Positions 1 to 64,000 of a DNA stretch of 64,000 nt are shown here, piece by piece (position 1 is the stretch's first letter; each line of letters begins with the position of its first letter). Below the pieces are notes generated by a model. That model saw only the letters and a program-made list of their open reading frames with translations. It did no database searches and was not told the DNA's origin. The translations under genes were made by a program, and so were the position numbers. The DNA is taken from contig JAHEXY010000002.1 in assembly GCA_023251875.1 (NCBI GenBank), forward strand, positions 371,591 through 435,590, written 5' to 3'. The DNA is from Bacteroidota bacterium. Its GTDB lineage: Bacteria; Bacteroidota; Bacteroidia; JAHEXY01.

Positions 1-273
1 CCTTGAGCGCCTGTAGCCCCAGTAGCTCCGTTTATACCATCTATCCCTGCAGCACCTGTGGGACCAGTAGCACCATCGCTACCGTTTGTGCCTGTAGGTC
101 CTTGTAAACCATCAGCTCCTGTAGGTCCTGTAAGACCATTTATTCCGTTAATTCCATCAATACCACTAGGACCTTGAGCGCCTGTAGCCCCAGTAGCTCC
201 GTTTATACCATCTATCCCTGCAGCACCTGTGGGACCAGTAGCACCATCGTTACCGTTTGTGCCTGTAGGTCCT
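1..273. repeat. 171-bp direct repeat inside the collagen-like gene
   Basis: Bases 1-102 recur at 172-273 with a single mismatch, an offset of exactly 171 bp, which is 57 codons or 19 Gly-X-Y triplets. The unit may continue beyond the left edge. Such near-identical units can change copy number by slippage or recombination without breaking the frame. Confidence 0.85.
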
Positions 274-854
274 GTTGAGCCTTTTGTTCCATTAGTTCCT
301 GTTGCACCTGTGCTTCCTGTTTTTCCAGTACTACCTTGTAAACCTGTAGAACCAATTGTGCCATTGGATCCGTTAAGTCCTGTTGGACCTGTAACACCAC
401 TTGGGCCAACTCCTACTTGAGCTTGGCCTGCATACAAAGCATACGGAACCGACCATAGTTGGGTTGTTCCCATTTTAATGTATCCATTTCCTTGATCCAT
501 TTCCACCATTACAAACATGAAAGAGTTGCTCCAAGGAATGTTTGAAAAGCTTGTAGAAAGTCCTTTTCCTGTAGTTTGTCCTTTTCCAATAATAAGCGTA
601 AATAATCCAAATTCATTTGTAGTTATCTGACTATGTATTTCTTGCCATTGTATAATTTTCGAAATAGTATCTGATAATATGGTTATTTTAATATTTAAAT
701 TAATATTTGCTAAAGGAACACCTGTTGAGGTACGTGCAATTGCTTGGTAAGTAAATCCTTGAGGTGGTGCTTGGGAATACATTTGCAATGGTAAAAAAAA
801 GGGTAAGAGCAAAAGAAACGAGAAAAACAGATATCGAGAATAAGAATGCTTCAT
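1..854 (-). CDS. Collagen-like (Gly-X-Y) surface protein, 3' end beyond window
   Basis: The reading frame is open from an ATG at 854 to the left window edge, so about 284 N-terminal residues are seen and the C-terminus is missing. Residues 1-28 form a signal peptide (hydrophobic core, ending MYSQ). Residues 30-145 form a compact domain opening [19 protein letters not shown], a type often found at the head of Bacteroidota fibre-like proteins. From about residue 146 the sequence becomes uninterrupted Gly-X-Y triplets rich in T, A, P and N ([16 protein letters not shown]). A 57-residue (171 bp) block is duplicated. It is probably an exported fibrous surface protein; an S74 chaperone or T9SS domain may lie in the unseen part. 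No function beyond that can be assigned. Confidence 0.85.
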
Positions 855-1157
855 TGGTATAAAATTTCCTTTAGTTTTTGTGAAATAGCCACGCACTGAA
901 CCAGTACACAAATTTTGATAAACATTACATGGCGTATACCATATGACTTTAAAAAAAATGATGTACATATGAAATGGAATATGCAAAAGCATCTAATTCA
1001 CAATTTTTTCTTCTAAATCAAGGTTATTTAAGGATACAACCTAATGCTTTAGAATAAGCTACTAGTTGTGTACGCACAAATATCTAAATAGTTTCAATTT
1101 TAGCAATAAAAAATCGCCTTATTTATAATATAAGAAATATATTTTAAAAAGAGAAGC
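855..1157. other. Intergenic region carrying a dispersed repeat
   Basis: 303 bp between two minus-strand genes. It holds the leader of the collagen-like gene (855-880) and copy 1 of a roughly 95-bp dispersed repeat (881-975). The remainder (976-1157) is AT-rich. I see no ORF of useful length, no RNA gene and no clear terminator in it. Confidence 0.6.
881..975 (+). repeat. Dispersed ~95-bp repeat, copy 1
   Basis: This stretch aligns with 27426-27524 at roughly three quarters identity by eye. The best core contains the palindromes GTATAC and CATATG (928-954) and a tail ending GTACATATGAAAT (963-975). In the other copy that terminal ATG is the start codon of a TonB receptor. Here it opens only a 15-codon frame ending at 1015. 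It may be a decayed leader or a small non-autonomous mobile repeat. Confidence 0.6.
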
Positions 1158-1721
1158 TTAAAAAGGAGTTCTATTAAGAAGAATAGACTTTGAGGTTTTA
1201 TTAAAAGAAGATATTACTCTTAATATGTAAACTCCCATAGTTAAATTTTCAGTATTAATTTTGTATTTATTTTTGGTACCATAATATTCAACTGTTAGAG
1301 GTGTTATACATTCTTGTCCAAGTGTATTGTATAGTTCAAAAGTAAAATTATCATAAAAAGGATATTCTAAAAGATCGATATATAAATAATTTGAAAATGG
1401 ATTGGGGTATACATTTATAGAGAATATAGATTCAATACTACTAATACTATTTTTACTGGAATCTTGAGTTAAAACTAAAGTATCAACAGGTTGTTGAAAG
1501 CCTTGAGTTAAAATATTTTTGGCGCTATAAAGTGTTTGAATCATGGGTTCTCCAATAGTATAGGAGAGGGATGAATTTCCATTTACTGCATAATTACCAG
1601 AAGCTGCAATTACATGTTGAGAAATAGATTGCCCTTTACATTCGGGATAGAATCCTAGAAGTCCTATTGCAGATGCCAATAGAAACAAGTTATTTATTTT
1701 AAATCTCTTTTTTAATAGCAT
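1158..1721 (-). CDS. T9SS type A sorting-domain protein
   Basis: This 187-residue protein has an N-terminal hydrophobic export signal (residues 10-28) and a short middle section with the GNYAVNGNSSLSYTIGEP motif often seen in Bacteroidota secreted proteins. Its C-terminal type IX secretion sorting domain starts at YPNPF (residues 105-109) and ends with the strand GVYILRV and a short basic tail. T9SS substrates of this kind cross the outer membrane and are attached to the surface or released. No catalytic domain is visible, so its role is unknown. It lies 31 bp downstream of the next minus-strand gene and is probably co-transcribed with it. Confidence 0.85.
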   Translation of the reverse strand: MLLKKRFKINNLFLLASAIGLLGFYPECKGQSISQHVIAASGNYAVNGNSSLSYTIGEPMIQTLYSAKNILTQGFQQPVDTLVLTQDSSKNSISSIESIFSINVYPNPFSNYLYIDLLEYPFYDNFTFELYNTLGQECITPLTVEYYGTKNKYKINTENLTMGVYILRVISSFNKTSKSILLNRTPF

Positions 1722-1752
1722 TTTAGTAAAAAACAGAAATTTCAGAGATTAT

Positions 1753-3873
1753 TTAGCGCATAAGTAAGATGGTTCCCATTCGAGAATGATTATATCCGTT
1801 CTTATCAATAATTTGAAAAGCAAAAGTATATATTCCTTCGGAACATTTATCTCCATTTATGTTATTTCCATTCCAAGCATTATTGATGTTATTGGATTGA
1901 TACAAAAGCTTACCCCATCTATCAAAAATTTGCATGTGGTATTCAAGAGAAGCTGTAACTGTGGCCCCAAATAAATCATTAATGTTGTCGTCATTTGGCG
2001 AAAATGAATTGGGAATAAATACATTGAATTCCGGTTGTACAATAACAATTTGGCTAATGGTATCGATACATCCGAGTTGATTTTGAACTAACATTTGCAC
2101 ATTGTATGTTCCTGTATCAGGAAAGGTATAAGTTGGATTAGGATCGTATGAAAAATCTCCTGTGCCAAAATCCCAGGCAATTACAGTTCCGTTTGAAGTA
2201 AGATTTGTAAAGTTTACATCAAAATTAGAAACAAATGAAAATGAAAATGAAGGAACAAAAACAAGTGCTGTTACATTAATGGTATCGGAGGCTGATAATC
2301 CACAGCTATCAGAAACGGTAACAATAAAAGTTTGCATACTATCGGGTTGAGCGAGTACAGAATCTGAGGTATTGGTTAATCCTTCCCAAGAAAAAACATA
2401 TTGGGCTTTTCCTCCGGTTACGCTTGCTTTAATCCAAGTACTTTGATGTGAACACAAGTTCGTATCATTAGGTAATGAAATTCCTAATTTACTATAGTTT
2501 TTTATGGTTATGGTTGTACTATCTTTTGCAGCAATACCACATTGATCATAAGCAGTTACTCTATATGTATTTGTATTTTGAGCAGATACATAAATTGATG
2601 CAGATGAATCTCCATTTTCCCAAACATAAGTAAATGTTCCGGCTCCGCCACTTGCACTTACATTAACCAAGATACTATCTGTTGGACATTGAATAATAGT
2701 ATCATTGCTTGTGGTTGTAATAATATTAGGATGATCAAGTATGGTAAGATTAATATTACCAAGATTTGTTGCGCAAGAGCCTCCACTTACTTCTATACTT
2801 ACAGTTTCAGTGCCTTCTGCAATAGCATCGTTCAAGGGTGCTAAGATTAAAGAAACAGAATCTTGTCCGGAAGTAAATACAATACTATCGGGCAGTAATA
2901 CATAATCTATTCCATTGCTTGCACTTCCTGAATAAGTTAAATAATAGGTAGATAATGATGAAGAGGTATCAGACTTTGTAAAATACAATGTTGAATAACC
3001 ACAGCCTTCGTATAAAGAAGAATCGGGTAATAAAGAATTAACGGATGGTTGTGCAGAAATGCTTACTCCTGAATTAAAACTTTGTGCTTCTAAAAATACA
3101 CCGGAATCATAGTTAGCGTCAGCAAAATCTGCAATTACCAATTTAATATGATATGTTTTGCAGGGTTCAATTACAGACGTAGCTTCAAGCACAGTAGTAA
3201 AAGCATTAAAAGCAATGGTAGTTCCGGATGTATTGTCAACATAATATTGCGCATTAACAGCAGTACAACTTGAAGTTGCCCCATGAATGTTATTTATTGA
3301 TACAGGTATACTTGTTCCGGGAACCAAAGCAATATTTTGTTTTCCTGTAATACCCGGACCACTAATAAAAAAACCAAAGGCATCATTAAAACTAGGATTA
3401 CATGAATAATTGGGATATTCTTCAGATCCAAAAACATATTTAAAAGATACTTTGTTTGAAAAGGTATAGAAATCAAACTCTATAATAGCAGCATCTTGTG
3501 ATTTAGTTGAAGAAACAAGATTCTCTAAATCGGCATCACCATTGGTTTTATTACTGGTACTAATAAATGTTGAGCCTGTATTAGCAATTTTTGTAACATC
3601 GCCAGTAGAAAATACAATGCCGCTATCAATACCTAAATTGGTGTTTTTTCCATTAAAATAGCCAAGTGCAGTTGAACTTCCGGTATAGGTAATATTGCTT
3701 GCATATACCCCGGCACCTAATAAATAATTTTGAACTAAGGTTTGAACCGTATACGTATTGTTGACACTTAGTTGTGCGATAGCGCCATTATTAAAGAACA
3801 ATAAAAATAAACCTAAAGCAAAGTGCCTTAATACAAAACTCATTATTAAATGATATTGTTTATTTGAATACAT
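1753..3873 (-). CDS. Choice-of-anchor L protein with gliding-motility-type C-terminus
   Basis: This 706-residue exported protein starts with a signal peptide. The ATG at 3843 (residue 11) gives a cleaner signal and may be the real start. Residues 35-270 are a choice-of-anchor L domain (VSFKYVFGSEEYPNY, AFGFFISGPGI). Next come a Calx-beta-like segment (about 290-380, with AEGTETVSIEV), a Cys-containing Ig/PKD-like stretch, and a PKD domain near 540-615 (VIAWDFGTGDFSYDPNPTY). The last 90 residues form a gliding motility-associated (type B T9SS) domain with FIPNSFSPNDDNINDLF and FDRWGKLLYQS. It is probably a surface adhesin or matrix protein. It is paralogous to the next gene upstream on the same strand. 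Confidence 0.9.
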   Translation of the reverse strand: MYSNKQYHLIMSFVLRHFALGLFLLFFNNGAIAQLSVNNTYTVQTLVQNYLLGAGVYASNITYTGSSTALGYFNGKNTNLGIDSGIVFSTGDVTKIANTGSTFISTSNKTNGDADLENLVSSTKSQDAAIIEFDFYTFSNKVSFKYVFGSEEYPNYSCNPSFNDAFGFFISGPGITGKQNIALVPGTSIPVSINNIHGATSSCTAVNAQYYVDNTSGTTIAFNAFTTVLEATSVIEPCKTYHIKLVIADFADANYDSGVFLEAQSFNSGVSISAQPSVNSLLPDSSLYEGCGYSTLYFTKSDTSSSLSTYYLTYSGSASNGIDYVLLPDSIVFTSGQDSVSLILAPLNDAIAEGTETVSIEVSGGSCATNLGNINLTILDHPNIITTTSNDTIIQCPTDSILVNVSASGGAGTFTYVWENGDSSASIYVSAQNTNTYRVTAYDQCGIAAKDSTTITIKNYSKLGISLPNDTNLCSHQSTWIKASVTGGKAQYVFSWEGLTNTSDSVLAQPDSMQTFIVTVSDSCGLSASDTINVTALVFVPSFSFSFVSNFDVNFTNLTSNGTVIAWDFGTGDFSYDPNPTYTFPDTGTYNVQMLVQNQLGCIDTISQIVIVQPEFNVFIPNSFSPNDDNINDLFGATVTASLEYHMQIFDRWGKLLYQSNNINNAWNGNNINGDKCSEGIYTFAFQIIDKNGYNHSRMGTILLMR

Positions 3874-4064
3874 TTTTATAAGACTTTTATAGGGAGATTG
3901 TCTTTTAATTTAATGGACATTAGAACAAATGAAAATTACTTTTAGATTATATTATCAGCCAATAAGGTCAGTCGCTTAGACCGAAAAGATTATCAATAAC
4001 GTGACTTTCAGTTGTATATACTTTATTGGAAAGGGGGATTTCTACAAAGGTATATATTAATATT

Positions 4065-5915
4065 TTAATTTCTAATAAGATTTATGCTTCCATTACCTGA
4101 AAAATCATTAAATGGAGAGATGGCAGTTAAAACATAAAAATAAGTTCCGGCCTCAACCTGATTACCTGATTTTGTTTTTCCATCCCATGATTGAGTAGGA
4201 TCGGTTGACTCAAAAAGTAATTTTCCCCATCTGTTATAAATCATCAAAGAATAGGTTTTTAGCCCAATATTAGGAATACTAAAACTGTCATTTATGTTAT
4301 CGCCATTAGGTGTAAATGTATTTGCAATTTGAAAATTTTCATATATATCAATTGTGGTATAAGATGTGTCAAGGCATCCAAGAGAATTTTCTACTACTAC
4401 CGTTACTTTATAACTTCCGGGTTTTTGATATTCATGTGTAGGATTACTTTCTGTAGAAGTACTTCCATCTCCAAAATCCCAAGATACTACAGTTCCATTA
4501 ACAGAATTAAAATTAATTTGGTTTAATGATTCATAGGCAACCGAAAGACCAGATACAAAATTTAGAGAGCTAATATTAGCAGTATCAGTTGTTTTATTTC
4601 CGCAACCATCAGATACATGAACAATATAGTTTCCTAAGTTTTCATATAAAATATATTCACTGCTATCAGGAAGATTGTCCCAAAGTAATTGGTAATTACC
4701 CGAGCCTCCCGAGATATTAACATTTAACAATACACTATCTCCTTTACAAATGTTATAATCAGAAGCATTGGCAACTAACATTTCTATATCTTTAATTTCT
4801 AAGGTAAAATTTGTAACAACCGAATCTCCACATAATATTTCAATTGCTTTAACAGTAAGGAATTCTGTTCCTTCAGTTATATTATCGCTAAATGATGAAA
4901 AATCAAAGCTTAGGCTATCTTGTCCCGGAGCAAAATATAAACTATCTATAATACTTGCATAGTCAATCCCGCTCAAGGCATCTCCGCCAATAGAAAGATA
5001 AACTACTTCTGCAGAATCAATAATTCCCGGACGAACAAAAGTTAATTTTCCTTGTCCACATCCTTCATTCACTACAACTGAAGATGTATATGCAATAGAA
5101 TCTTGTATACCGGAGTCTACACTTGCAGCTAGGTATGAAATTGTAATTCCACTCGAAAAGCTTTTTGCTTCTAAAAATACTCCCGAATCATAAGCATAAT
5201 CACCAGCATCTGCAATTGCTAATTTAATATGGTAAGTTTGGCAAGGAATAACACTAAAAACAGCTTCTAATGGTGTAGTAAATCCATCATATTGAACAGT
5301 TAAACCGGTTGGATTTTCATTGTCAACATAGTAGGTTCCATTATTATAAAGATTAACACTGGATATAGTTACGGGGAGGCTTGTATTTGGGATAAGGGCA
5401 ACATTCTGCGTTCCATTAATACCTGGGCCGCTTACAAAAAAGCCAAACGCATCATTTATGCTTCCTACATATTCCATATACTCATCAGAACCAAATACGT
5501 AGGTGAATTTTACTTGATTTGACGAAGTATAAAAATCAAATTCTAAGATGGCTGCATCATAAGTGTCTGTTCCGGCAAGTCCTGTTAAATCTTGATCTCC
5601 CTGCAAGCCATTTGAAGTTCCTGCACTACTAGAATTATTAGGTCCTGGAACATTGACAATGTTTCCGCTTGTAAGTACTAGTCCACTATCAATACCAATA
5701 TTTGAATTAGAGCCATTAAAAAACCCAATTGCGCCTTTAGCTCCCATAAAAGTAATGTTACTAGCCGTTACACCAGGGCCAAGCAACACATCCTGAACCA
5801 ATTGCTGGGTAGTTTTTGTTCCATCTACTACAACTTGAGAAAAAGCTGTTGAAGCTTCTAATACAATAACAAAAAATAAAGCTTGAAAATAAATAATATG
5901 TTTTTTAATACTCAT
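4065..5915 (-). CDS. Choice-of-anchor L protein with gliding-motility-type C-terminus, paralogue
   Basis: This 616-residue protein has the same plan as its downstream neighbour: signal peptide (1-26), choice-of-anchor L domain (about 30-260, with VKFTYVFGSDEYMEYVG and AFGFFVSGPGI), a Calx-beta-like stretch, one PKD domain (VVSWDFGDGSTSTESNPTH) and a type B T9SS C-terminal domain (ANTFTPNGDNINDSF, YNRWGKLLFES). It lacks one repeat unit compared with the 706-residue paralogue. The 191-bp gap between the two genes suggests separate promoters or a long leader. It is probably an outer surface or extracellular-matrix protein; no enzyme motif is present. Confidence 0.9.
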   Translation of the reverse strand: MSIKKHIIYFQALFFVIVLEASTAFSQVVVDGTKTTQQLVQDVLLGPGVTASNITFMGAKGAIGFFNGSNSNIGIDSGLVLTSGNIVNVPGPNNSSSAGTSNGLQGDQDLTGLAGTDTYDAAILEFDFYTSSNQVKFTYVFGSDEYMEYVGSINDAFGFFVSGPGINGTQNVALIPNTSLPVTISSVNLYNNGTYYVDNENPTGLTVQYDGFTTPLEAVFSVIPCQTYHIKLAIADAGDYAYDSGVFLEAKSFSSGITISYLAASVDSGIQDSIAYTSSVVVNEGCGQGKLTFVRPGIIDSAEVVYLSIGGDALSGIDYASIIDSLYFAPGQDSLSFDFSSFSDNITEGTEFLTVKAIEILCGDSVVTNFTLEIKDIEMLVANASDYNICKGDSVLLNVNISGGSGNYQLLWDNLPDSSEYILYENLGNYIVHVSDGCGNKTTDTANISSLNFVSGLSVAYESLNQINFNSVNGTVVSWDFGDGSTSTESNPTHEYQKPGSYKVTVVVENSLGCLDTSYTTIDIYENFQIANTFTPNGDNINDSFSIPNIGLKTYSLMIYNRWGKLLFESTDPTQSWDGKTKSGNQVEAGTYFYVLTAISPFNDFSGNGSINLIRN

Positions 5916-6038
5916 TTAGCTTTGGGGTTGTAGTGCAAAAATACAGAGACTAGAAGTAGCTCCAAACGACATTTTGCAAGCAATATCAGCATTTTTGATA
6001 CAGTTTATAATTTCTTAATTCATTCAAGGAGAGATACT

Positions 6039-7019
6039 TTATTTTACGTATAAAGATTCTTTAATACATTGTATTACACGATTTTTTGTTGGTAAAAAAG
6101 CCTCTATGAGTGTAGGAGCATAAGGCATTGGAACATCTTTGGTAGTTACCCTAATAATTGGAGCATCTAAATAATCAAAAGCATTTTTTTGAATGTGAAA
6201 GGTCAATTCACTTGAAATAGAAGCCAATGGCCATGCTTCTTCAACAATTACCAAACGATTGGTTTTTTTTACTGAATTAATAATGGGAGCATAATCAATG
6301 GGTCTTACGGTACGCAAATCTATAATTTCGCAAGTAATTCCATCTTTAGCTAGTTCATCAGCTGCTGCTTGTGCAACTTTAATAATTTTCCCAAAAGAAA
6401 CTATTGTTACATCAGAGCCTTCTCTATCAACACGAGAAACGCCAATAGGAATTAAATATTCTCCTTCAGGCACACCTCCTTTTTCTCCATACATCACTTC
6501 CGATTCCATAAAAATTACCGGATCATTATCTCTAATAGCAGATTTTAACAACCCTTTTGCATCAGCCGGATTTGAAGGCACAACTACTTTTAACCCCGGG
6601 CAGTTGGCATACCAGTTTTCAAAACTTTGTGAATGTTGCGCACCTAATTGGCCAGCATTGCCCGTTGGCCCGCGAAATACCATGGGGATATTAAATTGCC
6701 CACCAGACATGGATAGCATTTTAGCAGCAGAATTAATTACCTGATCAATGGCAACAAGAGAAAAATTAAAAGTCATAAATTCTATAATAGGCCGTAATCC
6801 ATTCATTGCTGCGCCCACGCCAATACCGGCAAAACCAAGTTCTGCAATTGGGGTGTCAATTATTCTTTTAGGTCCAAATTCATCAAGCATGCCTTGGCTT
6901 ACTTTATAAGCGCCATTGTACTGCGCTACTTCTTCGCCCATTAAAAAAACGTTGGCATCTCTGCGCATTTCTTCTGTCATGGCTTCGCGTAAAGCTTCAC
7001 GAAATTGAATTTGTCTCAT
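6039..7019 (-). CDS. pdhB: Pyruvate dehydrogenase E1 component, beta subunit
   Basis: This 326-residue protein is full length for the beta subunit of alpha2beta2 E1 enzymes of the 2-oxo acid dehydrogenase complexes. Together with the alpha subunit it decarboxylates pyruvate on thiamine diphosphate and passes the acetyl group to E2 lipoyl. Diagnostic stretches are REALREAMTEEMRRD, FLMGEEVAQYNGAYKVSQG, DTPIAELGFAGIGVGAAMNG, a central RGPTGN/AQHSQSFENWYA block and the C-terminal transketolase segment VDREGSDVTIVSFG. No alpha-subunit gene is adjacent, so the subunits are encoded apart. A branched-chain specificity cannot be excluded, but the motifs favour pyruvate. The start is preceded by an AACAACTAATAACTAA-type leader. 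Confidence 0.92.
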   Translation of the reverse strand: MRQIQFREALREAMTEEMRRDANVFLMGEEVAQYNGAYKVSQGMLDEFGPKRIIDTPIAELGFAGIGVGAAMNGLRPIIEFMTFNFSLVAIDQVINSAAKMLSMSGGQFNIPMVFRGPTGNAGQLGAQHSQSFENWYANCPGLKVVVPSNPADAKGLLKSAIRDNDPVIFMESEVMYGEKGGVPEGEYLIPIGVSRVDREGSDVTIVSFGKIIKVAQAAADELAKDGITCEIIDLRTVRPIDYAPIINSVKKTNRLVIVEEAWPLASISSELTFHIQKNAFDYLDAPIIRVTTKDVPMPYAPTLIEAFLPTKNRVIQCIKESLYVK

Positions 7020-7075
7020 ATATTTTTAGTTATTAGTTGTTCGTTATTGGTTGTTCGCAAAAAGGCAATAAAAAT
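7020..7075 (-). repeat. AACAACTA-type G-poor leader of pdhB
   Basis: Read in the sense of pdhB this is a run of AACAACC, AATAACG, AACAACT and AATAACT units ending AAAAATAT directly before the ATG. The same style of tract precedes sucD, atpH and atpG in this window, which suggests a translational leader rather than random simple sequence. Confidence 0.55.
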
Positions 7076-7083
7076 TTCTTGTC

Positions 7084-7091
7084 CAAAGTTA
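7084..7091 (-). promoter_or_regulatory. Candidate -7 element for pdhB (TAnnTTTG)
   Basis: The minus strand reads TAACTTTG here, matching the Bacteroidota sigma-ABfr -7 consensus TAnnTTTG about 65 nt upstream of the pdhB ATG. No good TTTG is seen at -33, so this is only a candidate. Confidence 0.35.
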
Positions 7092-7195
7092 TAAAAAGCT
7101 TGCTTAAGATTTTGAAAATAATGTTTATTATTGCTGCGGTTAGAAGATTGAACTTTCTAACCTTAAACTTTGAACTAATAAACCTTGAACTAATA

Positions 7196-7720
7196 ATGAT
7201 AACTCGTGCATTTAATTTTAAAAAGTGGATTGATGAAAATCGTCACTTGCTTAAACCTCCAGTTGGCAACCAATGTGTATACAAAGAAGCTGAAAATATT
7301 ATTGTAATGGTGGTAGGAGGCCCTAATGCTCGTAAAGATTATCATTACAATGAAACGGAAGAATTTTTTTATCAACTAGAAGGAGACATTGTAGTAAGAA
7401 TTCAGGAAGATGGTAAAGCTGTTGACGTGCCCATAAAAGAGGGGGAAATATTTTTGCTTCCGGCAAAAACACCCCACTCTCCTGCCAGACCTACAAATAC
7501 GGTAGGATTGGTAATTGAAACCAAGCGAAACGAAATCGAAAACGATGGCCTGCTTTGGTTTTGCGAAAAATGCAACAACAAACTTTTCGAAAAATATTTT
7601 AAACTCACCAATATTGAAAAAGATTTTTTGCCTGTGTTTAAAGAATTTTATGGTTCTTTAGAACATAGAACTTGTAAAAAATGTAATCATGTAATGGAAG
7701 CAGATAGTAAATATGTTTAA
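7196..7720 (+). CDS. nbaC: 3-hydroxyanthranilate 3,4-dioxygenase
   Basis: This 174-residue cupin opens the ring of 3-hydroxyanthranilate to 2-amino-3-carboxymuconate-6-semialdehyde in tryptophan/kynurenine metabolism. The iron ligands expected for the family fall at H50, E56 and H94, an offset of one from the structurally known Cupriavidus enzyme. The C-terminal rubredoxin-like metal site typical of bacterial forms is present as two CxxC pairs (C123/C126, C160/C163). An in-frame ATG-less extension upstream is only leader sequence: the ATG at 7196 gives the standard MITRAFNFKKWI start and length. The following gene, 9 bp downstream, encodes the enzyme for the next step, so the two form an operon. 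Confidence 0.95.
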   Translation: MITRAFNFKKWIDENRHLLKPPVGNQCVYKEAENIIVMVVGGPNARKDYHYNETEEFFYQLEGDIVVRIQEDGKAVDVPIKEGEIFLLPAKTPHSPARPTNTVGLVIETKRNEIENDGLLWFCEKCNNKLFEKYFKLTNIEKDFLPVFKEFYGSLEHRTCKKCNHVMEADSKYV

Positions 7721-7729
7721 TAAAATAAC

Positions 7730-8746
7730 ATGTCCAATTTTTTTACCGTAGATATCCACACGCATATTATACCCAAGCACATGCCCGACTTTGATAAAAA
7801 GTTTGGCTACAATGGCTTTGTAAAATTAGAACATCACAAACCTTGTTGTGCAAAAATGATTATTGAAGATGAACCTTTTCGTGAAATTCATGATAATTGT
7901 TGGGAGCCCGATACGCGCATAAAAGAGTGCGACCATCATGGTGTGCATGTGCAGGTAATTTCAACCATTCCGGTTATGTTTTCTTATTGGGCAAAGGCGC
8001 AACATGCCTTAGAAGTTTCAATGTATATCAATGATCACATTGCAGAAGTTGTTGCCAAACATCCTAAAAGATTTATTGGTTTGGGAAATTTGCCCATGCA
8101 AGATGCTAAACTTTCTATTCCCGAGTTAGAGCGTTGCAAAAAAATTGGATTAAAAGGAATTCAAATTGGTTCCCATATTAATAATTGGAATTTAGATGCC
8201 CCAGAACTTTTTCCAATTTTTCAGGCTTGCCAAGATTTAGATATGGCTGTATTTGTTCACCCTTGGTGGTGGATGGCAAAAGCAAAAATGCCAAAATATT
8301 GGCTTTCGTGGTTGGTGGGTATGCCTTATGAAACTTCACTTGCTATTTGTTCCATGATTTTTGGAGGCGTATTTGAGCGTTTACCCAACCTACGTGTTGC
8401 CTTTGCACATGGAGGAGGTTCTTTTCCTTCTACTATTGGCCGTATTGAACATGGTTTTTTAGCACGCCCCGATTTGTGTGCTATAGATAATACTATCAAT
8501 CCAAGACATTACTTAGGTAAATTTTATTTAGACGCATTGGTGCATGACCCAAAAATGCTAGAATACATTGTTGAATTAATGGGTGCCAACCGTATTGCCA
8601 TGGGTACTGATTATCCTTTTCCGCTGGGAGAACAAGAGCCAGGAGCCTTAATTCGTTCTATGCCATTTCCTGATAATGTAAAAGAACAATTGCTTGGCTT
8701 AACAGCTATGGAATGGTTAAAGATGGAGAAGGGACAGTTTGTATAG
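7730..8746 (+). CDS. nbaD: 2-amino-3-carboxymuconate-6-semialdehyde decarboxylase (ACMSD)
   Basis: This 338-residue amidohydrolase-superfamily enzyme decarboxylates the unstable product of 3-hydroxyanthranilate dioxygenase to 2-aminomuconate-6-semialdehyde. It thereby steers carbon away from quinolinate and NAD and toward oxidation. The zinc ligands match the known bacterial enzyme almost residue for residue: H10 and H12 in the HTH motif near the N-terminus, H177 in VHPWWW, and D294 in GTDYPF. The catalytic His is at H227 in AHGGG. It is separated from the upstream dioxygenase gene by 9 bp. An aldehyde dehydrogenase suited to its product lies at 52.4-53.9 kb. Confidence 0.95.
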   Translation: MSNFFTVDIHTHIIPKHMPDFDKKFGYNGFVKLEHHKPCCAKMIIEDEPFREIHDNCWEPDTRIKECDHHGVHVQVISTIPVMFSYWAKAQHALEVSMYINDHIAEVVAKHPKRFIGLGNLPMQDAKLSIPELERCKKIGLKGIQIGSHINNWNLDAPELFPIFQACQDLDMAVFVHPWWWMAKAKMPKYWLSWLVGMPYETSLAICSMIFGGVFERLPNLRVAFAHGGGSFPSTIGRIEHGFLARPDLCAIDNTINPRHYLGKFYLDALVHDPKMLEYIVELMGANRIAMGTDYPFPLGEQEPGALIRSMPFPDNVKEQLLGLTAMEWLKMEKGQFV

Positions 8747-8778
8747 TATTATTCGGTTTTAATACCAATCAGAATCTT

Positions 8779-8786
8779 TATCTTTG
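8779..8786 (+). promoter_or_regulatory. Candidate -7 element for purF
   Basis: TATCTTTG matches the TAnnTTTG -7 consensus of Bacteroidota primary sigma factors and ends 18 nt before the purF ATG. A T-run at 8757-8760, with an 18-nt spacer, stands where the -33 TTTG would be. This would give a very short leader. Confidence 0.5.
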
Positions 8787-8804
8787 TGTTGTTGAAATAA
8801 AACC

Positions 8805-10706
8805 ATGAGCGAAAATATACACCACGAATGCGGTATAGCCCTTATTAGGCTTTTAAAGCCGATTGAACATTACCAAAAAAAATACGGCTCATCATTATAT
8901 GGCTTAAATAAACTGTATTTGATGTTAGAGAAACAGCATAACCGTGGACAAGATGGAGCCGGTATTGCCTGTGTAAAATTTGATACCAAACCCGGGCAGA
9001 AATTTATTAATCGTTATCGTTCCAATAGCAACCAACCTATACTTGATATTTTTGAAAATGTAAACAAACAGTTTCTGCCTTTACAGCAACACAATCCTGA
9101 ATTATTAAATAATCCGCAATGGCTAAAAGATAATTGTGAATTTGTTGGAGAATTGTATTTGGGGCATTTACGTTATGGCACTTATGGTGGAAATAGTATT
9201 GATAGTTGCCACCCTTTTGTGCGCCACAACAACTGGAAAACCAGAAATCTTGTTGTTGCCGGAAATTTTAATCTCACCAACGTTGATGAGCTTTTTAATT
9301 TTTTAGTGTCTATTGGTCAGCATCCCATTGAAGTTTCGGATACAGTAACCGTGATGGAAAAAATTGGTCATTTTTTGGATGAAGAAAATGAAACTCAGTT
9401 TGAAAAATTTAGAGCACAAGGTAAAAGCTATAAACAAATTTCACCTCTTATTGCAGAACATTTAGATGTGCAACGCATTTTGCAAAATGCGTCTGACCAA
9501 TGGGACGGAGGCTATGTAATGGCTGGTTTAATGGGTCATGGAGATAGTTTTGTGTTGAGAGATCCAAGTGGTATTCGTCCTGCATTTTATTATGCTGATG
9601 ACGAGGTAGTGGTAGTAGCATCGGAAAGGCCAGTTATCCAAACAGCATTTAAAGTTGCCGCTCGTACAGTACAAGAAATAAAACCTGGCCATGCCTTGGT
9701 TATAAAAAAGAATGGAAGTGTAGAGGAATTGATGGTGCGTGAGCCATTAGAAAAAAAATCATGTAGTTTCGAACGTATTTATTTTTCTCGAGGAAGCGAC
9801 AGAGAAATTTATAAAGAAAGAAAAATGCTTGGAAAATTATTGACTCCAACAATTTTAGAAAGCGTAAAACATGATTTCGAAAACACTATTTTTTCTTTTA
9901 TTCCCAATACTGCTGAGGTTGCATTTTATGGTATGGTTGAAGGTATTCACGAACATTTAAATAATGTAAAGAAAGAAAAGATAAAAGCCTTAGGGACTAA
10001 AATTACAGATGATAAAATTGATGAAATACTTTCAGTAAAACCAAGAATAGAAAAACTAGCTATTAAAGATGCGAAGCTTCGCACATTTATTGCGCAAGAT
10101 GTTGTACGCAATGATATGGTGGCTCATGTGTATGATGTAACTTATGGATGTGTAACAAACGATAAGGATACCATTGTAGTAATAGATGATTCAATTGTAC
10201 GCGGAACAACATTAAAACAAAGTATTTTTAAAATGCTCGATCGTTTGCATGCCAAAAGAATTGTTATTGTTTCTTCTGCGCCTCAAATTCGTTATCCCGA
10301 TTGTTATGGGATTGACATGGCTCGTTTAGATAATTTTATTGCCTTTACTGCTGCCATAGAATTATTAAAAGAATCAAAACAAGAAAATGTTATTGATGAG
10401 GTTTATAAAAAATGCAAGGCACAGGAAAAATATCCAAAGGAAAAAATACTCAATCATGTAAAAGAAATTTACAAACCTTTTACTGCCCAAGAAATTTCAA
10501 AAAAAATAGGCCAACTCCTGAGGCCAAATGATATAAAAGCCGAGGTGGAAATAATTTATCAAACCTTAGAAAATTTGCACTTAGCCTGCCCGAACCACAA
10601 AGGCGATTGGTATTTTTCTGGCGATTACCCAACTCCTGGAGGAAATAAAGTAGTGAATAAAGCTTTTATTAATTATGTGGAAGGTAATAAAGACAGAGCG
10701 TATTAA
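8805..10706 (+). CDS. purF: Amidophosphoribosyltransferase, long Bacteroidota type
   Basis: This 633-residue enzyme has an N-terminal class II glutamine amidotransferase domain and a C-terminal phosphoribosyltransferase domain. PurF makes 5-phosphoribosylamine from PRPP and glutamine, the first committed step of purine synthesis. The nucleophile is C9 (HHECGIALI), after a short removable leader. The PRPP-binding loop VVIDDSIVRGTT lies near residues 462-474. At over 600 residues it is longer than the ~500-residue E. coli form. The extra C-terminal part (about 530-633) follows the phosphoribosyl fold and is typical of the long Bacteroidota version, of which some species carry a second copy. No purine genes adjoin it here. 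Confidence 0.88.
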   Translation: MSENIHHECGIALIRLLKPIEHYQKKYGSSLYGLNKLYLMLEKQHNRGQDGAGIACVKFDTKPGQKFINRYRSNSNQPILDIFENVNKQFLPLQQHNPELLNNPQWLKDNCEFVGELYLGHLRYGTYGGNSIDSCHPFVRHNNWKTRNLVVAGNFNLTNVDELFNFLVSIGQHPIEVSDTVTVMEKIGHFLDEENETQFEKFRAQGKSYKQISPLIAEHLDVQRILQNASDQWDGGYVMAGLMGHGDSFVLRDPSGIRPAFYYADDEVVVVASERPVIQTAFKVAARTVQEIKPGHALVIKKNGSVEELMVREPLEKKSCSFERIYFSRGSDREIYKERKMLGKLLTPTILESVKHDFENTIFSFIPNTAEVAFYGMVEGIHEHLNNVKKEKIKALGTKITDDKIDEILSVKPRIEKLAIKDAKLRTFIAQDVVRNDMVAHVYDVTYGCVTNDKDTIVVIDDSIVRGTTLKQSIFKMLDRLHAKRIVIVSSAPQIRYPDCYGIDMARLDNFIAFTAAIELLKESKQENVIDEVYKKCKAQEKYPKEKILNHVKEIYKPFTAQEISKKIGQLLRPNDIKAEVEIIYQTLENLHLACPNHKGDWYFSGDYPTPGGNKVVNKAFINYVEGNKDRAY

Positions 10707-10975
10707 AAGTCCCACCTAGTCTCTAAAATATTTTGGTCATTTTCATTTATCTATGTAAGCATTTATTTTTTTTCAAAAACCCAATACCTTATTATAGCTT
10801 ATCCGATTAATTTTTTTCCTTTTTTCAAACCTTTACCCCGCATTTTATCAACTAGTTGCATTTAGCTTCTTGTCGCATATCACCCTTTTTAGTATTAATA
10901 AGATGTATAAAATCAGTACGATCTTTGGGTAAAAGAAACCGAATTTTGCTTATTGATTTTAAAACCTCATAAAAA

Positions 10976-12751
10976 ATGAAGACAAAAATTAAAAAAAATT
11001 TATGCATAACAGCCTTGGCATTATTTGCATTTACCAAAAGTCAAGCACAAACCAATGCACTTACGGGTATAGGTGCAGGTACTTCTCTTACAACTGGTAT
11101 AGAAAATACATGCAATGGTTATTATGCTGGCAACAAAACTACAACAGGAGCTCAAAACTGCTTTTTCGGAAATTATGCAGGATTTAATAATACTGAAGGA
11201 TCGGACAATACATTTATTGGGAGTTATTCAGGTTATTCAAGTAGTACAAATACAACGAATGGAGCACTTATTTATAAAATATCTGCTATAAAAAATACAT
11301 TCGTTGGATCATCATCAGGCTATTCAAATACCAGTGGAACATATAACACATTCGTAGGAAACGGTTCTGGATATAGTAATACTATTGCGAGTGAGAATAC
11401 ATTTATAGGAAATAGCGCAGGTAGTCAAAATACTATTGGAAGATGTAATTTAATGTTGGGAGCTTGGACTGGATATTATAATACTACAGGAAATTTTAAC
11501 TCTTTTATTGGGGAGCATGCTGGATATAATAATAAAACTGGTGAAAATAACCTATTTAACGGATGCCGTTCTGGGTATAAAAATACTACTGGACAAAACA
11601 ATACATTTACAGGATATTGTTCTGGATATTCCAATACAACAGGTTCAAATAATTTATATTTGGGTTATAAGGCTGCATATAATAATGCAACTGGGCAACA
11701 AAATGTAATTATTGGCAATGAGGCTGGTTATAATTTAACAACGGCAAATGAAAGTGTTTTTACAGGATATCAAAGTGGTTATAGCACTACTACGGGTGCC
11801 TACAATACTTTTTCAGGTTATCTTGCCGGATATGCTAATACAACAGGTAACTTCAATTTATGTTTAGGTGTTTTGGCAGATGTTAGCTCTGGCTCATTAA
11901 CAAACGCTTCTGCAATTGGCTACAATGCAAAAGTTTCTGCTAGTAATGCAATGGTGCTTGGTAATAACGCCAATGTTGGCATTGGCACTTCTGCACCAGC
12001 TTATCAATTACAAATAAGTACTAATGCTGCTGCAAAAGCGGGTTCTGCTACTTGGATAGTTGCTTCTGACCAACGCCTTAAGAAAGATATTGCAGATTTT
12101 ACTGATGGCCTAAGTATACTTGAAAAAATACATCCTGTTTGGTTTAGCTATACTGGTGAAGCAGGCATGCCAACCAACAAAAAATTTGTTGGAGTAATTG
12201 CACAAGAGATGAAAGAAATTGCACCTTATACGGTTGGTAAATTTACATCTCAAGATACCTTAGGAAATAAAACCGAGTATTTAGATTACGATGCCAATTC
12301 ACTTTTTTATATTCTAGTAAATTCTGTTAAAGAACAGCAAAAAAATATTGAAGAAAAAGACTCTGTAATCTCAACTTTAATTTCTGCTAATGAATCTTTA
12401 AATGATCGATTGGCAAGACTAGAACAATTAATCGGAAATAATTCAAATACTAATTCCACTTCTTCAATCCAGAATATTTCTGAATGTTGTGATGCTTCAT
12501 TAGAACAAAATTATCCAAACCCATTTAATGAAAACACTACAATTAAATACATAATAAATAATGATGCAAAAAATGCTCTTATTGTAATTACTTCGCTTGA
12601 AGGTAGAGAAATAAGTAGATATGCAATAAGTTCAAAAGGAAATGGGCTAATTACTATACCAGCCAATAGCCTTTCGGCAGGCACTTACTTTTACCAATTA
12701 GAAATTGATGGCAAACAAGTTGATGTAAAACAAATGGAGATTGTAAAATAA
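10976..12751 (+). CDS. Repeat-rich surface protein with S74 chaperone and T9SS sorting domains
   Basis: This 591-residue protein has a signal peptide (1-25) and then a dozen or more imperfect ~23-residue units of the form NTFxGYxSGYxNTTGxxN (about 27-320). Residues 362-460 match the peptidase S74 / intramolecular chaperone domain of phage tail spikes (SDQRLKKDIADFTDGL, VGVIAQEM), followed by a short coiled coil. The C-terminus is a type A T9SS sorting domain (NYPNPFNENTTIKY). The repeats probably form a trimeric beta-helical or fibrous stalk on the cell surface. The combination is odd, because S74 domains normally cleave themselves off and here that would remove the sorting domain. Confidence 0.88.
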   Translation: MKTKIKKNLCITALALFAFTKSQAQTNALTGIGAGTSLTTGIENTCNGYYAGNKTTTGAQNCFFGNYAGFNNTEGSDNTFIGSYSGYSSSTNTTNGALIYKISAIKNTFVGSSSGYSNTSGTYNTFVGNGSGYSNTIASENTFIGNSAGSQNTIGRCNLMLGAWTGYYNTTGNFNSFIGEHAGYNNKTGENNLFNGCRSGYKNTTGQNNTFTGYCSGYSNTTGSNNLYLGYKAAYNNATGQQNVIIGNEAGYNLTTANESVFTGYQSGYSTTTGAYNTFSGYLAGYANTTGNFNLCLGVLADVSSGSLTNASAIGYNAKVSASNAMVLGNNANVGIGTSAPAYQLQISTNAAAKAGSATWIVASDQRLKKDIADFTDGLSILEKIHPVWFSYTGEAGMPTNKKFVGVIAQEMKEIAPYTVGKFTSQDTLGNKTEYLDYDANSLFYILVNSVKEQQKNIEEKDSVISTLISANESLNDRLARLEQLIGNNSNTNSTSSIQNISECCDASLEQNYPNPFNENTTIKYIINNDAKNALIVITSLEGREISRYAISSKGNGLITIPANSLSAGTYFYQLEIDGKQVDVKQMEIVK

Positions 12752-12787
12752 TTCTTACTACTAGAAAAGGACGAATATAAAAATGAA

Positions 12788-12815
12788 TGGACAATTAAAA
12801 AAGATTAATTGCCCA
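12788..12815. terminator. Bidirectional hairpin between convergent genes
   Basis: TGG-A-CAATTAA (12788-12798) pairs with TTAATTG-C-CCA (12805-12815), leaving one A/C mismatch and a short A-rich loop. It lies between the convergent surface-protein and sigma-factor genes, where it could end transcription from both sides. There is no long U-tract, so confidence is moderate. Confidence 0.5.
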
Positions 12816-12840
12816 TTGTATGTTTTCAATAGTATGCATT

Positions 12841-13707
12841 TTACAAATAGGTTCTCAATACCATCGATCTAGAAGAATATCTTATTTTTCTCAAAGCACG
12901 TTCTTTAATCTGTCTAATTCTTTCACGAGTTAAATCCATAGTTTCTCCAATTTCTTCGAGTTTCATGGCAGAATTACCATCTAAGCCATAAAATAACTTT
13001 AATACTTTGGCTTCGGTATTTCTAAGGTGTTTTAATGCTTTTGTAATTTCAATTTGCAATGCTTCCTTCATCATATGATTAGTAGGGTCAGGAGAATTCT
13101 CATTGGCAATTACATCTAAAAGAGAATCTTCTTCTCCTCCGTTTGAATCAATAGGTGCATCAACAGAAACTTGTCTCATAAATTGCTCTAGTGACTCACT
13201 TACTTCGTCAGAAGTAATGGCTAAAAACTCGGAAATTTCATCGTATGTGGGATCTCGCTCCAATTTTTGCTCAAGCATTAATGAAGCACTAATAATTCTA
13301 TTAATATTGTTAACCTTATTTAAGGGCAGCTTTATTGTTCTCGATTTTTCGGCAAGAGCATGTAAGATGCTTTGGCGAATCCACCATACAGCATAAGAAA
13401 TAAACTTAAATCCTTTTGAGGGGTCAAACTTTCGGGCCGCTTTTATTAAGCCCATATTGCCTTCGTTAATTAAATCTTCGAGCTTTAGGTTACGGTTTTG
13501 GTATTGCTTGGCCACACTTACCACAAATCGCAAGTTTGATCTAATAAGCTTGTTTAATGCATTGGCATTGCCCTCCTTTACCGCATTTGCTAATTCTAAT
13601 TCCTGCTCTGAAGTTAACAAAGGCTCTTTTGAAATTTCACGAAGATAAGTGTCCAGTGCTTTACTGTCTTTATTAGTGATTTGCTGAGTAATCTTTAATT
13701 GGCGCAT
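12841..13707 (-). CDS. rpoD: Primary RNA polymerase sigma factor (sigma-70, short Bacteroidota form)
   Basis: This 288-residue sigma-70 factor is the right length for the Bacteroidota housekeeping sigma, which lacks the long N-terminal region 1.1 of E. coli RpoD. Region 1.2/2 is present (KALDTYLREISKEPLLT; RSNLRFVVSVAKQYQNR; GLIKAARKFDPSKGFKFISY; WWIRQSILHAL). Region 3 follows, and region 4 carries the helix-turn-helix EEIGETMDLTRERIRQIKER. It recognises the TTTG/TAnnTTTG promoters proposed elsewhere in this window. The gene is monocistronic with a long AT-rich upstream region. Confidence 0.95.
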   Translation of the reverse strand: MRQLKITQQITNKDSKALDTYLREISKEPLLTSEQELELANAVKEGNANALNKLIRSNLRFVVSVAKQYQNRNLKLEDLINEGNMGLIKAARKFDPSKGFKFISYAVWWIRQSILHALAEKSRTIKLPLNKVNNINRIISASLMLEQKLERDPTYDEISEFLAITSDEVSESLEQFMRQVSVDAPIDSNGGEEDSLLDVIANENSPDPTNHMMKEALQIEITKALKHLRNTEAKVLKLFYGLDGNSAMKLEEIGETMDLTRERIRQIKERALRKIRYSSRSMVLRTYL

Positions 13708-13839
13708 ATTGATGTCTTTTAATACGGTTATCGTTTTTTATCTTTTATAGGGATGTGTACGTAAAAAATAAAATTTAGTTTCATTTTAAAGCATATATTT
13801 TTATCCGATGATTTTGGTTTTTTTGTGGTAATTTTAGGG

Positions 13840-14766
13840 ATGATAAAAATGCAGCCTATTATTGATTCTCAAAATGGTCAAAAAAGTAACTTCTTTACCA
13901 ATATGGGAGAGGTAAGGTTTAATGGACATTTTATTCTTGTAATTACCTTTTTTTTAATTTTTTGCGGTTATAGGCCCATTCAAAAAGCTAGGGCAGCAGA
14001 AACAGCAGAGGACGTAATTCAAAAAACCATCTCATCGGCAGAAGCCATTAAAACACTTACGTATAAACTTACTAATACAGAAAGAATTGAGAATAAGTTA
14101 TTAACAGGAGAACAATTAGTAAAATTGAGTACTCAACCCTTTCAATGTTATATGTATTTTCTTCACCCATCAGAAGGGGCTGAAGTGTTATACATTCAAA
14201 ATAAGAATGACGATCAATTGATTTATTCGCCTAACAGTTTTCCGTATATCAATATAAATTTAGATCCTAATGGCGATTTAGCTAGAAAAAATAACCACCA
14301 CAGTATTTTTGAGGTTGGCTTTAATTACATAGTAAGTATTTTTAAAAATATAAACAGTTTACCTAATACAACTATTAGTTTAGAAGCGGATGTAATTTGG
14401 GAAACCCAATCTTGCTACAAATTGGTAATTGATAATGCTAATTATGGATATACTTCTTATTTGGTTAAAAGAGGAGAAACAGTTCTTAGTATTGCTCGCA
14501 AATTATACTTGAGTGAGTATGCTATTATGCAGATCAATAATAATATTGATGATTTTGATGATGTAAACGAAGGCGATATGATTAAAATACCAAATGTATA
14601 TGCCAAGAGAATGGAATTGTATATCAACAAACAAAATTATTTGCCACTTGTTCAAAAAATATATGATGACAAAGGTTTGTATGAACAATATGAATATCAT
14701 GATTTGGTTGTTAATCCCTCTATCGCAGCTCAAGTTTTTACCGAAGATTATTTAGGAAAAAAATAA
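13840..14766 (+). CDS. DUF1571 envelope protein with embedded LysM domain
   Basis: An ATG start at 13840 gives about 308 residues; a GTG five codons upstream is less likely. A membrane-spanning or signal segment (about 29-45, HFILVITFFLIFCGY) leads to a periplasmic DUF1571 region. That fold, seen in Bacteroidota proteins related to outer-membrane lipoprotein sorting, has ETAEDVIQKTISSAEAI near its start. A LysM peptidoglycan-binding module (about 207-254: LVKRGETVLSIARKLYL...INNNIDDFDDVNEGDMIKIP) is inserted between two halves of the DUF1571 sequence. It probably acts at the cell wall; exact function is unknown. It is followed after 10 bp by the GH3-like gene, so the two may be co-transcribed. 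Confidence 0.8.
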   Translation: MIKMQPIIDSQNGQKSNFFTNMGEVRFNGHFILVITFFLIFCGYRPIQKARAAETAEDVIQKTISSAEAIKTLTYKLTNTERIENKLLTGEQLVKLSTQPFQCYMYFLHPSEGAEVLYIQNKNDDQLIYSPNSFPYININLDPNGDLARKNNHHSIFEVGFNYIVSIFKNINSLPNTTISLEADVIWETQSCYKLVIDNANYGYTSYLVKRGETVLSIARKLYLSEYAIMQINNNIDDFDDVNEGDMIKIPNVYAKRMELYINKQNYLPLVQKIYDDKGLYEQYEYHDLVVNPSIAAQVFTEDYLGKK

Positions 14767-14776
14767 AACCCGTTTT

Positions 14777-16315
14777 ATGGCATTTGCAGTTAAATTATTT
14801 AAACGATTTGTAAAAATTAATGAATCTATTAAAAATACCTATAAACCAAGCGGATTCTCCTTACAAGCAAAAACCCTAAAGAAATTATTAGATACAGCCA
14901 AAAACACCCAATTTGGCAAGCAATACGACTTTACTCAAATATTAAAATCTAAAAATAAAATTAAGGCGTATCATCAAGCTGTTCCTATTTACGATTATGA
15001 CTCACTCTATAAAGACTGGTGGCACAAAACCATAAATGGAGAAGAAGACGTTTGTTGGCCGGGCAAGGTAAAATATTTTGCATTGAGCTCAGGTACATCA
15101 GGCTCTCCTAGTAAGCAAATTCCGGTAACAAAAGATACCCTTAGGGCAATGCGCAAAGCAGCATACAAACAATCAAAAAGTTTGGTGCATTATGATTTGC
15201 CCGAAGATTTTTTTGAAAAGAATATTTTAATGCTGGGAGGCACTACTAATCTTACGCCTATTAATAAGGCTTTGCAAGGAGATTTAAGTGGCATATTAAT
15301 GAAAAATATTCCTTTATGGATGTACCGTTTTTATAGACCGGGCCGTAAAATTGCCAATATTCCCAATTGGACAGAAAAGCTTGAAGAAATTACCTTAAAT
15401 GCCAAAGATTGGGATATTGGTATTATTGCAGGCGTCCCTGCATGGTCTCAAATTCTTATCGAAAATATAATTAAACATTACAGGCTTGAACATATTCATG
15501 AAATATGGCCCAATTTTAAATTTCTTGTACATGGAGGAGTAGCATTTGAGCCTTACCGTAAAAGTTTTGAAAAACTATTAGGAAAAGAAGTGTATTACAT
15601 GGAAACTTATCTTGCTTCTGAAGGTTTTATGGCATTGCAAAATGGTGCTTATAAAAAGTCGATGCAGCTATTGCTCGATAATGGAATCTTTTTTGAATTT
15701 ATTCCATTTAATGATGCCAATTTTAATAGTGATGGTAGTCCAAAACAAAACATTGTTCCGCTCGTAATTAATCAGGTAAAAGAAAATATTGATTATGCGA
15801 TACTTATTTCTACCTGCTCGGGCAATTGGCGGTATTTAATTGGCGACACCATTCGCTTTACTTCTCTTAAGGATTTTGAAATTGTTATTACAGGCCGAAC
15901 CAAGCATTTTTTAAGCCTCTGCGGAGAGCATCTTTCGGTAGATAATATGAATCACGCAATACAAACTGTTGCAGAAAAATTCTCAATTGATATAAAAGAA
16001 TTTACTGTTGCAGGCTTTTCTAAAGAAAACTATTTTGCTCACCATTGGTATATTGGCACCAATGATGGTGTAGATGCTGAACAAATAAAATTGTTACTTG
16101 ACCAAACCCTAAAAAAATTAAATGATGATTATGCCGTTGAGCGACAATCTGCCCTAAAAGAAATTATTGTAGATGTATTACCTGTTGCAACATTTTATGA
16201 GTGGATGAAACAGCGTGGTAAAGAGGGTGGGCAAAATAAATTTCCTCGGGTATTAAAAAATAAATTGTATGATGACTGGCAACTATTTGTTGAATCCCAA
16301 TTAAAAATGATATAA
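14777..16315 (+). CDS. GH3 auxin-responsive promoter-family protein (acyl-adenylate/amidosynthetase-like)
   Basis: This 512-residue protein belongs to the GH3 branch of the adenylate-forming superfamily. Plant members conjugate amino acids to hormones; the bacterial members, common in Bacteroidota, have no established substrate. The ATP-binding loop SSGTSGSPSKQIPVT is at residues 104-118. The later motif YMETYLASEGF and the C-terminal GRTKHFLSLCGEHLS segment are also in place, so the enzyme looks intact. Its stop directly abuts the ATG of the LysE-family exporter (0 bp gap), which suggests translational coupling. A link between conjugate formation and export is possible but is inference. Confidence 0.88.
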   Translation: MAFAVKLFKRFVKINESIKNTYKPSGFSLQAKTLKKLLDTAKNTQFGKQYDFTQILKSKNKIKAYHQAVPIYDYDSLYKDWWHKTINGEEDVCWPGKVKYFALSSGTSGSPSKQIPVTKDTLRAMRKAAYKQSKSLVHYDLPEDFFEKNILMLGGTTNLTPINKALQGDLSGILMKNIPLWMYRFYRPGRKIANIPNWTEKLEEITLNAKDWDIGIIAGVPAWSQILIENIIKHYRLEHIHEIWPNFKFLVHGGVAFEPYRKSFEKLLGKEVYYMETYLASEGFMALQNGAYKKSMQLLLDNGIFFEFIPFNDANFNSDGSPKQNIVPLVINQVKENIDYAILISTCSGNWRYLIGDTIRFTSLKDFEIVITGRTKHFLSLCGEHLSVDNMNHAIQTVAEKFSIDIKEFTVAGFSKENYFAHHWYIGTNDGVDAEQIKLLLDQTLKKLNDDYAVERQSALKEIIVDVLPVATFYEWMKQRGKEGGQNKFPRVLKNKLYDDWQLFVESQLKMI

Positions 16316-16981
16316 ATGTTTCAGGCTGTTTTTCAAGGAATATTACTTGGCGTATTACTTAGCATTTTAATAGGACCGGTGTTTTTTTTGCTTATTCAAA
16401 CTAGTATTACCAGAGGGTTTAGACCTGCACTTTTTTTAAATATAGGTGTTTTTTGTAGTGATCTTTTTTGTGTGTTATTGGCCCATTCATTTGCCAGTTT
16501 AATTGCCAAGCAAATTCATGGGCATATGGAAGTGTATCTTATTGGAGGAATTGCACTCTTTGTTTTTGGCCTGTTTAAATTTTTTAAACGCAAACAAGAC
16601 AAAGAGCTTTCGGAAGTAAAAGAAACCGTCCCTCACTTATTAATGCTAAAAGGATTTTTTCTCAACATCATCAATCCCTCACTGGTAATGTTTTGGATTG
16701 GAGCTTCTACTTTTGCCATTTCTACTTTCGAAAACAATACATTAATAGCAGCCTATTTTATTAGTGCATTAACTGTAGTGATAACAGTTGATATCAGTAA
16801 AATCTATCTAGCCCATTCTTTTAAACATACGTTTACTGAAAAGCGAATGAAGTATCTCAATTTTGTAACAGCCAGTTTTTTGGTAATTGTTGGATGTTAC
16901 TTGGGCTACATCTATTTATCATCACTTATTGGAGATGCTATTTCTCAATATCTGATAAGCATATTTACATCAAATCATTAG
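16316..16981 (+). CDS. LysE/RhtB-family amino acid exporter
   Basis: This 221-residue membrane protein has about six hydrophobic helices and the family's N-terminal signature GILLGVLLSILIGPVFFLL. LysE-type translocators export amino acids or related small molecules. The substrate cannot be read from sequence. It starts on the base after the GH3 gene stop. Its last codons (FTSNH) lie in a 21-bp stretch that matches the 3' end of the convergent phoH gene beyond hicAB (19 of 21 bases). This implies the exporter's C-terminus was shaped by the event that placed hicAB here. Confidence 0.88.
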   Translation: MFQAVFQGILLGVLLSILIGPVFFLLIQTSITRGFRPALFLNIGVFCSDLFCVLLAHSFASLIAKQIHGHMEVYLIGGIALFVFGLFKFFKRKQDKELSEVKETVPHLLMLKGFFLNIINPSLVMFWIGASTFAISTFENNTLIAAYFISALTVVITVDISKIYLAHSFKHTFTEKRMKYLNFVTASFLVIVGCYLGYIYLSSLIGDAISQYLISIFTSNH

Positions 16982-16986
16982 CCAAA
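16966..16986. repeat. 21-bp direct repeat, left copy (phoH 3'-end-like)
   Basis: TACATCAAATCATTAGCCAAA here matches 17506-17526 at 19 of 21 positions, including a perfect 12-mer TCATTAGCCAAA (16975-16986 and 17515-17526). Read on the minus strand both copies encode LANDL plus one residue and a stop, that is the C-terminus of PhoH. The two copies bracket hicAB and its promoter exactly. Confidence 0.6.
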
Positions 16987-17015
16987 CATCATTCATAAAC
17001 ACTTCTTGCAGTGGC

Positions 17016-17047
17016 TTTGCTTAATGATGCTTGAATTATTACATTTG
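17016..17047 (+). promoter_or_regulatory. Promoter of hicAB (TTTG / TACATTTG)
   Basis: A -33 TTTG (17016-17019) and a -7 TACATTTG (17040-17047) are separated by 20 bp, a good match to the Bacteroidota consensus. The hicA ATG follows 20 bp later. CATCATT (16988-16994) and AATGATG (17023-17029) form an inverted repeat that overlaps the promoter spacer and could be an operator for autoregulation. Confidence 0.6.
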
Positions 17048-17066
17048 CATGATAGGAAATTAAAAA

Positions 17067-17258
17067 ATGAAAGCAAGGGAAATTATTAAACTAATAGAGA
17101 ATGATGGCTGGTATATTGTTAGGCAGAAGGGGAGTCATAAGCAATTTAAACTCCCAACTAAAAAAGGATTAGTAACCATTGCGGTTCATAAAATGTCAGA
17201 TGACATTGCAATAGGAACTTTAAATAGCATTTGTAAACAAGCACAAATAGATTTATAA
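17067..17258 (+). CDS. hicA: HicA-type mRNA interferase toxin
   Basis: This 63-residue protein is typical in size for HicA, a double-stranded-RNA-binding-fold ribonuclease that cleaves mRNA and arrests growth unless bound by HicB. The conserved features are KAREIIKLIENDGWYIVRQKGSH, with the catalytic His at residue 24, then FKLP and a late TIAVH strand. Toxin-first order is the standard arrangement for hicAB. Its stop overlaps the hicB start by one base (TAATG). The pair sits in a 540-bp segment bounded by 21-bp direct repeats, so it looks like a recently acquired cassette. Confidence 0.95.
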   Translation: MKAREIIKLIENDGWYIVRQKGSHKQFKLPTKKGLVTIAVHKMSDDIAIGTLNSICKQAQIDL

Positions 17259-17500
17259 TGAGAAAGTATGTTATTGTAATAGAAAAGACCAAAACAGGTT
17301 ATAGTGTTTATGTACCTGATTTACCAGGATGCATTGCAACTGGTAAAACCAAGGAATTAGCAGAAAAAAATATTTACGAAGCAATTCAATTTCATTTGGA
17401 AGGCTTAAAAGAAGCCCATTTAAATATACCTAAAAGTTATACCGAAGTAGGCACATTATATTTGCAAATGAATCCCGCTTTTGCACGAAGAAGCCGTTAA
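17258..17500 (+). CDS. hicB: HicB-type antitoxin
   Basis: This 80-residue protein has a partial RNase-H-like HicB fold: YVIVIEKTKTGYSVYVPDLPGCIATGKTKELAEKNIYEAIQFHLEGL. It neutralises the HicA encoded directly upstream. It ends soon after the fold and shows no clear ribbon-helix-helix or helix-turn-helix tail, so autoregulation, if any, would need another factor or the very short basic end (FARRSR). It overlaps hicA by one base. The gene stops 4 bp before the 3' end of the convergent phoH gene. Confidence 0.93.
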   Translation: MRKYVIVIEKTKTGYSVYVPDLPGCIATGKTKELAEKNIYEAIQFHLEGLKEAHLNIPKSYTEVGTLYLQMNPAFARRSR

Positions 17501-17504
17501 TAAA

Positions 17505-18854
17505 CTACAACAAGTCATTAGCCAAATTAGCCAAGGCCGACCTTTCTCCTTTTTCAAGGGTAATATGTGAAAATAAAGAGTTTCCTTTTAAACGATCTAT
17601 TAAATAAGAAAGCCCATTTGATTCAGAATCAAGATAGGGAGTGTCTATTTGATAAATATCTCCCGTAAAAATTATTTTGGTGTTTTCTCCTGCACGCGTA
17701 ATAATGGTTTTTACTTCATGTGGCGTAAGATTTTGAGCTTCATCAACAATAAAAATAATGTTAGAAAGGCTTCTTCCTCTAATATAAGCAAGAGGAGTAA
17801 TCATCAGCTTTTCTTTTTTTACCATTTCCTCAATGCGCTTGTAATTCTTATCGTTTTCGCTAAATTGATTTTTAATGTATTTTAAATTATCCCATAAAGG
17901 TTCCATATAAGGATTAATCTTCGACTTAATATCTCCAGGCAAAAAGCCAATGTCTTTATTGCTTAAAGGAACAATGGGCCTTGCAAGATATATTTGATCA
18001 AAGTTTTTAGATTGTTCAATGGCTCCTGCCAATGCAAGGAGTGTTTTTCCTGTACCTGCAACACCTTGAATGGTTACCAGTTTTATATCCGGATTAAGAA
18101 TGGCATGCATGGCAAACGTTTGCTCGGCATTTCGCGGTTTTATTCCATACGTAAAAATTTTCTTTACCAATTCCACCATATTATTGGTAGGGTTATAATA
18201 TGATAAAGCTGAATTTTTTCCATTTCTTAAAATATAAAAATGATTATTAATGGGTTTCGTTTTAAAAACTTCTCCTGCATCAATAGATCCTGAAATAAAT
18301 ATTTTTCGAATAATTTCACCGTCTATTCCATCGTCTGTGGTTAAACCTGTATAGAGATTATTAACATCTTTGATTTTACCCGTTTCATAATCCTCTGCAG
18401 GAATGTTAAGGGCTTTGGCTTTTAACCTTAGGTTAATATCTTTTGTTACAAGTACTACTTTTTTATCGTCACTTTTTTCTTGCTCAGATAATGCACAATT
18501 TAAAATTTTATGGTCCGCTTTAGCCTCGCCAAATACTTTTTCGGCATTCACTTTACTATGGGTATCCATAATTACCTTAAAGCGTCCCTTTCCTTTTCCT
18601 GTAAGAGGTATCCATTCTTGTAAGGATGTATTACCGGATAAATTATCTATAAAGCGAATAAACTGGCGTGCAGCAAAGTTTTTGGTATCATTACCCTTTT
18701 TAAAATTATCCAGCTCTTCGAGAACTGTTATCGGTATGGCCACATCATGCTCTTCAAAACTATTAACAGCATCATGATCATATAATATTACTGAGGTATC
18801 TAGAACAAATATTTTTTTTCCTTTAATTGGTAATACGTTGGTTTTCTTTGACAT
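17505..18854 (-). CDS. phoH: PhoH-family protein with N-terminal PIN domain
   Basis: This 449-residue protein joins a PIN nuclease-like domain (about 14-150; acidic residues in VLDTSVILYD and LVTKDINLRLKA) to a PhoH ATPase domain (Walker A GVAGTGKT at 264-271; Walker B IIFIVDEAQNL; FTGDIYQID). The PIN-PhoH arrangement is a known conserved family thought to act on RNA as a helicase/nuclease; its physiological role is poorly defined. Length is normal. The last codons (LANDLL and stop) lie in one copy of the 21-bp direct repeat flanking hicAB. A promoter is expected in the AT-rich region upstream (18855-19172). Confidence 0.92.
   Translation of the reverse strand: MSKKTNVLPIKGKKIFVLDTSVILYDHDAVNSFEEHDVAIPITVLEELDNFKKGNDTKNFAARQFIRFIDNLSGNTSLQEWIPLTGKGKGRFKVIMDTHSKVNAEKVFGEAKADHKILNCALSEQEKSDDKKVVLVTKDINLRLKAKALNIPAEDYETGKIKDVNNLYTGLTTDDGIDGEIIRKIFISGSIDAGEVFKTKPINNHFYILRNGKNSALSYYNPTNNMVELVKKIFTYGIKPRNAEQTFAMHAILNPDIKLVTIQGVAGTGKTLLALAGAIEQSKNFDQIYLARPIVPLSNKDIGFLPGDIKSKINPYMEPLWDNLKYIKNQFSENDKNYKRIEEMVKKEKLMITPLAYIRGRSLSNIIFIVDEAQNLTPHEVKTIITRAGENTKIIFTGDIYQIDTPYLDSESNGLSYLIDRLKGNSLFSHITLEKGERSALANLANDLL
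17506..17526. repeat. 21-bp direct repeat, right copy (within phoH 3' end)
   Basis: This is the partner of 16966-16986, offset by 540 bp. It includes the end of phoH, so the intact gene has kept this copy and the left copy is the remnant. Confidence 0.6.
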
Positions 18855-19172
18855 ATAATCAAGTTACGTGTGGTACAAAACCTAATGTACAATTATTTGC
18901 TTTTCAACAATCAATATTTTAAAAATATAATTGACAATTAATGGTTAATAACTAAGTAAAATGAACGTATAATAAGAATACTTGATTTTGAACAGAGAAA
19001 ATGGAAATGTTGTAAAAAATGCAATTTGCATATTATCAGTTTTTTACATACCTTGTGCGAGCTTTTTATATTTTACTAACAATAAAATTATAGCCGAATA
19101 GTTTATAAAGATGTACTAGAAGTGTTTTAGTATAAAAAGATAGTTTAGAATTAACCTTAACATCTAAATTAA
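18855..19172. other. Intergenic region, no gene recognised
   Basis: 318 bp of AT-rich DNA between the divergent phoH gene and a small plus-strand ORF. It must carry the phoH promoter. The minus strand has TAGGTTTTG near 18876-18884, one base longer than a TAnnTTTG box. No RNA gene, repeat or longer ORF is visible. Confidence 0.4.
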
Positions 19173-19340
19173 ATGTATACAAAAGAAACAATAAGTGATA
19201 TAAAATTAAGCTCTAAAAAAGCAGAAAAAAAGCTTCATAAAACAGCAGTTAATGGGGAGCGTATGCTTACTAGTTCAGAAGCTGAAGATATACTTAATAA
19301 AATACTGTCGGAATATCTTTTTCAAGTCAATTTGAATTGA
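19173..19340 (+). CDS. Small hypothetical protein, 55 residues
   Basis: ATG at 19173 to TGA at 19338-19340 encodes a basic, helical, soluble-looking 55-residue peptide: MYTKETISDIKLSSKKAEKK at the start, then a segment with SSEAEDILNKILSEYL. The stop lies directly against the stop of the convergent metallo-hydrolase gene (next base), a compact arrangement common for real genes. There is no homologue I recognise and no signal peptide. It could be a small regulator or simply a chance ORF. Confidence 0.4.
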   Translation: MYTKETISDIKLSSKKAEKKLHKTAVNGERMLTSSEAEDILNKILSEYLFQVNLN

Positions 19341-20180
19341 TTATAATTCTATCAACTTAAACGTTTTATCCAGTTTTATTCCTTTATCTGTTTTTTGAAC
19401 GGTACAGCATTCGTTCATCGAGTCATGTTCAAAGAATAAAACGTAGCTTTTTTCGCCAGCCTCATTCATAAATTTTTCTTTTTCATCAAGGGTTAATAAG
19501 GGTCTTGTATCATAGCTCATTATATAAGGAATAGGAATATGACCGATTGAAGGCAATAAATCTGCCACATAAACAAGTGTCTTTTCTTTATACTTTATAT
19601 GCGGAATCATCATGGCATCCGTATGTCCGCTTACAAATAAAACCGAAAATCCGGGAAATAATTCTCCTTCCTTTTCTACAAATTTAAGTTGACCGCTTTC
19701 TTGAATGGGCATTATATTTTCTTTTAAGAAAGAAGCTTTTTCTCTTTTATTGGGTTTTGTAGCCCATTCCCAATGCCTGGCATTTGACCAATAGGTAGCA
19801 TTTTTAAATGCAGGTTCATGACCTGTTTTGTCTTTATTCCATTTAATGCTTCCTCCACAATGATCAAAATGCAAATGCGTTAAAAAGACATCTGTTATAT
19901 CATCAAATGAAAATCCATGGGCATGTAATGATTTTTGAAGGTTATCAGTGCCATGTAAAAAATAATAACCAAAAAATTTGGCATCTTGTTTGTCTCCAAG
20001 TCCATTATCAATTAATATTAGGCGATTACCATCTTGTACTAACAAGCATCGCAATGCCCAAGAGCACATATTATTTGGATCAGCAGGATTGGTTTTTTGC
20101 CAAATGGATTTGGGAACAACTCCAAACATAGCACCACCATCAAGTTTAAAATAACCGGTATTAATAGAATATAATTGCAT
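19341..20180 (-). CDS. MBL-fold metallo-hydrolase
   Basis: From the ATG at 20180 the protein has 279 residues. An upstream in-frame start would add 13 hydrophobic residues and looks less natural than MQLYSINTGYFKLDGG. The zinc-binding motif THLHFDHCGG (H102, H104, D106, H107) is intact. Further metal residues are expected at GHTDAMMIP (conserved H) and near the C-terminal FEHD. The overall layout, with a substrate-side GGAMFGVVP near the N-terminus, resembles quorum-quenching lactonase-like and related hydrolases. The substrate is unknown. It is transcribed away from the tamB-like gene and faces the small ORF. Confidence 0.85.
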   Translation of the reverse strand: MQLYSINTGYFKLDGGAMFGVVPKSIWQKTNPADPNNMCSWALRCLLVQDGNRLILIDNGLGDKQDAKFFGYYFLHGTDNLQKSLHAHGFSFDDITDVFLTHLHFDHCGGSIKWNKDKTGHEPAFKNATYWSNARHWEWATKPNKREKASFLKENIMPIQESGQLKFVEKEGELFPGFSVLFVSGHTDAMMIPHIKYKEKTLVYVADLLPSIGHIPIPYIMSYDTRPLLTLDEKEKFMNEAGEKSYVLFFEHDSMNECCTVQKTDKGIKLDKTFKLIEL

Positions 20181-20251
20181 AAGAAGATTTTTATAAATTA
20201 CAAATATAACAACAAGCACAATTCATCATTAGTAATTAGTAATTTTAAATA

Positions 20252-23200
20252 GTGAAGAAGGCTCTAAAAATAATATCCTATATTTTATTGGCAATAATAA
20301 TATTGCTTACTTCATGCTATTTTCTACTGCGTACACCCAAAGTACAAACCTATCTTACGCAAACCATAGCGTCTTATTTATCCAAGAAATTACATGCAAA
20401 AATTACTGTAGGTGGAGTAAATATTAAATTTATAAAGAAAGTAGTGTTGGAAAAGGTGTATGTTGAAGACCAACATCAAGACACTCTTCTATATGTTGGA
20501 GAATTAAAAGGAGATATAGCTGCATTCAATACAACAACACAAGAAATATATCTTAATAAAATAATAGTAGAAGAATGTAAATTTCATTTGATACAATATG
20601 AAAACGACAGTGTATTGAATTTGCAATTTATTATTGATGCGCTTAGTTCTAATTCTAATGATACTACTACCGGAAAGCCATGGAAAATTAAATGTGAAGG
20701 TATAGAAGTAATTGCCTCTGAATTTATTTATAAAAATTATATTTCTTTAAAAGAAGATTCGACTTTTAAATACGGTTTCTTGCGATTTGAAAATGTAAAT
20801 ACTTCTATCAATCAAATATCAATCGTTAACGATACTATTAATGCTCATATACAAGAAATGGCCTTAGTAGAAGGAGGTGATTTTTTCCTTACTCATCTTT
20901 CAACCTATGCAAAAGTTTCGCCTGTGAATATTGTTGCTGATAGGCTTGAGCTTACTACCCCATTTAGTAATATAAAATTAAATGCGAGTTTAAATTATAA
21001 TGGTTATGGAGCTTTGTCCGACTTTATTCATAGCGTTATTATTGATGCAACATTTGATACTTCAAAAGTATATCTCGGAGATGTTGCTCACTTTGCTCCT
21101 GCTATTAAAGGATTTGATGAATATGGCCAAATTGCAGGAAAAATAAGGGGAACAGTAGATAAATTCAAAGCTAAAAATTTAGACTTTCGATATAGAACAC
21201 ACACACACTTAAATGGCAATTTTAGTTTTACGGGTTTGCCTGATATTGATGAAACTTTTATGGAGTTTAAAATAAAAACCTTAACTACTACGGCAGATGA
21301 GCTAAGAACAATTCCTTTATTTCCATTTACAAAGGGGAAAAATATTACGATACCGAATAATATTGATCAAATGGGATTGATACTTTTTCAGGGAGAGTTT
21401 ACCGGTTTTTATAACGACTTTGTTGCATACGGAAATTTTAATAGTGCTTTAGGAAATGTACATTCAGATGTATCGCTTAATCACAATAAAAATAATTTGG
21501 TTAAATACCATGGAAAGATTGAAACGACCAATTTTGCTCTTGGTACATTATTAGGTGCTGATAGTTTATTAGGGAAAGTGAGCATAAATGCAGATATCAA
21601 TGGTAAGGGACTTGAAAGAGATGATGCTGTGGTTGAATTAAAGGGTATCGTAAATACTATGGAGTTTAATAAATATACCTATCAAAATGTTGATATCTCC
21701 GGAGAATTATCGCGAAGTAAATTTATGGGAGCTTTTACACTAAATGATCCTAATGCCAATATAGACTTTTCCGGTAGTATTGATTTTTCTTCTGAAATCC
21801 CTGAATTTCATTTTTCATCAACACTTCAAAATGTAAATTTAGTTCGATTAAATTTAATTAATAGAGATAACAGCTCTTTGTTAAGTGCAAATCTTGATAT
21901 TAACTTTAAAGGAAATAATGCGGATAATTTATTTGGGAAAATAAATCTTACCGATATTACATATAAAGAAAAATCCGAAAAAATCTACTTGCCGTCTTTT
22001 ACGCTCACCTCTGTTGAAGAGGCCGGAGAGAAAAAAATTAATATTCGTTCTGAAATGTTTAATGCCGATATAAATGGCATTTTTACTTTTGTGGGAATTA
22101 AGTCAACCGGAAAATATTTTTTAACACCTTACTTACCAACAATAGCAGCAAAACTACCTTCAATAGAAAATACAAGCAATCAAACTTTTAAATATAAAAT
22201 TTGGTTTGGAGAAAAAATAACGGCCTTTTCAAAAATATTTACTCCTGATGTAAGTATTCATCCTCAAACAACATTAAATGGCAGTTATACTTCCTCTAAT
22301 CGTGCTTTGGCAATGAATATTATTTCACCTGAGGTTTCTGTTTTTGGAAATAAAATGAGTAAAGTAAATATTTGGAGTGTTACCTATAATGATACATTGC
22401 GTTTTAATCTTACTCTTGATAGATTATCATTCACGAAAGATATTGGTCTTCAAAATGTGAATATTCAAACCACGGCAAAGAAAGATTCAATAGGCTATTC
22501 TATTTCATGGGATAATAAAAAAGATACACTTTATAAAGGCCAATTAGAAGGCTTAATTACATTAGATTCTATACGGGTAAATCTCAACACCTCTCCATCT
22601 ACAATTGTAATAGCTGATTCTGTTTGGACAATCAATAATTTTTTAGCTTCTATTGATAGTAATCGTATAGTAGTTGATAATTTGAAATTCTATAAAAATG
22701 AAGAAATTGCACAATTTAATGGAATACTTTCTGATAATCATGATGAAGCAGGTATACTTACTTTGTCCAATTTCGATATTCAGAACGTAAATTTTTTACT
22801 GGGAAAAGATGGCGTTAAGTTAAAAGGCAAGGTAAATGGATTAACATCTGTTCAAAGTGCATTAGGCCGCCCTGATATATCTTCGAGTATTGTAGTAAAA
22901 GATTTTACTGTTGATAATGATAATTTGGGAGATATTCAATTACGAACCAATTGGGACAATGAAAATAAAATTATTGGAATAGATGGGGATTTGAGTAGAG
23001 GGTCAATTAAAGCTTTTGCAATAAATGGTAAATATTTTGTCGCCAGAAAAGATAATTATTTAGATTTTGCAATTTCTTTAAATAAATTTAAACTCGACTA
23101 TCTTTCTCGTTTTACTACAGATATCTTTAGTGACATTAAAGGACGTGCCAGTGGAGAACTTAAGTTAACAGGCGATTTTGACAAACCTGAATTGAATGGA

Positions 23201-24655
23201 AAACTGCAATTACAAAAAACAAGTTTTAGGGTTGATTATACCAATGAAATTTATAGTTTATCTGATAGTGTTTCGTTTTTTAAAGATGCAATTGTTCTCG
23301 ATAGTATTCGGATAAATGATTCAAATGGTAATTCGGCTGTTGCCAGCGGAGAAATTACACACAACTATTTTAGAGACTTTGCTTTTAATCTTCATTTTGT
23401 ACTTAACAATTTCGAATGTTTAAATACAACATACGCCCTTAATAATTCTTTTTATGGAACTGCTTTTGCCAGTGGCATAATGGATATAACCGGTACACCC
23501 GAAAATCTTGTTTTTGACGTAAAGGCCAAAATAGATAAAGGTGTAAAAAATAAAACTACTAAAATAGCTGTACCTATTGAAGATAAAGAAGAAATTGAAG
23601 AATCGAATTTTGTAACTTTTATTAATAAAACGAATAAAGCAGCCATACAGGAATACAAAGTAGATTTATCCGGACTGCAATTAAATTTTGATCTTGAAGT
23701 AAATCCTGATGCCCAAGTTCAAATTATTTTTGATGCAAGTACTGGAGATATTATAACTGCAACGGGAAGTGGCAAAATTAAAATGGAGATCAATACACTT
23801 GGAGATTTTAATATGTATGGTGATTATGTTATTGAAGATGGATCGTATAAACTAACCTTGAAAGAAGTTATTAGTAGGGATTTTAAAATTGAAAAAGGTG
23901 GAAATATAACGTGGAATGGAGATCCGTACGAGGCGCTCATGGATATAACGGCCATCTATCGTTTAAGAGCCTCTTTATATGACTTAAATCAGGTAGAGTT
24001 TGAAACCAAGACTGAAAAGATTCCAATTAATTGCAACCTAATGCTCCAGGGAAAATTATTGAATCCGAATATTACGTTCGGAATTGATTTTCCCGGTCTT
24101 GAAGAAGATATTAAATCAAGAGCCATGTCCTACTTAGCAACGGAGCAAGCAATCAATAAACATGTTTTTTCATTGTTGGCATTTGGTCAGTTTTTGCCCG
24201 AAAATATAGGAGCATCTTATGCTACGGGCGCAGCAACTACAACCAGTACTGATATTGTATCAAAAAACGTAAGTAGTATTTTGAGCAGCGCACTATCAGG
24301 AGTGGTAGAAGGTTTAGATGTTAATTACAGTGCCGGAAATGAAAATAAAGTGGGAGAGTTACGGGTTGCTTTTTCAAGGCAATTATTAAACGATAGGGTG
24401 TCTATTCAGGTAAATGGGGGAAATGCCAATACAATTTCATCATCAGGCGCCAGTACCAATAAAATTGTTGGAGATTTTACGGGAGAAATAAAAATTACAA
24501 AAGATGGGCGCTTTAAGGGAAAAGTGTATAACAAATCTGAGGATCAAGATTTGTTGTATGGAAATACCAGTTATACGCAGGGGATAGGTCTTTTTTACAG
24601 AAAAGAATTTGATTCTCTTTCGGAATTGTTTAAAAAATCTGCAACAAAGCAGTAA
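20252..24655 (+). CDS. tamB: TamB-like (DUF490) translocation/assembly module protein
   Basis: This very long protein (1467 residues) has an N-terminal membrane anchor (about 6-26, IISYILLAIIILLTSCYFLL) and an extended repetitive beta-rich body. The C-terminal DUF490/TamB domain includes GDYVIEDGSYKLTLKEVISRDFKIEKGG and a final amphipathic section (VGELRVAFSRQLLNDRVSIQVNGG). TamB-like proteins span the periplasm and are implicated in phospholipid transport to, and protein assembly in, the outer membrane. GTG is the start codon; it gives the standard short cytoplasmic lead before the anchor. A partner TamA/BamA-like gene is not adjacent. Confidence 0.9.
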   Translation: MKKALKIISYILLAIIILLTSCYFLLRTPKVQTYLTQTIASYLSKKLHAKITVGGVNIKFIKKVVLEKVYVEDQHQDTLLYVGELKGDIAAFNTTTQEIYLNKIIVEECKFHLIQYENDSVLNLQFIIDALSSNSNDTTTGKPWKIKCEGIEVIASEFIYKNYISLKEDSTFKYGFLRFENVNTSINQISIVNDTINAHIQEMALVEGGDFFLTHLSTYAKVSPVNIVADRLELTTPFSNIKLNASLNYNGYGALSDFIHSVIIDATFDTSKVYLGDVAHFAPAIKGFDEYGQIAGKIRGTVDKFKAKNLDFRYRTHTHLNGNFSFTGLPDIDETFMEFKIKTLTTTADELRTIPLFPFTKGKNITIPNNIDQMGLILFQGEFTGFYNDFVAYGNFNSALGNVHSDVSLNHNKNNLVKYHGKIETTNFALGTLLGADSLLGKVSINADINGKGLERDDAVVELKGIVNTMEFNKYTYQNVDISGELSRSKFMGAFTLNDPNANIDFSGSIDFSSEIPEFHFSSTLQNVNLVRLNLINRDNSSLLSANLDINFKGNNADNLFGKINLTDITYKEKSEKIYLPSFTLTSVEEAGEKKINIRSEMFNADINGIFTFVGIKSTGKYFLTPYLPTIAAKLPSIENTSNQTFKYKIWFGEKITAFSKIFTPDVSIHPQTTLNGSYTSSNRALAMNIISPEVSVFGNKMSKVNIWSVTYNDTLRFNLTLDRLSFTKDIGLQNVNIQTTAKKDSIGYSISWDNKKDTLYKGQLEGLITLDSIRVNLNTSPSTIVIADSVWTINNFLASIDSNRIVVDNLKFYKNEEIAQFNGILSDNHDEAGILTLSNFDIQNVNFLLGKDGVKLKGKVNGLTSVQSALGRPDISSSIVVKDFTVDNDNLGDIQLRTNWDNENKIIGIDGDLSRGSIKAFAINGKYFVARKDNYLDFAISLNKFKLDYLSRFTTDIFSDIKGRASGELKLTGDFDKPELNGKLQLQKTSFRVDYTNEIYSLSDSVSFFKDAIVLDSIRINDSNGNSAVASGEITHNYFRDFAFNLHFVLNNFECLNTTYALNNSFYGTAFASGIMDITGTPENLVFDVKAKIDKGVKNKTTKIAVPIEDKEEIEESNFVTFINKTNKAAIQEYKVDLSGLQLNFDLEVNPDAQVQIIFDASTGDIITATGSGKIKMEINTLGDFNMYGDYVIEDGSYKLTLKEVISRDFKIEKGGNITWNGDPYEALMDITAIYRLRASLYDLNQVEFETKTEKIPINCNLMLQGKLLNPNITFGIDFPGLEEDIKSRAMSYLATEQAINKHVFSLLAFGQFLPENIGASYATGAATTTSTDIVSKNVSSILSSALSGVVEGLDVNYSAGNENKVGELRVAFSRQLLNDRVSIQVNGGNANTISSSGASTNKIVGDFTGEIKITKDGRFKGKVYNKSEDQDLLYGNTSYTQGIGLFYRKEFDSLSELFKKSATKQ

Positions 24656-24665
24656 TACTAATTGT

Positions 24666-24868
24666 TTAAATCATTGGGGTTTGAATTTGTAACATTCTTG
24701 ACCCTACTTCTTGTCATTTTTTAAATTCTTTCGGTAAATCTTTTGGCTCAATAGTAATATTAATAGTAGAAAATATTTCTTTAGGACTTATAATTCCATC
24801 CTTTCCTTTTGCCGCAATTTTACCATATCATAAGAATAAAGATTATATAAGTCAAGCAACATGTCAAT
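24666..24868 (-). pseudogene. Decayed ORF of unknown family
   Basis: On the minus strand FIDMLLDLYNLYSYDMVK (from about 24868) is followed, after a one-base shift in an A-run, by a coding-like stretch IAAKGKDGIISPKEIFST and then INITIEPKDLPKEFKK. An in-frame TGA interrupts it, after which QEVGSRMLQIQTPMI continues to TAA at 24666-24668. Two lesions in a short, otherwise protein-like stretch suggest a pseudogene. I do not recognise the family. Confidence 0.35.
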
Positions 24869-24887
24869 AAATATTATTTTTTCTATG

Positions 24888-24950
24888 CCCTCACCCTGCC
24901 TATGCGAAACAAGTTCGGGACAGGCTCTCTCCCAAAGGAGAGGGTAAGTT
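24888..24950. repeat. CTCTCC/GGAGAG palindromic repeat, copy at 24.9 kb
   Basis: CTCTCC (24927-24932) pairs with GGAGAG (24937-24942). The stretch begins CCCTCACCCTGCC and ends in GTTTGGAATTTT. The copy at 55423-55463 has the same outer parts in the opposite orientation. About 25 bp of extra sequence lie between the CCTGCC part and the palindrome here. Confidence 0.65.
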
Positions 24951-25335
24951 TGGAATTTTTAATAATCTCTTAACTTATATAAACGCTAATGAATTAAATT
25001 ATTTTTCGAATAAATTATTTGGCGAAAATAAAAGGCGCGTTCGTCAAAACCAGTTAATGAAGTTTTTAAATATATTTTCTGAAATCGCTTAACCGGTTTT
25101 TGGTGTCGAATATGTTGTCATAAATATTTTTTCTATGTTGAGCAAATGGGTATCTTTACATGCAAATAAGTGCAAAGAGTTCTTTATAAATTTTTACAAA
25201 GCTAAAATAGTTAGTGGGTTAATCGTTGGACATTAAAAAACTACACTTACAATAGATTGATATGTATTTGAATACGAAGCAGTTTCAAATCCTTCTCTTA
25301 CAGCAATAAAATAACTATGCGTAATGTAAAAAACG

Positions 25336-25361
25336 AAAAGCTTTGATAAATCAGGGCTTTT
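25336..25361. terminator. Hairpin with T-rich arm
   Basis: AAAAGC-TTTGAT (25336-25347) pairs with ATCAGGGCTTTT (25350-25361), giving a mostly complementary stem around AA. This is the form of simple terminators that often follow tRNA genes in Bacteroidota. No intact gene precedes it; a possible tRNA-like remnant lies just to the left. Confidence 0.4.
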
Positions 25362-25533
25362 GTGTTTCATCAATCAAGAATCATTGTGACTAAATTATAA
25401 ATCGTTTTTGCATTACATCGAACTAATATTCAAACACACTAAATTTTGCCCATGAATCTGAACCGTTCATTACTGGAGTTAATTTTCTTTTTCTTACTTT
25501 CTCTTTGCTAAATTTGTTTTAAAATATTCATCG

Positions 25534-27417
25534 GTGAAAGATTTACTAAGGGCTTTAGTACTCATTTTTTTATTTCCTATTTTTTCTTTTTCTCAAGAGA
25601 GTAAGGATTCAACTAATATTTCTAATAATAAACTTGATAGCATATTTGTTCCTGCAAGGTACTGTTGGTGGAGTGAAAATTATATTAGTGTTGATTCGAG
25701 CTTGAATAGCTATAATGAGAATTCTGATTTTATTCGTGTAAACTTTCCATTTCTTGGAAATACAGGAAATGTTGGCTCTGCAACTAATTCTATTAAGTTT
25801 TCTTCGGATTCACTGTTTTTAATTACTCCGTATTTAAATGCTTTAGAAAATAGTTATACAATAACTCAATTGAAAGGAGTTTTTAACCAAACATATCCTT
25901 ATACACATGCAATGTTTGTAAGCGGACCTCAAAATGAACAAGATTTGTATGCTGAATACGGCATTCAATTGAAAAAGATGTTTAGGCTTGGAGCAAAATA
26001 TGTGGGAACTGGAGGCGATGGTATTTATGAGAATTCTACAAATAAATTTTCAAATATTGATTTATATGCCGGATTTACTACTCAAAATAGATTGTACAAT
26101 TGTGTTTTAACCGGAGCGATAGGTAAAAATAAAGTTTCGGAAAATGGTGGTGTAACTGAAGATACAAGTGATGTTCCGCCCGTTAATTTACACTATGCAC
26201 AAAATTATTTTAAAAATAAAAGTATTGCCTTACATCAAGAACTTAATTTGAAATTTGATAGCCTTGCCGTTTTAAATAATAGTATGGGGGAGGAAAAAAA
26301 TGAATTTCCTCTTTTGGAAATTACGCATTCAATAACTTACAAAACAAAAGCCAATACATTTACTGATGATTTAATTAGCGGAGATAATGTAAACTACAAT
26401 CATTTTTATATTGATTCGGCAACAACAAAAGATAGTACCCACATTGCTGATTTAACAAACACCCTAAATGTTTTTTATCGAAAATTAAATGATAAAAAGG
26501 ATGGAGGGCTGCAATTTAGTGTTGGCGGTATTCATCAATTAATTAATTTATATCAAGATAGCCTCATTCAAAAATCGTATTCAAATATTGCTTCTTCCAT
26601 TTCGGTAAAGGTATTTTCTTTAAGGGAAACGGTTGCGATAAGCTCTGCTTATACAATAAATGGATACAATTCGGGAGATTATTATATTAATTTAAATTAT
26701 ATTCATTTGTGGGGAGATACTGCAAAAAAGACCAAGACTTCTTTTTATAGTACTCTTTCATTCCAAAATAGTACTCCTTCTTATTTCTATCAAAATTATT
26801 ATTCCAATCACTTTAAGTGGGAAAATGATTTTAATGATATGAAAATTATAAAATTAAATTTCAGACTTGAGTTTAAAAAACCAAGATTTAAAATCGAATT
26901 ATCCGCCTATAACCTAAAAAATTACATTTATTATGGCCTTAATGTTAATCCTGTTCAAATTTCATATCCATTAAATATTTTTATTGGACAGGTAAGTAAA
27001 GATATTTCAATTGGTAAATTTCATTTAAACTCTTTAGCTCTTATTCAAAAATCTAGTAATGAAAAAGCCGTTCATGTGCCATTATTATACTTGAAACAAT
27101 CACTCTATCTTGAAAGTATGTTATTTAAAAAAGCTATGCAGCTTCAATTGGGCATGGCATTAAATTATTTCACAAACTATGAAGGAAATTATTATATGCC
27201 GGCATTGGGACAATTTTATTTACAAGATAGTACTTCTGTAGGAAATTATCCTTTTATTGATGTTTTTGCTGCTGGAAAAATAAAACGAGTTAGGCTGTTT
27301 ATTAAGTTACAAAATATAACATCCGGTTTGGTTAATGGATCGGAATACACGGTGCCCTTTTATCCTGTTGCGCCAAGAATGTTAAAATGGGGTGTTTCTT
27401 GGATGTTTTTTGACTAA
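25534..27417 (+). CDS. Putative outer-membrane porin (Bacteroidota porin family)
   Basis: This 627-residue protein starts at a GTG and has a signal peptide (1-21, ending FSFSQ). The remainder is an aromatic-rich series of alternating beta strands typical of an outer-membrane barrel and ends in an aromatic residue (GVSWMFFD). Features such as SYFYQNYYSNHFKWEN and the closing PFYPVAPRMLKWGVSW resemble the Bacteroidota putative-porin family (Porin_10). The solute is unknown. The gene is followed by 100 bp holding a dispersed repeat and then two TonB receptor modules, so this stretch is a cluster of outer-membrane proteins. Confidence 0.8.
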   Translation: MKDLLRALVLIFLFPIFSFSQESKDSTNISNNKLDSIFVPARYCWWSENYISVDSSLNSYNENSDFIRVNFPFLGNTGNVGSATNSIKFSSDSLFLITPYLNALENSYTITQLKGVFNQTYPYTHAMFVSGPQNEQDLYAEYGIQLKKMFRLGAKYVGTGGDGIYENSTNKFSNIDLYAGFTTQNRLYNCVLTGAIGKNKVSENGGVTEDTSDVPPVNLHYAQNYFKNKSIALHQELNLKFDSLAVLNNSMGEEKNEFPLLEITHSITYKTKANTFTDDLISGDNVNYNHFYIDSATTKDSTHIADLTNTLNVFYRKLNDKKDGGLQFSVGGIHQLINLYQDSLIQKSYSNIASSISVKVFSLRETVAISSAYTINGYNSGDYYINLNYIHLWGDTAKKTKTSFYSTLSFQNSTPSYFYQNYYSNHFKWENDFNDMKIIKLNFRLEFKKPRFKIELSAYNLKNYIYYGLNVNPVQISYPLNIFIGQVSKDISIGKFHLNSLALIQKSSNEKAVHVPLLYLKQSLYLESMLFKKAMQLQLGMALNYFTNYEGNYYMPALGQFYLQDSTSVGNYPFIDVFAAGKIKRVRLFIKLQNITSGLVNGSEYTVPFYPVAPRMLKWGVSWMFFD

Positions 27418-27425
27418 ATTCCCAT

Positions 27426-27524
27426 ATGAAATAGCTATGCACCGAACCAGCGCACAAATACTGACGAACATTGAATGGCGTATACCATATGACATTTAAA
27501 AAACAAATAATGTACATATGAAAT
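27426..27524 (+). repeat. Dispersed ~95-bp repeat, copy 2, overlapping a TonB receptor start
   Basis: This copy aligns with 881-975. It begins just after the porin gene and ends over the start codon of the first TonB receptor (GTACATATGAAAT; ATG at 27518). CATATGAAAT occurs at both its ends (27423-27432 and 27515-27524), which could be a duplicated insertion target. Confidence 0.6.
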
Positions 27525-29881
27525 CTTTTTTTCTATTATTTATAGCAATTTTCGCAATCTCTTTTGGCTATTCTCAAAAATATACCATTAGTGGCTATAT
27601 TCAAGATGCTAAAACAGGAGAAAAATTGATTGGGGCAGGAATGTACGATCAAAAACATAAAGTTGGAGCAACTGCAAATGACTATGGTTTTTTTAGTCTT
27701 ACACTACCAAAAGATTCTGTTGTTTTATTAATTAGTTATGTTGGATATAATGCTGAAATACGAAAATTTTATCTCGACAAAGACATTCAGTTTAATATTG
27801 ACATGCAATCGAGTGTAGAATTAGAAGCCGTAGAAATTGTTGCAGATAAAACTGAACACATTGAACAATCCACTCAAATGAGTGCGATTAGTATTCCCAT
27901 TCAACAAATAAAATCGACACCTGCATTGTTGGGAGAAGTTGATGTTTTAAAGGTTATTCAATTATTACCGGGAGTACATTCGGGAGGAGAAGGCTCAAGT
28001 GGTTTTTATGTACGAGGAGGAAGTGCCGATCAGAATTTAATTTTATTGGATGGAACTCCTGTATATAATGCATCGCATCTATTTGGTTTTTTTTCTGTAT
28101 TTAATGCTGATGCAATCAATAATATTGAATTAATTAAGGGAGGTTTTCCGGCTCATTATGGAGGGCGCTTGTCTTCTGTTCTTGATATAAGCATGAAAGA
28201 AGGAAATTTAAAAGAATACCATGCCGATGCTTCGATCGGAATTATTTCTTCGAAATTAATGATTGAAGGGCCGATAGTTAAAAACAAAGCTTCCTTTATC
28301 GTATCAGGAAGAAGAACGTATATAGATCTTTTAATGCAGCCTTTTGTTAAGCTAATAAGTGGTAGTGAAAATAAATTGGGCTATTATTTTTATGATGTAA
28401 ATGCGAAGATTAATTATAAGATAAATGATTTTAACAGAATTTATTTAAGTGTTTATGGGGGCAATGATAAATTTTATTTTCATAAAGAGCCGGATGAATA
28501 TGCAGATAATGGCCTTACCTATACTGATAAAAGTGATTTAGGTATTGGTTGGGGTAATATTACATCGGCATTGCGCTGGAATCATCAATATAACAGCAAA
28601 CTTTTTGGCAATACAACATTAACGTACAGTCAGTACAAATTTTATATTAATGAAAATCAATCTCAGGTTATTCAAAATGATACTTTCTCTTTCACAAATA
28701 ACTATTCTTTGAATTATGTTTCCGGAATAAATGATTGGTCCGGAAAATTAGATTTTGATTATATGCCTAGTCCAAATCACTTTATTAAATTTGGGGCTAA
28801 TTATATATACCACACATTTACTCCAGGAGTTTCTACCTATCAAATATCACTTGCAGGGTTTAACGATCTTGATAGTTCATTTGGCTCCAATATTGTTTAT
28901 GCACATGAATTGGCTTCGTATATAGAAGATGACATTACTATTTCTAAAAAAATAAAAACCAATGTAGGGCTTCATTGGTCGGGTTTTGCAGTAGGCCATA
29001 AATTTTACCAATCTCTTGAACCAAGAATTGCGCTGCGATATTTATTTAACAAAGGTTGGTCGATAAAATTGGCCTATTCTTATATGCAGCAATATTTACA
29101 TTTATTATCGAACAGTAATATTGGTTTGCCAACTGATTTATGGGTTCCCACAACAGATTCTATACCTCCTCAAAATTCACATCAAATAGCAGGAGGTGTT
29201 GCAAAAACTCTTTTTGAAAATTATTTGTTTAGCATTGAGGCTTATTACAAAATCATGAATAATTTAATTGAATATAAAGATGGGGCTTCGTTTTATGATT
29301 CAGGTTCTGATTGGCAGAGTTTGGTTGAAGTTGGAAAAGGATGGGCCTATGGTGCGGAATTTTTTGCACAGAAGAAAACAGGAAAATTCACCGGTTGGGT
29401 AGGCTATACCCTTTCATGGGCCTACAGGCAATTTGATAACATCAATTTTGGAGAACCCTATTTTGACAGATATGATAGAAGGAATGATATATCTATTGTG
29501 GGTAGTTATAAGCTCAATGAAAAATTTGATTTTTCAGCTACATGGGTATATGGAACAGGAAATTCAGTAACCATGCCCACTGTTCGCTTTATGGGACTTA
29601 ATGAGTATGGATCAAGTGTATGGTATGTAAACACAATAGATTATTTTGATAAAAAAAATAATTTTAAAATGGCCGATTACCATCGCTTGGATTTAGGAAT
29701 GCAATACCATAAGAATCACAAGCATTTTAAGTCTACTTTATGTGTTGGAATTTATAATGTTTACAATAGAAAGAATCCCTATTTCTATTATTTTGGGCAC
29801 GATGAAAATAACGACAGGGTTTTGGTTCGTGTAAGTTTATTTCAGGTTATACCGTCTGTAGCTTATAATATTTCTTTCTAA
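27518..29881 (+). CDS. TonB-dependent receptor with carboxypeptidase-like regulatory domain (module 1)
   Basis: This 787-residue outer-membrane receptor has a signal peptide (1-19), a carboxypeptidase-regulatory-like domain (about 22-105: YTISGYIQDAKTGEKLIGAG), a plug domain (about 140-250: VLKVIQLLPGVHSGGEG, YVRGGSADQNLILLDG) and a C-terminal beta barrel ending in an aromatic residue (YNISF). It would import a large or scarce ligand using TonB energy. A DUF4249 lipoprotein gene follows 14 bp downstream, a standard Bacteroidota pairing whose ligand is not known. It is a close paralogue of the receptor at 30998-33397. Its start codon lies inside a dispersed repeat. Confidence 0.92.
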   Translation: MKSFFLLFIAIFAISFGYSQKYTISGYIQDAKTGEKLIGAGMYDQKHKVGATANDYGFFSLTLPKDSVVLLISYVGYNAEIRKFYLDKDIQFNIDMQSSVELEAVEIVADKTEHIEQSTQMSAISIPIQQIKSTPALLGEVDVLKVIQLLPGVHSGGEGSSGFYVRGGSADQNLILLDGTPVYNASHLFGFFSVFNADAINNIELIKGGFPAHYGGRLSSVLDISMKEGNLKEYHADASIGIISSKLMIEGPIVKNKASFIVSGRRTYIDLLMQPFVKLISGSENKLGYYFYDVNAKINYKINDFNRIYLSVYGGNDKFYFHKEPDEYADNGLTYTDKSDLGIGWGNITSALRWNHQYNSKLFGNTTLTYSQYKFYINENQSQVIQNDTFSFTNNYSLNYVSGINDWSGKLDFDYMPSPNHFIKFGANYIYHTFTPGVSTYQISLAGFNDLDSSFGSNIVYAHELASYIEDDITISKKIKTNVGLHWSGFAVGHKFYQSLEPRIALRYLFNKGWSIKLAYSYMQQYLHLLSNSNIGLPTDLWVPTTDSIPPQNSHQIAGGVAKTLFENYLFSIEAYYKIMNNLIEYKDGASFYDSGSDWQSLVEVGKGWAYGAEFFAQKKTGKFTGWVGYTLSWAYRQFDNINFGEPYFDRYDRRNDISIVGSYKLNEKFDFSATWVYGTGNSVTMPTVRFMGLNEYGSSVWYVNTIDYFDKKNNFKMADYHRLDLGMQYHKNHKHFKSTLCVGIYNVYNRKNPYFYYFGHDENNDRVLVRVSLFQVIPSVAYNISF

Positions 29882-29895
29882 TAGAAAATAAAAAA

Positions 29896-30810
29896 ATGAT
29901 CCATAAAAAATCAATATTATTTTTATTTGCAATAGCAGTAATTTGCTCTTGTAAAAAGACAGAAGATATTACAGACTTTCCAACGGAACCTTCAAGGTTA
30001 GTTGTAAATTGCTTGTTTAATCCTGATAGTGTTTGGGATTTTCAAGTAAGCAAAAGTTTATCTGAACTAGATAATTCAGAAGCCTTATATTATATAGATA
30101 ATGCTACCGTAAAATTATTTGAAGATGGAAATTTATTAGAAACTCTTACATCTACAATTAATGCTTCTGGAATAATAGAATACCGTTCAGTAACGAATAA
30201 ACCTATATATGGCAAAACATATTCTATATCGGTGGGAGCTAGTGGATTTCCCACAATAGAAGCGGGGGGGCAGTTTCCTATCTTAAAATCGACATTTGAA
30301 ACGGAACATTTTATTATTGCGGATTCAACATTTGATCCCATTACAAACATTATGGATATGAGGGCAAAACTAAGTATCTCAATTAATGATCCTATAGGAG
30401 AAAATAATTACTATGAATTGTATGTGATTTATTTTGATACCCTTTATTCTGTAGCAGATACAAGCATTACTAAAAAATATGCTACTGTAACAAGTTCAGA
30501 TCCTTCCATTGAAGGTAGTGATGATAATATTGGCTCTGTGTTTTTTACTGATCAATTGTTTAATGGGCAGGATCATTCTATTTCTTTCAATGTTAGTGAA
30601 AGCTTTCATTTGTATACTACCGAAAAATTCTATATTATCTTAAGAGAACACTCCAAAGAAAGTTATTTATACAAAAAATCCTTCTCCTTGTTTCAGCAAA
30701 ACACATTTGATTTTTTTTCAGAGCCCGTTCAAGTGTATAACAATATAATAGATGGTTATGGAATTTTTGGTGGATATATTGCTTTAAAAGACTCTGTGGT
30801 GTTGTTTTAA
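29896..30810 (+). CDS. DUF4249 outer-membrane lipoprotein (module 1)
   Basis: This 304-residue lipoprotein has a signal peptide with lipobox ICSC (lipidated C19) followed by KKTEDITDFPTEPSRLVVN, the standard opening of DUF4249 proteins. Internal features include ATVKLFEDGNLLETL and a C-terminal YNNIIDGYGIFGGYIALKDS. DUF4249 proteins accompany TonB receptors much as SusD accompanies SusC, probably as a surface lid or ligand-binding partner. That role is inferred from context. It is 14 bp downstream of its receptor and has a diverged twin at 33480-34415. Confidence 0.9.
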   Translation: MIHKKSILFLFAIAVICSCKKTEDITDFPTEPSRLVVNCLFNPDSVWDFQVSKSLSELDNSEALYYIDNATVKLFEDGNLLETLTSTINASGIIEYRSVTNKPIYGKTYSISVGASGFPTIEAGGQFPILKSTFETEHFIIADSTFDPITNIMDMRAKLSISINDPIGENNYYELYVIYFDTLYSVADTSITKKYATVTSSDPSIEGSDDNIGSVFFTDQLFNGQDHSISFNVSESFHLYTTEKFYIILREHSKESYLYKKSFSLFQQNTFDFFSEPVQVYNNIIDGYGIFGGYIALKDSVVLF

Positions 30811-30997
30811 GAAAAGGAATTATTACATGTTTAAGAGTTTCCTTTTTTCTAAAGCTCAATTTATCTTTACTTTGAAAAAGCTAGGCGGTATTTTTCTGAT
30901 AACAGAATATAAATGTTACTAAGAAGAAATAATAAAAGAATCGACCTTTGCGTTCCCCTTTTATGTGTATTTTGTATAAGTAACAATAATCAATCAC

Positions 30998-33397
30998 ATG
31001 AAATTTTCTCCAATCCTATTTCTATTTATAGCAATTTTTTTAATTTTTAGTCATTGTGTTTATTCTCAAAAATATACCATTAGCGGCTATATACAAGATG
31101 CCAAAACAGGTGAAAAACTAATTGGGGCAGGCTTGTATGACAAAGCCCACCAAGCCGGTACGGTTGCTAATACGTATGGATTTTACAGTATTTCTCTTCC
31201 TAAAGATTCTATTACTCTTCTTATTTCATATATAGGATATAATGTGGAAGTAAGAAAATTTTATTTAGATAAAGACATCCAACTAAATATTGAAATGCAG
31301 TCTTCTACTGAATTACAAGAAGTAGAAATTGTGGCCGATAAAGTTGAACATATAGAGCAATCGACACAAATGAGTGCTATTAGTATTCCTATTTCTCAAA
31401 TAAAATCAATACCGGCTTTAATGGGAGAAGTTGATGTATTAAAAGTAATTCAATTATTACCGGGCGTGCATTCGGGAGGAGAGGGGACTAGTGGGTTTTA
31501 TGTGCGTGGAGGCGGACCTGATCAAAATTTGATTTTACTCGATGGCACACCAGTTTATAATGCTTCGCATTTATTTGGTTTTTTTTCAGTATTTAATGCC
31601 GATGCAATTAACAACATTGAATTAATAAAAGGAGGGTTTCCTGCTCGTTATGGGGGGCGTTTATCTTCGGTACTTGATATTAGTATGAAAGAAGGAAACC
31701 TAAAAGAATTTCATGCTGATGCCTCTATTGGTCTAATTTCATCTAAGCTTACGCTCGAAGCGCCTATTATTAAAGATAAGAGCTCTTTTATTATTTCGGC
31801 ACGTAGAACTTATATTGATATATTGGCACGTCCAATTATTCAAGCAGCAAGTGAAAGTGATGATAAAATCGGCTATTATTTTTATGACCTCAATGCCAAA
31901 TTAAATTACAAACTGAGTGATAAGGATAGAATTTATTTGAGTGCATATCTTGGTCAGGATAAGTTTTATTACAAAATGGCACCTGAGAGTTATTTGTATA
32001 ATGGTACAACCCAGACTTATGAAAGTGAATCGGGTTTGGGTTGGGGAAATATAACTTCTGCCTTTAGGTGGAATCACCAATACAGCAGCAAACTTTTTGG
32101 GAATACTTCATTTACTTATAGCCGGTATCAATTTTATGTAAACGATTCAGAATCTTCTAATACAAAAAATGATACAACAGATTATACTGATGTGTATAAA
32201 TTAGAATATGTATCGGGTATTAATGATTGGTCAGGGAAATTAGATTTTGATTATATGCCCAATCCCAATAATTTTATAAAATTTGGCGCCAATTATATTT
32301 ACCACACATTTACTCCCGGAGTTTCTTCCTATCAAATTACAAGCTCTGGTAACAATGATTTAGATAGCACATTGGGTTCAAATATTGTTTATGCGCACGA
32401 AATGGCAGCTTATGCCGAAGACGATATTAATGTAACAGAACATCTGAAATCGAATATTGGGCTTCATTGGTCGGGCTTTGATGTAAATGGAAAATTTTAC
32501 CAATCTGTTGAACCAAGAATTTCGTTACGCTATTTATTTAAAAACAATTGGTCGGTAAAAGTAGCTTATTCATACATGCAGCAATATTTACATTTACTTT
32601 CAAACAGTAATATTGGTTTGCCAACTGATTTGTGGGTGCCTACAACCGATTCTATTCCTCCGCAAAGCTCGCATCAAATTGCAAGTGGCCTTGCAAAAAC
32701 ATTATTTGATGATTATTTAGTTAGCGTAGAAGGCTATTATAAAACCATGAGCAATTTAATTGAATACAAAGAAGGAGCTTCGTTTTTTAATACCGATGCT
32801 GATTGGGAAAACATAGTTGAAATTGGAAAAGGCTGGGCTTATGGGGCAGAAGTTTTTGTACAAAAAAAATCCGGAAAATTTACCGGTTGGATTGGCTATA
32901 CCTTATCATGGTCGTATCGCCAATTTGATAATCTTAATTTTGGAGAAGCTTATTTCGACAGGTATGATAGAAGGCATGATATTTCAATTGTTGCAAGCTA
33001 TAAACTAAATGAAAAATTTGATTTCTCTGCTACCTGGGTATATGGAAGTGGCAACAACGTAACTTTGCCTACGGTTAAGTACATGTTATATGATGGTGGA
33101 ATAGGTAGTATGTATGATAGTTGGTCTGGTAGTTGGGTTGGAGCTTATGAAATTGAAAATTATACGCATAAAAATAATTTTAAAGAGGCAGCCTACCATC
33201 GCTTAGATTTGGGAATGCAATACCATAAGAAACACAAGCATTTTAATTCAGTTTTGAGTGTTGGCGTTTATAATGCATACAACAGAAAAAACCCTTATTT
33301 CTATTATTTTGGTGAAGATGCCAACGGAAATAGTGGCTTGATTAGGGTGAGTTTATTTCAGTTTATTCCGTCTATTGCGTATAGTGTTTCTTTTTAG
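30998..33397 (+). CDS. TonB-dependent receptor with carboxypeptidase-like regulatory domain (module 2)
   Basis: This 799-residue receptor has the same order of parts as module 1: signal peptide (1-23), regulatory-like domain (YTISGYIQDAKTGEKLIGAG), plug (YVRGGGPDQNLILLDG) and barrel. Long stretches are identical between the two, including LHLLSNSNIGLPTDLWVPTT, while predicted extracellular loops differ (for example the Gly/Ser/Trp-rich insert near residue 700-725). This pattern fits a tandem gene duplication followed by divergence in ligand-contact loops. The gene has a 187-bp upstream region of its own and may be expressed separately from module 1. Confidence 0.92.
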   Translation: MKFSPILFLFIAIFLIFSHCVYSQKYTISGYIQDAKTGEKLIGAGLYDKAHQAGTVANTYGFYSISLPKDSITLLISYIGYNVEVRKFYLDKDIQLNIEMQSSTELQEVEIVADKVEHIEQSTQMSAISIPISQIKSIPALMGEVDVLKVIQLLPGVHSGGEGTSGFYVRGGGPDQNLILLDGTPVYNASHLFGFFSVFNADAINNIELIKGGFPARYGGRLSSVLDISMKEGNLKEFHADASIGLISSKLTLEAPIIKDKSSFIISARRTYIDILARPIIQAASESDDKIGYYFYDLNAKLNYKLSDKDRIYLSAYLGQDKFYYKMAPESYLYNGTTQTYESESGLGWGNITSAFRWNHQYSSKLFGNTSFTYSRYQFYVNDSESSNTKNDTTDYTDVYKLEYVSGINDWSGKLDFDYMPNPNNFIKFGANYIYHTFTPGVSSYQITSSGNNDLDSTLGSNIVYAHEMAAYAEDDINVTEHLKSNIGLHWSGFDVNGKFYQSVEPRISLRYLFKNNWSVKVAYSYMQQYLHLLSNSNIGLPTDLWVPTTDSIPPQSSHQIASGLAKTLFDDYLVSVEGYYKTMSNLIEYKEGASFFNTDADWENIVEIGKGWAYGAEVFVQKKSGKFTGWIGYTLSWSYRQFDNLNFGEAYFDRYDRRHDISIVASYKLNEKFDFSATWVYGSGNNVTLPTVKYMLYDGGIGSMYDSWSGSWVGAYEIENYTHKNNFKEAAYHRLDLGMQYHKKHKHFNSVLSVGVYNAYNRKNPYFYYFGEDANGNSGLIRVSLFQFIPSIAYSVSF

Positions 33398-33409
33398 CCA
33401 TTATCCCAT

Positions 33410-33440
33410 CCTTCTCCCATGGGAGAAGGAGAGTTTGGAA
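33410..33440. repeat. Palindromic repeat between receptor and lipoprotein genes
   Basis: CCTTCTCCCA / TGGGAGAAGG at 33410-33429 is a perfect 20-bp palindrome, followed by the family tail AGTTTGGAATTTT. It separates the module-2 receptor from its DUF4249 gene; module 1 has no such insert at the same position. The hairpin may attenuate or process the transcript. Confidence 0.7.
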
Positions 33441-33479
33441 TTTTGTTAAAATCATAAAGTAAATTAAAATAGGACACCA

Positions 33480-34415
33480 ATGAAAAAAAAATATTTTTTA
33501 CAAATCATATTGTTAGGATTCATTTTTTCTTCTTGTACAAAGCTCGAAGATGTAAGTGATTTTCCAACAGAAGATCCAAAACTTGTAGTAAATAGCGTAT
33601 TTACACCTGATAGTTTTTGGTATTTTGAAGTAAGCAAAAGCCTTTCTGTGTTAGATCAAGCCAATTTAAATTATATTGACGATGCTACAATAAAATTGTA
33701 TGAAAATGGAATATTATTAGAAACGCTTTCTACTCCTACTACTTATAATGACGGTAGAATTGCCTTTCATTCTTCAACCAATAAACCTATTGTTGGAAAA
33801 AATTATTCAATTAAAGTGAGTGCATCCGGGTTCGAAGATGTATCATCTGAAGGCTCCCTACCTAATTCTATTGTTGCACTTGATGTTTCTAAACTAAGCA
33901 TTATCTCAAAAACGATTGAAGTTTATGATTCTTCTACTTACGATATTAATGCAAAAATGACAATTACATTAATGGATCCTGTAAATGAAGATAATTATTA
34001 TGAATTATATCTTTTTAGTATTGATACCTTTTATTGGGATTGGACAGATTCTTCAGTATACGATTTAACAACCTATATGGAATACTTATACAGCGAAGAT
34101 CCATCTGTTGAAGGCTATAATCATTATAATTTGGGATCAGTTTTATTTACCGATCATTTGTTTGATGGGGAAACTCATGAAATGACTTTTGATATTTATA
34201 CATATACTCATACTTATAGCCCTTCAAAAAAATTCTATGCAATGCTTAGAACACATTCAAGAGATAGTTATTTGTATGAAAAATCATCTTCCTTGTATAT
34301 GAGTGGTAGCGATAATTTTTTTGCCGAACCGGTGCAGGTTTACAATAATATTGATAATGGCTATGGCATTTTTGGAGGCTATGTTACTTCAAAAGATTCA
34401 ATAGTGCTTCAATAA
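33480..34415 (+). CDS. DUF4249 outer-membrane lipoprotein (module 2)
   Basis: This 311-residue twin of the protein at 29896-30810 has lipobox FSSC (lipidated C19), the opening TKLEDVSDFPTEDPKLVVNS and the closing YNNIDNGYGIFGGYVTSKDS. It is separated from its receptor by 82 bp containing a palindromic repeat, unlike the 14-bp gap in module 1. The middle of the protein (IDTFYWDWTDSSVYDL region) differs most from its twin, as expected if the pair recognises a different ligand. Confidence 0.9.
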   Translation: MKKKYFLQIILLGFIFSSCTKLEDVSDFPTEDPKLVVNSVFTPDSFWYFEVSKSLSVLDQANLNYIDDATIKLYENGILLETLSTPTTYNDGRIAFHSSTNKPIVGKNYSIKVSASGFEDVSSEGSLPNSIVALDVSKLSIISKTIEVYDSSTYDINAKMTITLMDPVNEDNYYELYLFSIDTFYWDWTDSSVYDLTTYMEYLYSEDPSVEGYNHYNLGSVLFTDHLFDGETHEMTFDIYTYTHTYSPSKKFYAMLRTHSRDSYLYEKSSSLYMSGSDNFFAEPVQVYNNIDNGYGIFGGYVTSKDSIVLQ

Positions 34416-34434
34416 CATTATTAAAATTGAAATG

Positions 34435-34485
34435 ATCAGGCATGTTTTTTCATTTTCGTGCTCATTTGTGCAATTCCTGCCTGAT
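34435..34485. terminator. Long hairpin between convergent genes
   Basis: ATCAGGCA (34435-34442) and TGCCTGAT (34478-34485) are perfect inverted 8-mers on either side of a 35-nt T-rich loop between the DUF4249 and FISUMP genes. It could terminate both transcripts, but the loop is large. Confidence 0.35.
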
Positions 34486-35186
34486 TATAAATTTTTCACA
34501 CATCGAACAGACATTCCTCCGTTTCGTTTATTGTTTATTGTTCTCACAATGCATTTATTATTGTAGCTTAAAATACGAGGCCAGGCATCAGTAGCGCCTT
34601 TTGTTTTACCTGTCCACCAGTAGCCAAATTTACCTAGGTAATCAAATGACCCAACAGAATCATAAGATCCATTTGTTAATCGGTAACCTCCTGCTAGTGC
34701 AGTAAAACCACTTGTGTTTTTTCCATTTCCTTTATTGTCCCATCCTGTATTTGATTTGAGTTTTTCTCCAACTATAGTATCACTTCCTAAATAATGTGCT
34801 AATTCTGTCCACTCTGAATCACTTGCAATATGCCATCCTTCAGGCGCTAAGCCGCGTTTATCATTTACTGCAAAAAAGTTATACAGCTTACCATATATTA
34901 CACCATTTTCGGTTTTATTTTCATAATAACACCAGGCCCCAGTTTTTAAATTACTCCATTCAAATGCATCTTGCACTTCGGGTATGGTATCGCCATTTCG
35001 ATAGGTGCTTACATTTAAGTTTTCTGCCATCCAAATTTGATTGCCAATACTAACCGTTTTTATTTGATCCGGCTTCTTTTTTATTGAAACAGGTTTAGGT
35101 TTGGTTTGACCATAGCCATAATTAATGCCAACAGATAGGGAAACTACATATAATGCAATTATCCCAAAAGCAAGTTTCAATTTCAT
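34485..35186 (-). CDS. FISUMP-domain secreted protein
   Basis: This 233-residue protein has a signal peptide (about 1-26) and a Fibrobacter succinogenes major paralogous (FISUMP) domain. The domain is marked by IGNQIWMAENLNVSTYRNGD, ENGVIYGKLYNFFAV, GLAPEGWHIASDSEWTEL, a Gly-rich LAGGYRL segment, FGYWWTGKT and the terminal GMSVRCVKNL. FISUMP proteins are surface or secreted proteins of Bacteroidota and Fibrobacter without a defined biochemical role. No T9SS domain is present. It converges with the module-2 DUF4249 gene. Confidence 0.9.
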   Translation of the reverse strand: MKLKLAFGIIALYVVSLSVGINYGYGQTKPKPVSIKKKPDQIKTVSIGNQIWMAENLNVSTYRNGDTIPEVQDAFEWSNLKTGAWCYYENKTENGVIYGKLYNFFAVNDKRGLAPEGWHIASDSEWTELAHYLGSDTIVGEKLKSNTGWDNKGNGKNTSGFTALAGGYRLTNGSYDSVGSFDYLGKFGYWWTGKTKGATDAWPRILSYNNKCIVRTINNKRNGGMSVRCVKNL

Positions 35187-35340
35187 AATGATCTAGAAGT
35201 AATTATTATAATGCATGCATCATTAATATACTTAAAATTTTAGAAATAAAAAAAGACACATTTTTGGAATTATCTGCCCCCAAGCCTATTAGCAGTAAAC
35301 AACAATAATTATTAATGTAAAGGTACTTAATTTCATAAAC

Positions 35341-36195
35341 TTAAATCACGTTTAAATATTTAATCAAATCTAAAAAATAGTTGGAGGACCATATTTCTAT
35401 TGCCTTTTGATTGGGAATAAATCTGATAACGTCTTCTTTTATTTGTTCAAAATTTACTTGTTCAATTTTATGTATTAATAGTTTCATTAATGCTTCTTTA
35501 TTTATTTGCTTTTTTAATAGCCAATCTTTGCTTTGCACTGCCCTAATTGTTAAATGCTTTGAATTTATTGAAATTCCTTGTTTTATGTACCATTCTAAAT
35601 CAAACCAATCTCTGCCCTTAACACGGTTTTTCCATTTTCTGAATAATAACGCATGCATTTTGCCTGCAAATAAATCAGGAGCTGAAAAACACTTTATGTA
35701 GCATGAAAATGGTTTCAGTAAAAGTTTTTCTTCTGTTACAAAACCTAAAGGAGGATTTGTATCTACCTCTAATTTTATTTTTATACTTACTTTCTCTCCT
35801 TGCCAATTAGGAGTGACAATTTCTTCGAGTATAAGTTCTCTCCAAAAGGTTTCTGTTTTTAAAAAAGTAGAATCTATTGCGGTAGTAATTTTTTTTTCTT
35901 TAGCCTTTACACTCACTTTCATGCCCAATGATTCAAATTCTAATAAAACAGAATCTAAGTAATGAGTCATTTCAAAATTAAGATCAGTTGTGAGTAAAGA
36001 AAAATCTAAATCTTCTGAATATCTATTTAAGCCATAAAATATGCGCAGTGCTGTACCTCCATAAAATGCAGCTTTTTCAAAGAAATTAGACCTATATAAT
36101 CCAGTCAGTGCTATTTCTTGCATTATTTCTCTAAGTGCCTGCTGGGCGTCATTTTTAGTTGAAGGTTTATAGCTATTTAACCATTGTTTAATCAT
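35341..36195 (-). CDS. abiEii: AbiEii nucleotidyltransferase toxin
   Basis: This 284-residue protein is a nucleotidyltransferase of the AbiEii/AbiGii toxin family. The motif GGTALR is at residues 46-51 and the metal-binding DLDF at 62-65 (spacing RIFYGLNRYSE). Family members act as the toxin of type IV toxin-antitoxin/abortive-infection systems and block growth, in some cases by modifying tRNA ends. The gene starts 4 bp inside the upstream abiEi gene (ATGA overlap), so the two are translationally coupled. The substrate of this enzyme is not determined by sequence. Confidence 0.92.
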   Translation of the reverse strand: MIKQWLNSYKPSTKNDAQQALREIMQEIALTGLYRSNFFEKAAFYGGTALRIFYGLNRYSEDLDFSLLTTDLNFEMTHYLDSVLLEFESLGMKVSVKAKEKKITTAIDSTFLKTETFWRELILEEIVTPNWQGEKVSIKIKLEVDTNPPLGFVTEEKLLLKPFSCYIKCFSAPDLFAGKMHALLFRKWKNRVKGRDWFDLEWYIKQGISINSKHLTIRAVQSKDWLLKKQINKEALMKLLIHKIEQVNFEQIKEDVIRFIPNQKAIEIWSSNYFLDLIKYLNVI

Positions 36196-36830
36196 AAGGT
36201 GAATATTGCTTTTATTAAAAAGTGAATGCTATTTTTTTTAGGTGCATGCGGCAACCATTTTTCTATGAGAGCGGTGTCTAATTTTTTTAATGCATCAGCA
36301 TCTATGCGTAAATCATCAATTAAAAAATGATAGGCATCTTGTTTACTCCTAAGTTGTACATTTTTTGTACAAATAATTTTATCACAAATTGCTTTTTCTA
36401 CAGATGCCATTACAGCATATTGATTAGAAGAAATAAGCAATTGGGACAGGCCAAAACTATAATATGGCAAAGGTAAATGTGTATAAGTAAATATACCCAA
36501 AGGAGTTTTAAATTTCTTTGAGGGTTTAACAGTTACAGATGAAACCTCAAAAACTTTTTCTGGGATAAGTCCATAAAAAGAAAGTGCGTAGTCTAATGAA
36601 ATATAGCTTGGCCCCATTAAATGATTTGCAATAAGTTCACTACTTTGTTGGCCTCCTTTTATTAAAGGCCCTGTAACATATAGTCCTTTTTTTAAGGATA
36701 TAATTTCTTTTTTGGTAAGTAAATCGTGAATTTTATCGTTAGGCCTTTTGTAATCCTTTAGTAAAGAAAGCAATACTTGATGTGGTATTGGATAAGAGGC
36801 ATAATTTGAAAATTGCTTAAAAAGGCTCAT
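36192..36830 (-). CDS. abiEi: AbiEi antitoxin / transcriptional regulator
   Basis: This 212-residue protein has an N-terminal winged-helix region (VLLSLLKDYKRPNDKIHDLLTKKEIISLKKGLYV) and a C-terminal AbiEi domain with ANHLMGPSYISLDYALSFYGLIPE and SVEKAICDKI. AbiEi neutralises AbiEii and represses its own operon by binding inverted repeats. A 9-bp inverted repeat lies 25 bp upstream of its start (36855-36879). Overlap with abiEii and gene order are standard. A phage-defence role is the known function of the family; it is inferred here. Confidence 0.9.
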   Translation of the reverse strand: MSLFKQFSNYASYPIPHQVLLSLLKDYKRPNDKIHDLLTKKEIISLKKGLYVTGPLIKGGQQSSELIANHLMGPSYISLDYALSFYGLIPEKVFEVSSVTVKPSKKFKTPLGIFTYTHLPLPYYSFGLSQLLISSNQYAVMASVEKAICDKIICTKNVQLRSKQDAYHFLIDDLRIDADALKKLDTALIEKWLPHAPKKNSIHFLIKAIFTL

Positions 36831-36854
36831 GTAACAAATGTAATTATTTGATAT

Positions 36855-36879
36855 GATAAACGGAAATAAACCGATTATC
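36855..36879. promoter_or_regulatory. Candidate AbiEi operator (inverted repeat)
   Basis: GATAAACGG (36855-36863) and CCGATTATC (36871-36879) are inverted 9-mers with one mismatch and a 7-bp A-rich spacer, just upstream of abiEi. AbiEi proteins are known to repress their promoter through such repeats. A TACATTTG box on the minus strand (36835-36842) lies between the repeat and the start codon. Confidence 0.5.
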
Positions 36880-36930
36880 TATATTTAAATTTACATATTA
36901 TTCGTGAAATGATACTATTAATGAACCTAT

Positions 36931-38466
36931 TTACCCAGCCCAACCCTCTCTATCCAAACTTCTATACTGAATAGCTTCAGCTAAATGATTGGTTTCGATA
37001 TTGGCGCTTGAATCTAAATCAGCGATGGTGCGGGCAACTTTTAAAATTCGATCGTAAGCACGGGCAGATAAACCCAATTTATTCATGGCGGTTTTAAGCA
37101 TGTTAGTTCCCGCATCTGTAAGCTTACAAATTGAACGCAATTGTTTAGATGACATTTGTGCATTGCAATGCACGCCACTTTCTCCAAAGCGCTTGTGCTG
37201 AATTTCTCTTGCCTTTATTACACGAGCGCGAATGCTTTCGCTTTTTTCTGAACTACGATCAGAAGACAAATCATTAATAGAAACGGGAATAACTTCTACA
37301 TGCAAATCAATTCTATCTAAAAGTGGCCCTGAAATTTTATTCAAATATTTTTGTACAATACCCGGAGCGCAAACGCATTCCTTCTCAGGATGATTATAGT
37401 ATCCGCATGGGCATGGATTCATAGAAGCCACCAACATAAAACTGGCAGGATATTCAATACTAAATTTTGCGCGAGAAATAGTAACAACACGATCTTCCAA
37501 TGGTTGTCGCATTACTTCCAATACAGTTCTTTTAAATTCAGGCAATTCATCTAAAAATAAAACACCATTGTGTGCTAATGAAATTTCTCCCGGTTGCGGA
37601 AATCCACCGCCCCCGACTAACGCCACATCTGAAATGGTGTGGTGTGGAGAACGAAATGGTCGAGTGGTTACCAAGGAAGTACTCTTGCCAAGCTTGCCTG
37701 CCACAGAATGTATTTTTGTTGTTTCTAATGCTTCTTGCATTGCAAGTGGAGGAAGAATAGTGGGAAGCCTTTTTGCCAACATGGTTTTTCCTGCTCCTGG
37801 AGGTCCAATTAAAATAGCATTGTGCCCACCTGCGGCTGCAATTTCTAAAGCACGTTTAATATTTTCTTGCCCTTTTACATCGGCAAAATCAAATTCTGTG
37901 TTGTTTAGATTCGAATAAAATTCTGCTTCAATATTTATTTCTGTTTTTTCAAGAATGCCATCTTCATTAAAAAAATCAATTACTTGTTTTATATTTTCAG
38001 CAGCCAATACTTCAAGGCCAGTAACAACAGCAGCTTCTCTTGCATTTTGTTTGGGTATAATAATTCCTTTAAATCCGGCCTGTTTGGCATTTAATGCAAT
38101 AGGTAGCGCCCCTTTAATCGCTTGTAAATTACCATCCAGCGAAAGCTCTCCCATTATAATATAGTCACCAACCTTTTCTGATTTTATTTGTTCTGATGCG
38201 GCTAAAATTCCTACAGCCAAAGGCAAATCATAAGCAGATCCTTCTTTTCGAATATCGGCCGGAGCCATATTAATTACAATTTTTTTTCCTGGAATTTTAT
38301 AACCATTGTTTTTTAATGCCGCATCTATACGTTGTTGACTTTCTTTCACTGCACTATCCGGTAAACCCACCAAAAAAAAGTTTACGCCTTGACTAATGTT
38401 TACTTCAATAGTGATTGTGGTAGCATTAATGCCATAAACTGCACTGCCGTATGTTTTGACTAACAT
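36931..38466 (-). CDS. YifB/ComM-family Mg-chelatase-like AAA+ ATPase
   Basis: This 511-residue protein has an N-terminal Lon-like domain ([21 protein letters not shown]), a central AAA+ domain with Walker [16 protein letters not shown] near residue 220 and Walker [11 protein letters not shown], a Cys cluster ([15 protein letters not shown]) and a C-terminal Mg-chelatase domain ([21 protein letters not shown]). ComM, its best-studied relative, is a DNA branch-migration helicase that aids recombination of incoming DNA in transformation. The protein appears full length and intact. It stands alone upstream of the abiE operon. Confidence 0.93.
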
Positions 38467-38808
38467 GTATCTTTAATTGGTTTGCAAAAATAACTATTTT
38501 ATTATCAATAAATAGACCTCCTTTAAAACATTAAAAGAGGAATGTATTTATCAACATAAATTTTCAACTAAAAAACAAGCAACACTATCTATTTTTTGAA
38601 TAGATCGAAAACAGGTAAAATAGGAATCGGTAGAAATTCCAAGATGAGAATGCTTAAATTATGGATGTTTTATTTACAATGCTCCTCCTCCGTCCTTTGA
38701 GAGAAGACTACCACCACTACACCATCACTTTCTTCAATACGGCAGCCATTGTTTTTCCAATTACCGCAGGAGATTCAACAACGTGAATGCCGCATTCTTT
38801 CATGATTT
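38467..38808. other. Intergenic region containing a sucD 3'-end fragment
   Basis: 342 bp between yifB and the RhuM gene, both on the minus strand. The left part is AT-rich with no ORF. 38681-38706 is a degenerate CTCCTCC/GAGAG stretch. From 38717 the sequence is a copy of the 3' end of sucD. Confidence 0.6.
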
Positions 38809-38824
38809 TCATTTTTGCTTCTGC
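38717..38824 (-). pseudogene. Duplicated sucD 3' end (108 bp)
   Basis: 38717-38824 matches 40758-40865, the end of the intact sucD, at an offset of 2041 bp. Only a handful of substitutions are seen, for example in CATCACTTTC versus CATCACCTTC. It encodes the final ~35 residues of SucD (KMKIMKECGIHVVESPAVIG and onward) with the stop in frame, but has no upstream part. It has the appearance of the outer attachment-site-like copy left when DNA carrying a sucD end integrated. The stop of the RhuM gene lies inside it. Confidence 0.9.
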
Positions 38825-39852
38825 CACTTATTTTTCAGTTTTCTTATCTCTTTATCAAAATCTGATTCCATTAATTTATCTTGAATAATACGGTATTTTT
38901 CATACTCATTTTCTGCAAGAGTTATTGCAACTTCATGTGAAACTTTGCCTTGGTGTTTCAAAATGGCTTCTTCGTTAAATTGTAAAAATGCATCTAGTTT
39001 TTGTATCCAATCTTTCATGAACATTACTACTCCTTTGAGCGCTTGGTTCTCTGCATAGTCAATATACATGTTCACAATTCTGTTTAATCCATCCAGTTCT
39101 TTTTCGTTTAAATAATTTTTGGCAATGCCAATGTCTGTTTTTCTTATACTTCCTTTAGGTGCATTCTTCCAGTTGCTTAAGCCCATATTTTCTTTAGACG
39201 CATCAACTCGTGCTGCTATTATTTCAGCAGCGGTTTGACCTGTTATTGCCCAATGCAATTTGTTTTGAACTGTGGCAAAAAAATCTTTAGTAGTTTGGGC
39301 ATTTACATTGTAATCAGTACTGCATTGTGAATAGATGTCTGTAATTTTTTGATAAAACCGCCTCTCACTTGAGCGGATATCACGAATGCGAGCCAGTTGC
39401 TCCTCAAAATAATCTTTACCAAAAATATTATTGGGGTTCTTTAGGCGCTCATCGTCCATAGTAAAACCTTTGATGATGTATTCTTTTAAAACTTGTGTTG
39501 CCCAAATACGAAATGCAGTTGCCTGGCTGCTATTTACTCTATAGCCTACGGATATAACAACATCTAAATTATAAAAATCAATATCTCTTGAAACCTCTCG
39601 CTTTCCTTCTGTTCGAACTGCTCGAATTTTTCGAGTAGTTGATAGTTCTATTAATTCGCCACTATTAAAAATTTCCTTTAAATGATACGTGATGGTATGC
39701 TCTTTAACGCCAAAAAGTTCAGCCATCATTTTTTGTGTTAGCCAAAGTGTTTCATCTTGGATAAATACTTCAAGCTTTACTTTACCATTGGGTGTGGTGT
39801 AAAGTAAAATTTCGTTGAAACCTTCTTTTGGAGGTATTTGTTTTTTGGGCAT
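38809..39852 (-). CDS. RhuM-family (virulence RhuM) protein
   Basis: This 347-residue protein matches the RhuM family named after a Salmonella pathogenicity-island gene. Diagnostic stretches are ILLYTTPNGKVKLEVFIQDE, LWLTQKMMAELFGVKEHTI (helix-turn-helix-like), NLDVVISVGYRVNSSQATAF and FRIWATQVLKEYIIKGFTMD. Members are scattered by horizontal transfer; their biochemical function is unknown. The last codons (QKQK and stop) are read from the duplicated sucD fragment, so this end was set by the insertion. It lies with a secreted protein gene between two copies of the sucD 3' end. Confidence 0.9.
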   Translation of the reverse strand: MPKKQIPPKEGFNEILLYTTPNGKVKLEVFIQDETLWLTQKMMAELFGVKEHTITYHLKEIFNSGELIELSTTRKIRAVRTEGKREVSRDIDFYNLDVVISVGYRVNSSQATAFRIWATQVLKEYIIKGFTMDDERLKNPNNIFGKDYFEEQLARIRDIRSSERRFYQKITDIYSQCSTDYNVNAQTTKDFFATVQNKLHWAITGQTAAEIIAARVDASKENMGLSNWKNAPKGSIRKTDIGIAKNYLNEKELDGLNRIVNMYIDYAENQALKGVVMFMKDWIQKLDAFLQFNEEAILKHQGKVSHEVAITLAENEYEKYRIIQDKLMESDFDKEIRKLKNKWQKQK

Positions 39853-39891
39853 TGCTTATTTTTCTAAGATTAACGGGTGCAATATAAATTG

Positions 39892-40707
39892 CTAATAATC
39901 TTTAAATTCTGCTTTGTCATCAACCTTAATGAACTCGTGATTTAAATAAGCTCGAGCACCAAACATACAGACAAAAGATACGTCTGCTTCCATTTTTACA
40001 CTTCTATCACCAAAGGTTATTTTAATAACACATTCATCTTCATCTTCTGATAAAGCTTCTCGATATTCATATATACTATCCTTTTTTATAGCAATTCCTT
40101 CGGCATAGGCTATATGATAGGTGGGACCACAAACTACCATTACTTGAAAATTAATTGAGTCTTGGCTTAATTCTTTTATAACAACGGAACCTCCATTAGA
40201 TGCAATTTCAATTTGAGGATTATTTTTCTCGAAAAAATAATCATTAATATAATACAATTCACTTTCATAAGTGCCAGAAAAGCTTTTTGATGTTTTTTCT
40301 GCATAATCTTTAAGGCTTTTAGCCGAGAGCAGATTTTTATCTCCGGACTTTATGCTTAAACTTACATCATAAGAAGTAGCGTCGGACACCCATTTCCCTG
40401 AAAAATTATCACCTATTCTTTCAAGGTAAAATGTGCCAGTATTTTCTTCGTTATAAAATTCTTCAATTTCAACGCATGGAGAAAAGATTTCTCCTTTGAT
40501 TGATAGGGACTCTTTTTTATTTTTATAATGGTATTTCCCTTCAAAAGTCCCTTCTTCCCAATTGTTATTTGATATAATTATTTCTATTGGAAACTTTCCA
40601 ATAGTTCCTTCTAATTTTAACTCGTTTTGATTTGCAAAGGTTTTATATGTTAATAATGTAATAAATAAGAAAATGCATTGACTGATAAATTTTCTGCCGT
40701 TTATCAT
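39892..40707 (-). CDS. Secreted protein of unknown function (sucD-island cargo)
   Basis: This 271-residue protein has a signal peptide (about 1-25, ending TFANQ) and a beta-rich body. Two sections look similar in style (FEGKYHYKNKKESLSIKG; FSGTYESELYYINDYF). There is no lipobox, T9SS domain or catalytic motif I recognise. It is acidic in the last third. It lies within the 1.9-kb segment between the two sucD 3' ends and is transcribed toward the RhuM gene with a 39-bp gap, so the two could be one operon. Confidence 0.7.
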   Translation of the reverse strand: MINGRKFISQCIFLFITLLTYKTFANQNELKLEGTIGKFPIEIIISNNNWEEGTFEGKYHYKNKKESLSIKGEIFSPCVEIEEFYNEENTGTFYLERIGDNFSGKWVSDATSYDVSLSIKSGDKNLLSAKSLKDYAEKTSKSFSGTYESELYYINDYFFEKNNPQIEIASNGGSVVIKELSQDSINFQVMVVCGPTYHIAYAEGIAIKKDSIYEYREALSEDEDECVIKITFGDRSVKMEADVSFVCMFGARAYLNHEFIKVDDKAEFKDY

Positions 40708-40757
40708 GCTCTAAATTTATTGTAAAATAAAAATTGTTGACTGCATAGAAAGATATC

Positions 40758-41639
40758 CTACACCATCACCTTCTTCAACACGGCAGCCATTGTTTTTCCA
40801 ATTACAGCAGGAGATTCAACAACGTGAATGCCGCATTCTTTCATGATTTTCATTTTTGCATCTGCAGTATCTTCGGCTCCGCCAACAATGGCTCCGGCAT
40901 GGCCCATGGTACGGCCTTTTGGAGCAGTACGGCCGGCAATAAATCCTACAACAGGTTTGGTTCCATTTTCTTTTACCCAACGTGCAGTATCAGCTTCCAT
41001 GCTTCCTCCAATTTCTCCAATCATAACTATACCTTCAGTTTCAGGATCGTTCATTAATAATTCTACCGCTTCTTTCATCGAGGTTCCAATAATGGGATCT
41101 CCTCCAATACCAATAGCCGTAGTAATTCCTAAACCGGCTTTTACAACTTGGTCAGCCGCTTCGTAAGTAAGTGTTCCTGATTTTGAAACTACTCCTATGC
41201 TTCCTTTTTTAAATACAAAGCCCGGCATAATGCCTACTTTGCATTCATCGGCAGTAATAATTCCCGGGCAATTTGGCCCAATCATTCTGCAAGCTTTTCC
41301 TTTTAAATATTCTTTCACCTTTACCATATCCTTTACAGGAATACCTTCAGTAATGGTTACAATCACTTTTATTCCTGCTTCGGCAGCTTCCATAATAGCA
41401 TCGGCTGCAAATGCAGGTGGTACAAATATGATGGAAACTTCAGCGCCTGCTTTTTGAACAGCATCGTAAACGGTATTAAATACAGGTTTTCCTAAATGCG
41501 TTTCTCCCCCTTTGCCCGGTGTTACACCTCCTACTACATTGGTTCCGTAGGCAATCATTTGTTCTGCATGAAAAGAACCTTCTTTACCTGTAAAGCCTTG
41601 TACAATTACTTTCGATTTTTTGTTTACCAGTACACTCAT
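40758..41639 (-). CDS. sucD: Succinyl-CoA synthetase, alpha subunit
   Basis: This 293-residue protein is full length. The alpha subunit binds CoA and carries the phosphorylated histidine in the interconversion of succinyl-CoA and succinate with ADP or GDP (TCA cycle). Features include VQGFTGKEGSFHAEQMIAYG, the CoA-site region GKGGETHLGKPVF, GPNCPGIITADECKVGIMPG and the active-site His in RTMGHAGAIVGG. The beta subunit gene is not nearby. Its final 108 bp are repeated 2 kb downstream behind a two-gene insert. The start is preceded by long AACAACTA tandem repeats. Confidence 0.96.
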   Translation of the reverse strand: MSVLVNKKSKVIVQGFTGKEGSFHAEQMIAYGTNVVGGVTPGKGGETHLGKPVFNTVYDAVQKAGAEVSIIFVPPAFAADAIMEAAEAGIKVIVTITEGIPVKDMVKVKEYLKGKACRMIGPNCPGIITADECKVGIMPGFVFKKGSIGVVSKSGTLTYEAADQVVKAGLGITTAIGIGGDPIIGTSMKEAVELLMNDPETEGIVMIGEIGGSMEADTARWVKENGTKPVVGFIAGRTAPKGRTMGHAGAIVGGAEDTADAKMKIMKECGIHVVESPAVIGKTMAAVLKKVMV

Positions 41640-41735
41640 AGTTTAGTTGTTGGTTGTTCGTTGTTCGTTATTAGTTATAAGTTATTAGTTGTTAGTTGTT
41701 AGTTGTTAGTTGTTAGTTGTTAGTTGTTTTGAAAT
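41640..41735 (-). repeat. Heptamer tandem repeat forming the sucD leader
   Basis: In the sense of sucD this is a run of AACAACT/AACTAAC heptamers (about six near-perfect copies at 41694-41730), degenerating to AATAACG and AACAACC units and ending AACTAAACT directly before the ATG. The tract has almost no G on the sense strand. Slippage could change its length and hence expression. Confidence 0.75.
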
Positions 41736-41822
41736 TTGCAAGCAAAAAAATAATCTAGGAAATTACTACTCCTGAAGATAACATCAAATATTTTGCTAGA
41801 CTATATTTTATTTTTTCAGCCA

Positions 41823-42212
41823 TTATGCAGCAATGGGTAAATAAATAGTTTGATTTATTCTTTGAAACTCTTTTTCTCTAACAACAGAACTTAAATATTT
41901 ATTTTCTGCAAGCATGTGGTCCAAAAACGGTTGTTGGTACTTAATCGTTTTTCCTTTCCCGCTCAATTTACAACCTAAATTTTTAAGTACGCTCTTAAGC
42001 GTTGCTTTATTTAAAGTATACTGCAAAAACGCTTCTAATGCAATGTTAAACGATTCTTTTGCTTCACGATTATTTTTTCCATAACCACTCAAATCAAGAG
42101 CAGGCGAATAATAAATAATTACGCCATCTTCTTCAAAAGTTAACAATGATAATTGCACCTCAATTTGAGAAGTATTGCTTCTAAATGTACCGCCATACTG
42201 AACTTTTGCCAT
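41823..42212 (-). CDS. HicB-like orphan protein
   Basis: This 129-residue protein's middle section resembles the HicB fold: LSLLTFEEDGVIIYYSPALDLSGYGKNNREAKESFNIALEAFLQYTL, with the DLSGYG strand in the position of DLPGCG. A basic C-terminal part follows (KYQQPFLDHMLAENKYLSSVV). No HicA-like partner adjoins it, so it is either an orphan antitoxin-like protein or a stand-alone family sharing the fold. It lies between aconitase and sucD, with CATTATGC at both its own stop (41821-41828) and the aconitase stop (42264-42271). Confidence 0.7.
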   Translation of the reverse strand: MAKVQYGGTFRSNTSQIEVQLSLLTFEEDGVIIYYSPALDLSGYGKNNREAKESFNIALEAFLQYTLNKATLKSVLKNLGCKLSGKGKTIKYQQPFLDHMLAENKYLSSVVREKEFQRINQTIYLPIAA

Positions 42213-42265
42213 ATAATAAATTTATATTGTAAGTAATCTATTGTTTTTAATTAAAGTGTGAATCA

Positions 42266-44533
42266 TTATGCCTTTACATTGGCTCTAATAATATTTAATG
42301 CGCCACCCGCTTTAAACCATTCAATTTGTTGTTCGTTATAAGTATGGTTGGCTTTGATTTCATCTTTGCTTCCATCGGCATGGTTAAATACCAATGTTAA
42401 AGGAATGCCTGGTGCAAAAGAATTTAATCCAACAATATCAATCGTATCGTCTTCTTTTATTTTTTCGTAATCAGCTTTGTTAGCAAAGGTAAGTCCTAAC
42501 ATACCTTGTTTTTTTAAATTGGTTTCGTGAATACGAGCAAATGATTTTACCAATACCGCACGTACACCTAAATGGCGTGGCTCCATAGCAGCATGCTCAC
42601 GTGAAGAGCCTTCTCCGTAATTTTCATCTCCTACTACAATTGAACCAATATGTTTGGCTTTGTATGCACGTTGTACTTTGGGTACAGATTCATAAGCACC
42701 GGTTAATTGATTTTTTACGCTGTCGGTTTTTTCATTGAAAGAGTTTACGGCACCAATCAACATATTATTAGAGATATTATCTAAATGTCCACGGTATTTT
42801 AACCATGGGCCAGCCATTGAAATATGATCTGTTGTACATTTTCCTTTGGCTTTAATCAATAATTTTAATCCTTTTAAGTCGATGCCTTCCCATGCAGCAA
42901 AAGGATCGAGTAATTGCAAACGATCTGATGTTGGAGAAACTTTTACTTCTACTTTGCTGCCATCGGCAGCCGGGGCTTGAAATCCTGCATCTTCAACAGC
43001 AAATCCTTTTTTAGGTAATTCATCTCCTGTTGGAGCATCTAATTTTACTTTTTCTCCTTTTTCGTTGGTTAAATAATCAGTAAGCGGGTTAAAAGTTAAA
43101 TCTCCTGCAATGGCCATTGCCGTTACCATTTCAGGCGATGCAACAAATGCATACGTATTAGGATTTCCGTCTGCACGTTTGGCAAAATTTCTATTGAACG
43201 AATGAATAATGGTATTTTTTTCTTGTTTTTCAGCCCCCATTCTATCCCACATTCCAATGCAAGGCCCACAAGCATTGGTGAACACTTTCGCTCCAATTTG
43301 ATCAAACACATCTAAAAAACCATCACGTTTAATAGTATAGCGAATTTGTTCTGAACCTGGATTAATTAAATATTCGGCTTTTGCTTTTAAATTTTTTGAT
43401 GCTACTTGTTTTGCCAAACTTACTGCGCGAGAAATATCCTCATAAGAGGAGTTGGTACAAGAACCTAGTAAACCAACAGATATTTTTAATGGCCATCCGT
43501 TTTTAGTAGCAACCTCCTTTAATTTAGAAATTGGAGTAGCTAAATCAGGCGTAAATGGTCCATTTACATGTGGTTCTAATTCTGATAAATTAATTTCAAT
43601 TACTTGATCAAAATATTTTTCAGGATTTGCATATACATCAGCATCTCCAGTTAAATGTTCTTTTACAGTATTTGCTAATTCAGCTACATCAGCCCTACCG
43701 GTAGCTTTTAAATAACGTTCCATCGAAGCATCGTAGCCAAATGTAGAAGTAGTAGCACCAATTTCTGCACCCATATTACAAATGGTTCCTTTACCTGTAC
43801 AGCTCATAGAAGTTGCACCTTCGCCAAAATATTCTACAACTGCATCGGTTCCGCCTTTTACAGTTAAGATGCCTGCTACTTTTAATATTACATCTTTAGG
43901 AGCTGTCCAACCATTTAATTTACCTGTCAGTTTTACGCCAATTAATTTTGGCATTTTTAATTCCCAAGCCAAGCCTGCCATTACATCGCAAGCATCAGCT
44001 CCACCAACACCAATAGCAATCATTCCCAAACCGCCTGCATTTACGGTATGCGAATCGGTGCCAATCATCATTCCTCCAGGAAATGCATAATTTTCTAACA
44101 CTACTTGATGAATAATGCCTGCGCCCGGTTTCCAAAAACCAATACCGTATTTATTAGAAACACTTCCTAAAAAATCAAATACTTCTTTGCTTTCTTTTGT
44201 TGCAAAAGCTAAATCAGTTGCAGCACCTTCTTTTGCTGTAATTAAGTGGTCGCAATGAACGGTTGAAGGAACAGCTACTTTAGAACGGCCTGATTGCATA
44301 AATTGCAATAATGCCATTTGAGCAGTTGCATCTTGCATGGCAACACGATCAGGAGCAAAATCAACATAAGATTTTCCTCTTTGAAAATTTTCTAATTTTT
44401 GATCGATATGTAAATGGGAGTAAAGAATTTTTTCTGTTAGAGTAAGAGGGCGATTTAAAAGTTTTCGTGCATTACTTATGCGTGAAGGCATATTTGCGTA
44501 TAACGCTTTAATCATTTCAATATCAAAAGCCAT
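42266..44533 (-). CDS. acn: Aconitate hydratase
   Basis: This 755-residue aconitase is of the mitochondrial-like type. It isomerises citrate to isocitrate through cis-aconitate using a [4Fe-4S] cluster. The cluster cysteines are in [14 protein letters not shown] and [12 protein letters not shown]. Other conserved blocks are [21 protein letters not shown] and, in the swivel domain, [20 protein letters not shown]. It is close to sucD on the same strand, so TCA enzymes are loosely grouped. The gene diverges from the ATP synthase cluster; the 197 bp between them carry both promoters. Confidence 0.95.
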
Positions 44534-44669
44534 AATAAATGAAGTTTAAAGTAAGGTTTGTAATTCGATTGCAATGTAAACATTTTTGAAAGCCTTTGAA
44601 AAGGAGAGACTATATTTTTTCGTTACAAATAGGCCTTCTTAGGTATTCGAATTTTATCATCTCATTGCT

Positions 44670-44699
44670 TTTGTAGTTTGTATTAAATGCGTATCTTTG
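44670..44699 (+). promoter_or_regulatory. Promoter of the ATP synthase cluster
   Basis: A -33 TTTG (44670-44673), an 18-bp spacer and a -7 TATCTTTG (44692-44699) give one of the best matches in the window to the Bacteroidota promoter consensus. The atpB ATG follows 31 bp after the -7 box. Confidence 0.7.
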
Positions 44700-44730
44700 C
44701 ACCGCGAAATAAATTTTGTATCGAAAACGA

Positions 44731-45882
44731 ATGAAATCTACCAATCTTTATAAGGCGATAACCTGCATAATTCTTACTGTTTTAAGCTTTAGTCGTCCTG
44801 TTTTTTCATATGCTGATGATCCTGAAAGTGCTGCTCATGTTAATATGGATAGTTTAGCGGAAGCTGCAAAAGTAAGTATTGAAAAGAAAAGCTTTGATGC
44901 CGGTAAAATGATTATTGGCCACGTAATAGATGCGCATGAGATTCATTTTTTTACTTTAAATGAGAATACTCCAGATGAACATAATGTTGTTCTCTTTTTA
45001 CCGGTTATTATTTACTCAGAAAAAGGCTTAGATGTTTTTAGTTCTTCAAATTTTGAGAATGAATTTACGCATGAAGAGCAAGCGTATACTAGTGAAAAAA
45101 CAGGTTTGACATACAAAATGGAAGAGGGACATATTCTTGCAGAAGATGGTACCAAGCTTTATGATATTTCTATTACCAAAACTGTAGCAGGAATGTTTTT
45201 AGGCATATTTATTATGTTCCTTGTGTTTTTGAGCATTGCAAAAGCATATAAAAATGGCGTTGGAAAAGCTCCAAAAGGTTTGCAATCTTTGGTTGAGCCT
45301 TTAATTTTATTTGTTCGTGATGAGGTTGCAAAGCCATCTATTGGCCCTAAATATGAAAAATATGTTCCGTATTTATTGTCCATTTTCTTTTTCATACTTA
45401 TTAATAATTTATTAGGGCTTATACCTTTTATCGGAGGCTTAAATATTACAGGAAATATTGCAGTTACAATGGTATTAGCAGTGTTTACTTTTATTATAAC
45501 AACCTTTACTGCCAATGGAAATTATTGGAAACATATTGTTGCAACTCCGGGAGCTCCTGTATGGTTACTTCCCTTATTAATTCCTATAGAAATTATGGGC
45601 GTTTTTCTTAAGCCTTTTATTTTAATGCTGCGTCTTTTTGCAAACATAACAGCAGGACACATAATTATTCTTGCATTCTTTAGTCTCATTTTTATTTTCG
45701 CCAATTTATATGGCCCAATTGCAGGGTATGGTGTTTCTGTACTTTCATTAGCTTTTACCATATTCATGAATTGCTTGGAATTGCTCGTGGCTTTTTTACA
45801 GGCGTATGTATTTACACTTTTATCTGCTTTGTATTTTGGTTCAGCAATAGAGGAACATCATCATGCAGCAGAGCATCATTAA
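44731..45882 (+). CDS. atpB: F1Fo ATP synthase subunit a
   Basis: About 383 residues from the ATG at 44731; a TTG five codons upstream is less likely. The protein has an unusually long N-terminal part compared with the ~270-residue E. coli subunit: a signal-like helix (1-30) and a His/acid-rich periplasmic section, as in other Bacteroidota. The membrane core has the essential Arg in MLRLFANITAGHII and the proton-channel helices MNCLELLVAFLQAYVFTLLS. Subunit a forms the half-channels that drive the c ring. It ends in a His-rich tail (EEHHHAAEHH). It is the first gene of the atpBEFHAG cluster. Confidence 0.94.
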   Translation: MKSTNLYKAITCIILTVLSFSRPVFSYADDPESAAHVNMDSLAEAAKVSIEKKSFDAGKMIIGHVIDAHEIHFFTLNENTPDEHNVVLFLPVIIYSEKGLDVFSSSNFENEFTHEEQAYTSEKTGLTYKMEEGHILAEDGTKLYDISITKTVAGMFLGIFIMFLVFLSIAKAYKNGVGKAPKGLQSLVEPLILFVRDEVAKPSIGPKYEKYVPYLLSIFFFILINNLLGLIPFIGGLNITGNIAVTMVLAVFTFIITTFTANGNYWKHIVATPGAPVWLLPLLIPIEIMGVFLKPFILMLRLFANITAGHIIILAFFSLIFIFANLYGPIAGYGVSVLSLAFTIFMNCLELLVAFLQAYVFTLLSALYFGSAIEEHHHAAEHH

Positions 45883-45905
45883 TGGATTTTATTAATTTTT
45901 TATAA

Positions 45906-46166
<261 letters not shown>

Positions 46167-46183
46167 GCAAGCAAGACAAAAAA

Positions 46184-46213
46184 ATATATCTCAGCGGTTG
46201 GCTGAGGTATATT
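46184..46213 (+). terminator. Intercistronic hairpin after atpE
   Basis: ATATATCTCAGC (46184-46195) pairs with GCTGAGGTATAT (46201-46212) around GGTTG and is followed by a T-rich stretch. Inside a cluster that must continue to atpF, it more likely acts as a partial terminator or RNA-stability element than as a full stop. Confidence 0.6.
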
Positions 46214-46220
46214 TTAAAAT

Positions 46221-46254
46221 ACCTCTCCCCAACCCTCTCCAAAGGAGAGGGAGG
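46221..46254. repeat. CTCTCC/GGAGAG palindromic repeat, atpE-atpF gap
   Basis: ACCTCTCCCCAACCCTCTCC followed by AAAGGAGAGGGAGG; the second CCCTCTCC pairs with GGAGAGGG. Nearly identical copies lie at 46800-46834 and 59121-59154, all in the same orientation relative to the genes. Confidence 0.8.
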
Positions 46255-46303
46255 AAAGGCGTCAAAAAAACAAAATAATTACTCATAATAAAAAATAAAT
46301 ATT

Positions 46304-46798
46304 ATGGATTTAATAGTACCTGGTTTTGGTTTAGTTGTTTGGTCAACCATTTCATTTTTAGCTGTATTTTTCTTACTAAAAGCATTTGCTTGGGGACCTA
46401 TTCTTACATCTATTAAAGAAAGAGAAACCTCCATTGAAACAGCTTTGGCTTCGGCTGAAAAAGCAAAACAAGAAATGGCTGCGCTTACCGCAGGTAACGA
46501 AAAATTATTGCAACAAGCAAAAATTGAACGCGATGCTATTTTAAAAGAAGCTCGTGAAGCAAAAGATGCCATTATTGCCGAAGCTAAAAACAAAGCAAGT
46601 GTTGAAGCTAATAAATTAGTTACAACAGCTAGAGAAACCATTAAGAATGAAACATTGGCTGCCGTTACGGAATTGAAAAACCAAGCTGCCGGTTTAGCAA
46701 TTGAAATAAGTGAAAAATTCTTGAGAGGGAAATTAAAAGAAGAAGAGAGACAAAAAGTGTTGATGGGAGAATTACTTGATGAAATAAGTGCAAATTAA
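46304..46798 (+). CDS. atpF: F1Fo ATP synthase subunit b
   Basis: This 164-residue protein has one N-terminal membrane helix (LVVWSTISFLAVFFLLKAFAW) followed by a long charged alpha-helical stalk, largely coiled coil, that connects Fo to F1 as the peripheral stator. Length is normal. It lies between two copies of the same palindromic repeat (46221-46254 and 46800-46834). These separate it from atpE and atpH by about 138 bp on each side, wider gaps than usual for an atp operon. Confidence 0.95.
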   Translation: MDLIVPGFGLVVWSTISFLAVFFLLKAFAWGPILTSIKERETSIETALASAEKAKQEMAALTAGNEKLLQQAKIERDAILKEAREAKDAIIAEAKNKASVEANKLVTTARETIKNETLAAVTELKNQAAGLAIEISEKFLRGKLKEEERQKVLMGELLDEISAN

Positions 46799-46799
46799 G

Positions 46800-46834
46800 A
46801 CCTCTCCCCAGCCCTCTCCGAAGGAGAGGGAGAA
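46800..46834. repeat. CTCTCC/GGAGAG palindromic repeat, atpF-atpH gap
   Basis: Same family as 46221-46254, with G in place of A at two sites (CCAGCCCTCTCCGAAGGAG). It begins one base after the atpF stop. Confidence 0.8.
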
Positions 46835-46891
46835 AGCAGAGAGTAAAGCGAAGTAGAAATTTTATAATGAAAATTGAAAAAGTTTGGTAGT

Positions 46892-46936
46892 TGGTTTTTC
46901 TAACAACGAGCAACTAGCAACGAACAACTAACGAAA
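46892..46936 (+). repeat. AACAACTA-type leader of atpH
   Basis: Units AACAACG, AGCAACT, AGCAACG and AACAACT lead to AACGAAA directly before the atpH ATG. Compare the leaders of sucD, pdhB and atpG. Confidence 0.55.
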
Positions 46937-47497
46937 ATGAAAGGTACAATATTAGCATCAAGATACGCAAAGTCGCTTTTAACACTATCTATTCAAAATA
47001 ATATTTTGGAAGAAGTGAATAGTGATATGAAAATGATTTATGATGTTTGCCAAGCTAATAGAGATTTGCAATTGTTGCTTAATAGTCCAATCATTAATAT
47101 AGACAAGAAACAATCTATTTTAAAGGAATTATTTGGATCGCAAATTAGTAAAGTAACTTTAGCTTTTTTGAATATTATTACGTTTAAAAGAAGAGAACAT
47201 TACTTGGAAGAAATTGCTCGCCAATTTGTAATTCAATACAATGTTCATAAAGAAATTGAAGTAGCCGTTGTTACTACTGCATTTAAAATTGATGATAAAT
47301 TGCGTCAGCAAATATTAAAATTAGTAAAAGGCGCAACAGAATATTCTACAATTGAATTGGTAGAAAAAATCGACAAAAATGTAATAGGAGGCTTTGTATT
47401 AACTGTTGGTGATAAAGAATATGACGCAAGTATTGCTAGTAAGATAAGAGAACTAAAACAAGAATTTGCGAAGAATTTATATGTAAGGGATTATTAA
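46937..47497 (+). CDS. atpH: F1Fo ATP synthase subunit delta
   Basis: This 186-residue delta (OSCP-like) subunit caps the alpha3beta3 hexamer and holds the b stalk. The N-terminal helical domain starts ILASRYAKSLLTLSIQNNILEEV; the C-terminal region has VVTTAFKIDDKLRQQILKLV and ends IGGFVLTVGDKEYDASIASKIRELKQEF. Length and order (after atpF, before atpA) are standard. It is separated from atpA by 162 bp with long inverted repeats. Confidence 0.94.
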   Translation: MKGTILASRYAKSLLTLSIQNNILEEVNSDMKMIYDVCQANRDLQLLLNSPIINIDKKQSILKELFGSQISKVTLAFLNIITFKRREHYLEEIARQFVIQYNVHKEIEVAVVTTAFKIDDKLRQQILKLVKGATEYSTIELVEKIDKNVIGGFVLTVGDKEYDASIASKIRELKQEFAKNLYVRDY

Positions 47498-47498
47498 T

Positions 47499-47629
47499 AA
47501 TTGAAAGATTAAAAATTAGAAAATTGAAAAATTAGATTTTTCAATCAAATAAGTATAACTAATATCAAATAAAGAAATTATTAAAATGAAAAGAATTGTT
47601 ATAGTATTTAATTTTACAATCTTTCAATT
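47499..47629. repeat. Nested inverted repeats between atpH and atpA
   Basis: AATTGAAAGATT (47499-47510) is perfectly complementary to AATCTTTCAATT (47618-47629). Between them ATTGAAAAA (47523-47531) pairs with TTTTTCAAT (47537-47545). The result is a possible long stem-loop that isolates atpA from atpH on the transcript. No ORF is present. Confidence 0.6.
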
Positions 47630-47659
47630 TTAAAATTTTACAATTAAACAACTAAACAT

Positions 47660-49240
47660 ATGGCTGAAGTTAAACCCGCTGAAGTGTCTGCAATTTTAAG
47701 GCAACAACTTTCAGGTTTTAGAACAGAAACTGAACTCCAAGAAGTAGGAGTTGTATTGCAAGTAGGTGATGGGATTGCCCGCATCTTTGGACTTGACAAT
47801 GCTCAAGCAGGAGAATTAATTGAGTTCGATAATGGACTACAAGGTATGGTGATGAATCTTGAAGAAGATAACGTTGGAGCTGTACTATTGGGTTCGTCTA
47901 ACGAGCTTAAAGAAGGAGATAGGGTTCGCAGAACCGGAAAAATTGCGTCTATTAAAGTAGGAGAAGGAATGTTGGGTCGTGTTGTAAATACAATGGGCCA
48001 ACCAATAGATGGAAAAGGTCCTATTAAAGGAGATGTTTATGAAATGCCATTGGAAAGAAAAGCTCCAGGAGTAATTTATAGAGAGCCGGTAAAAGAACCC
48101 ATGCAAACCGGAATAAAAGCAATTGATGCAATGATTCCTATTGGTCGTGGACAACGTGAGTTAATTATCGGTGACCGTCAAACAGGAAAAACTGCTGTTG
48201 CTATTGATACCATTATCAATCAGAAAGAATTTTTTGAAAAAGGCCAACCGGTATTTTGTATTTATGTAGCTATTGGTCAAAAAGGTTCTACCATTGCTAA
48301 CATTGTTAGAACGCTTGAAGAACATGGTGCTTTACCGTATACTGTTGTAGTTGCTGCTACTGCATCTGATCCGGCTGCAATGCAATTTTATGCTCCATTT
48401 GCCGGTGCTGCTATCGGAGAATTTTTCCGTGATTTAGGCAAGCCAGCACTGATTGTATACGATGATTTATCAAAACAAGCTGTTGCATACCGTGAAGTTT
48501 CTCTTTTATTAAGAAGACCTCCAGGACGTGAAGCATATCCCGGTGACGTGTTTTATTTGCACTCTCGTTTGCTAGAAAGAGCTGCAAAAGTAAACGGCTC
48601 TGATGAGGTAGCTAGAAACATGAATGATTTACCTGATTCAATTAAGCATTTGGTAAAAGGTGGTGGTTCATTAACGGCATTGCCAATTATTGAAACGCAA
48701 GCGGGTGACGTTTCTGCCTATATTCCAACAAACGTAATTTCTATTACTGACGGACAAATATTCCTTGAAGCAAATTTATTTAACTCTGGTGTGCGTCCTG
48801 CCATTAACGTGGGTATATCTGTATCACGTGTGGGTGGTAATGCTCAAATTAAATCGATGAAAAAAGTTGCCGGTACATTAAAGCTTGATCAAGCTCAGTA
48901 TCGCGAATTGGAAGCATTTGCTAAATTTGGTTCTGATCTTGATGCAGCTACTAAATCGGTTCTTGATAAAGGCTCTCGTAACGTTGAAATATTAAAACAA
49001 AAACAATTTTCTCCTTTTTCGGTAGAAAAACAAGTTGCTATTATTTATTGCGGAACAAAAGGTTTGTTACGTTCGGTACCTGTAAATAAAATAAAAGAAT
49101 TTGAAGCAGATTTTATATCTCTACTGGAAGTGAAATATAAAAATGTATTATCCGATTTAGGAGCAGGTAAAATCAATGATGAAATTACCAACACACTTGA
49201 AAAGGTAGCAGCAGAAGTTGCGTTAAAATTTAAAAGTTAG
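47660..49240 (+). CDS. atpA: F1Fo ATP synthase subunit alpha
   Basis: This 526-residue non-catalytic nucleotide-binding subunit has Walker A GDRQTGKT at residues 171-178 and the downstream signatures [40 protein letters not shown] and [10 protein letters not shown]. The subunit is full length. As usual for Bacteroidota, atpD (beta) and atpC (epsilon) are not in this cluster and must be elsewhere. The leader just before the ATG (AATTAAACAACTAAACAT) shares the G-less composition of other leaders in the window. Confidence 0.97.
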
Positions 49241-49245
49241 TTATT

Positions 49246-49320
49246 CGTTATTTGTTGTTAGTTATTAGTAGATCGCCTCAAATCGAACAACTAATAACTA
49301 ACAACTAACAACTAAAATAT
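49246..49320 (+). repeat. AACAACTA leader of atpG with upstream inverted copy
   Basis: ACTAATAACTAACAA inside the leader (about 49286-49310) is a perfect 15-bp inverse of TTGTTAGTTATTAGT just upstream (about 49255-49271). The sense-strand tract of AACTAAC units ends AACTAAAATAT at the atpG ATG. The pair can fold into a hairpin between atpA and atpG. Confidence 0.6.
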
Positions 49321-50253
49321 ATGGCCAATTTAAAAGAAATACGTGTTCGTATTGCTTCGGTTAATTCAACCAAGCAAATTACAAGTGCAATGAAAATGGT
49401 TTCTGCAGCAAAATTGCGTAGAGCACAAGATGCTATTGTACGTATGAGGCCTTATGCTCAAAAGTTGAGAGAAATTTTAGATAATGTAAGTGCTTCTGTT
49501 GATAGTTCCGAAGGTAATTCGTATTCTGTTAGCCGACCGGTAAAAAATGTATTGATTATTGCTGTTACCTCTAACAGAGGTTTGTGTGGAGGCTTTAACA
49601 GCAACGTGATGAAAGCTACTCGTAATTTAATTGCTACGAAATATGCTGATCAAAATATTGCAGGCAACGTAAAAATAATTACCATTGGCCGTAAAGCATT
49701 TGAATATTTTAAGAATAATAATTACAAGGTTGTTGCGAATCACTCTGATGTTTACGATAATATTCAATTTGCATCTGTTGCTGCTATTGCAGAAAAAATA
49801 ATGCAAGATTTTTCTAAAAAAGAATACGATAAAGTTGAATTGATTTACAACCAATTTAAAAATGCAGCAGTACAAATTTTAAAAGTAGAGCCGTATTTAC
49901 CGGTAATTTCATCTCAATCTTCTGCAGTTGTTGATAAAACAGGTGGGCATGTGGGCCAAGCGGTTTCTCCCCTTCGGGGAGACGGAAGAGGGGTAGATTA
50001 TATTTTTGAACCCAGTACCGAATACATTGTACAAGATTTAATTCCTCGCTCATTAAAAGTGCAACTCTACAAAGCTGTGCTCGACTCCAACGCTGCTGAA
50101 CATGGCGCCCGTATGACGGCCATGCACAAAGCAACCGACAATGCCACCGATATGGTGAAGCAATTGAAACTCCATTACAACAAAGCCCGCCAAGCCGCCA
50201 TTACAAAAGAAATTTTAGAAATTGTGGGTGGTGCTGAGGCCTTGAATGGGTAG
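49321..50253 (+). CDS. atpG: F1Fo ATP synthase subunit gamma, with in-frame repeat insertion
   Basis: This 310-residue central-shaft subunit is longer than the common ~290. The N-terminal helix (LKEIRVRIASVNSTKQITSAMKMVSAAKLRRAQ), the SNRGLCGGFN loop and the C-terminal helix (MTAMHKATDNATDMVKQLKLHYNKARQAAITKEILEIV) are intact. Residues about 207-225 (TGGHVGQAVSPLRGDGRGV) are coded by a palindromic repeat of the CTCTCC/GGAGAG type (49966-49982), inserted without disturbing the frame just before the conserved DYIFEPS strand. It is the last gene of the cluster; the stop is 7 bp from the convergent gene. Confidence 0.95.
   Translation: MANLKEIRVRIASVNSTKQITSAMKMVSAAKLRRAQDAIVRMRPYAQKLREILDNVSASVDSSEGNSYSVSRPVKNVLIIAVTSNRGLCGGFNSNVMKATRNLIATKYADQNIAGNVKIITIGRKAFEYFKNNNYKVVANHSDVYDNIQFASVAAIAEKIMQDFSKKEYDKVELIYNQFKNAAVQILKVEPYLPVISSQSSAVVDKTGGHVGQAVSPLRGDGRGVDYIFEPSTEYIVQDLIPRSLKVQLYKAVLDSNAAEHGARMTAMHKATDNATDMVKQLKLHYNKARQAAITKEILEIVGGAEALNG
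49946..49998. repeat. Palindromic repeat within atpG coding sequence
   Basis: TCTCCCC (49966-49972) pairs with GGGGAGA (49976-49982) around TTC; the surroundings read GCGGTTTCTCCCC and GACGGAAGAGGGGTAGATT. It adds about 18 residues to the gamma subunit in a region without family conservation. Confidence 0.7.
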
Positions 50254-50260
50254 AATTTTC

Positions 50261-51148
50261 TTATAAACTATTTTCATAGAGCTTTTCTACTAAAGGGCAA
50301 GTAATCCATAATACAATACTTGCGTCTTTGGGCAATAATTCTTGATCTAATACATCAAGTAAATGAATGGTATGAGTGGGATCTAAATAGAAATTAGTTT
50401 TTTCGTAAAATAATTTTGCCTTTTCTGTATATGTTTTATATGAGTATTCTAATGGTTTATAAAGAGAGAGATTTTTATTGGAACCATATTTAAAATTGAG
50501 ATACGAAAAAGTACGCTTGCCTCCTGTAGTTACTCCTGCTAAATAATGTTTCTGATCCTCTTTAGGGATAAGGGCTAAAAAACAATCTGCCATATTTCCG
50601 GAAGCAATTGGAAAAAGATGTATCACTTGCCTTTCTTCCTCTCTCCTTTGGGGAGAGGTTAGGAGAGGGGTTTGCTCAATACATTCCTTAAAAACAGATT
50701 CATAAGGATTCGAATTTTTTAAATCAATATGCCCTCCTATTCCAATAGTTGTGTATTGGCTTCCACCAAAATATTTGTAATACAAAAATTGTAGCAACAG
50801 TTTCCAAAACGGAGCCTGAATTACTTTTATACCTTCTTTGTTAAGGTATAAATTCCTCCTCGCCTCAGTATAAGGATTGGTAGGCATTTCTTGTTCTAGA
50901 AAAAGAAATTTAATATCCCCTTCTCCCACGGGAGAAGGGCTAGGGATGAGGGCTTGTAAAATATGAAAAGTATGTGCTCCTGGGTTAGACAGTGCAACAA
51001 GCGTTTTTATATTTTTATGTTCCTTAAAAAATTGTTGAAAACGAAATACTTTATTACCTCCTCCAGGTTTTATTAAATCGAGTCGTTTGGCAAATACGTT
51101 TTGGTATTTACCATATCCATTAGGTATTTGCTGTAGAGGACAAATCAT
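50261..51148 (-). CDS. Putative PLP-dependent enzyme-fold protein (ACC deaminase/D-cysteine desulfhydrase-like)
   Basis: This 295-residue protein looks like a divergent member of the fold-type II PLP enzymes related to ACC deaminase and D-cysteine desulfhydrase. FAKRLDLIKPGGGNKVFRF resembles the family's KREDL...GNKxRK motif, with the candidate PLP lysine at K33. LVALSNPGAHTFHILQA and PIASGNMADCFLAL stand in for the GAHSNH and glycine-rich phosphate-binding segments. Two palindromic repeats are read through in frame (residues 68-78 and 160-173). The repeats and weak motif conservation mean activity is doubtful. It starts 3 bp after the MscS gene stop. Confidence 0.55.
   Translation of the reverse strand: MICPLQQIPNGYGKYQNVFAKRLDLIKPGGGNKVFRFQQFFKEHKNIKTLVALSNPGAHTFHILQALIPSPSPVGEGDIKFLFLEQEMPTNPYTEARRNLYLNKEGIKVIQAPFWKLLLQFLYYKYFGGSQYTTIGIGGHIDLKNSNPYESVFKECIEQTPLLTSPQRREEERQVIHLFPIASGNMADCFLALIPKEDQKHYLAGVTTGGKRTFSYLNFKYGSNKNLSLYKPLEYSYKTYTEKAKLFYEKTNFYLDPTHTIHLLDVLDQELLPKDASIVLWITCPLVEKLYENSL
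50637..50671. repeat. CTCTCC/GGAGAG palindromic repeat within the PLP-fold gene, copy a
   Basis: CCTCTCTCCTTTGGGGAGAGG followed by TTAGGAGAGGGG; on the minus strand it reads as the same consensus found in the atp gaps. It encodes TPLLTSPQRREEER (residues 160-173). Confidence 0.75.
50917..50952. repeat. Palindromic repeat within the PLP-fold gene, copy b
   Basis: CCCTTCTCCC / GGGAGAAGGG (50918-50939) is a perfect inverted repeat around AC, similar to the copy at 33410-33429. It encodes IPSPSPVGEGD in the protein (about residues 68-78). Confidence 0.75.
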
Positions 51149-51151
51149 TTC

Positions 51152-52408
51152 TTATTTTTTTAATTCTCTAAAATCATTTCCCGTTGGGTCTTGAAATACC
51201 TTTAAATCAAAATAAGGAACAATGGCGAGTATGTGATCAAAAATATCGGATTGTACAGCTTCGTATTCTTCCCACTTAATTACTTTTGAAAAAAAATAAA
51301 TTTCAATGGGTAAGCCATTTTTATTGGGCGCTAATTGTCTTACCGCATGCCGCATTTCTAGATTAATATCCGGAAGGCTTTTCATGTATTCTTCAACGTA
51401 AACCCTAAAGCAACCAATATTGGTTAAACGAACTCCATTTACAGGAATTGATAGATCAACAAATTGTTCTTTATTTCTTTGGTCGAATTCTTTTTTAATG
51501 GTTTTTATATAATCAGCAATGAGATGAATTTTTTGAAAACGATTGAGCATTTCTTCATTGCAAAATTTTATGGTGCTTAAATCAATATCTACCGATCGTT
51601 TTATTCTTCTTCCTCCCGATTCTTCCATTCCCCTCCAATTTTTAAATGAATCGGAAACAAAAGCATAAGTAGGAATGGTGGAAATGGTTTTGTCCCAATT
51701 TTGGATTTTTACAGTAGTAATATTTATTTCTGTTACCTCTCCATCTGCACCATACTTGCTCATTTCAATCCAATCGCCAATACGCAACATGTCATTTGCT
51801 GAAAGCTGAATGCCTGATGCTAAGCCTAATATAGGATCTTTAAAAATTAATAAAAGCAATGCGGTTAATGCGCCTAAGCCACCTAAAATATAAAGCGGAG
51901 ATTTATTAAGTGCAATAGAAACAATTAAAATACCCCCTGCAAAATAGCTTAGAATTTTAGCAACTTGTATATACCCTTTTACCGGAGTTTGTTTTGTGTG
52001 GCTTATTGAAAAATGAATTGCATCAAGTGTGTTGAGAATAGCGTTAATCACCAAAAGGCTCACAAACACTACATAAATTAAACAAGCTGTTTTTGCAAAG
52101 CCCAATAAATGGGGGTATTCAACCAATACCAATGAAGATATTTGATAAACAACAATAGCACCTATGTAAAATGATATGCGTCTGAAAAAGCGTTGTTCAA
52201 GCAATACATCATCCCAAGTAACTTTACTTTTTTTAACCACTTTGGTGGCTATTCTTACAACAACTTCCTTAGAAATAAAATTGACAACAAAACCTAACAA
52301 TAGCAATAAAATCAAAATGAATATGGGGAGTAAAAATGTCATAAACTTTTCTACTACTCCAAAGTGAAAGAGAATATCTTTTAAAAAATCTATTATTTTA
52401 TGACGCAT
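51152..52408 (-). CDS. MscS-family mechanosensitive ion channel
   Basis: This 418-residue membrane protein has about four to five predicted helices in the first 180 residues (FLLPIFILILLLLLGFVVNF first). Then come the MscS pore-lining/beta-domain segment (DPILGLASGIQLSANDMLRIGDWIEMSKYGADGEVTEINITTVKIQNWD) and a cytoplasmic vestibule region. The length and layout are closer to the larger YbdG-like channels than to small E. coli MscS. MscS-family channels release solutes on hypo-osmotic shock. The downstream PLP-fold gene follows after 3 bp, so they form an operon. Confidence 0.92.
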   Translation of the reverse strand: MRHKIIDFLKDILFHFGVVEKFMTFLLPIFILILLLLLGFVVNFISKEVVVRIATKVVKKSKVTWDDVLLEQRFFRRISFYIGAIVVYQISSLVLVEYPHLLGFAKTACLIYVVFVSLLVINAILNTLDAIHFSISHTKQTPVKGYIQVAKILSYFAGGILIVSIALNKSPLYILGGLGALTALLLLIFKDPILGLASGIQLSANDMLRIGDWIEMSKYGADGEVTEINITTVKIQNWDKTISTIPTYAFVSDSFKNWRGMEESGGRRIKRSVDIDLSTIKFCNEEMLNRFQKIHLIADYIKTIKKEFDQRNKEQFVDLSIPVNGVRLTNIGCFRVYVEEYMKSLPDINLEMRHAVRQLAPNKNGLPIEIYFFSKVIKWEEYEAVQSDIFDHILAIVPYFDLKVFQDPTGNDFRELKK

Positions 52409-52447
52409 ATTTAGACACGAATTACACGGATTAACACGAATTATTTT

Positions 52448-53908
52448 TTAGTATTTAATACAAACATTTTTAATTTCGGTAAAAAACTTCAAGGCCTCCC
52501 AACCACCTTCTCGCCCTACTCCTGAATTTTTTACACCTCCAAAGGGTGTTCTTAAATCACGAACGAGCCAACAATTAATCCACACAATTCCGCTTTTAAT
52601 TTTGTCGGCCATTCTGTGTGCACGCGAAATATCTTGTGTCCATAGCGTAGAAGAAAGTCCATAGGGTGTGCTATTAGCGAAGAAGAGTGCTTCTTCTTCT
52701 GTTGCAAATGGAGTAAGAGTAACAACCGGGCCAAATATTTCTTCTTGATTGGTTCTGCAGGTATGAGAAAGGCCTTCAATAACAGTAGGCTCAAGAAACC
52801 ATCCGTTTTCACATTCGCCTTTTAGAATTACTTGATTGCCTCCGCACAGAATTTTTCCACCTTCTTGTTTGGCCAATTCTATGTAGCTAAGAATTTTTTT
52901 CATGTGTTGCTGTGAAACTATTGCCCCTAAATTACTGGTGTCGTCTTTAGGATTTCCAACTTTCAGTTTTTTGACTCTTTCAACAAATGCATTTTTAAAT
53001 TTATCGTATATCGATTTTTCAATAAAAATTCTTGATCCGCATAAACAAATTTGGCCTTGATTGGTGAAGGATGAACGAACTGTAGTTTCCAGCATGGCAT
53101 TAAAATCACAATCAGCAAAAATAATATTGGGATTTTTGCCTCCTAATTCAAGCGATAGTTTTTTAAACATTGGCGCAGCTGTGGCCGCAATTGTTTTTCC
53201 GGTTTGTGTACCGCCTGTAAAAGAAATTAAAGGAATATCAGGATGGGAAGTAATGGCATTTCCTACTTTATTTCCTAAGCCATGTACAATATTTAAAACT
53301 CCTTTGGGTAAGCCTGCTTCAACACAAATTTCTGACAATAAATAGGCTGTCATGGGAGTAATTTCAGATGATTTGGCTACAACACAATTGCCGGCAGCAA
53401 GGGCAGGAGCTATTTTCCATGAAAACAAATACAATGGCAAATTCCAAGGAGAAATACAGCCTGCAATGCCAATTGGCGAACGTAGTGTGTAATTAATACC
53501 TACATTTTCCATGCTATGTGATTCAGAAGCAAAATGCAAAATAGCGGTTCCAAAAAATTGAAAGTTACTGGCAGCTCTTGTAATATCCATTTTCTTGGCT
53601 AGCCAAAGTGGCTTGCCATTATCAATTGATTCTGCTTCAGCAAGCACGTCTATTTTTTCTTCTATAAGCTGAGCTATTTTTAATAAATGGTTGGAGCGTT
53701 CTTCTTTAGGTAAAACAGACCAAGACGAAAATGCATTTTTAGCAGCATCAACAGCTACTTGTACATCTCTTTCATCCGAATCCGGAATAAGAGAATATAT
53801 TGTTCCTGTAGCAGGATTGTAATTATCTAAATATTGTTTGCTTACTGGTTCAGCAAAACTCCCGTTAATATAGTTGCTAATTTTTAGCATTGGACGATTA
53901 TTATTCAC
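52448..53908 (-). CDS. Aldehyde dehydrogenase, 2-aminomuconate-6-semialdehyde dehydrogenase type
   Basis: This 486-residue NAD-linked aldehyde dehydrogenase has the catalytic residues N156 (SPWNLPLY), E254 (LELGGKNPN) and C288 (NQGQICLCGSR). Two Arg positions known to hold the carboxylate of aminomuconate or hydroxymuconate semialdehydes have counterparts (R111 in ITRAASNFQFF and the Arg pair in WLVRDLRTPFGG). Together these features favour 2-aminomuconate semialdehyde oxidation. This would continue the HAAO-ACMSD pathway encoded at 7.2-8.7 kb, although the genes are far apart. 2-hydroxymuconate semialdehyde is an alternative substrate. The ATG at 53890 (MLKISNYING) is also a possible start. 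Confidence 0.85.
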   Translation of the reverse strand: MNNNRPMLKISNYINGSFAEPVSKQYLDNYNPATGTIYSLIPDSDERDVQVAVDAAKNAFSSWSVLPKEERSNHLLKIAQLIEEKIDVLAEAESIDNGKPLWLAKKMDITRAASNFQFFGTAILHFASESHSMENVGINYTLRSPIGIAGCISPWNLPLYLFSWKIAPALAAGNCVVAKSSEITPMTAYLLSEICVEAGLPKGVLNIVHGLGNKVGNAITSHPDIPLISFTGGTQTGKTIAATAAPMFKKLSLELGGKNPNIIFADCDFNAMLETTVRSSFTNQGQICLCGSRIFIEKSIYDKFKNAFVERVKKLKVGNPKDDTSNLGAIVSQQHMKKILSYIELAKQEGGKILCGGNQVILKGECENGWFLEPTVIEGLSHTCRTNQEEIFGPVVTLTPFATEEEALFFANSTPYGLSSTLWTQDISRAHRMADKIKSGIVWINCWLVRDLRTPFGGVKNSGVGREGGWEALKFFTEIKNVCIKY

Positions 53909-54000
53909 TTACAAAGGTACAGGAAATAAATTCGAGGTAAAAACAGAAATTTGTATATAAATTATATCTAATTTAGTGCAAACATTAAAATCTAAAAACT

Positions 54001-55422
54001 ATGAAGAAATTAATACTCTTATTAAATGTATTGCTTATAGTATTTACTATAAATGCGCAACAAAAACAAGCCAATTGGTTTGAAAAACAGAAGCCCAATA
54101 AATTTGTAGATTCTCAACAAACCATTCATCAAGAAAATGAAAAGCCTACTTGTAATTGTAATAAATTCCCTATACAGCTTGCCAACGGAGCTACAATAGA
54201 CAGTGCCATTTGTCAAGAATACGATAGCGCAAGCAGTGGTCTAGTTAATACAGGAATGTATGTTACAACTATTGATGCCAATGGAAAACAAACTGAAGAA
54301 ATAGATTATGACTGGGATGGCAGCGCATGGGTGTATGCTTATAAAAGCACCTATACTTATGATAGCAATGGAAATCAAACCGAGCAAGCAAGTTTTAATT
54401 GGGATGGCTCTAGTTGGGTAAATAGTGATCTTTCTTTATATGTGTATGATGCAAATGGCAACGAAATTGTTTTTACTTCGTATGGTTCTTGGACAGGGAC
54501 AGAGTGGGGATATGGATATAAAGATTCAAGCATATTTGATACAAACAATTTACTAACCGAAAATTATAATTATAGTTGGGACCCCATTAACGGATGGGCT
54601 TATACAGGCAAAAATTCTTATACATACGATTCAAATAATAATCAAACACAAATAATGAGTTACTATTGGGATGGTTCTAATTGGAATGAGTCATCTAAAG
54701 TTGAAAACTCTTTTGATTCAAACGGAAATCTTATAGAGGCAATATCAAGTTATTGGGATGGATCAAATTGGAAAAATAATTATAAATATACTTATACCTA
54801 TGATTCAAATAACAATCAAACTTCATATTCATCATATTATTGGGATGGCTTTTCATGGGGGCTTAGCTATCAGCAAAATAGCACTTTTGATAGCAATGGT
54901 AATGTTTTGAGCGAAACATTTTATTATTCATGGAATGGTACTAGTTGGGATGGAGGCTATATGAGTTCAAGTTCATATGATAGTTACGGAAACATGACCG
55001 ACCAATATAATTTTGATTGGAATGGCACTTCGTGGGATAGTACCGGTTATAACCATGCTGTTTATTCAAATGGAGGTATAGCGTATTACGGTTATGAATG
55101 GGATGGTAGCGTATGGGTATTGGTTCAATATTGCACAGCTAATTACAATCCATTTGCAGGTATAAGTGAAAGTGAAAATAATGCTTCTATAAGTTTATTT
55201 CCAAACCCAATGAATACTGAAACATCATTACACATTGCCAATTACAATGGAGAAACATATAGCTTAGTATTGTTTGATGCACAAGGCAAAAGAGCAAATG
55301 AAGTAAAAGTAAATTCAGAATATACTTTAATGTCAAAAGGCAATCTTAATGCAGGATTGTATTTTTATCAATTAAAAAATAGTACACAAAATATTACTAC
55401 CGGAAAATTAGTTATTGAATAA
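54001..55422 (+). CDS. WDG-repeat secreted protein with T9SS sorting domain
   Basis: This 473-residue protein has a signal peptide (1-19), a short linker and about ten ~30-residue units built around a Trp-Asp-Gly core (DWDGSAW, NWDGSSW, YWDGSNW, SWNGTSW) alternating with YDSNGNQT segments (about 95-385). The C-terminal 80 residues form a type A T9SS sorting domain (LFPNPMNTETSLHI). The repeat resembles RHS/YD-like or carbohydrate-associated strand-turn units, but I do not know a function. It is probably exported to the surface or medium. A palindromic repeat and a strong terminator follow. Confidence 0.88.
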   Translation: MKKLILLLNVLLIVFTINAQQKQANWFEKQKPNKFVDSQQTIHQENEKPTCNCNKFPIQLANGATIDSAICQEYDSASSGLVNTGMYVTTIDANGKQTEEIDYDWDGSAWVYAYKSTYTYDSNGNQTEQASFNWDGSSWVNSDLSLYVYDANGNEIVFTSYGSWTGTEWGYGYKDSSIFDTNNLLTENYNYSWDPINGWAYTGKNSYTYDSNNNQTQIMSYYWDGSNWNESSKVENSFDSNGNLIEAISSYWDGSNWKNNYKYTYTYDSNNNQTSYSSYYWDGFSWGLSYQQNSTFDSNGNVLSETFYYSWNGTSWDGGYMSSSSYDSYGNMTDQYNFDWNGTSWDSTGYNHAVYSNGGIAYYGYEWDGSVWVLVQYCTANYNPFAGISESENNASISLFPNPMNTETSLHIANYNGETYSLVLFDAQGKRANEVKVNSEYTLMSKGNLNAGLYFYQLKNSTQNITTGKLVIE

Positions 55423-55463
55423 TTCCAAACTACCCTCTCCTTTGGGAGAGGGGCAGGGTGATG
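55423..55463. repeat. CTCTCC/GGAGAG palindromic repeat after the WDG-repeat gene
   Basis: CCCTCTCC / GGGAGAGGGG (55433-55452) with outer parts TTCCAAAC and CAGGGTGATGG. It is the reverse orientation of the copy at 24888-24950, sharing both outer parts. Confidence 0.75.
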
Positions 55464-55525
55464 GCGTAAAAAATGAAATTTATAAATTATGTCGTTTATC
55501 CAATTAAAAAGATGAGGTCATTTTT

Positions 55526-55555
55526 AAACAGCTCCATTTGGGGCTGTTTTTTTTT
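55526..55555 (+). terminator. Rho-independent terminator
   Basis: AACAGCTCC (55527-55535) pairs with GGGGCTGTT (55540-55548), allowing one mismatch, and runs into a tract of ten or so T residues. It ends transcription from the WDG-repeat gene and insulates the cystathionine synthase gene. Confidence 0.8.
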
Positions 55556-55569
55556 GCCAAGTTCTTAGC

Positions 55570-55577
55570 TACCTTTG
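55570..55577 (+). promoter_or_regulatory. Candidate -7 element for the cystathionine beta-synthase gene
   Basis: TACCTTTG fits TAnnTTTG and lies 23 bp before the ATG at 55601. The -33 position falls in the T-tract of the preceding terminator, so no separate TTTG is needed but none is convincing. Confidence 0.45.
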
Positions 55578-55600
55578 CTACGCAATAAAGAAACGGCAAT

Positions 55601-56962
55601 ATGTATTATAATAATATTCTTGAAACCATTGGCAATACGCCTATGGTTAAGCTTAATAAAGTAGTGAGAGATATCAATGCTACTGTATTGGCTAAGGTTG
55701 AAACTTTTAATCCTGGCAACTCCGTTAAAGATAGAATGGCGCTTAAAATGATTGAAGATGCTGAGAAATCTGGAAAATTAAAACCGGGAGGAACCATTAT
55801 TGAAGGCACATCAGGCAATACCGGAATGGGGCTTGCTCTGGCTGCCGTTGTAAAAGGATACAAATGTATTTTTGCTACTACCGATAAACAGTCGAAAGAA
55901 AAAGCAGATATGATGAAAGCCTTGGGAGCAGAGGTTGTTGTTTGTCCAACGAATGTTTTACCTGAAGATCCTAAAAGTTATTACTCTGTTTCAAAACGAT
56001 TGGCGCAAGAAACCCCTAATTCTTTTTATTGCAATCAGTATGATAATTTATCAAACCGTCAGGCACATTATGAAAGTACAGGGCCAGAAATTTGGAAACA
56101 AACCGAAGGAAAAATTACGCATTTGGTTTGCACAGCCGGAACAGGAGGTACTATTACCGGAACAGCCATGTATTTAAAAGAAAAAAATCCAAATATTCAA
56201 GTATGGGCAATTGATGTATACGGTTCATTGCTTACCAAATATTATAGAACCGGTGAAATTGATATGAAAGAAGTGCATCCCTATATTTCAGAAGGTTTTG
56301 GAGAAGACTTTGTACCACAAAATTATAACATGAGTGTGATAGACCATTTTGAACAAGTTACCGATAAAGATGGAGCAGTAATGGCAAGAAGATTAACCAG
56401 AGAAGATGGCATTTTTTGCGGATATAGTGCAGGATCATGCTTGCAAGGCTTAATGCAATTAAAAGACAGATTAAAAAAAGAAGATGTAGTAGTTTGTATT
56501 TTTCATGATCATGGAAGCAGGTATGTTGGAAAAATATTTAACGATGATTGGATGCGTGAACGTGGTTTTTTAGAAAATCCGAAAGTAACCATGAGAACCG
56601 TTATTGAAAAGCGAAATAAGTCAATAAAATTAATTTCTGTTGATGCCAGTCAAACAATTGCTGAAGCAGCACACATTCTCACCAAAGAAAATATTTCTCA
56701 AATGCCTGTTATGAATGGGGAGCAAATTGTGGGTTCAATAAGTGAATCTCATTTATTTGCCATGTTAATGGATAAGCCCGGTATAAAAAATAAACCTGTA
56801 AGAGATGTAATGCAAGAAGCATTTCCCATTATTCAGCCTGGCATGCCGGTAGATGAAATTTCTTCTAAACTTACCAAAACAGTGGGTGCCGTTTTAGTGA
56901 GTGATAATGGAAAAATGCAAATTGTTACCAAGCACGATATTTTGCAGGCTTTAACGAATTAA
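55601..56962 (+). CDS. cbs: Cystathionine beta-synthase (PLP domain plus CBS pair)
   Basis: This 453-residue enzyme condenses serine (or a related amino acid) with homocysteine to cystathionine. The fold-type II PLP domain has the Schiff-base lysine at K43 (GNSVKDRM) and phosphate-binding loop GTSGNTG (69-75). A Gly-rich CTAGTGGTITG loop follows. Residues about 335-453 carry two CBS motifs (QTIAEAAHILTKENISQMPV; VGAVLVSDNGKMQIVTKHDIL), which in mammalian CBS bind S-adenosylmethionine. Cysteine synthase activity cannot be excluded from sequence, but the CBS pair argues for the cystathionine enzyme. Confidence 0.9.
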   Translation: MYYNNILETIGNTPMVKLNKVVRDINATVLAKVETFNPGNSVKDRMALKMIEDAEKSGKLKPGGTIIEGTSGNTGMGLALAAVVKGYKCIFATTDKQSKEKADMMKALGAEVVVCPTNVLPEDPKSYYSVSKRLAQETPNSFYCNQYDNLSNRQAHYESTGPEIWKQTEGKITHLVCTAGTGGTITGTAMYLKEKNPNIQVWAIDVYGSLLTKYYRTGEIDMKEVHPYISEGFGEDFVPQNYNMSVIDHFEQVTDKDGAVMARRLTREDGIFCGYSAGSCLQGLMQLKDRLKKEDVVVCIFHDHGSRYVGKIFNDDWMRERGFLENPKVTMRTVIEKRNKSIKLISVDASQTIAEAAHILTKENISQMPVMNGEQIVGSISESHLFAMLMDKPGIKNKPVRDVMQEAFPIIQPGMPVDEISSKLTKTVGAVLVSDNGKMQIVTKHDILQALTN

Positions 56963-56967
56963 ATATA

Positions 56968-57040
56968 GATTGCTTCATTCGTACCTCATTCGCAATGACG
57001 GTAATAATTAGCGTCATTGTAAGCAAAGCGAAGCAATCTA
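56968..57040. repeat. Interspersed inverted repeat (GATTGCTTC...GAAGCAATC)
   Basis: AGATTGCTTC (56968-56977) and GAAGCAATCT (57031-57040) form the outer arms; inner parts GCAATGACG (56993-57001) and CGTCATTG (57013-57020) also pair. This type of intergenic element is dispersed in many bacterial genomes. It starts 5 bp after the cystathionine synthase stop. Confidence 0.75.
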
Positions 57041-57096
57041 ATGTCAAATAGAGAATATAGTGAACAAACAAATATTAGAAGTAAACTAAATACAAA

Positions 57097-57870
57097 ATGA
57101 AAAGCAAAGAAGACATTGTTTCAAATTGGCTTCCCCGATATACCGGTCGCGAGTTAAAAGATTTTGGTGAATATATTTTGTTAACTAATTTTCAAAATTA
57201 TGTTACGCAGTTTGCAAAACAACATAATGTTGAAGTGGTAGGAGCAGATAAGCCCATGCCTAGTGCATCTGCAAATGGAATTACTATTATTAATTTTAGT
57301 ATGGGTAGTGCCAATGCAGCTACTATTATGGATTTGCTTTCTGCTATTCATCCTAAAGCATGTTTGTTTTTGGGTAAATGTGGAGGATTAAAAAAGAAAA
57401 ACGAAGTAGGCGATTTAATTTTACCAATTGCAGCTATTAGAGGTGATGGAACTTCTGATGATTATTTTCCGGTCGAGGTTCCGGCATTGCCTGCATTTAA
57501 TTTGCAAAAAGCAGTTTCAACAACCATTCGTAATAATAATCTAGATTATTGGACAGGCACTGTATATACTACCAATCGAAGGGTATGGGAACATGATGAA
57601 GAATTTAAAGAATATTTAAGAAAGCTGCGTTGCATGGCCATTGATATGGAAACTGCGACTATTTTCAGTGTTGGTTTTCATAATCACATTCCAACAGGCG
57701 CATTGTTATTGGTTTCTGATCAACCCATGATTTCAACAGGTGTAAAAACATCGGAAAGCGACAAAGTAGTTACTACTAATTTTGTTGAAAGGCATTTAAA
57801 AATAGGAGTTGAATCTTTAGAAGAATTAATTAATAATGGATTAACGGTTAAACATTTGAGGTTTGAATGA
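57097..57870 (+). CDS. amn: AMP nucleosidase
   Basis: This 257-residue protein is of the shorter Bacteroidota type. The enzyme splits AMP into adenine and ribose 5-phosphate and thereby tunes adenylate levels. It belongs to the nucleoside phosphorylase fold: ISVNFSMGSANAATIMDLLS-like phosphate region (INFSMGSANAATIMDLLSAI), LFLGKCGGLKK, GDLILPIAAIRGDGTSDDY and the catalytic acidic segment CMAIDMETATIFSVGF. It is full length for the family. The ATG of a small methylase-like remnant overlaps its stop (ATGA). Confidence 0.9.
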   Translation: MKSKEDIVSNWLPRYTGRELKDFGEYILLTNFQNYVTQFAKQHNVEVVGADKPMPSASANGITIINFSMGSANAATIMDLLSAIHPKACLFLGKCGGLKKKNEVGDLILPIAAIRGDGTSDDYFPVEVPALPAFNLQKAVSTTIRNNNLDYWTGTVYTTNRRVWEHDEEFKEYLRKLRCMAIDMETATIFSVGFHNHIPTGALLLVSDQPMISTGVKTSESDKVVTTNFVERHLKIGVESLEELINNGLTVKHLRFE

Positions 57871-58136
57871 GCTTACGCGCTATAAAGCAATATCAGTTAG
57901 AAGTAGAAAAGATTATTCAGTTTGGCGACACAAAAAAGAAAACGGCCATTTGGAATGCTTTTTATAGCCGGCTTAACGAATATACCCAACTATTGCAGAA
58001 AAATGTGACACCTATTCATTTTGCAGATTATTAACAACAGGTAATTGATTTACTGAAAAGAGTTTGTACAGTGAGTGTTAAAACAATGAAAATTATTGGT
58101 GAACGGGAAATAATTACCTATTTAAAAACTTTCTAA
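57867..58136 (+). pseudogene. Remnant of a DNA methylase/restriction-type gene
   Basis: An ATG overlapping the amn stop opens a 55-codon frame (MSLRAIKQYQLEVEKIIQFG ... FADY). After the TAA at 58032-58034 the same frame continues QQVIDLLKRVCTVSVKTMKI to a stop at 58134-58136. The first ~40 residues resemble the N-terminus, and the part after the stop the C-terminus, of adenine-specific type ISP-like methylase/restriction proteins. That would mean almost all of the gene has been deleted and a nonsense mutation added. The match is from memory and not verified. The first 55-residue frame could still be translated. Confidence 0.5.
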
Positions 58137-58224
58137 ACTATCAATTCTCATTGTACATTTAGTAAAATTTCGTAAACTTGCAGCCTGTTTTTAAAGGATA
58201 AACAAACCGTATCAAAATAAAAAT

Positions 58225-59121
58225 TTGCTCAGCCCATTAACATATACTGCTGATAAAGAATTTTCTTTAGCTATTAAGCTAAAAGATTACGTAATGCTTA
58301 CCAAATTCCGCTTAACCACAACTGTTGTTCTTTCGGCTGTATTGGGCTATTCTATTGCAGCTCGTGAAATCAATTGGATTACATTGTTATGTTTGGCATT
58401 AGGCGGTTTTATGACAACTGCATCGGCTAACACCTTTAATCAAATTATAGAAAAAGATATTGATAAATTAATGAGCAGAACTGCTAATAGACCTTTACCC
58501 ACAGGAAGAATGTCTGTAACAGAGGCCCTGATTTTTGCTCTAATTATGGCTATAGGCGGTTTTTTTATCCTTACATATTTTGTTAATTTATTTAGCGGAA
58601 TAATGAGTATCACATCCCTTCTTCTTTATGTTCTTGCTTATACACCTCTAAAAAGAATTTCATCTGTATCTGTATTGGTTGGTGCAATTCCTGGAGCAAT
58701 GCCTCCATTGATTGGTTGGGTTGCGGCTACTAACAATCTTGCATTTGAAGCTTGGATATTATTTGCCATTCAATTTATTTGGCAGTTTCCTCATTTTTGG
58801 TCCATAGCTTGGGTATTGAATGATGATTATCAAAAGGCTGGATTTAAAATGTTGCCATCAAGTGGAGGAAAAAATCAAGCAACAGCATTTCAAATCATGG
58901 CCTATACGCTGGGTTTAATTCCATTAAGCTTATTGCCCTTTATGTTTAAAATGTCAGGAGGCTTGTCGGCTACTTTTATATTAATTGCAGGTATTGTTTT
59001 TTCTGTTTTTTCAATACGGTTGTTTAGAAAATGTACAGATGATTTAGCAAAAAAAATTATGTTTTTTTCATTTATTTATTTGCCAATTGTGCAATTACTA
59101 TTGGTGTTAAATAAATTATAA
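58225..59121 (+). CDS. ctaB: Heme O synthase (protoheme IX farnesyltransferase)
   Basis: This 298-residue protein of the UbiA superfamily has seven to nine membrane helices. It attaches a farnesyl group to heme B to make heme O, a precursor needed by heme-copper oxidases. The prenyl-diphosphate motif NTFNQIIEKDIDKLMSRTANRPLPTGRMS is clear, and a second Asp motif follows at VLNDDYQKAGFKML. No ATG precedes the conserved KDYVMLTKFRL start, so the TTG at 58225 is taken as the start. It is the first gene of the cytochrome oxidase block. A palindromic repeat begins on its last base. Confidence 0.9.
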   Translation: MLSPLTYTADKEFSLAIKLKDYVMLTKFRLTTTVVLSAVLGYSIAAREINWITLLCLALGGFMTTASANTFNQIIEKDIDKLMSRTANRPLPTGRMSVTEALIFALIMAIGGFFILTYFVNLFSGIMSITSLLLYVLAYTPLKRISSVSVLVGAIPGAMPPLIGWVAATNNLAFEAWILFAIQFIWQFPHFWSIAWVLNDDYQKAGFKMLPSSGGKNQATAFQIMAYTLGLIPLSLLPFMFKMSGGLSATFILIAGIVFSVFSIRLFRKCTDDLAKKIMFFSFIYLPIVQLLLVLNKL

Positions 59122-59154
59122 CCTCTCCCCAACCCTCTCCAAAGGAGAGGGAGG
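59121..59154. repeat. CTCTCC/GGAGAG palindromic repeat between ctaB and coxIII
   Basis: This is nearly identical to 46221-46254 (AACCTCTCCCCAACCCTCTC then CAAAGGAGAGGGAGG). As in the atp cluster it lies between two genes that are probably co-transcribed. Confidence 0.8.
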
Positions 59155-59184
59155 AAATCAAAGTTGGGAACATTCATTAAATAA

Positions 59185-59763
59185 ATGGAATCATTGAGCT
59201 TACAAGAAGAAAATTTAGCAGAAAGAAATAGCGCTTCTAAAAAATTATTGCTTTGGGTTGGCATTGGTAGCATGGTGATGTTATTTGCCGGATTAACCAG
59301 TGCCTATATTGTTCGTAAAATGGAAGGTGAGTGGAAACCATTTAATCTTCCTCTTGCATTTTATTTTAGTACAGCCATTATTATTTTAAGTAGTGTAACC
59401 ATTAACATGGCATTATCGTATGCAAGAAAAGATAAATTGGTTCAATCAAAACAATTTTTGTTTTTAACATTTTTATTGGGATGTGGATTTGTTTTTTCCC
59501 AAGTAATGGGCTGGGGAGCATTAGTAGGACAAGGTATTTATTTGGTTGGTAATCCATCAGGCTCATTTTTATTTGTTTTAACGGGCTTACATATTGTGCA
59601 TCTTGTTGGAGGTATTATTGCATTAATTGTTGTAAATATAAGAGCAGTAATGAATAAATATAATTCTCAAAATACTTTAGGTATTGAACTATCGGCATCC
59701 TATTGGCATTTTTTGGATTTATTATGGATATATTTATTCCTTTTTTTATTTTTTATTCATTAA
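59185..59763 (+). CDS. Cytochrome c oxidase subunit III-like protein (five-helix form)
   Basis: This 192-residue membrane protein of the heme-copper oxidase subunit III family has LLWVGIGSMVMLFAGLTSAYIVRK as first helix and the characteristic GLHIVHLVGGIIALIV and ELSASYWHFLDLLWIYLFLFLF blocks (His and Trp conserved). Subunit III stabilises the oxidase and helps oxygen or proton access; it has no redox centre. A second, longer subunit III-type gene follows after 54 bp; the pair is a usual feature of Bacteroidota caa3-type clusters. Confidence 0.9.
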   Translation: MESLSLQEENLAERNSASKKLLLWVGIGSMVMLFAGLTSAYIVRKMEGEWKPFNLPLAFYFSTAIIILSSVTINMALSYARKDKLVQSKQFLFLTFLLGCGFVFSQVMGWGALVGQGIYLVGNPSGSFLFVLTGLHIVHLVGGIIALIVVNIRAVMNKYNSQNTLGIELSASYWHFLDLLWIYLFLFLFFIH

Positions 59764-59817
59764 ACTTGTAACCAAAATTATTCACAACACATAAAAATAA
59801 TTTACAACTAAATAAAT

Positions 59818-60537
59818 ATGGCAGGACATTCAACAGCAACAAAAGAAAATTGGAGTGGAGGAACTTCACCTTTTGGCATTAGCTATGGCAAAATGATGAT
59901 GTGGTTCTTTTTAATTTCTGATGCATTAACATTTGGCGGTTTACTAACAGCTTATGGCTTTATGCGCCATAAACATGCTGATGTATGGCCTAAAGCAGAA
60001 GATGTATTTACACATTTTCCGTTTTACGAAGGTCATATTAAATTAGCCTATGTTGGTTTTATGACTTTTGTTCTTATTGTAAGTTCTTATACCATGGTAC
60101 GAGCTGTTGAAGCCGGACATCGTTTGAATAAAAAAGGAGTTCTCATATGGATGTTTTTTACTATTATTGGAGGTTTAATATTTGTAGGATCTCAAGCTTG
60201 GGAGTGGTATCATTTTATTGAAGGTACAGAGGCTGGTGTATGGAAAAATGTTATTGAAAACGGACAAGTAGTTCATAAATTAGTTCACGGAGCAAATTTA
60301 CATTATAATGAATATGGTGATACTCCTTTATTTGCCGATTTCTTTTTCTTTATAACAGGCTTTCACGGTTTTCACGTATTTAGTGGTGTAGTAATTAATT
60401 TTATTATCTTTTTAAATGTATTGAAAGGTACTTATGATAAAACAGGACATTATGAAATGGTTGAAAAATCAGGTTTGTATTGGCACTTTGTAGATTTAGT
60501 GTGGGTATTTGTTTTTACTTTCTTTTATTTACTTTAA
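59818..60537 (+). CDS. Cytochrome c oxidase subunit III (longer paralogue)
   Basis: This 239-residue protein is homologous to the preceding one but has an added loop (ENGQVVHKLVHGANLHYNEYGDTP) between helices. Conserved parts are GKMMMWFFLISDALTFGGLLTAYGFMRH, FITGFHGFHVFSGVVINF and EKSGLYWHFVDLVWVFVFTFFYL. It probably occupies the subunit III position of the oxidase, with the shorter paralogue having a related role. Genes for subunits I and II are not in the window; they are not directly upstream of ctaB. Confidence 0.92.
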   Translation: MAGHSTATKENWSGGTSPFGISYGKMMMWFFLISDALTFGGLLTAYGFMRHKHADVWPKAEDVFTHFPFYEGHIKLAYVGFMTFVLIVSSYTMVRAVEAGHRLNKKGVLIWMFFTIIGGLIFVGSQAWEWYHFIEGTEAGVWKNVIENGQVVHKLVHGANLHYNEYGDTPLFADFFFFITGFHGFHVFSGVVINFIIFLNVLKGTYDKTGHYEMVEKSGLYWHFVDLVWVFVFTFFYLL

Positions 60538-60550
60538 TAAAATGAACTGT

Positions 60551-60573
60551 GTGGCTTCGACAAACTCAGCCAC
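60551..60573. repeat. GTGGCT...AGCCAC palindromic repeat
   Basis: GTGGCT (60551-60556) pairs with AGCCAC (60568-60573) around TCGACAAACTC. Elements with a TCGACAA/CTCAG centre are scattered in many bacterial genomes. It lies between the subunit III and IV genes. Confidence 0.65.
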
Positions 60574-60629
60574 CCAACAAAATAAAAACACTTTAAACTT
60601 GGAACTTTAAAACTTTAAACTAAAAATAT

Positions 60630-61001
60630 ATGGAAAGAGATGATTGTTACGAATATTCTTTAGACCACATACATGGCGAAGAAGAAGGCAAAAAAATAGT
60701 AAGCTGGTTTAATAAAGTTATTCTTATTTTAACAGCTATAACAATATTTGAATTGTTTTTAGGATTTCAAGTACCTAAAACTTCAGAACATTGGTGGATG
60801 GTAAAGTTGGCCTTTCTTGTTCTTACTATTTTAAAAGCTGCATTTATTGTATTGGAATTTATGCACCTTAGGGATGAGAAAATGCAGCTTAGGTTGATTA
60901 TCCTAATTCCATATATGTCTTTTATAGCTTATCTGGTTTATATTTGCCTTAATGAGTCCACATCAATGTTTGATACCAACGTTTTGCTAGGGCACTTTTA
61001 A
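60630..61001 (+). CDS. Cytochrome c oxidase subunit IV (prokaryotic COX4 family)
   Basis: This 123-residue small membrane protein has three helices (VILILTAITIFELFLGF; LAFLVLTILKAAFIVLEFMHL; LIILIPYMSFIAYLVYICL). The layout and the K(A/L)AFIV...FMHLRDE motif match prokaryotic cytochrome oxidase subunit IV. It has no redox centre and is thought to assist assembly. The ATG is preceded by AACTTTAAACTAAAAATAT, one of the G-poor leaders common in this window. Confidence 0.88.
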   Translation: MERDDCYEYSLDHIHGEEEGKKIVSWFNKVILILTAITIFELFLGFQVPKTSEHWWMVKLAFLVLTILKAAFIVLEFMHLRDEKMQLRLIILIPYMSFIAYLVYICLNESTSMFDTNVLLGHF

Positions 61002-61040
61002 ATAAGTGTAGATTATCAATTGTAAATTATTAATTATTTT

Positions 61041-61694
61041 TTGGGCAAGTACAACAAATCATTTATTCTTTTTACTGTTTTAGCACTCCCTGCTATATTG
61101 TATTATGTTTTTTCTACAACCAGCAAAAATAATTTAATGCCTTTGCCCATTTTTGGACCTAGAGAAATTGCAGAAGATTCAAAAGACACCATTTATCATA
61201 CCATACCTACATTTAAGTTTATTGATCAAAAAGGAGATTCTGTTTCTAATAAAGATTTTTTAGGCAATGTTACAGTAGTAGATTATTTTTTTACTTCTTG
61301 CGAAGGTATTTGCCCCAAATTAAGCTATCAATTACAGAGGGTTCAAAATGCAGAGAAATTTAGAAAAGATTTTAGAATTTTATCGCATACCGTAAATCCT
61401 GAAAAAGATTCCGTTTCGGTTTTAGCAGCATATGCAAAACAATTTGGCGCCAATGATAGTATTTGGCATTTGGTTACAGGAGATAAACAACAATTGTATG
61501 ATGTAGCTAGAAATGGATATTATTTAGTAGCAGATAAAGGTGATGGTGGTCCCCAAGATTTTATTCATTCCGAAAAATTTGTTCTAATAGATAAGCAAGG
61601 CCGTATTCGTGGTTATTATGATGGTACAAGTGAAGCTCAGGTTGATACCCTAATTACAGAGATTTATGTTTTGTATAAGGAATACCAAAAATGA
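61041..61694 (+). CDS. SCO-family copper chaperone
   Basis: This 217-residue thioredoxin-fold protein is anchored by an N-terminal helix (about 7-24). The copper-binding pair is CEGIC (C87, C91) and the partner His is H176 (DFIHSEKFVLID). SCO proteins deliver copper to or reduce the CuA site of oxidase subunit II. TTG appears to be the start, giving MGKYNKSFILFTVLALPAIL; there is no ATG nearby. The stop overlaps the next gene by 4 bp (ATGA). Context with oxidase subunits supports an assembly role. Confidence 0.92.
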   Translation: MGKYNKSFILFTVLALPAILYYVFSTTSKNNLMPLPIFGPREIAEDSKDTIYHTIPTFKFIDQKGDSVSNKDFLGNVTVVDYFFTSCEGICPKLSYQLQRVQNAEKFRKDFRILSHTVNPEKDSVSVLAAYAKQFGANDSIWHLVTGDKQQLYDVARNGYYLVADKGDGGPQDFIHSEKFVLIDKQGRIRGYYDGTSEAQVDTLITEIYVLYKEYQK

Positions 61695-62215
61695 AATCTA
61701 AAGATTCAACATACCTTCCCATTATTACTGCACTTTCAATTGCAATTCCTTTTGTAGTTGCATTGCTCATGTTATTACCTGATAAATTGAATTTGGGTGA
61801 AAATGTGAAAAACCTTCCCTTATTTCATGCTATGTTAAATGGAGCTACCGCAATAGCTTTATTGTTTGGTTTTTATTTTATCAAGAATAAAAAAATTACA
61901 TATCATAGAACAAGTATGCTTACTGCGTTTTGTTTTTCAAGTGTGTTTTTAGTTTCATATGTAACCTATCATATATCTGTACCGGCATCAAAATTTGGTG
62001 GAGAAGGAAACATCAGATATTTTTATTTTTTCATACTCATTACTCATATTGTTTTAGCTGCAACAATAGTTCCTTTGGCTTTACTTTCTATTTATAGAGG
62101 ATTAACCGGTGAAATTCAAAAACACCGTAAAATAGCTACGATTACCTTCCCTATATGGTTATATGTAGCCATTACCGGAGTATTGGTGTATTTATTTATG
62201 CAGCCGTATTATTAA
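61691..62215 (+). CDS. DUF420 membrane protein
   Basis: This 174-residue protein has about five membrane helices, with FHAMLNGATAIALLFGFYF, YHRTSMLTAFCFSSVFLVSY, ILITHIVLAATIVPLALLS and YRGLTG...HRKIATITFPIWLYVAITGVLVY. These are hallmarks of DUF420, found with oxidase assembly genes such as SCO in Bacteroidota and Firmicutes. His residues in three helices (NGA-, YHR- and THI- regions) could bind a metal or heme. The start overlaps the SCO stop, so the two are coupled. Its role is inferred from context. Confidence 0.9.
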   Translation: MKSKDSTYLPIITALSIAIPFVVALLMLLPDKLNLGENVKNLPLFHAMLNGATAIALLFGFYFIKNKKITYHRTSMLTAFCFSSVFLVSYVTYHISVPASKFGGEGNIRYFYFFILITHIVLAATIVPLALLSIYRGLTGEIQKHRKIATITFPIWLYVAITGVLVYLFMQPYY

Positions 62216-62256
62216 ATTGAACTACAGAATTATTACTAATAGCGCAAGCCACTATA

Positions 62257-63255
62257 ATGACCGCCCAACAAATCATATCCGACTTAAAAAAGAAAAACTA
62301 CAAACCTATTTATTTTTTAATGGGAGACGAGCCTTATTTTATTGATGAAATTGCAGATTATGTTTCTGAAAATGTTTTGGCAGAACATGAGCGTGATTTT
62401 AATCAAACCATTTTATATGGTAAAGAGGCCGATCCAATGCGGATTATGAGTGAAGCCAAACGTTATCCCATGATGGCTGAACGCCAAGTGGTAATTGTTA
62501 AAGAAGCGCAAAATATAAATGATATAGATAAACTTGCTTTGTATGTTGAAAATCCTCAACCCACAACTGTTTTAGTTATTTGCTACAAATACAAAACACT
62601 TGATAAACGAAAAGCATTCGCCAAGCAAATTGATAAACATGCCGTTTTATTTGATTCAAAAAAATTATACGACAACCAAATCCCTGATTGGATAGCAGGA
62701 TATTTAAGAGAAAGAGGATATCAAATTCAAGTAAAGGCATTGGTTATGCTAGTTGAGTTTTTAGGCAATGATTTGAGTAAAATTACCAATGAGCTGAGCA
62801 AGCTCATGATTATTGTGCCTAAAGAAAAGGAAATTACTGCCGATGATATTGAAAGAAATATTGGTATAAGTAAAGAGTACAATATTTTTGAATTGCAAAA
62901 AGCCTTGGGAGCAAAAAATATTTTAAAGGCCAATCAGATTGTACATTATTTTGGAGCCAATGCAAAAGAGAATCCATTGGTAATGGTTGTCTCCTCTTTG
63001 TATTCGTATTACAGCAAAATATTGGTAATGCATTATGCCGAAGATAAAAGTGCTGCCGGATTAGCCTCTGCGTTAAAAGTAAATCCTTTTTTTGTAAAAG
63101 ATTACCAACAAGCCGCTCGCAATTATTCTATCAATAAATTAAGAGACATTTTTTCTTACCTACGCGAAACGGATATGCGATCAAAAGGAGTAGATAATGT
63201 TTCTGCTACTGATGGAGAGTTATTGAAAGAATTGGTATTTAAAATTTTGCATTAA
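62257..63255 (+). CDS. holA: DNA polymerase III subunit delta
   Basis: This 332-residue protein matches the delta clamp-loader subunit that opens the beta sliding clamp. It starts MTAQQIISDLKKKNYKPIYF, then LMGDEPYFIDEIADYVSENV, MMAERQVVIVKEAQNIN, and the three-domain layout ends in a helical collar (DNVSATDGELLKELVFKIL). Length is standard. It lacks Walker motifs, as expected for delta. It follows the oxidase block by 41 bp and is unrelated to it in function; likely its own transcript. Confidence 0.93.
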   Translation: MTAQQIISDLKKKNYKPIYFLMGDEPYFIDEIADYVSENVLAEHERDFNQTILYGKEADPMRIMSEAKRYPMMAERQVVIVKEAQNINDIDKLALYVENPQPTTVLVICYKYKTLDKRKAFAKQIDKHAVLFDSKKLYDNQIPDWIAGYLRERGYQIQVKALVMLVEFLGNDLSKITNELSKLMIIVPKEKEITADDIERNIGISKEYNIFELQKALGAKNILKANQIVHYFGANAKENPLVMVVSSLYSYYSKILVMHYAEDKSAAGLASALKVNPFFVKDYQQAARNYSINKLRDIFSYLRETDMRSKGVDNVSATDGELLKELVFKILH

Positions 63256-63259
63256 TATA

Positions 63260-63401
63260 TTACTTCACCCCATACACTAAAGAAACATACCCCATTCTGC
63301 CAATATAGGGGTCTCCGTATGTTTGATATTGCATATTGTTTAAAAGATTTGAGACTCCAACTTTTACAGTTGGGTTAATACATTTGCCATATAATTAAAA
63401 T
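63260..63401 (-). pseudogene. TonB-dependent receptor 3'-end fragment (duplicate)
   Basis: On the minus strand this stretch encodes VKVGVSNLLNNMQYQTYGDP then YIGRMGYVSLVYGVK and stop. It matches the end of the receptor gene that enters the window at its right edge (63863-64000). One base is missing just upstream of the shared part (23 versus 24 nt before GTAAA), so the frame is broken. No upstream receptor body exists here. It is a relic copy of a receptor 3' end. Confidence 0.8.
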
Positions 63402-63533
63402 ATGCCCTATTTAATAATTATATGTTTTGGTTTTTATAAACATATAATTAACTTTGCCAACCCATTTTTCTATACCCTTTCCAAGAAACCTCTCAAGCTT
63501 TATTATGTTATTAACCATTTAATCTATTTTACT

Positions 63534-63767
63534 ATGAGAGTATCTGTTTTGTCATTGTCCTTATGTTTATTTGTTAGCGTTATTCTATTGTCTTCTTGCA
63601 GAAAATATGAAACCTGTACCTATACCGGTTATGATCTTAATGGAGACTATGTAAGTTATACATATCAAAAGGAGTATAAGGCATATTGGAAAAGAATTAA
63701 TAAAGAAGAGTGCCAATACAATGCTGAAACACTTACTGAAGGAAATTGCGAATGTGTAGAAGAATAA
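63534..63767 (+). CDS. Small lipoprotein of unknown function
   Basis: The ATG at 63534 gives a 77-residue protein with a signal peptide and lipobox LLSSC (lipidated C22). The mature part has YETCTYTGYDLNGDYVSYTY and ends EECQYNAETLTEGNCECVEE, with five further Cys that could form disulphides. An upstream in-frame ATG at 63402 would add 44 residues with no signal-peptide logic and is rejected. It lies on the plus strand between two copies of a TonB receptor 3' end, so it looks like an inserted cargo. No family recognised. Confidence 0.65.
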   Translation: MRVSVLSLSLCLFVSVILLSSCRKYETCTYTGYDLNGDYVSYTYQKEYKAYWKRINKEECQYNAETLTEGNCECVEE

Positions 63768-63862
63768 TTTTAATACTCATAATAAGCTGTTTAAACTTTT
63801 ATTATCATACATGAAAGTTTATTTTTTCTTGGAAAGAATAAACTCTCATGTTGCTAATTTTA

Positions 63863-64000
63863 TTTCAACTCATATACCAAAGAAAGATAGCCCATTCTAC
63901 CAATATAAGGGCCTCCATACGTTTGGTATTGCAAATTGTTTAGCACATTTGAAGCCCCAACCTTTACCGTTAAGTTAATTTTTTTAATCATATAATTAAC
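63863..64000 (-). CDS. TonB-dependent receptor, C-terminal end only
   Basis: The reading frame enters at the right edge and encodes the last ~44 residues (VNYMIKKINLTVKVGASNVL then NNLQYQTYGGPYIGRMGYLS and LVYELK stop). The pattern of a final beta strand preceded by a TVKVGASNVLNNLQYQTYG turn is that of the last barrel strands of a TonB-dependent receptor. The rest lies outside the window. Its 3' end is repeated at 63260-63401. Confidence 0.75.

Follow-up and report, generated by a model that had tools for sequence, protein, structure and literature searches.

A triplex-type palindrome in the atpG gene of a Bacteroidota genome is one copy of a dispersed repeat family, probably spread by DUF559 endonucleases

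Bacterial genomes have been known for more than two decades to contain triplex-forming repeats, and PIT elements are reportedly the class II intrastrand triplex motifs of Hoyne and Maher. In E. coli, the TM_ECO element is built from a pyrimidine arm, a short loop, a purine arm, a 3-nt second loop (TTA, CCG or similar) and a mirror purine tail, 31-37 nt altogether (Holder et al. 2015, PMC4666352). It is a high-copy, dispersed element that often occurs in inverted pairs, was reported to be always intergenic and without a mobility gene nearby, and its origin was called unclear; it folds as a triplex in vitro, with no sign of such folding in vivo in E. coli (PMC4666352). Rickettsia palindromic elements (RPE) are longer, 105-146 bp, and lie in frame in many protein genes (Ogata 2000; reviewed in Delihas 2007; PMC2229807). 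As for nucleases of the DUF559 family, E. coli YcjD has been predicted to be a Vsr-related PD-(D/E)XK nuclease (PMC1189080), and a role as a Vsr-type mismatch nickase was proposed for a Caulobacter DUF559 protein (PMC12907096). No earlier report of a repeat partner of DUF559 was found in the open-licence literature.

Here we describe a repeat inside atpG, the gene for the ATP synthase gamma subunit, in a Bacteroidota genome. We regard it as probable that the insert is one copy of a dispersed triplex-type family that is spread by DUF559 endonucleases, and that it has been kept in a tolerant loop.

Layout, dispersal and translation of the repeat

The window, meaning the whole stretch of 64,000 nt that was analysed, carries the repeat within the following features:

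49321..50253, plus strand: atpG, ATP synthase gamma subunit, 310 aa, carrying the insert (Pfam PF00231 and alignments)
49945..49995, plus strand: about 17 extra codons compared with homologues, GGHVGQAVSPLRGDGRGV; left edge approximate
49966..49972, plus strand: pyrimidine arm TCTCCCC, which stems with 49976-49982
49976..49982, plus strand: purine arm GGGGAGA, with the loop TTC at 49973-49975
49987..49993, plus strand: third block AGAGGGG, exact mirror of the purine arm, after the spacer CGGA at 49983-49986

The core at 49966-49993 thus reads TCTCCCC-TTC-GGGGAGA-CGGA-AGAGGGG. The initial annotation had called it a palindromic repeat, which is correct for the 7-bp stem and its TTC loop, but the element as a whole is not a plain palindrome and has the three blocks of a triplex-type motif. 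The same layout runs through the family: a pyrimidine arm, a TTY loop, a purine arm, a 3-nt spacer and a mirrored purine arm, 28-44 nt in total, with the second purine block present in nearly all copies. Among 127 tail-bearing hairpins, tail identity to the mirrored arm was 0.95, compared with 0.829 ± 0.007 when partners were shuffled, and 90 tails were perfect mirrors versus 7 perfect direct repeats. The third block was also read as a direct repeat, which would make it an alternative Watson-Crick partner of the pyrimidine arm; identity was then only 0.82 and this reading was rejected. Across the family, the tail letter opposite G was G in 712 of 731 positions, and the letters opposite A were 239 A, 21 T, 1 G and 1 C. 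These letters correspond to the triplets of an antiparallel purine-motif triplex, G.GC, A.AT and T.AT.

In sequence, the element conforms to class II intrastrand triplex motifs (PIT/TM elements), with Y-R-R blocks, a stem of 6-15 nt, loops of 1-6 nt and a mirrored third block; the arms of the atpG copy are 7 nt long. As a single strand, such an element could form a hairpin whose purine tail folds back into the major groove as a purine-motif intrastrand triplex, and the family, the atpG element included, may fold in this way in the cell. Neither the window nor the MITE-like subfamily matched any Rfam family. This one subfamily has inverted termini and covarying outer arms, which the atpG copy does not have, and a target-site duplication was not established. 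Its members are longer (TTCTAAAAATTACAATTT...core...AAATTTTTAGAA, for example at C11:724525 and C11:533297), and their outer arms vary yet stay complementary (GGGCAG/CTGCCC, GGGTAG/CTACCC, GGCTTT/AAAGCC); they may be MITE-like or a structured RNA.

A permissive rule gave 192 members in the 2.85 of 4.81 Mb that were covered, against none in block-shuffled sequence of this 33% GC genome; two of these calls (C15:87342 and 88134) turned out to be palindromes of the RAYT type and not triplex motifs, which lowers the true count slightly. The claim of a repeat element in atpG is borne out by this family. Around atpG at 109 other Bacteroidota loci (630 kb), three elements were found, none of them in an ORF, although the contrast with the genome itself is rough, given the stricter-tail rule and the conserved neighbourhood. 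Further copies lie in the window:

46222..46252, minus strand: element copy, intergenic, atpE/atpF
46801..46831, minus strand: element copy directly after atpF
50638..50670, plus strand: element copy translated (antisense) inside ORF 50261-51148
50917..50951, plus strand: second element copy translated (antisense) inside ORF 50261-51148
55433..55463, plus strand: element copy of the GGGTGATG-tail subtype with upstream AATTCCAAACT
59122..59152, minus strand: element copy, intergenic
24927..24953, plus strand: weak or degenerate element copy, 6-bp arm with 1 mismatch

ORF 50261-51148 (minus strand), next to atpG, encodes 295 aa without a Pfam match and resembles an ACC deaminase-like PLP enzyme by eye only. 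A second, unrelated repeat family consists of heptamer arrays (TTAGTTG / CAACTAA at 49241-49315, 41640-41728, 7023-7057 and 46907-46931) and forms an inverted repeat between atpA and atpG.

The elements are not confined to intergenic DNA: 57 of the 192 lie in frame, in either orientation, inside ORFs that continue on both sides, the ORFs being called mechanically; among the 57, a few of the ATTACAATTTGTG subfamily that lie close to an ORF start may belong to untranslated leaders. The initial annotation had missed that atpG is only one host of many: in this genome dozens of genes carry the element in frame. Thirty host ORFs were scanned with Pfam; many had domains spanning the element or on either side of it, and in at least a dozen hosts the element fell within a single Pfam match. 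Hosts include MurF-Alr, ValS, NDH-2, MqnA, adenine deaminase, MiaB, an ABC-F ATPase, MetH, BioA, a class IV aminotransferase and RsmA (two copies each), IleS, RsmE, SufS, SufD and a heavy-metal P-type ATPase. Alignment to solved structures placed the host elements in variable loops. The net extra length differed from host to host (~+2 in SufS, ~+7 in RsmA and ValS, ~+12 in BioA), and a clean insertion of fixed length is therefore not general. Three paralogous secreted proteins of the DUF7948/SBBP type (C14:42674-45326, C7:51855-52014) each carry an inverted element pair ~100 bp apart, and all of these copies are translated.

The stop codons TAA, TAG and TGA all need a T followed by a purine. 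Homopurine and homopyrimidine arms contain no such step and are therefore without stop codons in all six frames. Whole elements were open in all six frames in 28 of the 57 coding copies and 22 of the 135 others, compared with 1.7% of random genomic 27-34-mers. The stop-free arms help explain why the repeat is tolerated in coding DNA, and a function is not required. Open in most or all six frames, the element would enter coding DNA more easily than ordinary DNA does, and copies there would be retained where the net change in length is divisible by three and the copy falls in a flexible surface loop.

DUF559 genes between triplex palindromes

The genome has exactly three genes for DUF559 (PF04480, a Vsr-like PD-(D/E)XK nuclease), and all three lie between triplex palindromes. 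Two of the bracketing subtypes are private: CCCCCTT..AAGGGGG has five copies in 4.8 Mb, four of which surround one DUF559 gene, and the CCCCGC subtype (CCCCGCTGGCGGGG) has two copies genome-wide, one on each side of another. For the bulk family there is only one candidate nuclease in the genome, a DUF559 domain embedded in MetH. This domain occupies aa 1108-1211, in frame inside the activation domain of the MetH ORF (L068:14508-18728, minus strand; C11:755063-755630), and is flanked on either side by triplex elements. Motif-pattern sites also lay within 200 bp on both sides of five DUF559 genes in two other Bacteroidia genomes. Many DUF559 matches in other Bacteroidia also lie within ORFs of 1000-1400 aa, and a scan of viral contigs with one DUF559 protein found no relative.

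The association extends to other taxa. Among 21 DUF559 loci, which were picked non-randomly for taxonomic spread from the upper tblastn matches and some of which are related (Deinococcus, Azospirillum, Picosynechococcus), 18 had a motif within 300 bp, 11 of them on both sides, and 3 had none; the shuffled control gave 4 of 210. The loci belong to Cyanobacteriota, Deinococcota and Pseudomonadota and were drawn from phage records and a plasmid collection, in which some entries are whole chromosomes filed as plasmids. In six long contexts, 24 motifs were found in 3.6 kb of DUF559 flank versus 38 in 227 kb elsewhere. E. coli K-12 ycjD (b1289) encodes a DUF559 protein, and a perfect TM_ECO lies 168 bp downstream of its end; Holder et al. 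2015 (PMC4666352) do not name ycjD in their main text.

In a Sphingomonas parapaucimobilis plasmid (L277, 941-1387), a DUF559 gene between inverted triplex motifs splits the suf operon between sufB and sufC. In a Pseudanabaena galeata plasmid (L271, 18873-23738), DUF559 and two motif pairs are in frame in a 4.9-kb CDS, possibly the methyltransferase gene, between brxC and pglZ of a BREX-6 cluster.

The association itself is a correlation, and a strong one. It suggests that DUF559 could be the mobility enzyme acting on the palindromes. The minimal mobile element envisaged here would consist of a small gene for a Vsr-like nuclease with its own triplex-type palindromes on either side, and the endonuclease, encoded between cognate copies, would probably spread the palindromes, also alone. 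We find it fairly likely that DUF559 nucleases and class II triplex palindromes together form one widespread family of minimal mobile elements, present at least in Bacteroidota, Cyanobacteriota, Deinococcota and Pseudomonadota including E. coli K-12, which also disperses palindromes on their own and, in this bacterium, has seeded dozens of proteins with translated copies, AtpG among them.

The motifs bracketing a gene could also be sites into which DUF559 genes preferentially insert, and not the substrate of the enzyme. DUF559 would then be a homing-type nuclease whose gene enters pre-existing triplex palindromes as a safe landing site, the palindromes themselves spreading by other means, for example template switching by the replication fork on triplex-forming sequence. 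Such behaviour would fit the DUF559 domains found inside host genes (MetH here, the 4.9-kb CDS in P. galeata) and the net insert length that varies among hosts, and triplex motifs have been linked to genome instability (PMC4666352). We nevertheless consider it unlikely, though worth weighing, since the private subtypes occur almost only at one DUF559 gene each (4 of 5 and 2 of 2 copies genome-wide), which speaks for co-mobility and not for landing in a common repeat.

The repeats might also be REP elements moved by RAYT (Y1_Tnp, tyrosine) transposases, with an incidental link to DUF559. REP/RAYT is a known pairing of palindrome and enzyme in E. coli and Pseudomonas, and the genome has seven Y1_Tnp matches; of the three Y1_Tnp genes in covered contigs, however, two lie 4.3 and 21 kb from the nearest triplex element, and the one at C15:86699 is accompanied by a different palindrome of its own, TTGTCCCTAAAGGGACAA. 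None of these three was bracketed by triplex palindromes. With all three DUF559 genes bracketed instead, a RAYT mobiliser is improbable. The Y1_Tnp gene and TTGTCCCTAAAGGGACAA palindrome at C15:86699-88160 represent a separate REP/RAYT system in the same genome.

The extended loop of AtpG

The AtpG ORF matches PF00231 over its full length (residues 3-308, E 6e-102, Pfam search), and the core lies within it, in agreement with the claim that the repeat is translated in frame inside atpG. From LP to DYIFEP the loop has 31 residues here, compared with 11-21 (mode 12) in 106 Bacteroidota homologues and a single outlier (L030) of 29 residues, whose different, non-repetitive sequence lacks such a repeat. 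No equally long loop made of repeat was found among the 106. By these alignments, which included relatives of the same class, some 16-18 residues are extra before DYIFEPS, close to the ~18 first proposed; the insertion event is deduced from distant homologues, this genome being the sole representative of its order in the collection. One point needs refining, namely how many of them the repeat encodes. The core supplies only ~10-11 residues (SPLRGDGRGV, ~216-225), and the GC-rich stretch upstream of it (GGHVGQA; GGTGGGCATGTGGGCCAAGCGG), having no second copy in 2.85 Mb, was left out of the element for that reason.

According to the initial annotation, the site of the insert is probably a loop on the surface of the globular part. 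Alignment with solved gamma chains gave a matching gap at query residues ~199-222, and in an AlphaFold model of AtpG (42 sequences; mean pLDDT 87.8) the single segment below 50 was residues 202-223, between the strand 185-193 and the C-terminal helix 233-309. The model and the alignment support that placement, the insert being predicted as a disordered surface loop. It would be neutral, a longer disordered loop from which no gain of function is expected, and atpG would be the carrier of one passenger copy in a tolerant site.

Chloroplast ATP synthase is regulated through a gamma-subunit loop. The extension in AtpG could similarly have been selected to regulate the enzyme, like the chloroplast and cyanobacterial gamma insertion in roughly the same loop, and the best local match to chloroplast gamma (6fkf_g, query 2-192) does stop in the insert region. 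This is very improbable, however: the peptide is the generic translation of a repeat found in dozens of unrelated proteins, and the insert is predicted to be disordered and is without cysteines or any other sign of a switch. The loop does vary naturally in both sequence and length (11-21 residues, one of 29). That it is just an ordinary length variant, turned GC-rich and palindromic through chance or slippage, can scarcely be right: the 28-nt core obeys every point of the family rule, with a 7-bp stem, a TTC loop and an exact mirror tail, the genome has 33% GC, and ~190 sister copies stand against none in shuffled sequence.

Relation to described elements

With a consistent partner nuclease, whose E. 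coli K-12 form is ycjD, the origin of triplex repeats becomes testable in ordinary laboratory strains, and the pairing of this little-studied DUF559 gene with such repeats in several bacterial phyla may explain how they have spread. Stop-free arms offer a simple reason why a repeat class can enter coding DNA, and would open a route for selfish DNA to add peptide loops to essential proteins outside Rickettsia.

The family shares block layout, high-copy dispersal and frequent occurrence in inverted pairs with PIT/TM elements. It differs from TM_ECO in that 57 of 192 copies are translated in ORFs and that copies bracket DUF559 genes. Like RPE, it places an in-frame palindrome in many conserved protein genes, where it is tolerated without obvious function; unlike RPE, its core measures 28-44 nt and has a homopurine/homopyrimidine mirror layout, so that it resembles RPE in its in-frame insertion and not in length or sequence. 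To our knowledge, RPE have no partner nuclease. With REP/BIME and RAYT (PMC3733652 for REP families) it has in common dispersed, small inverted palindrome pairs that bracket the gene of a DNA-cutting enzyme, but the partner is a Vsr-like PD-(D/E)XK nuclease of the DUF559 family in place of a Y1 transposase, and the palindrome has a third, triplex block. YcjD belongs to the nuclease family found here between palindromes, which has hitherto been described only as a putative nuclease or mismatch-repair nickase (PMC1189080, PMC12907096). By analogy, the element would work like REP/RAYT and, in coding DNA, like RPE, while being a member of neither.
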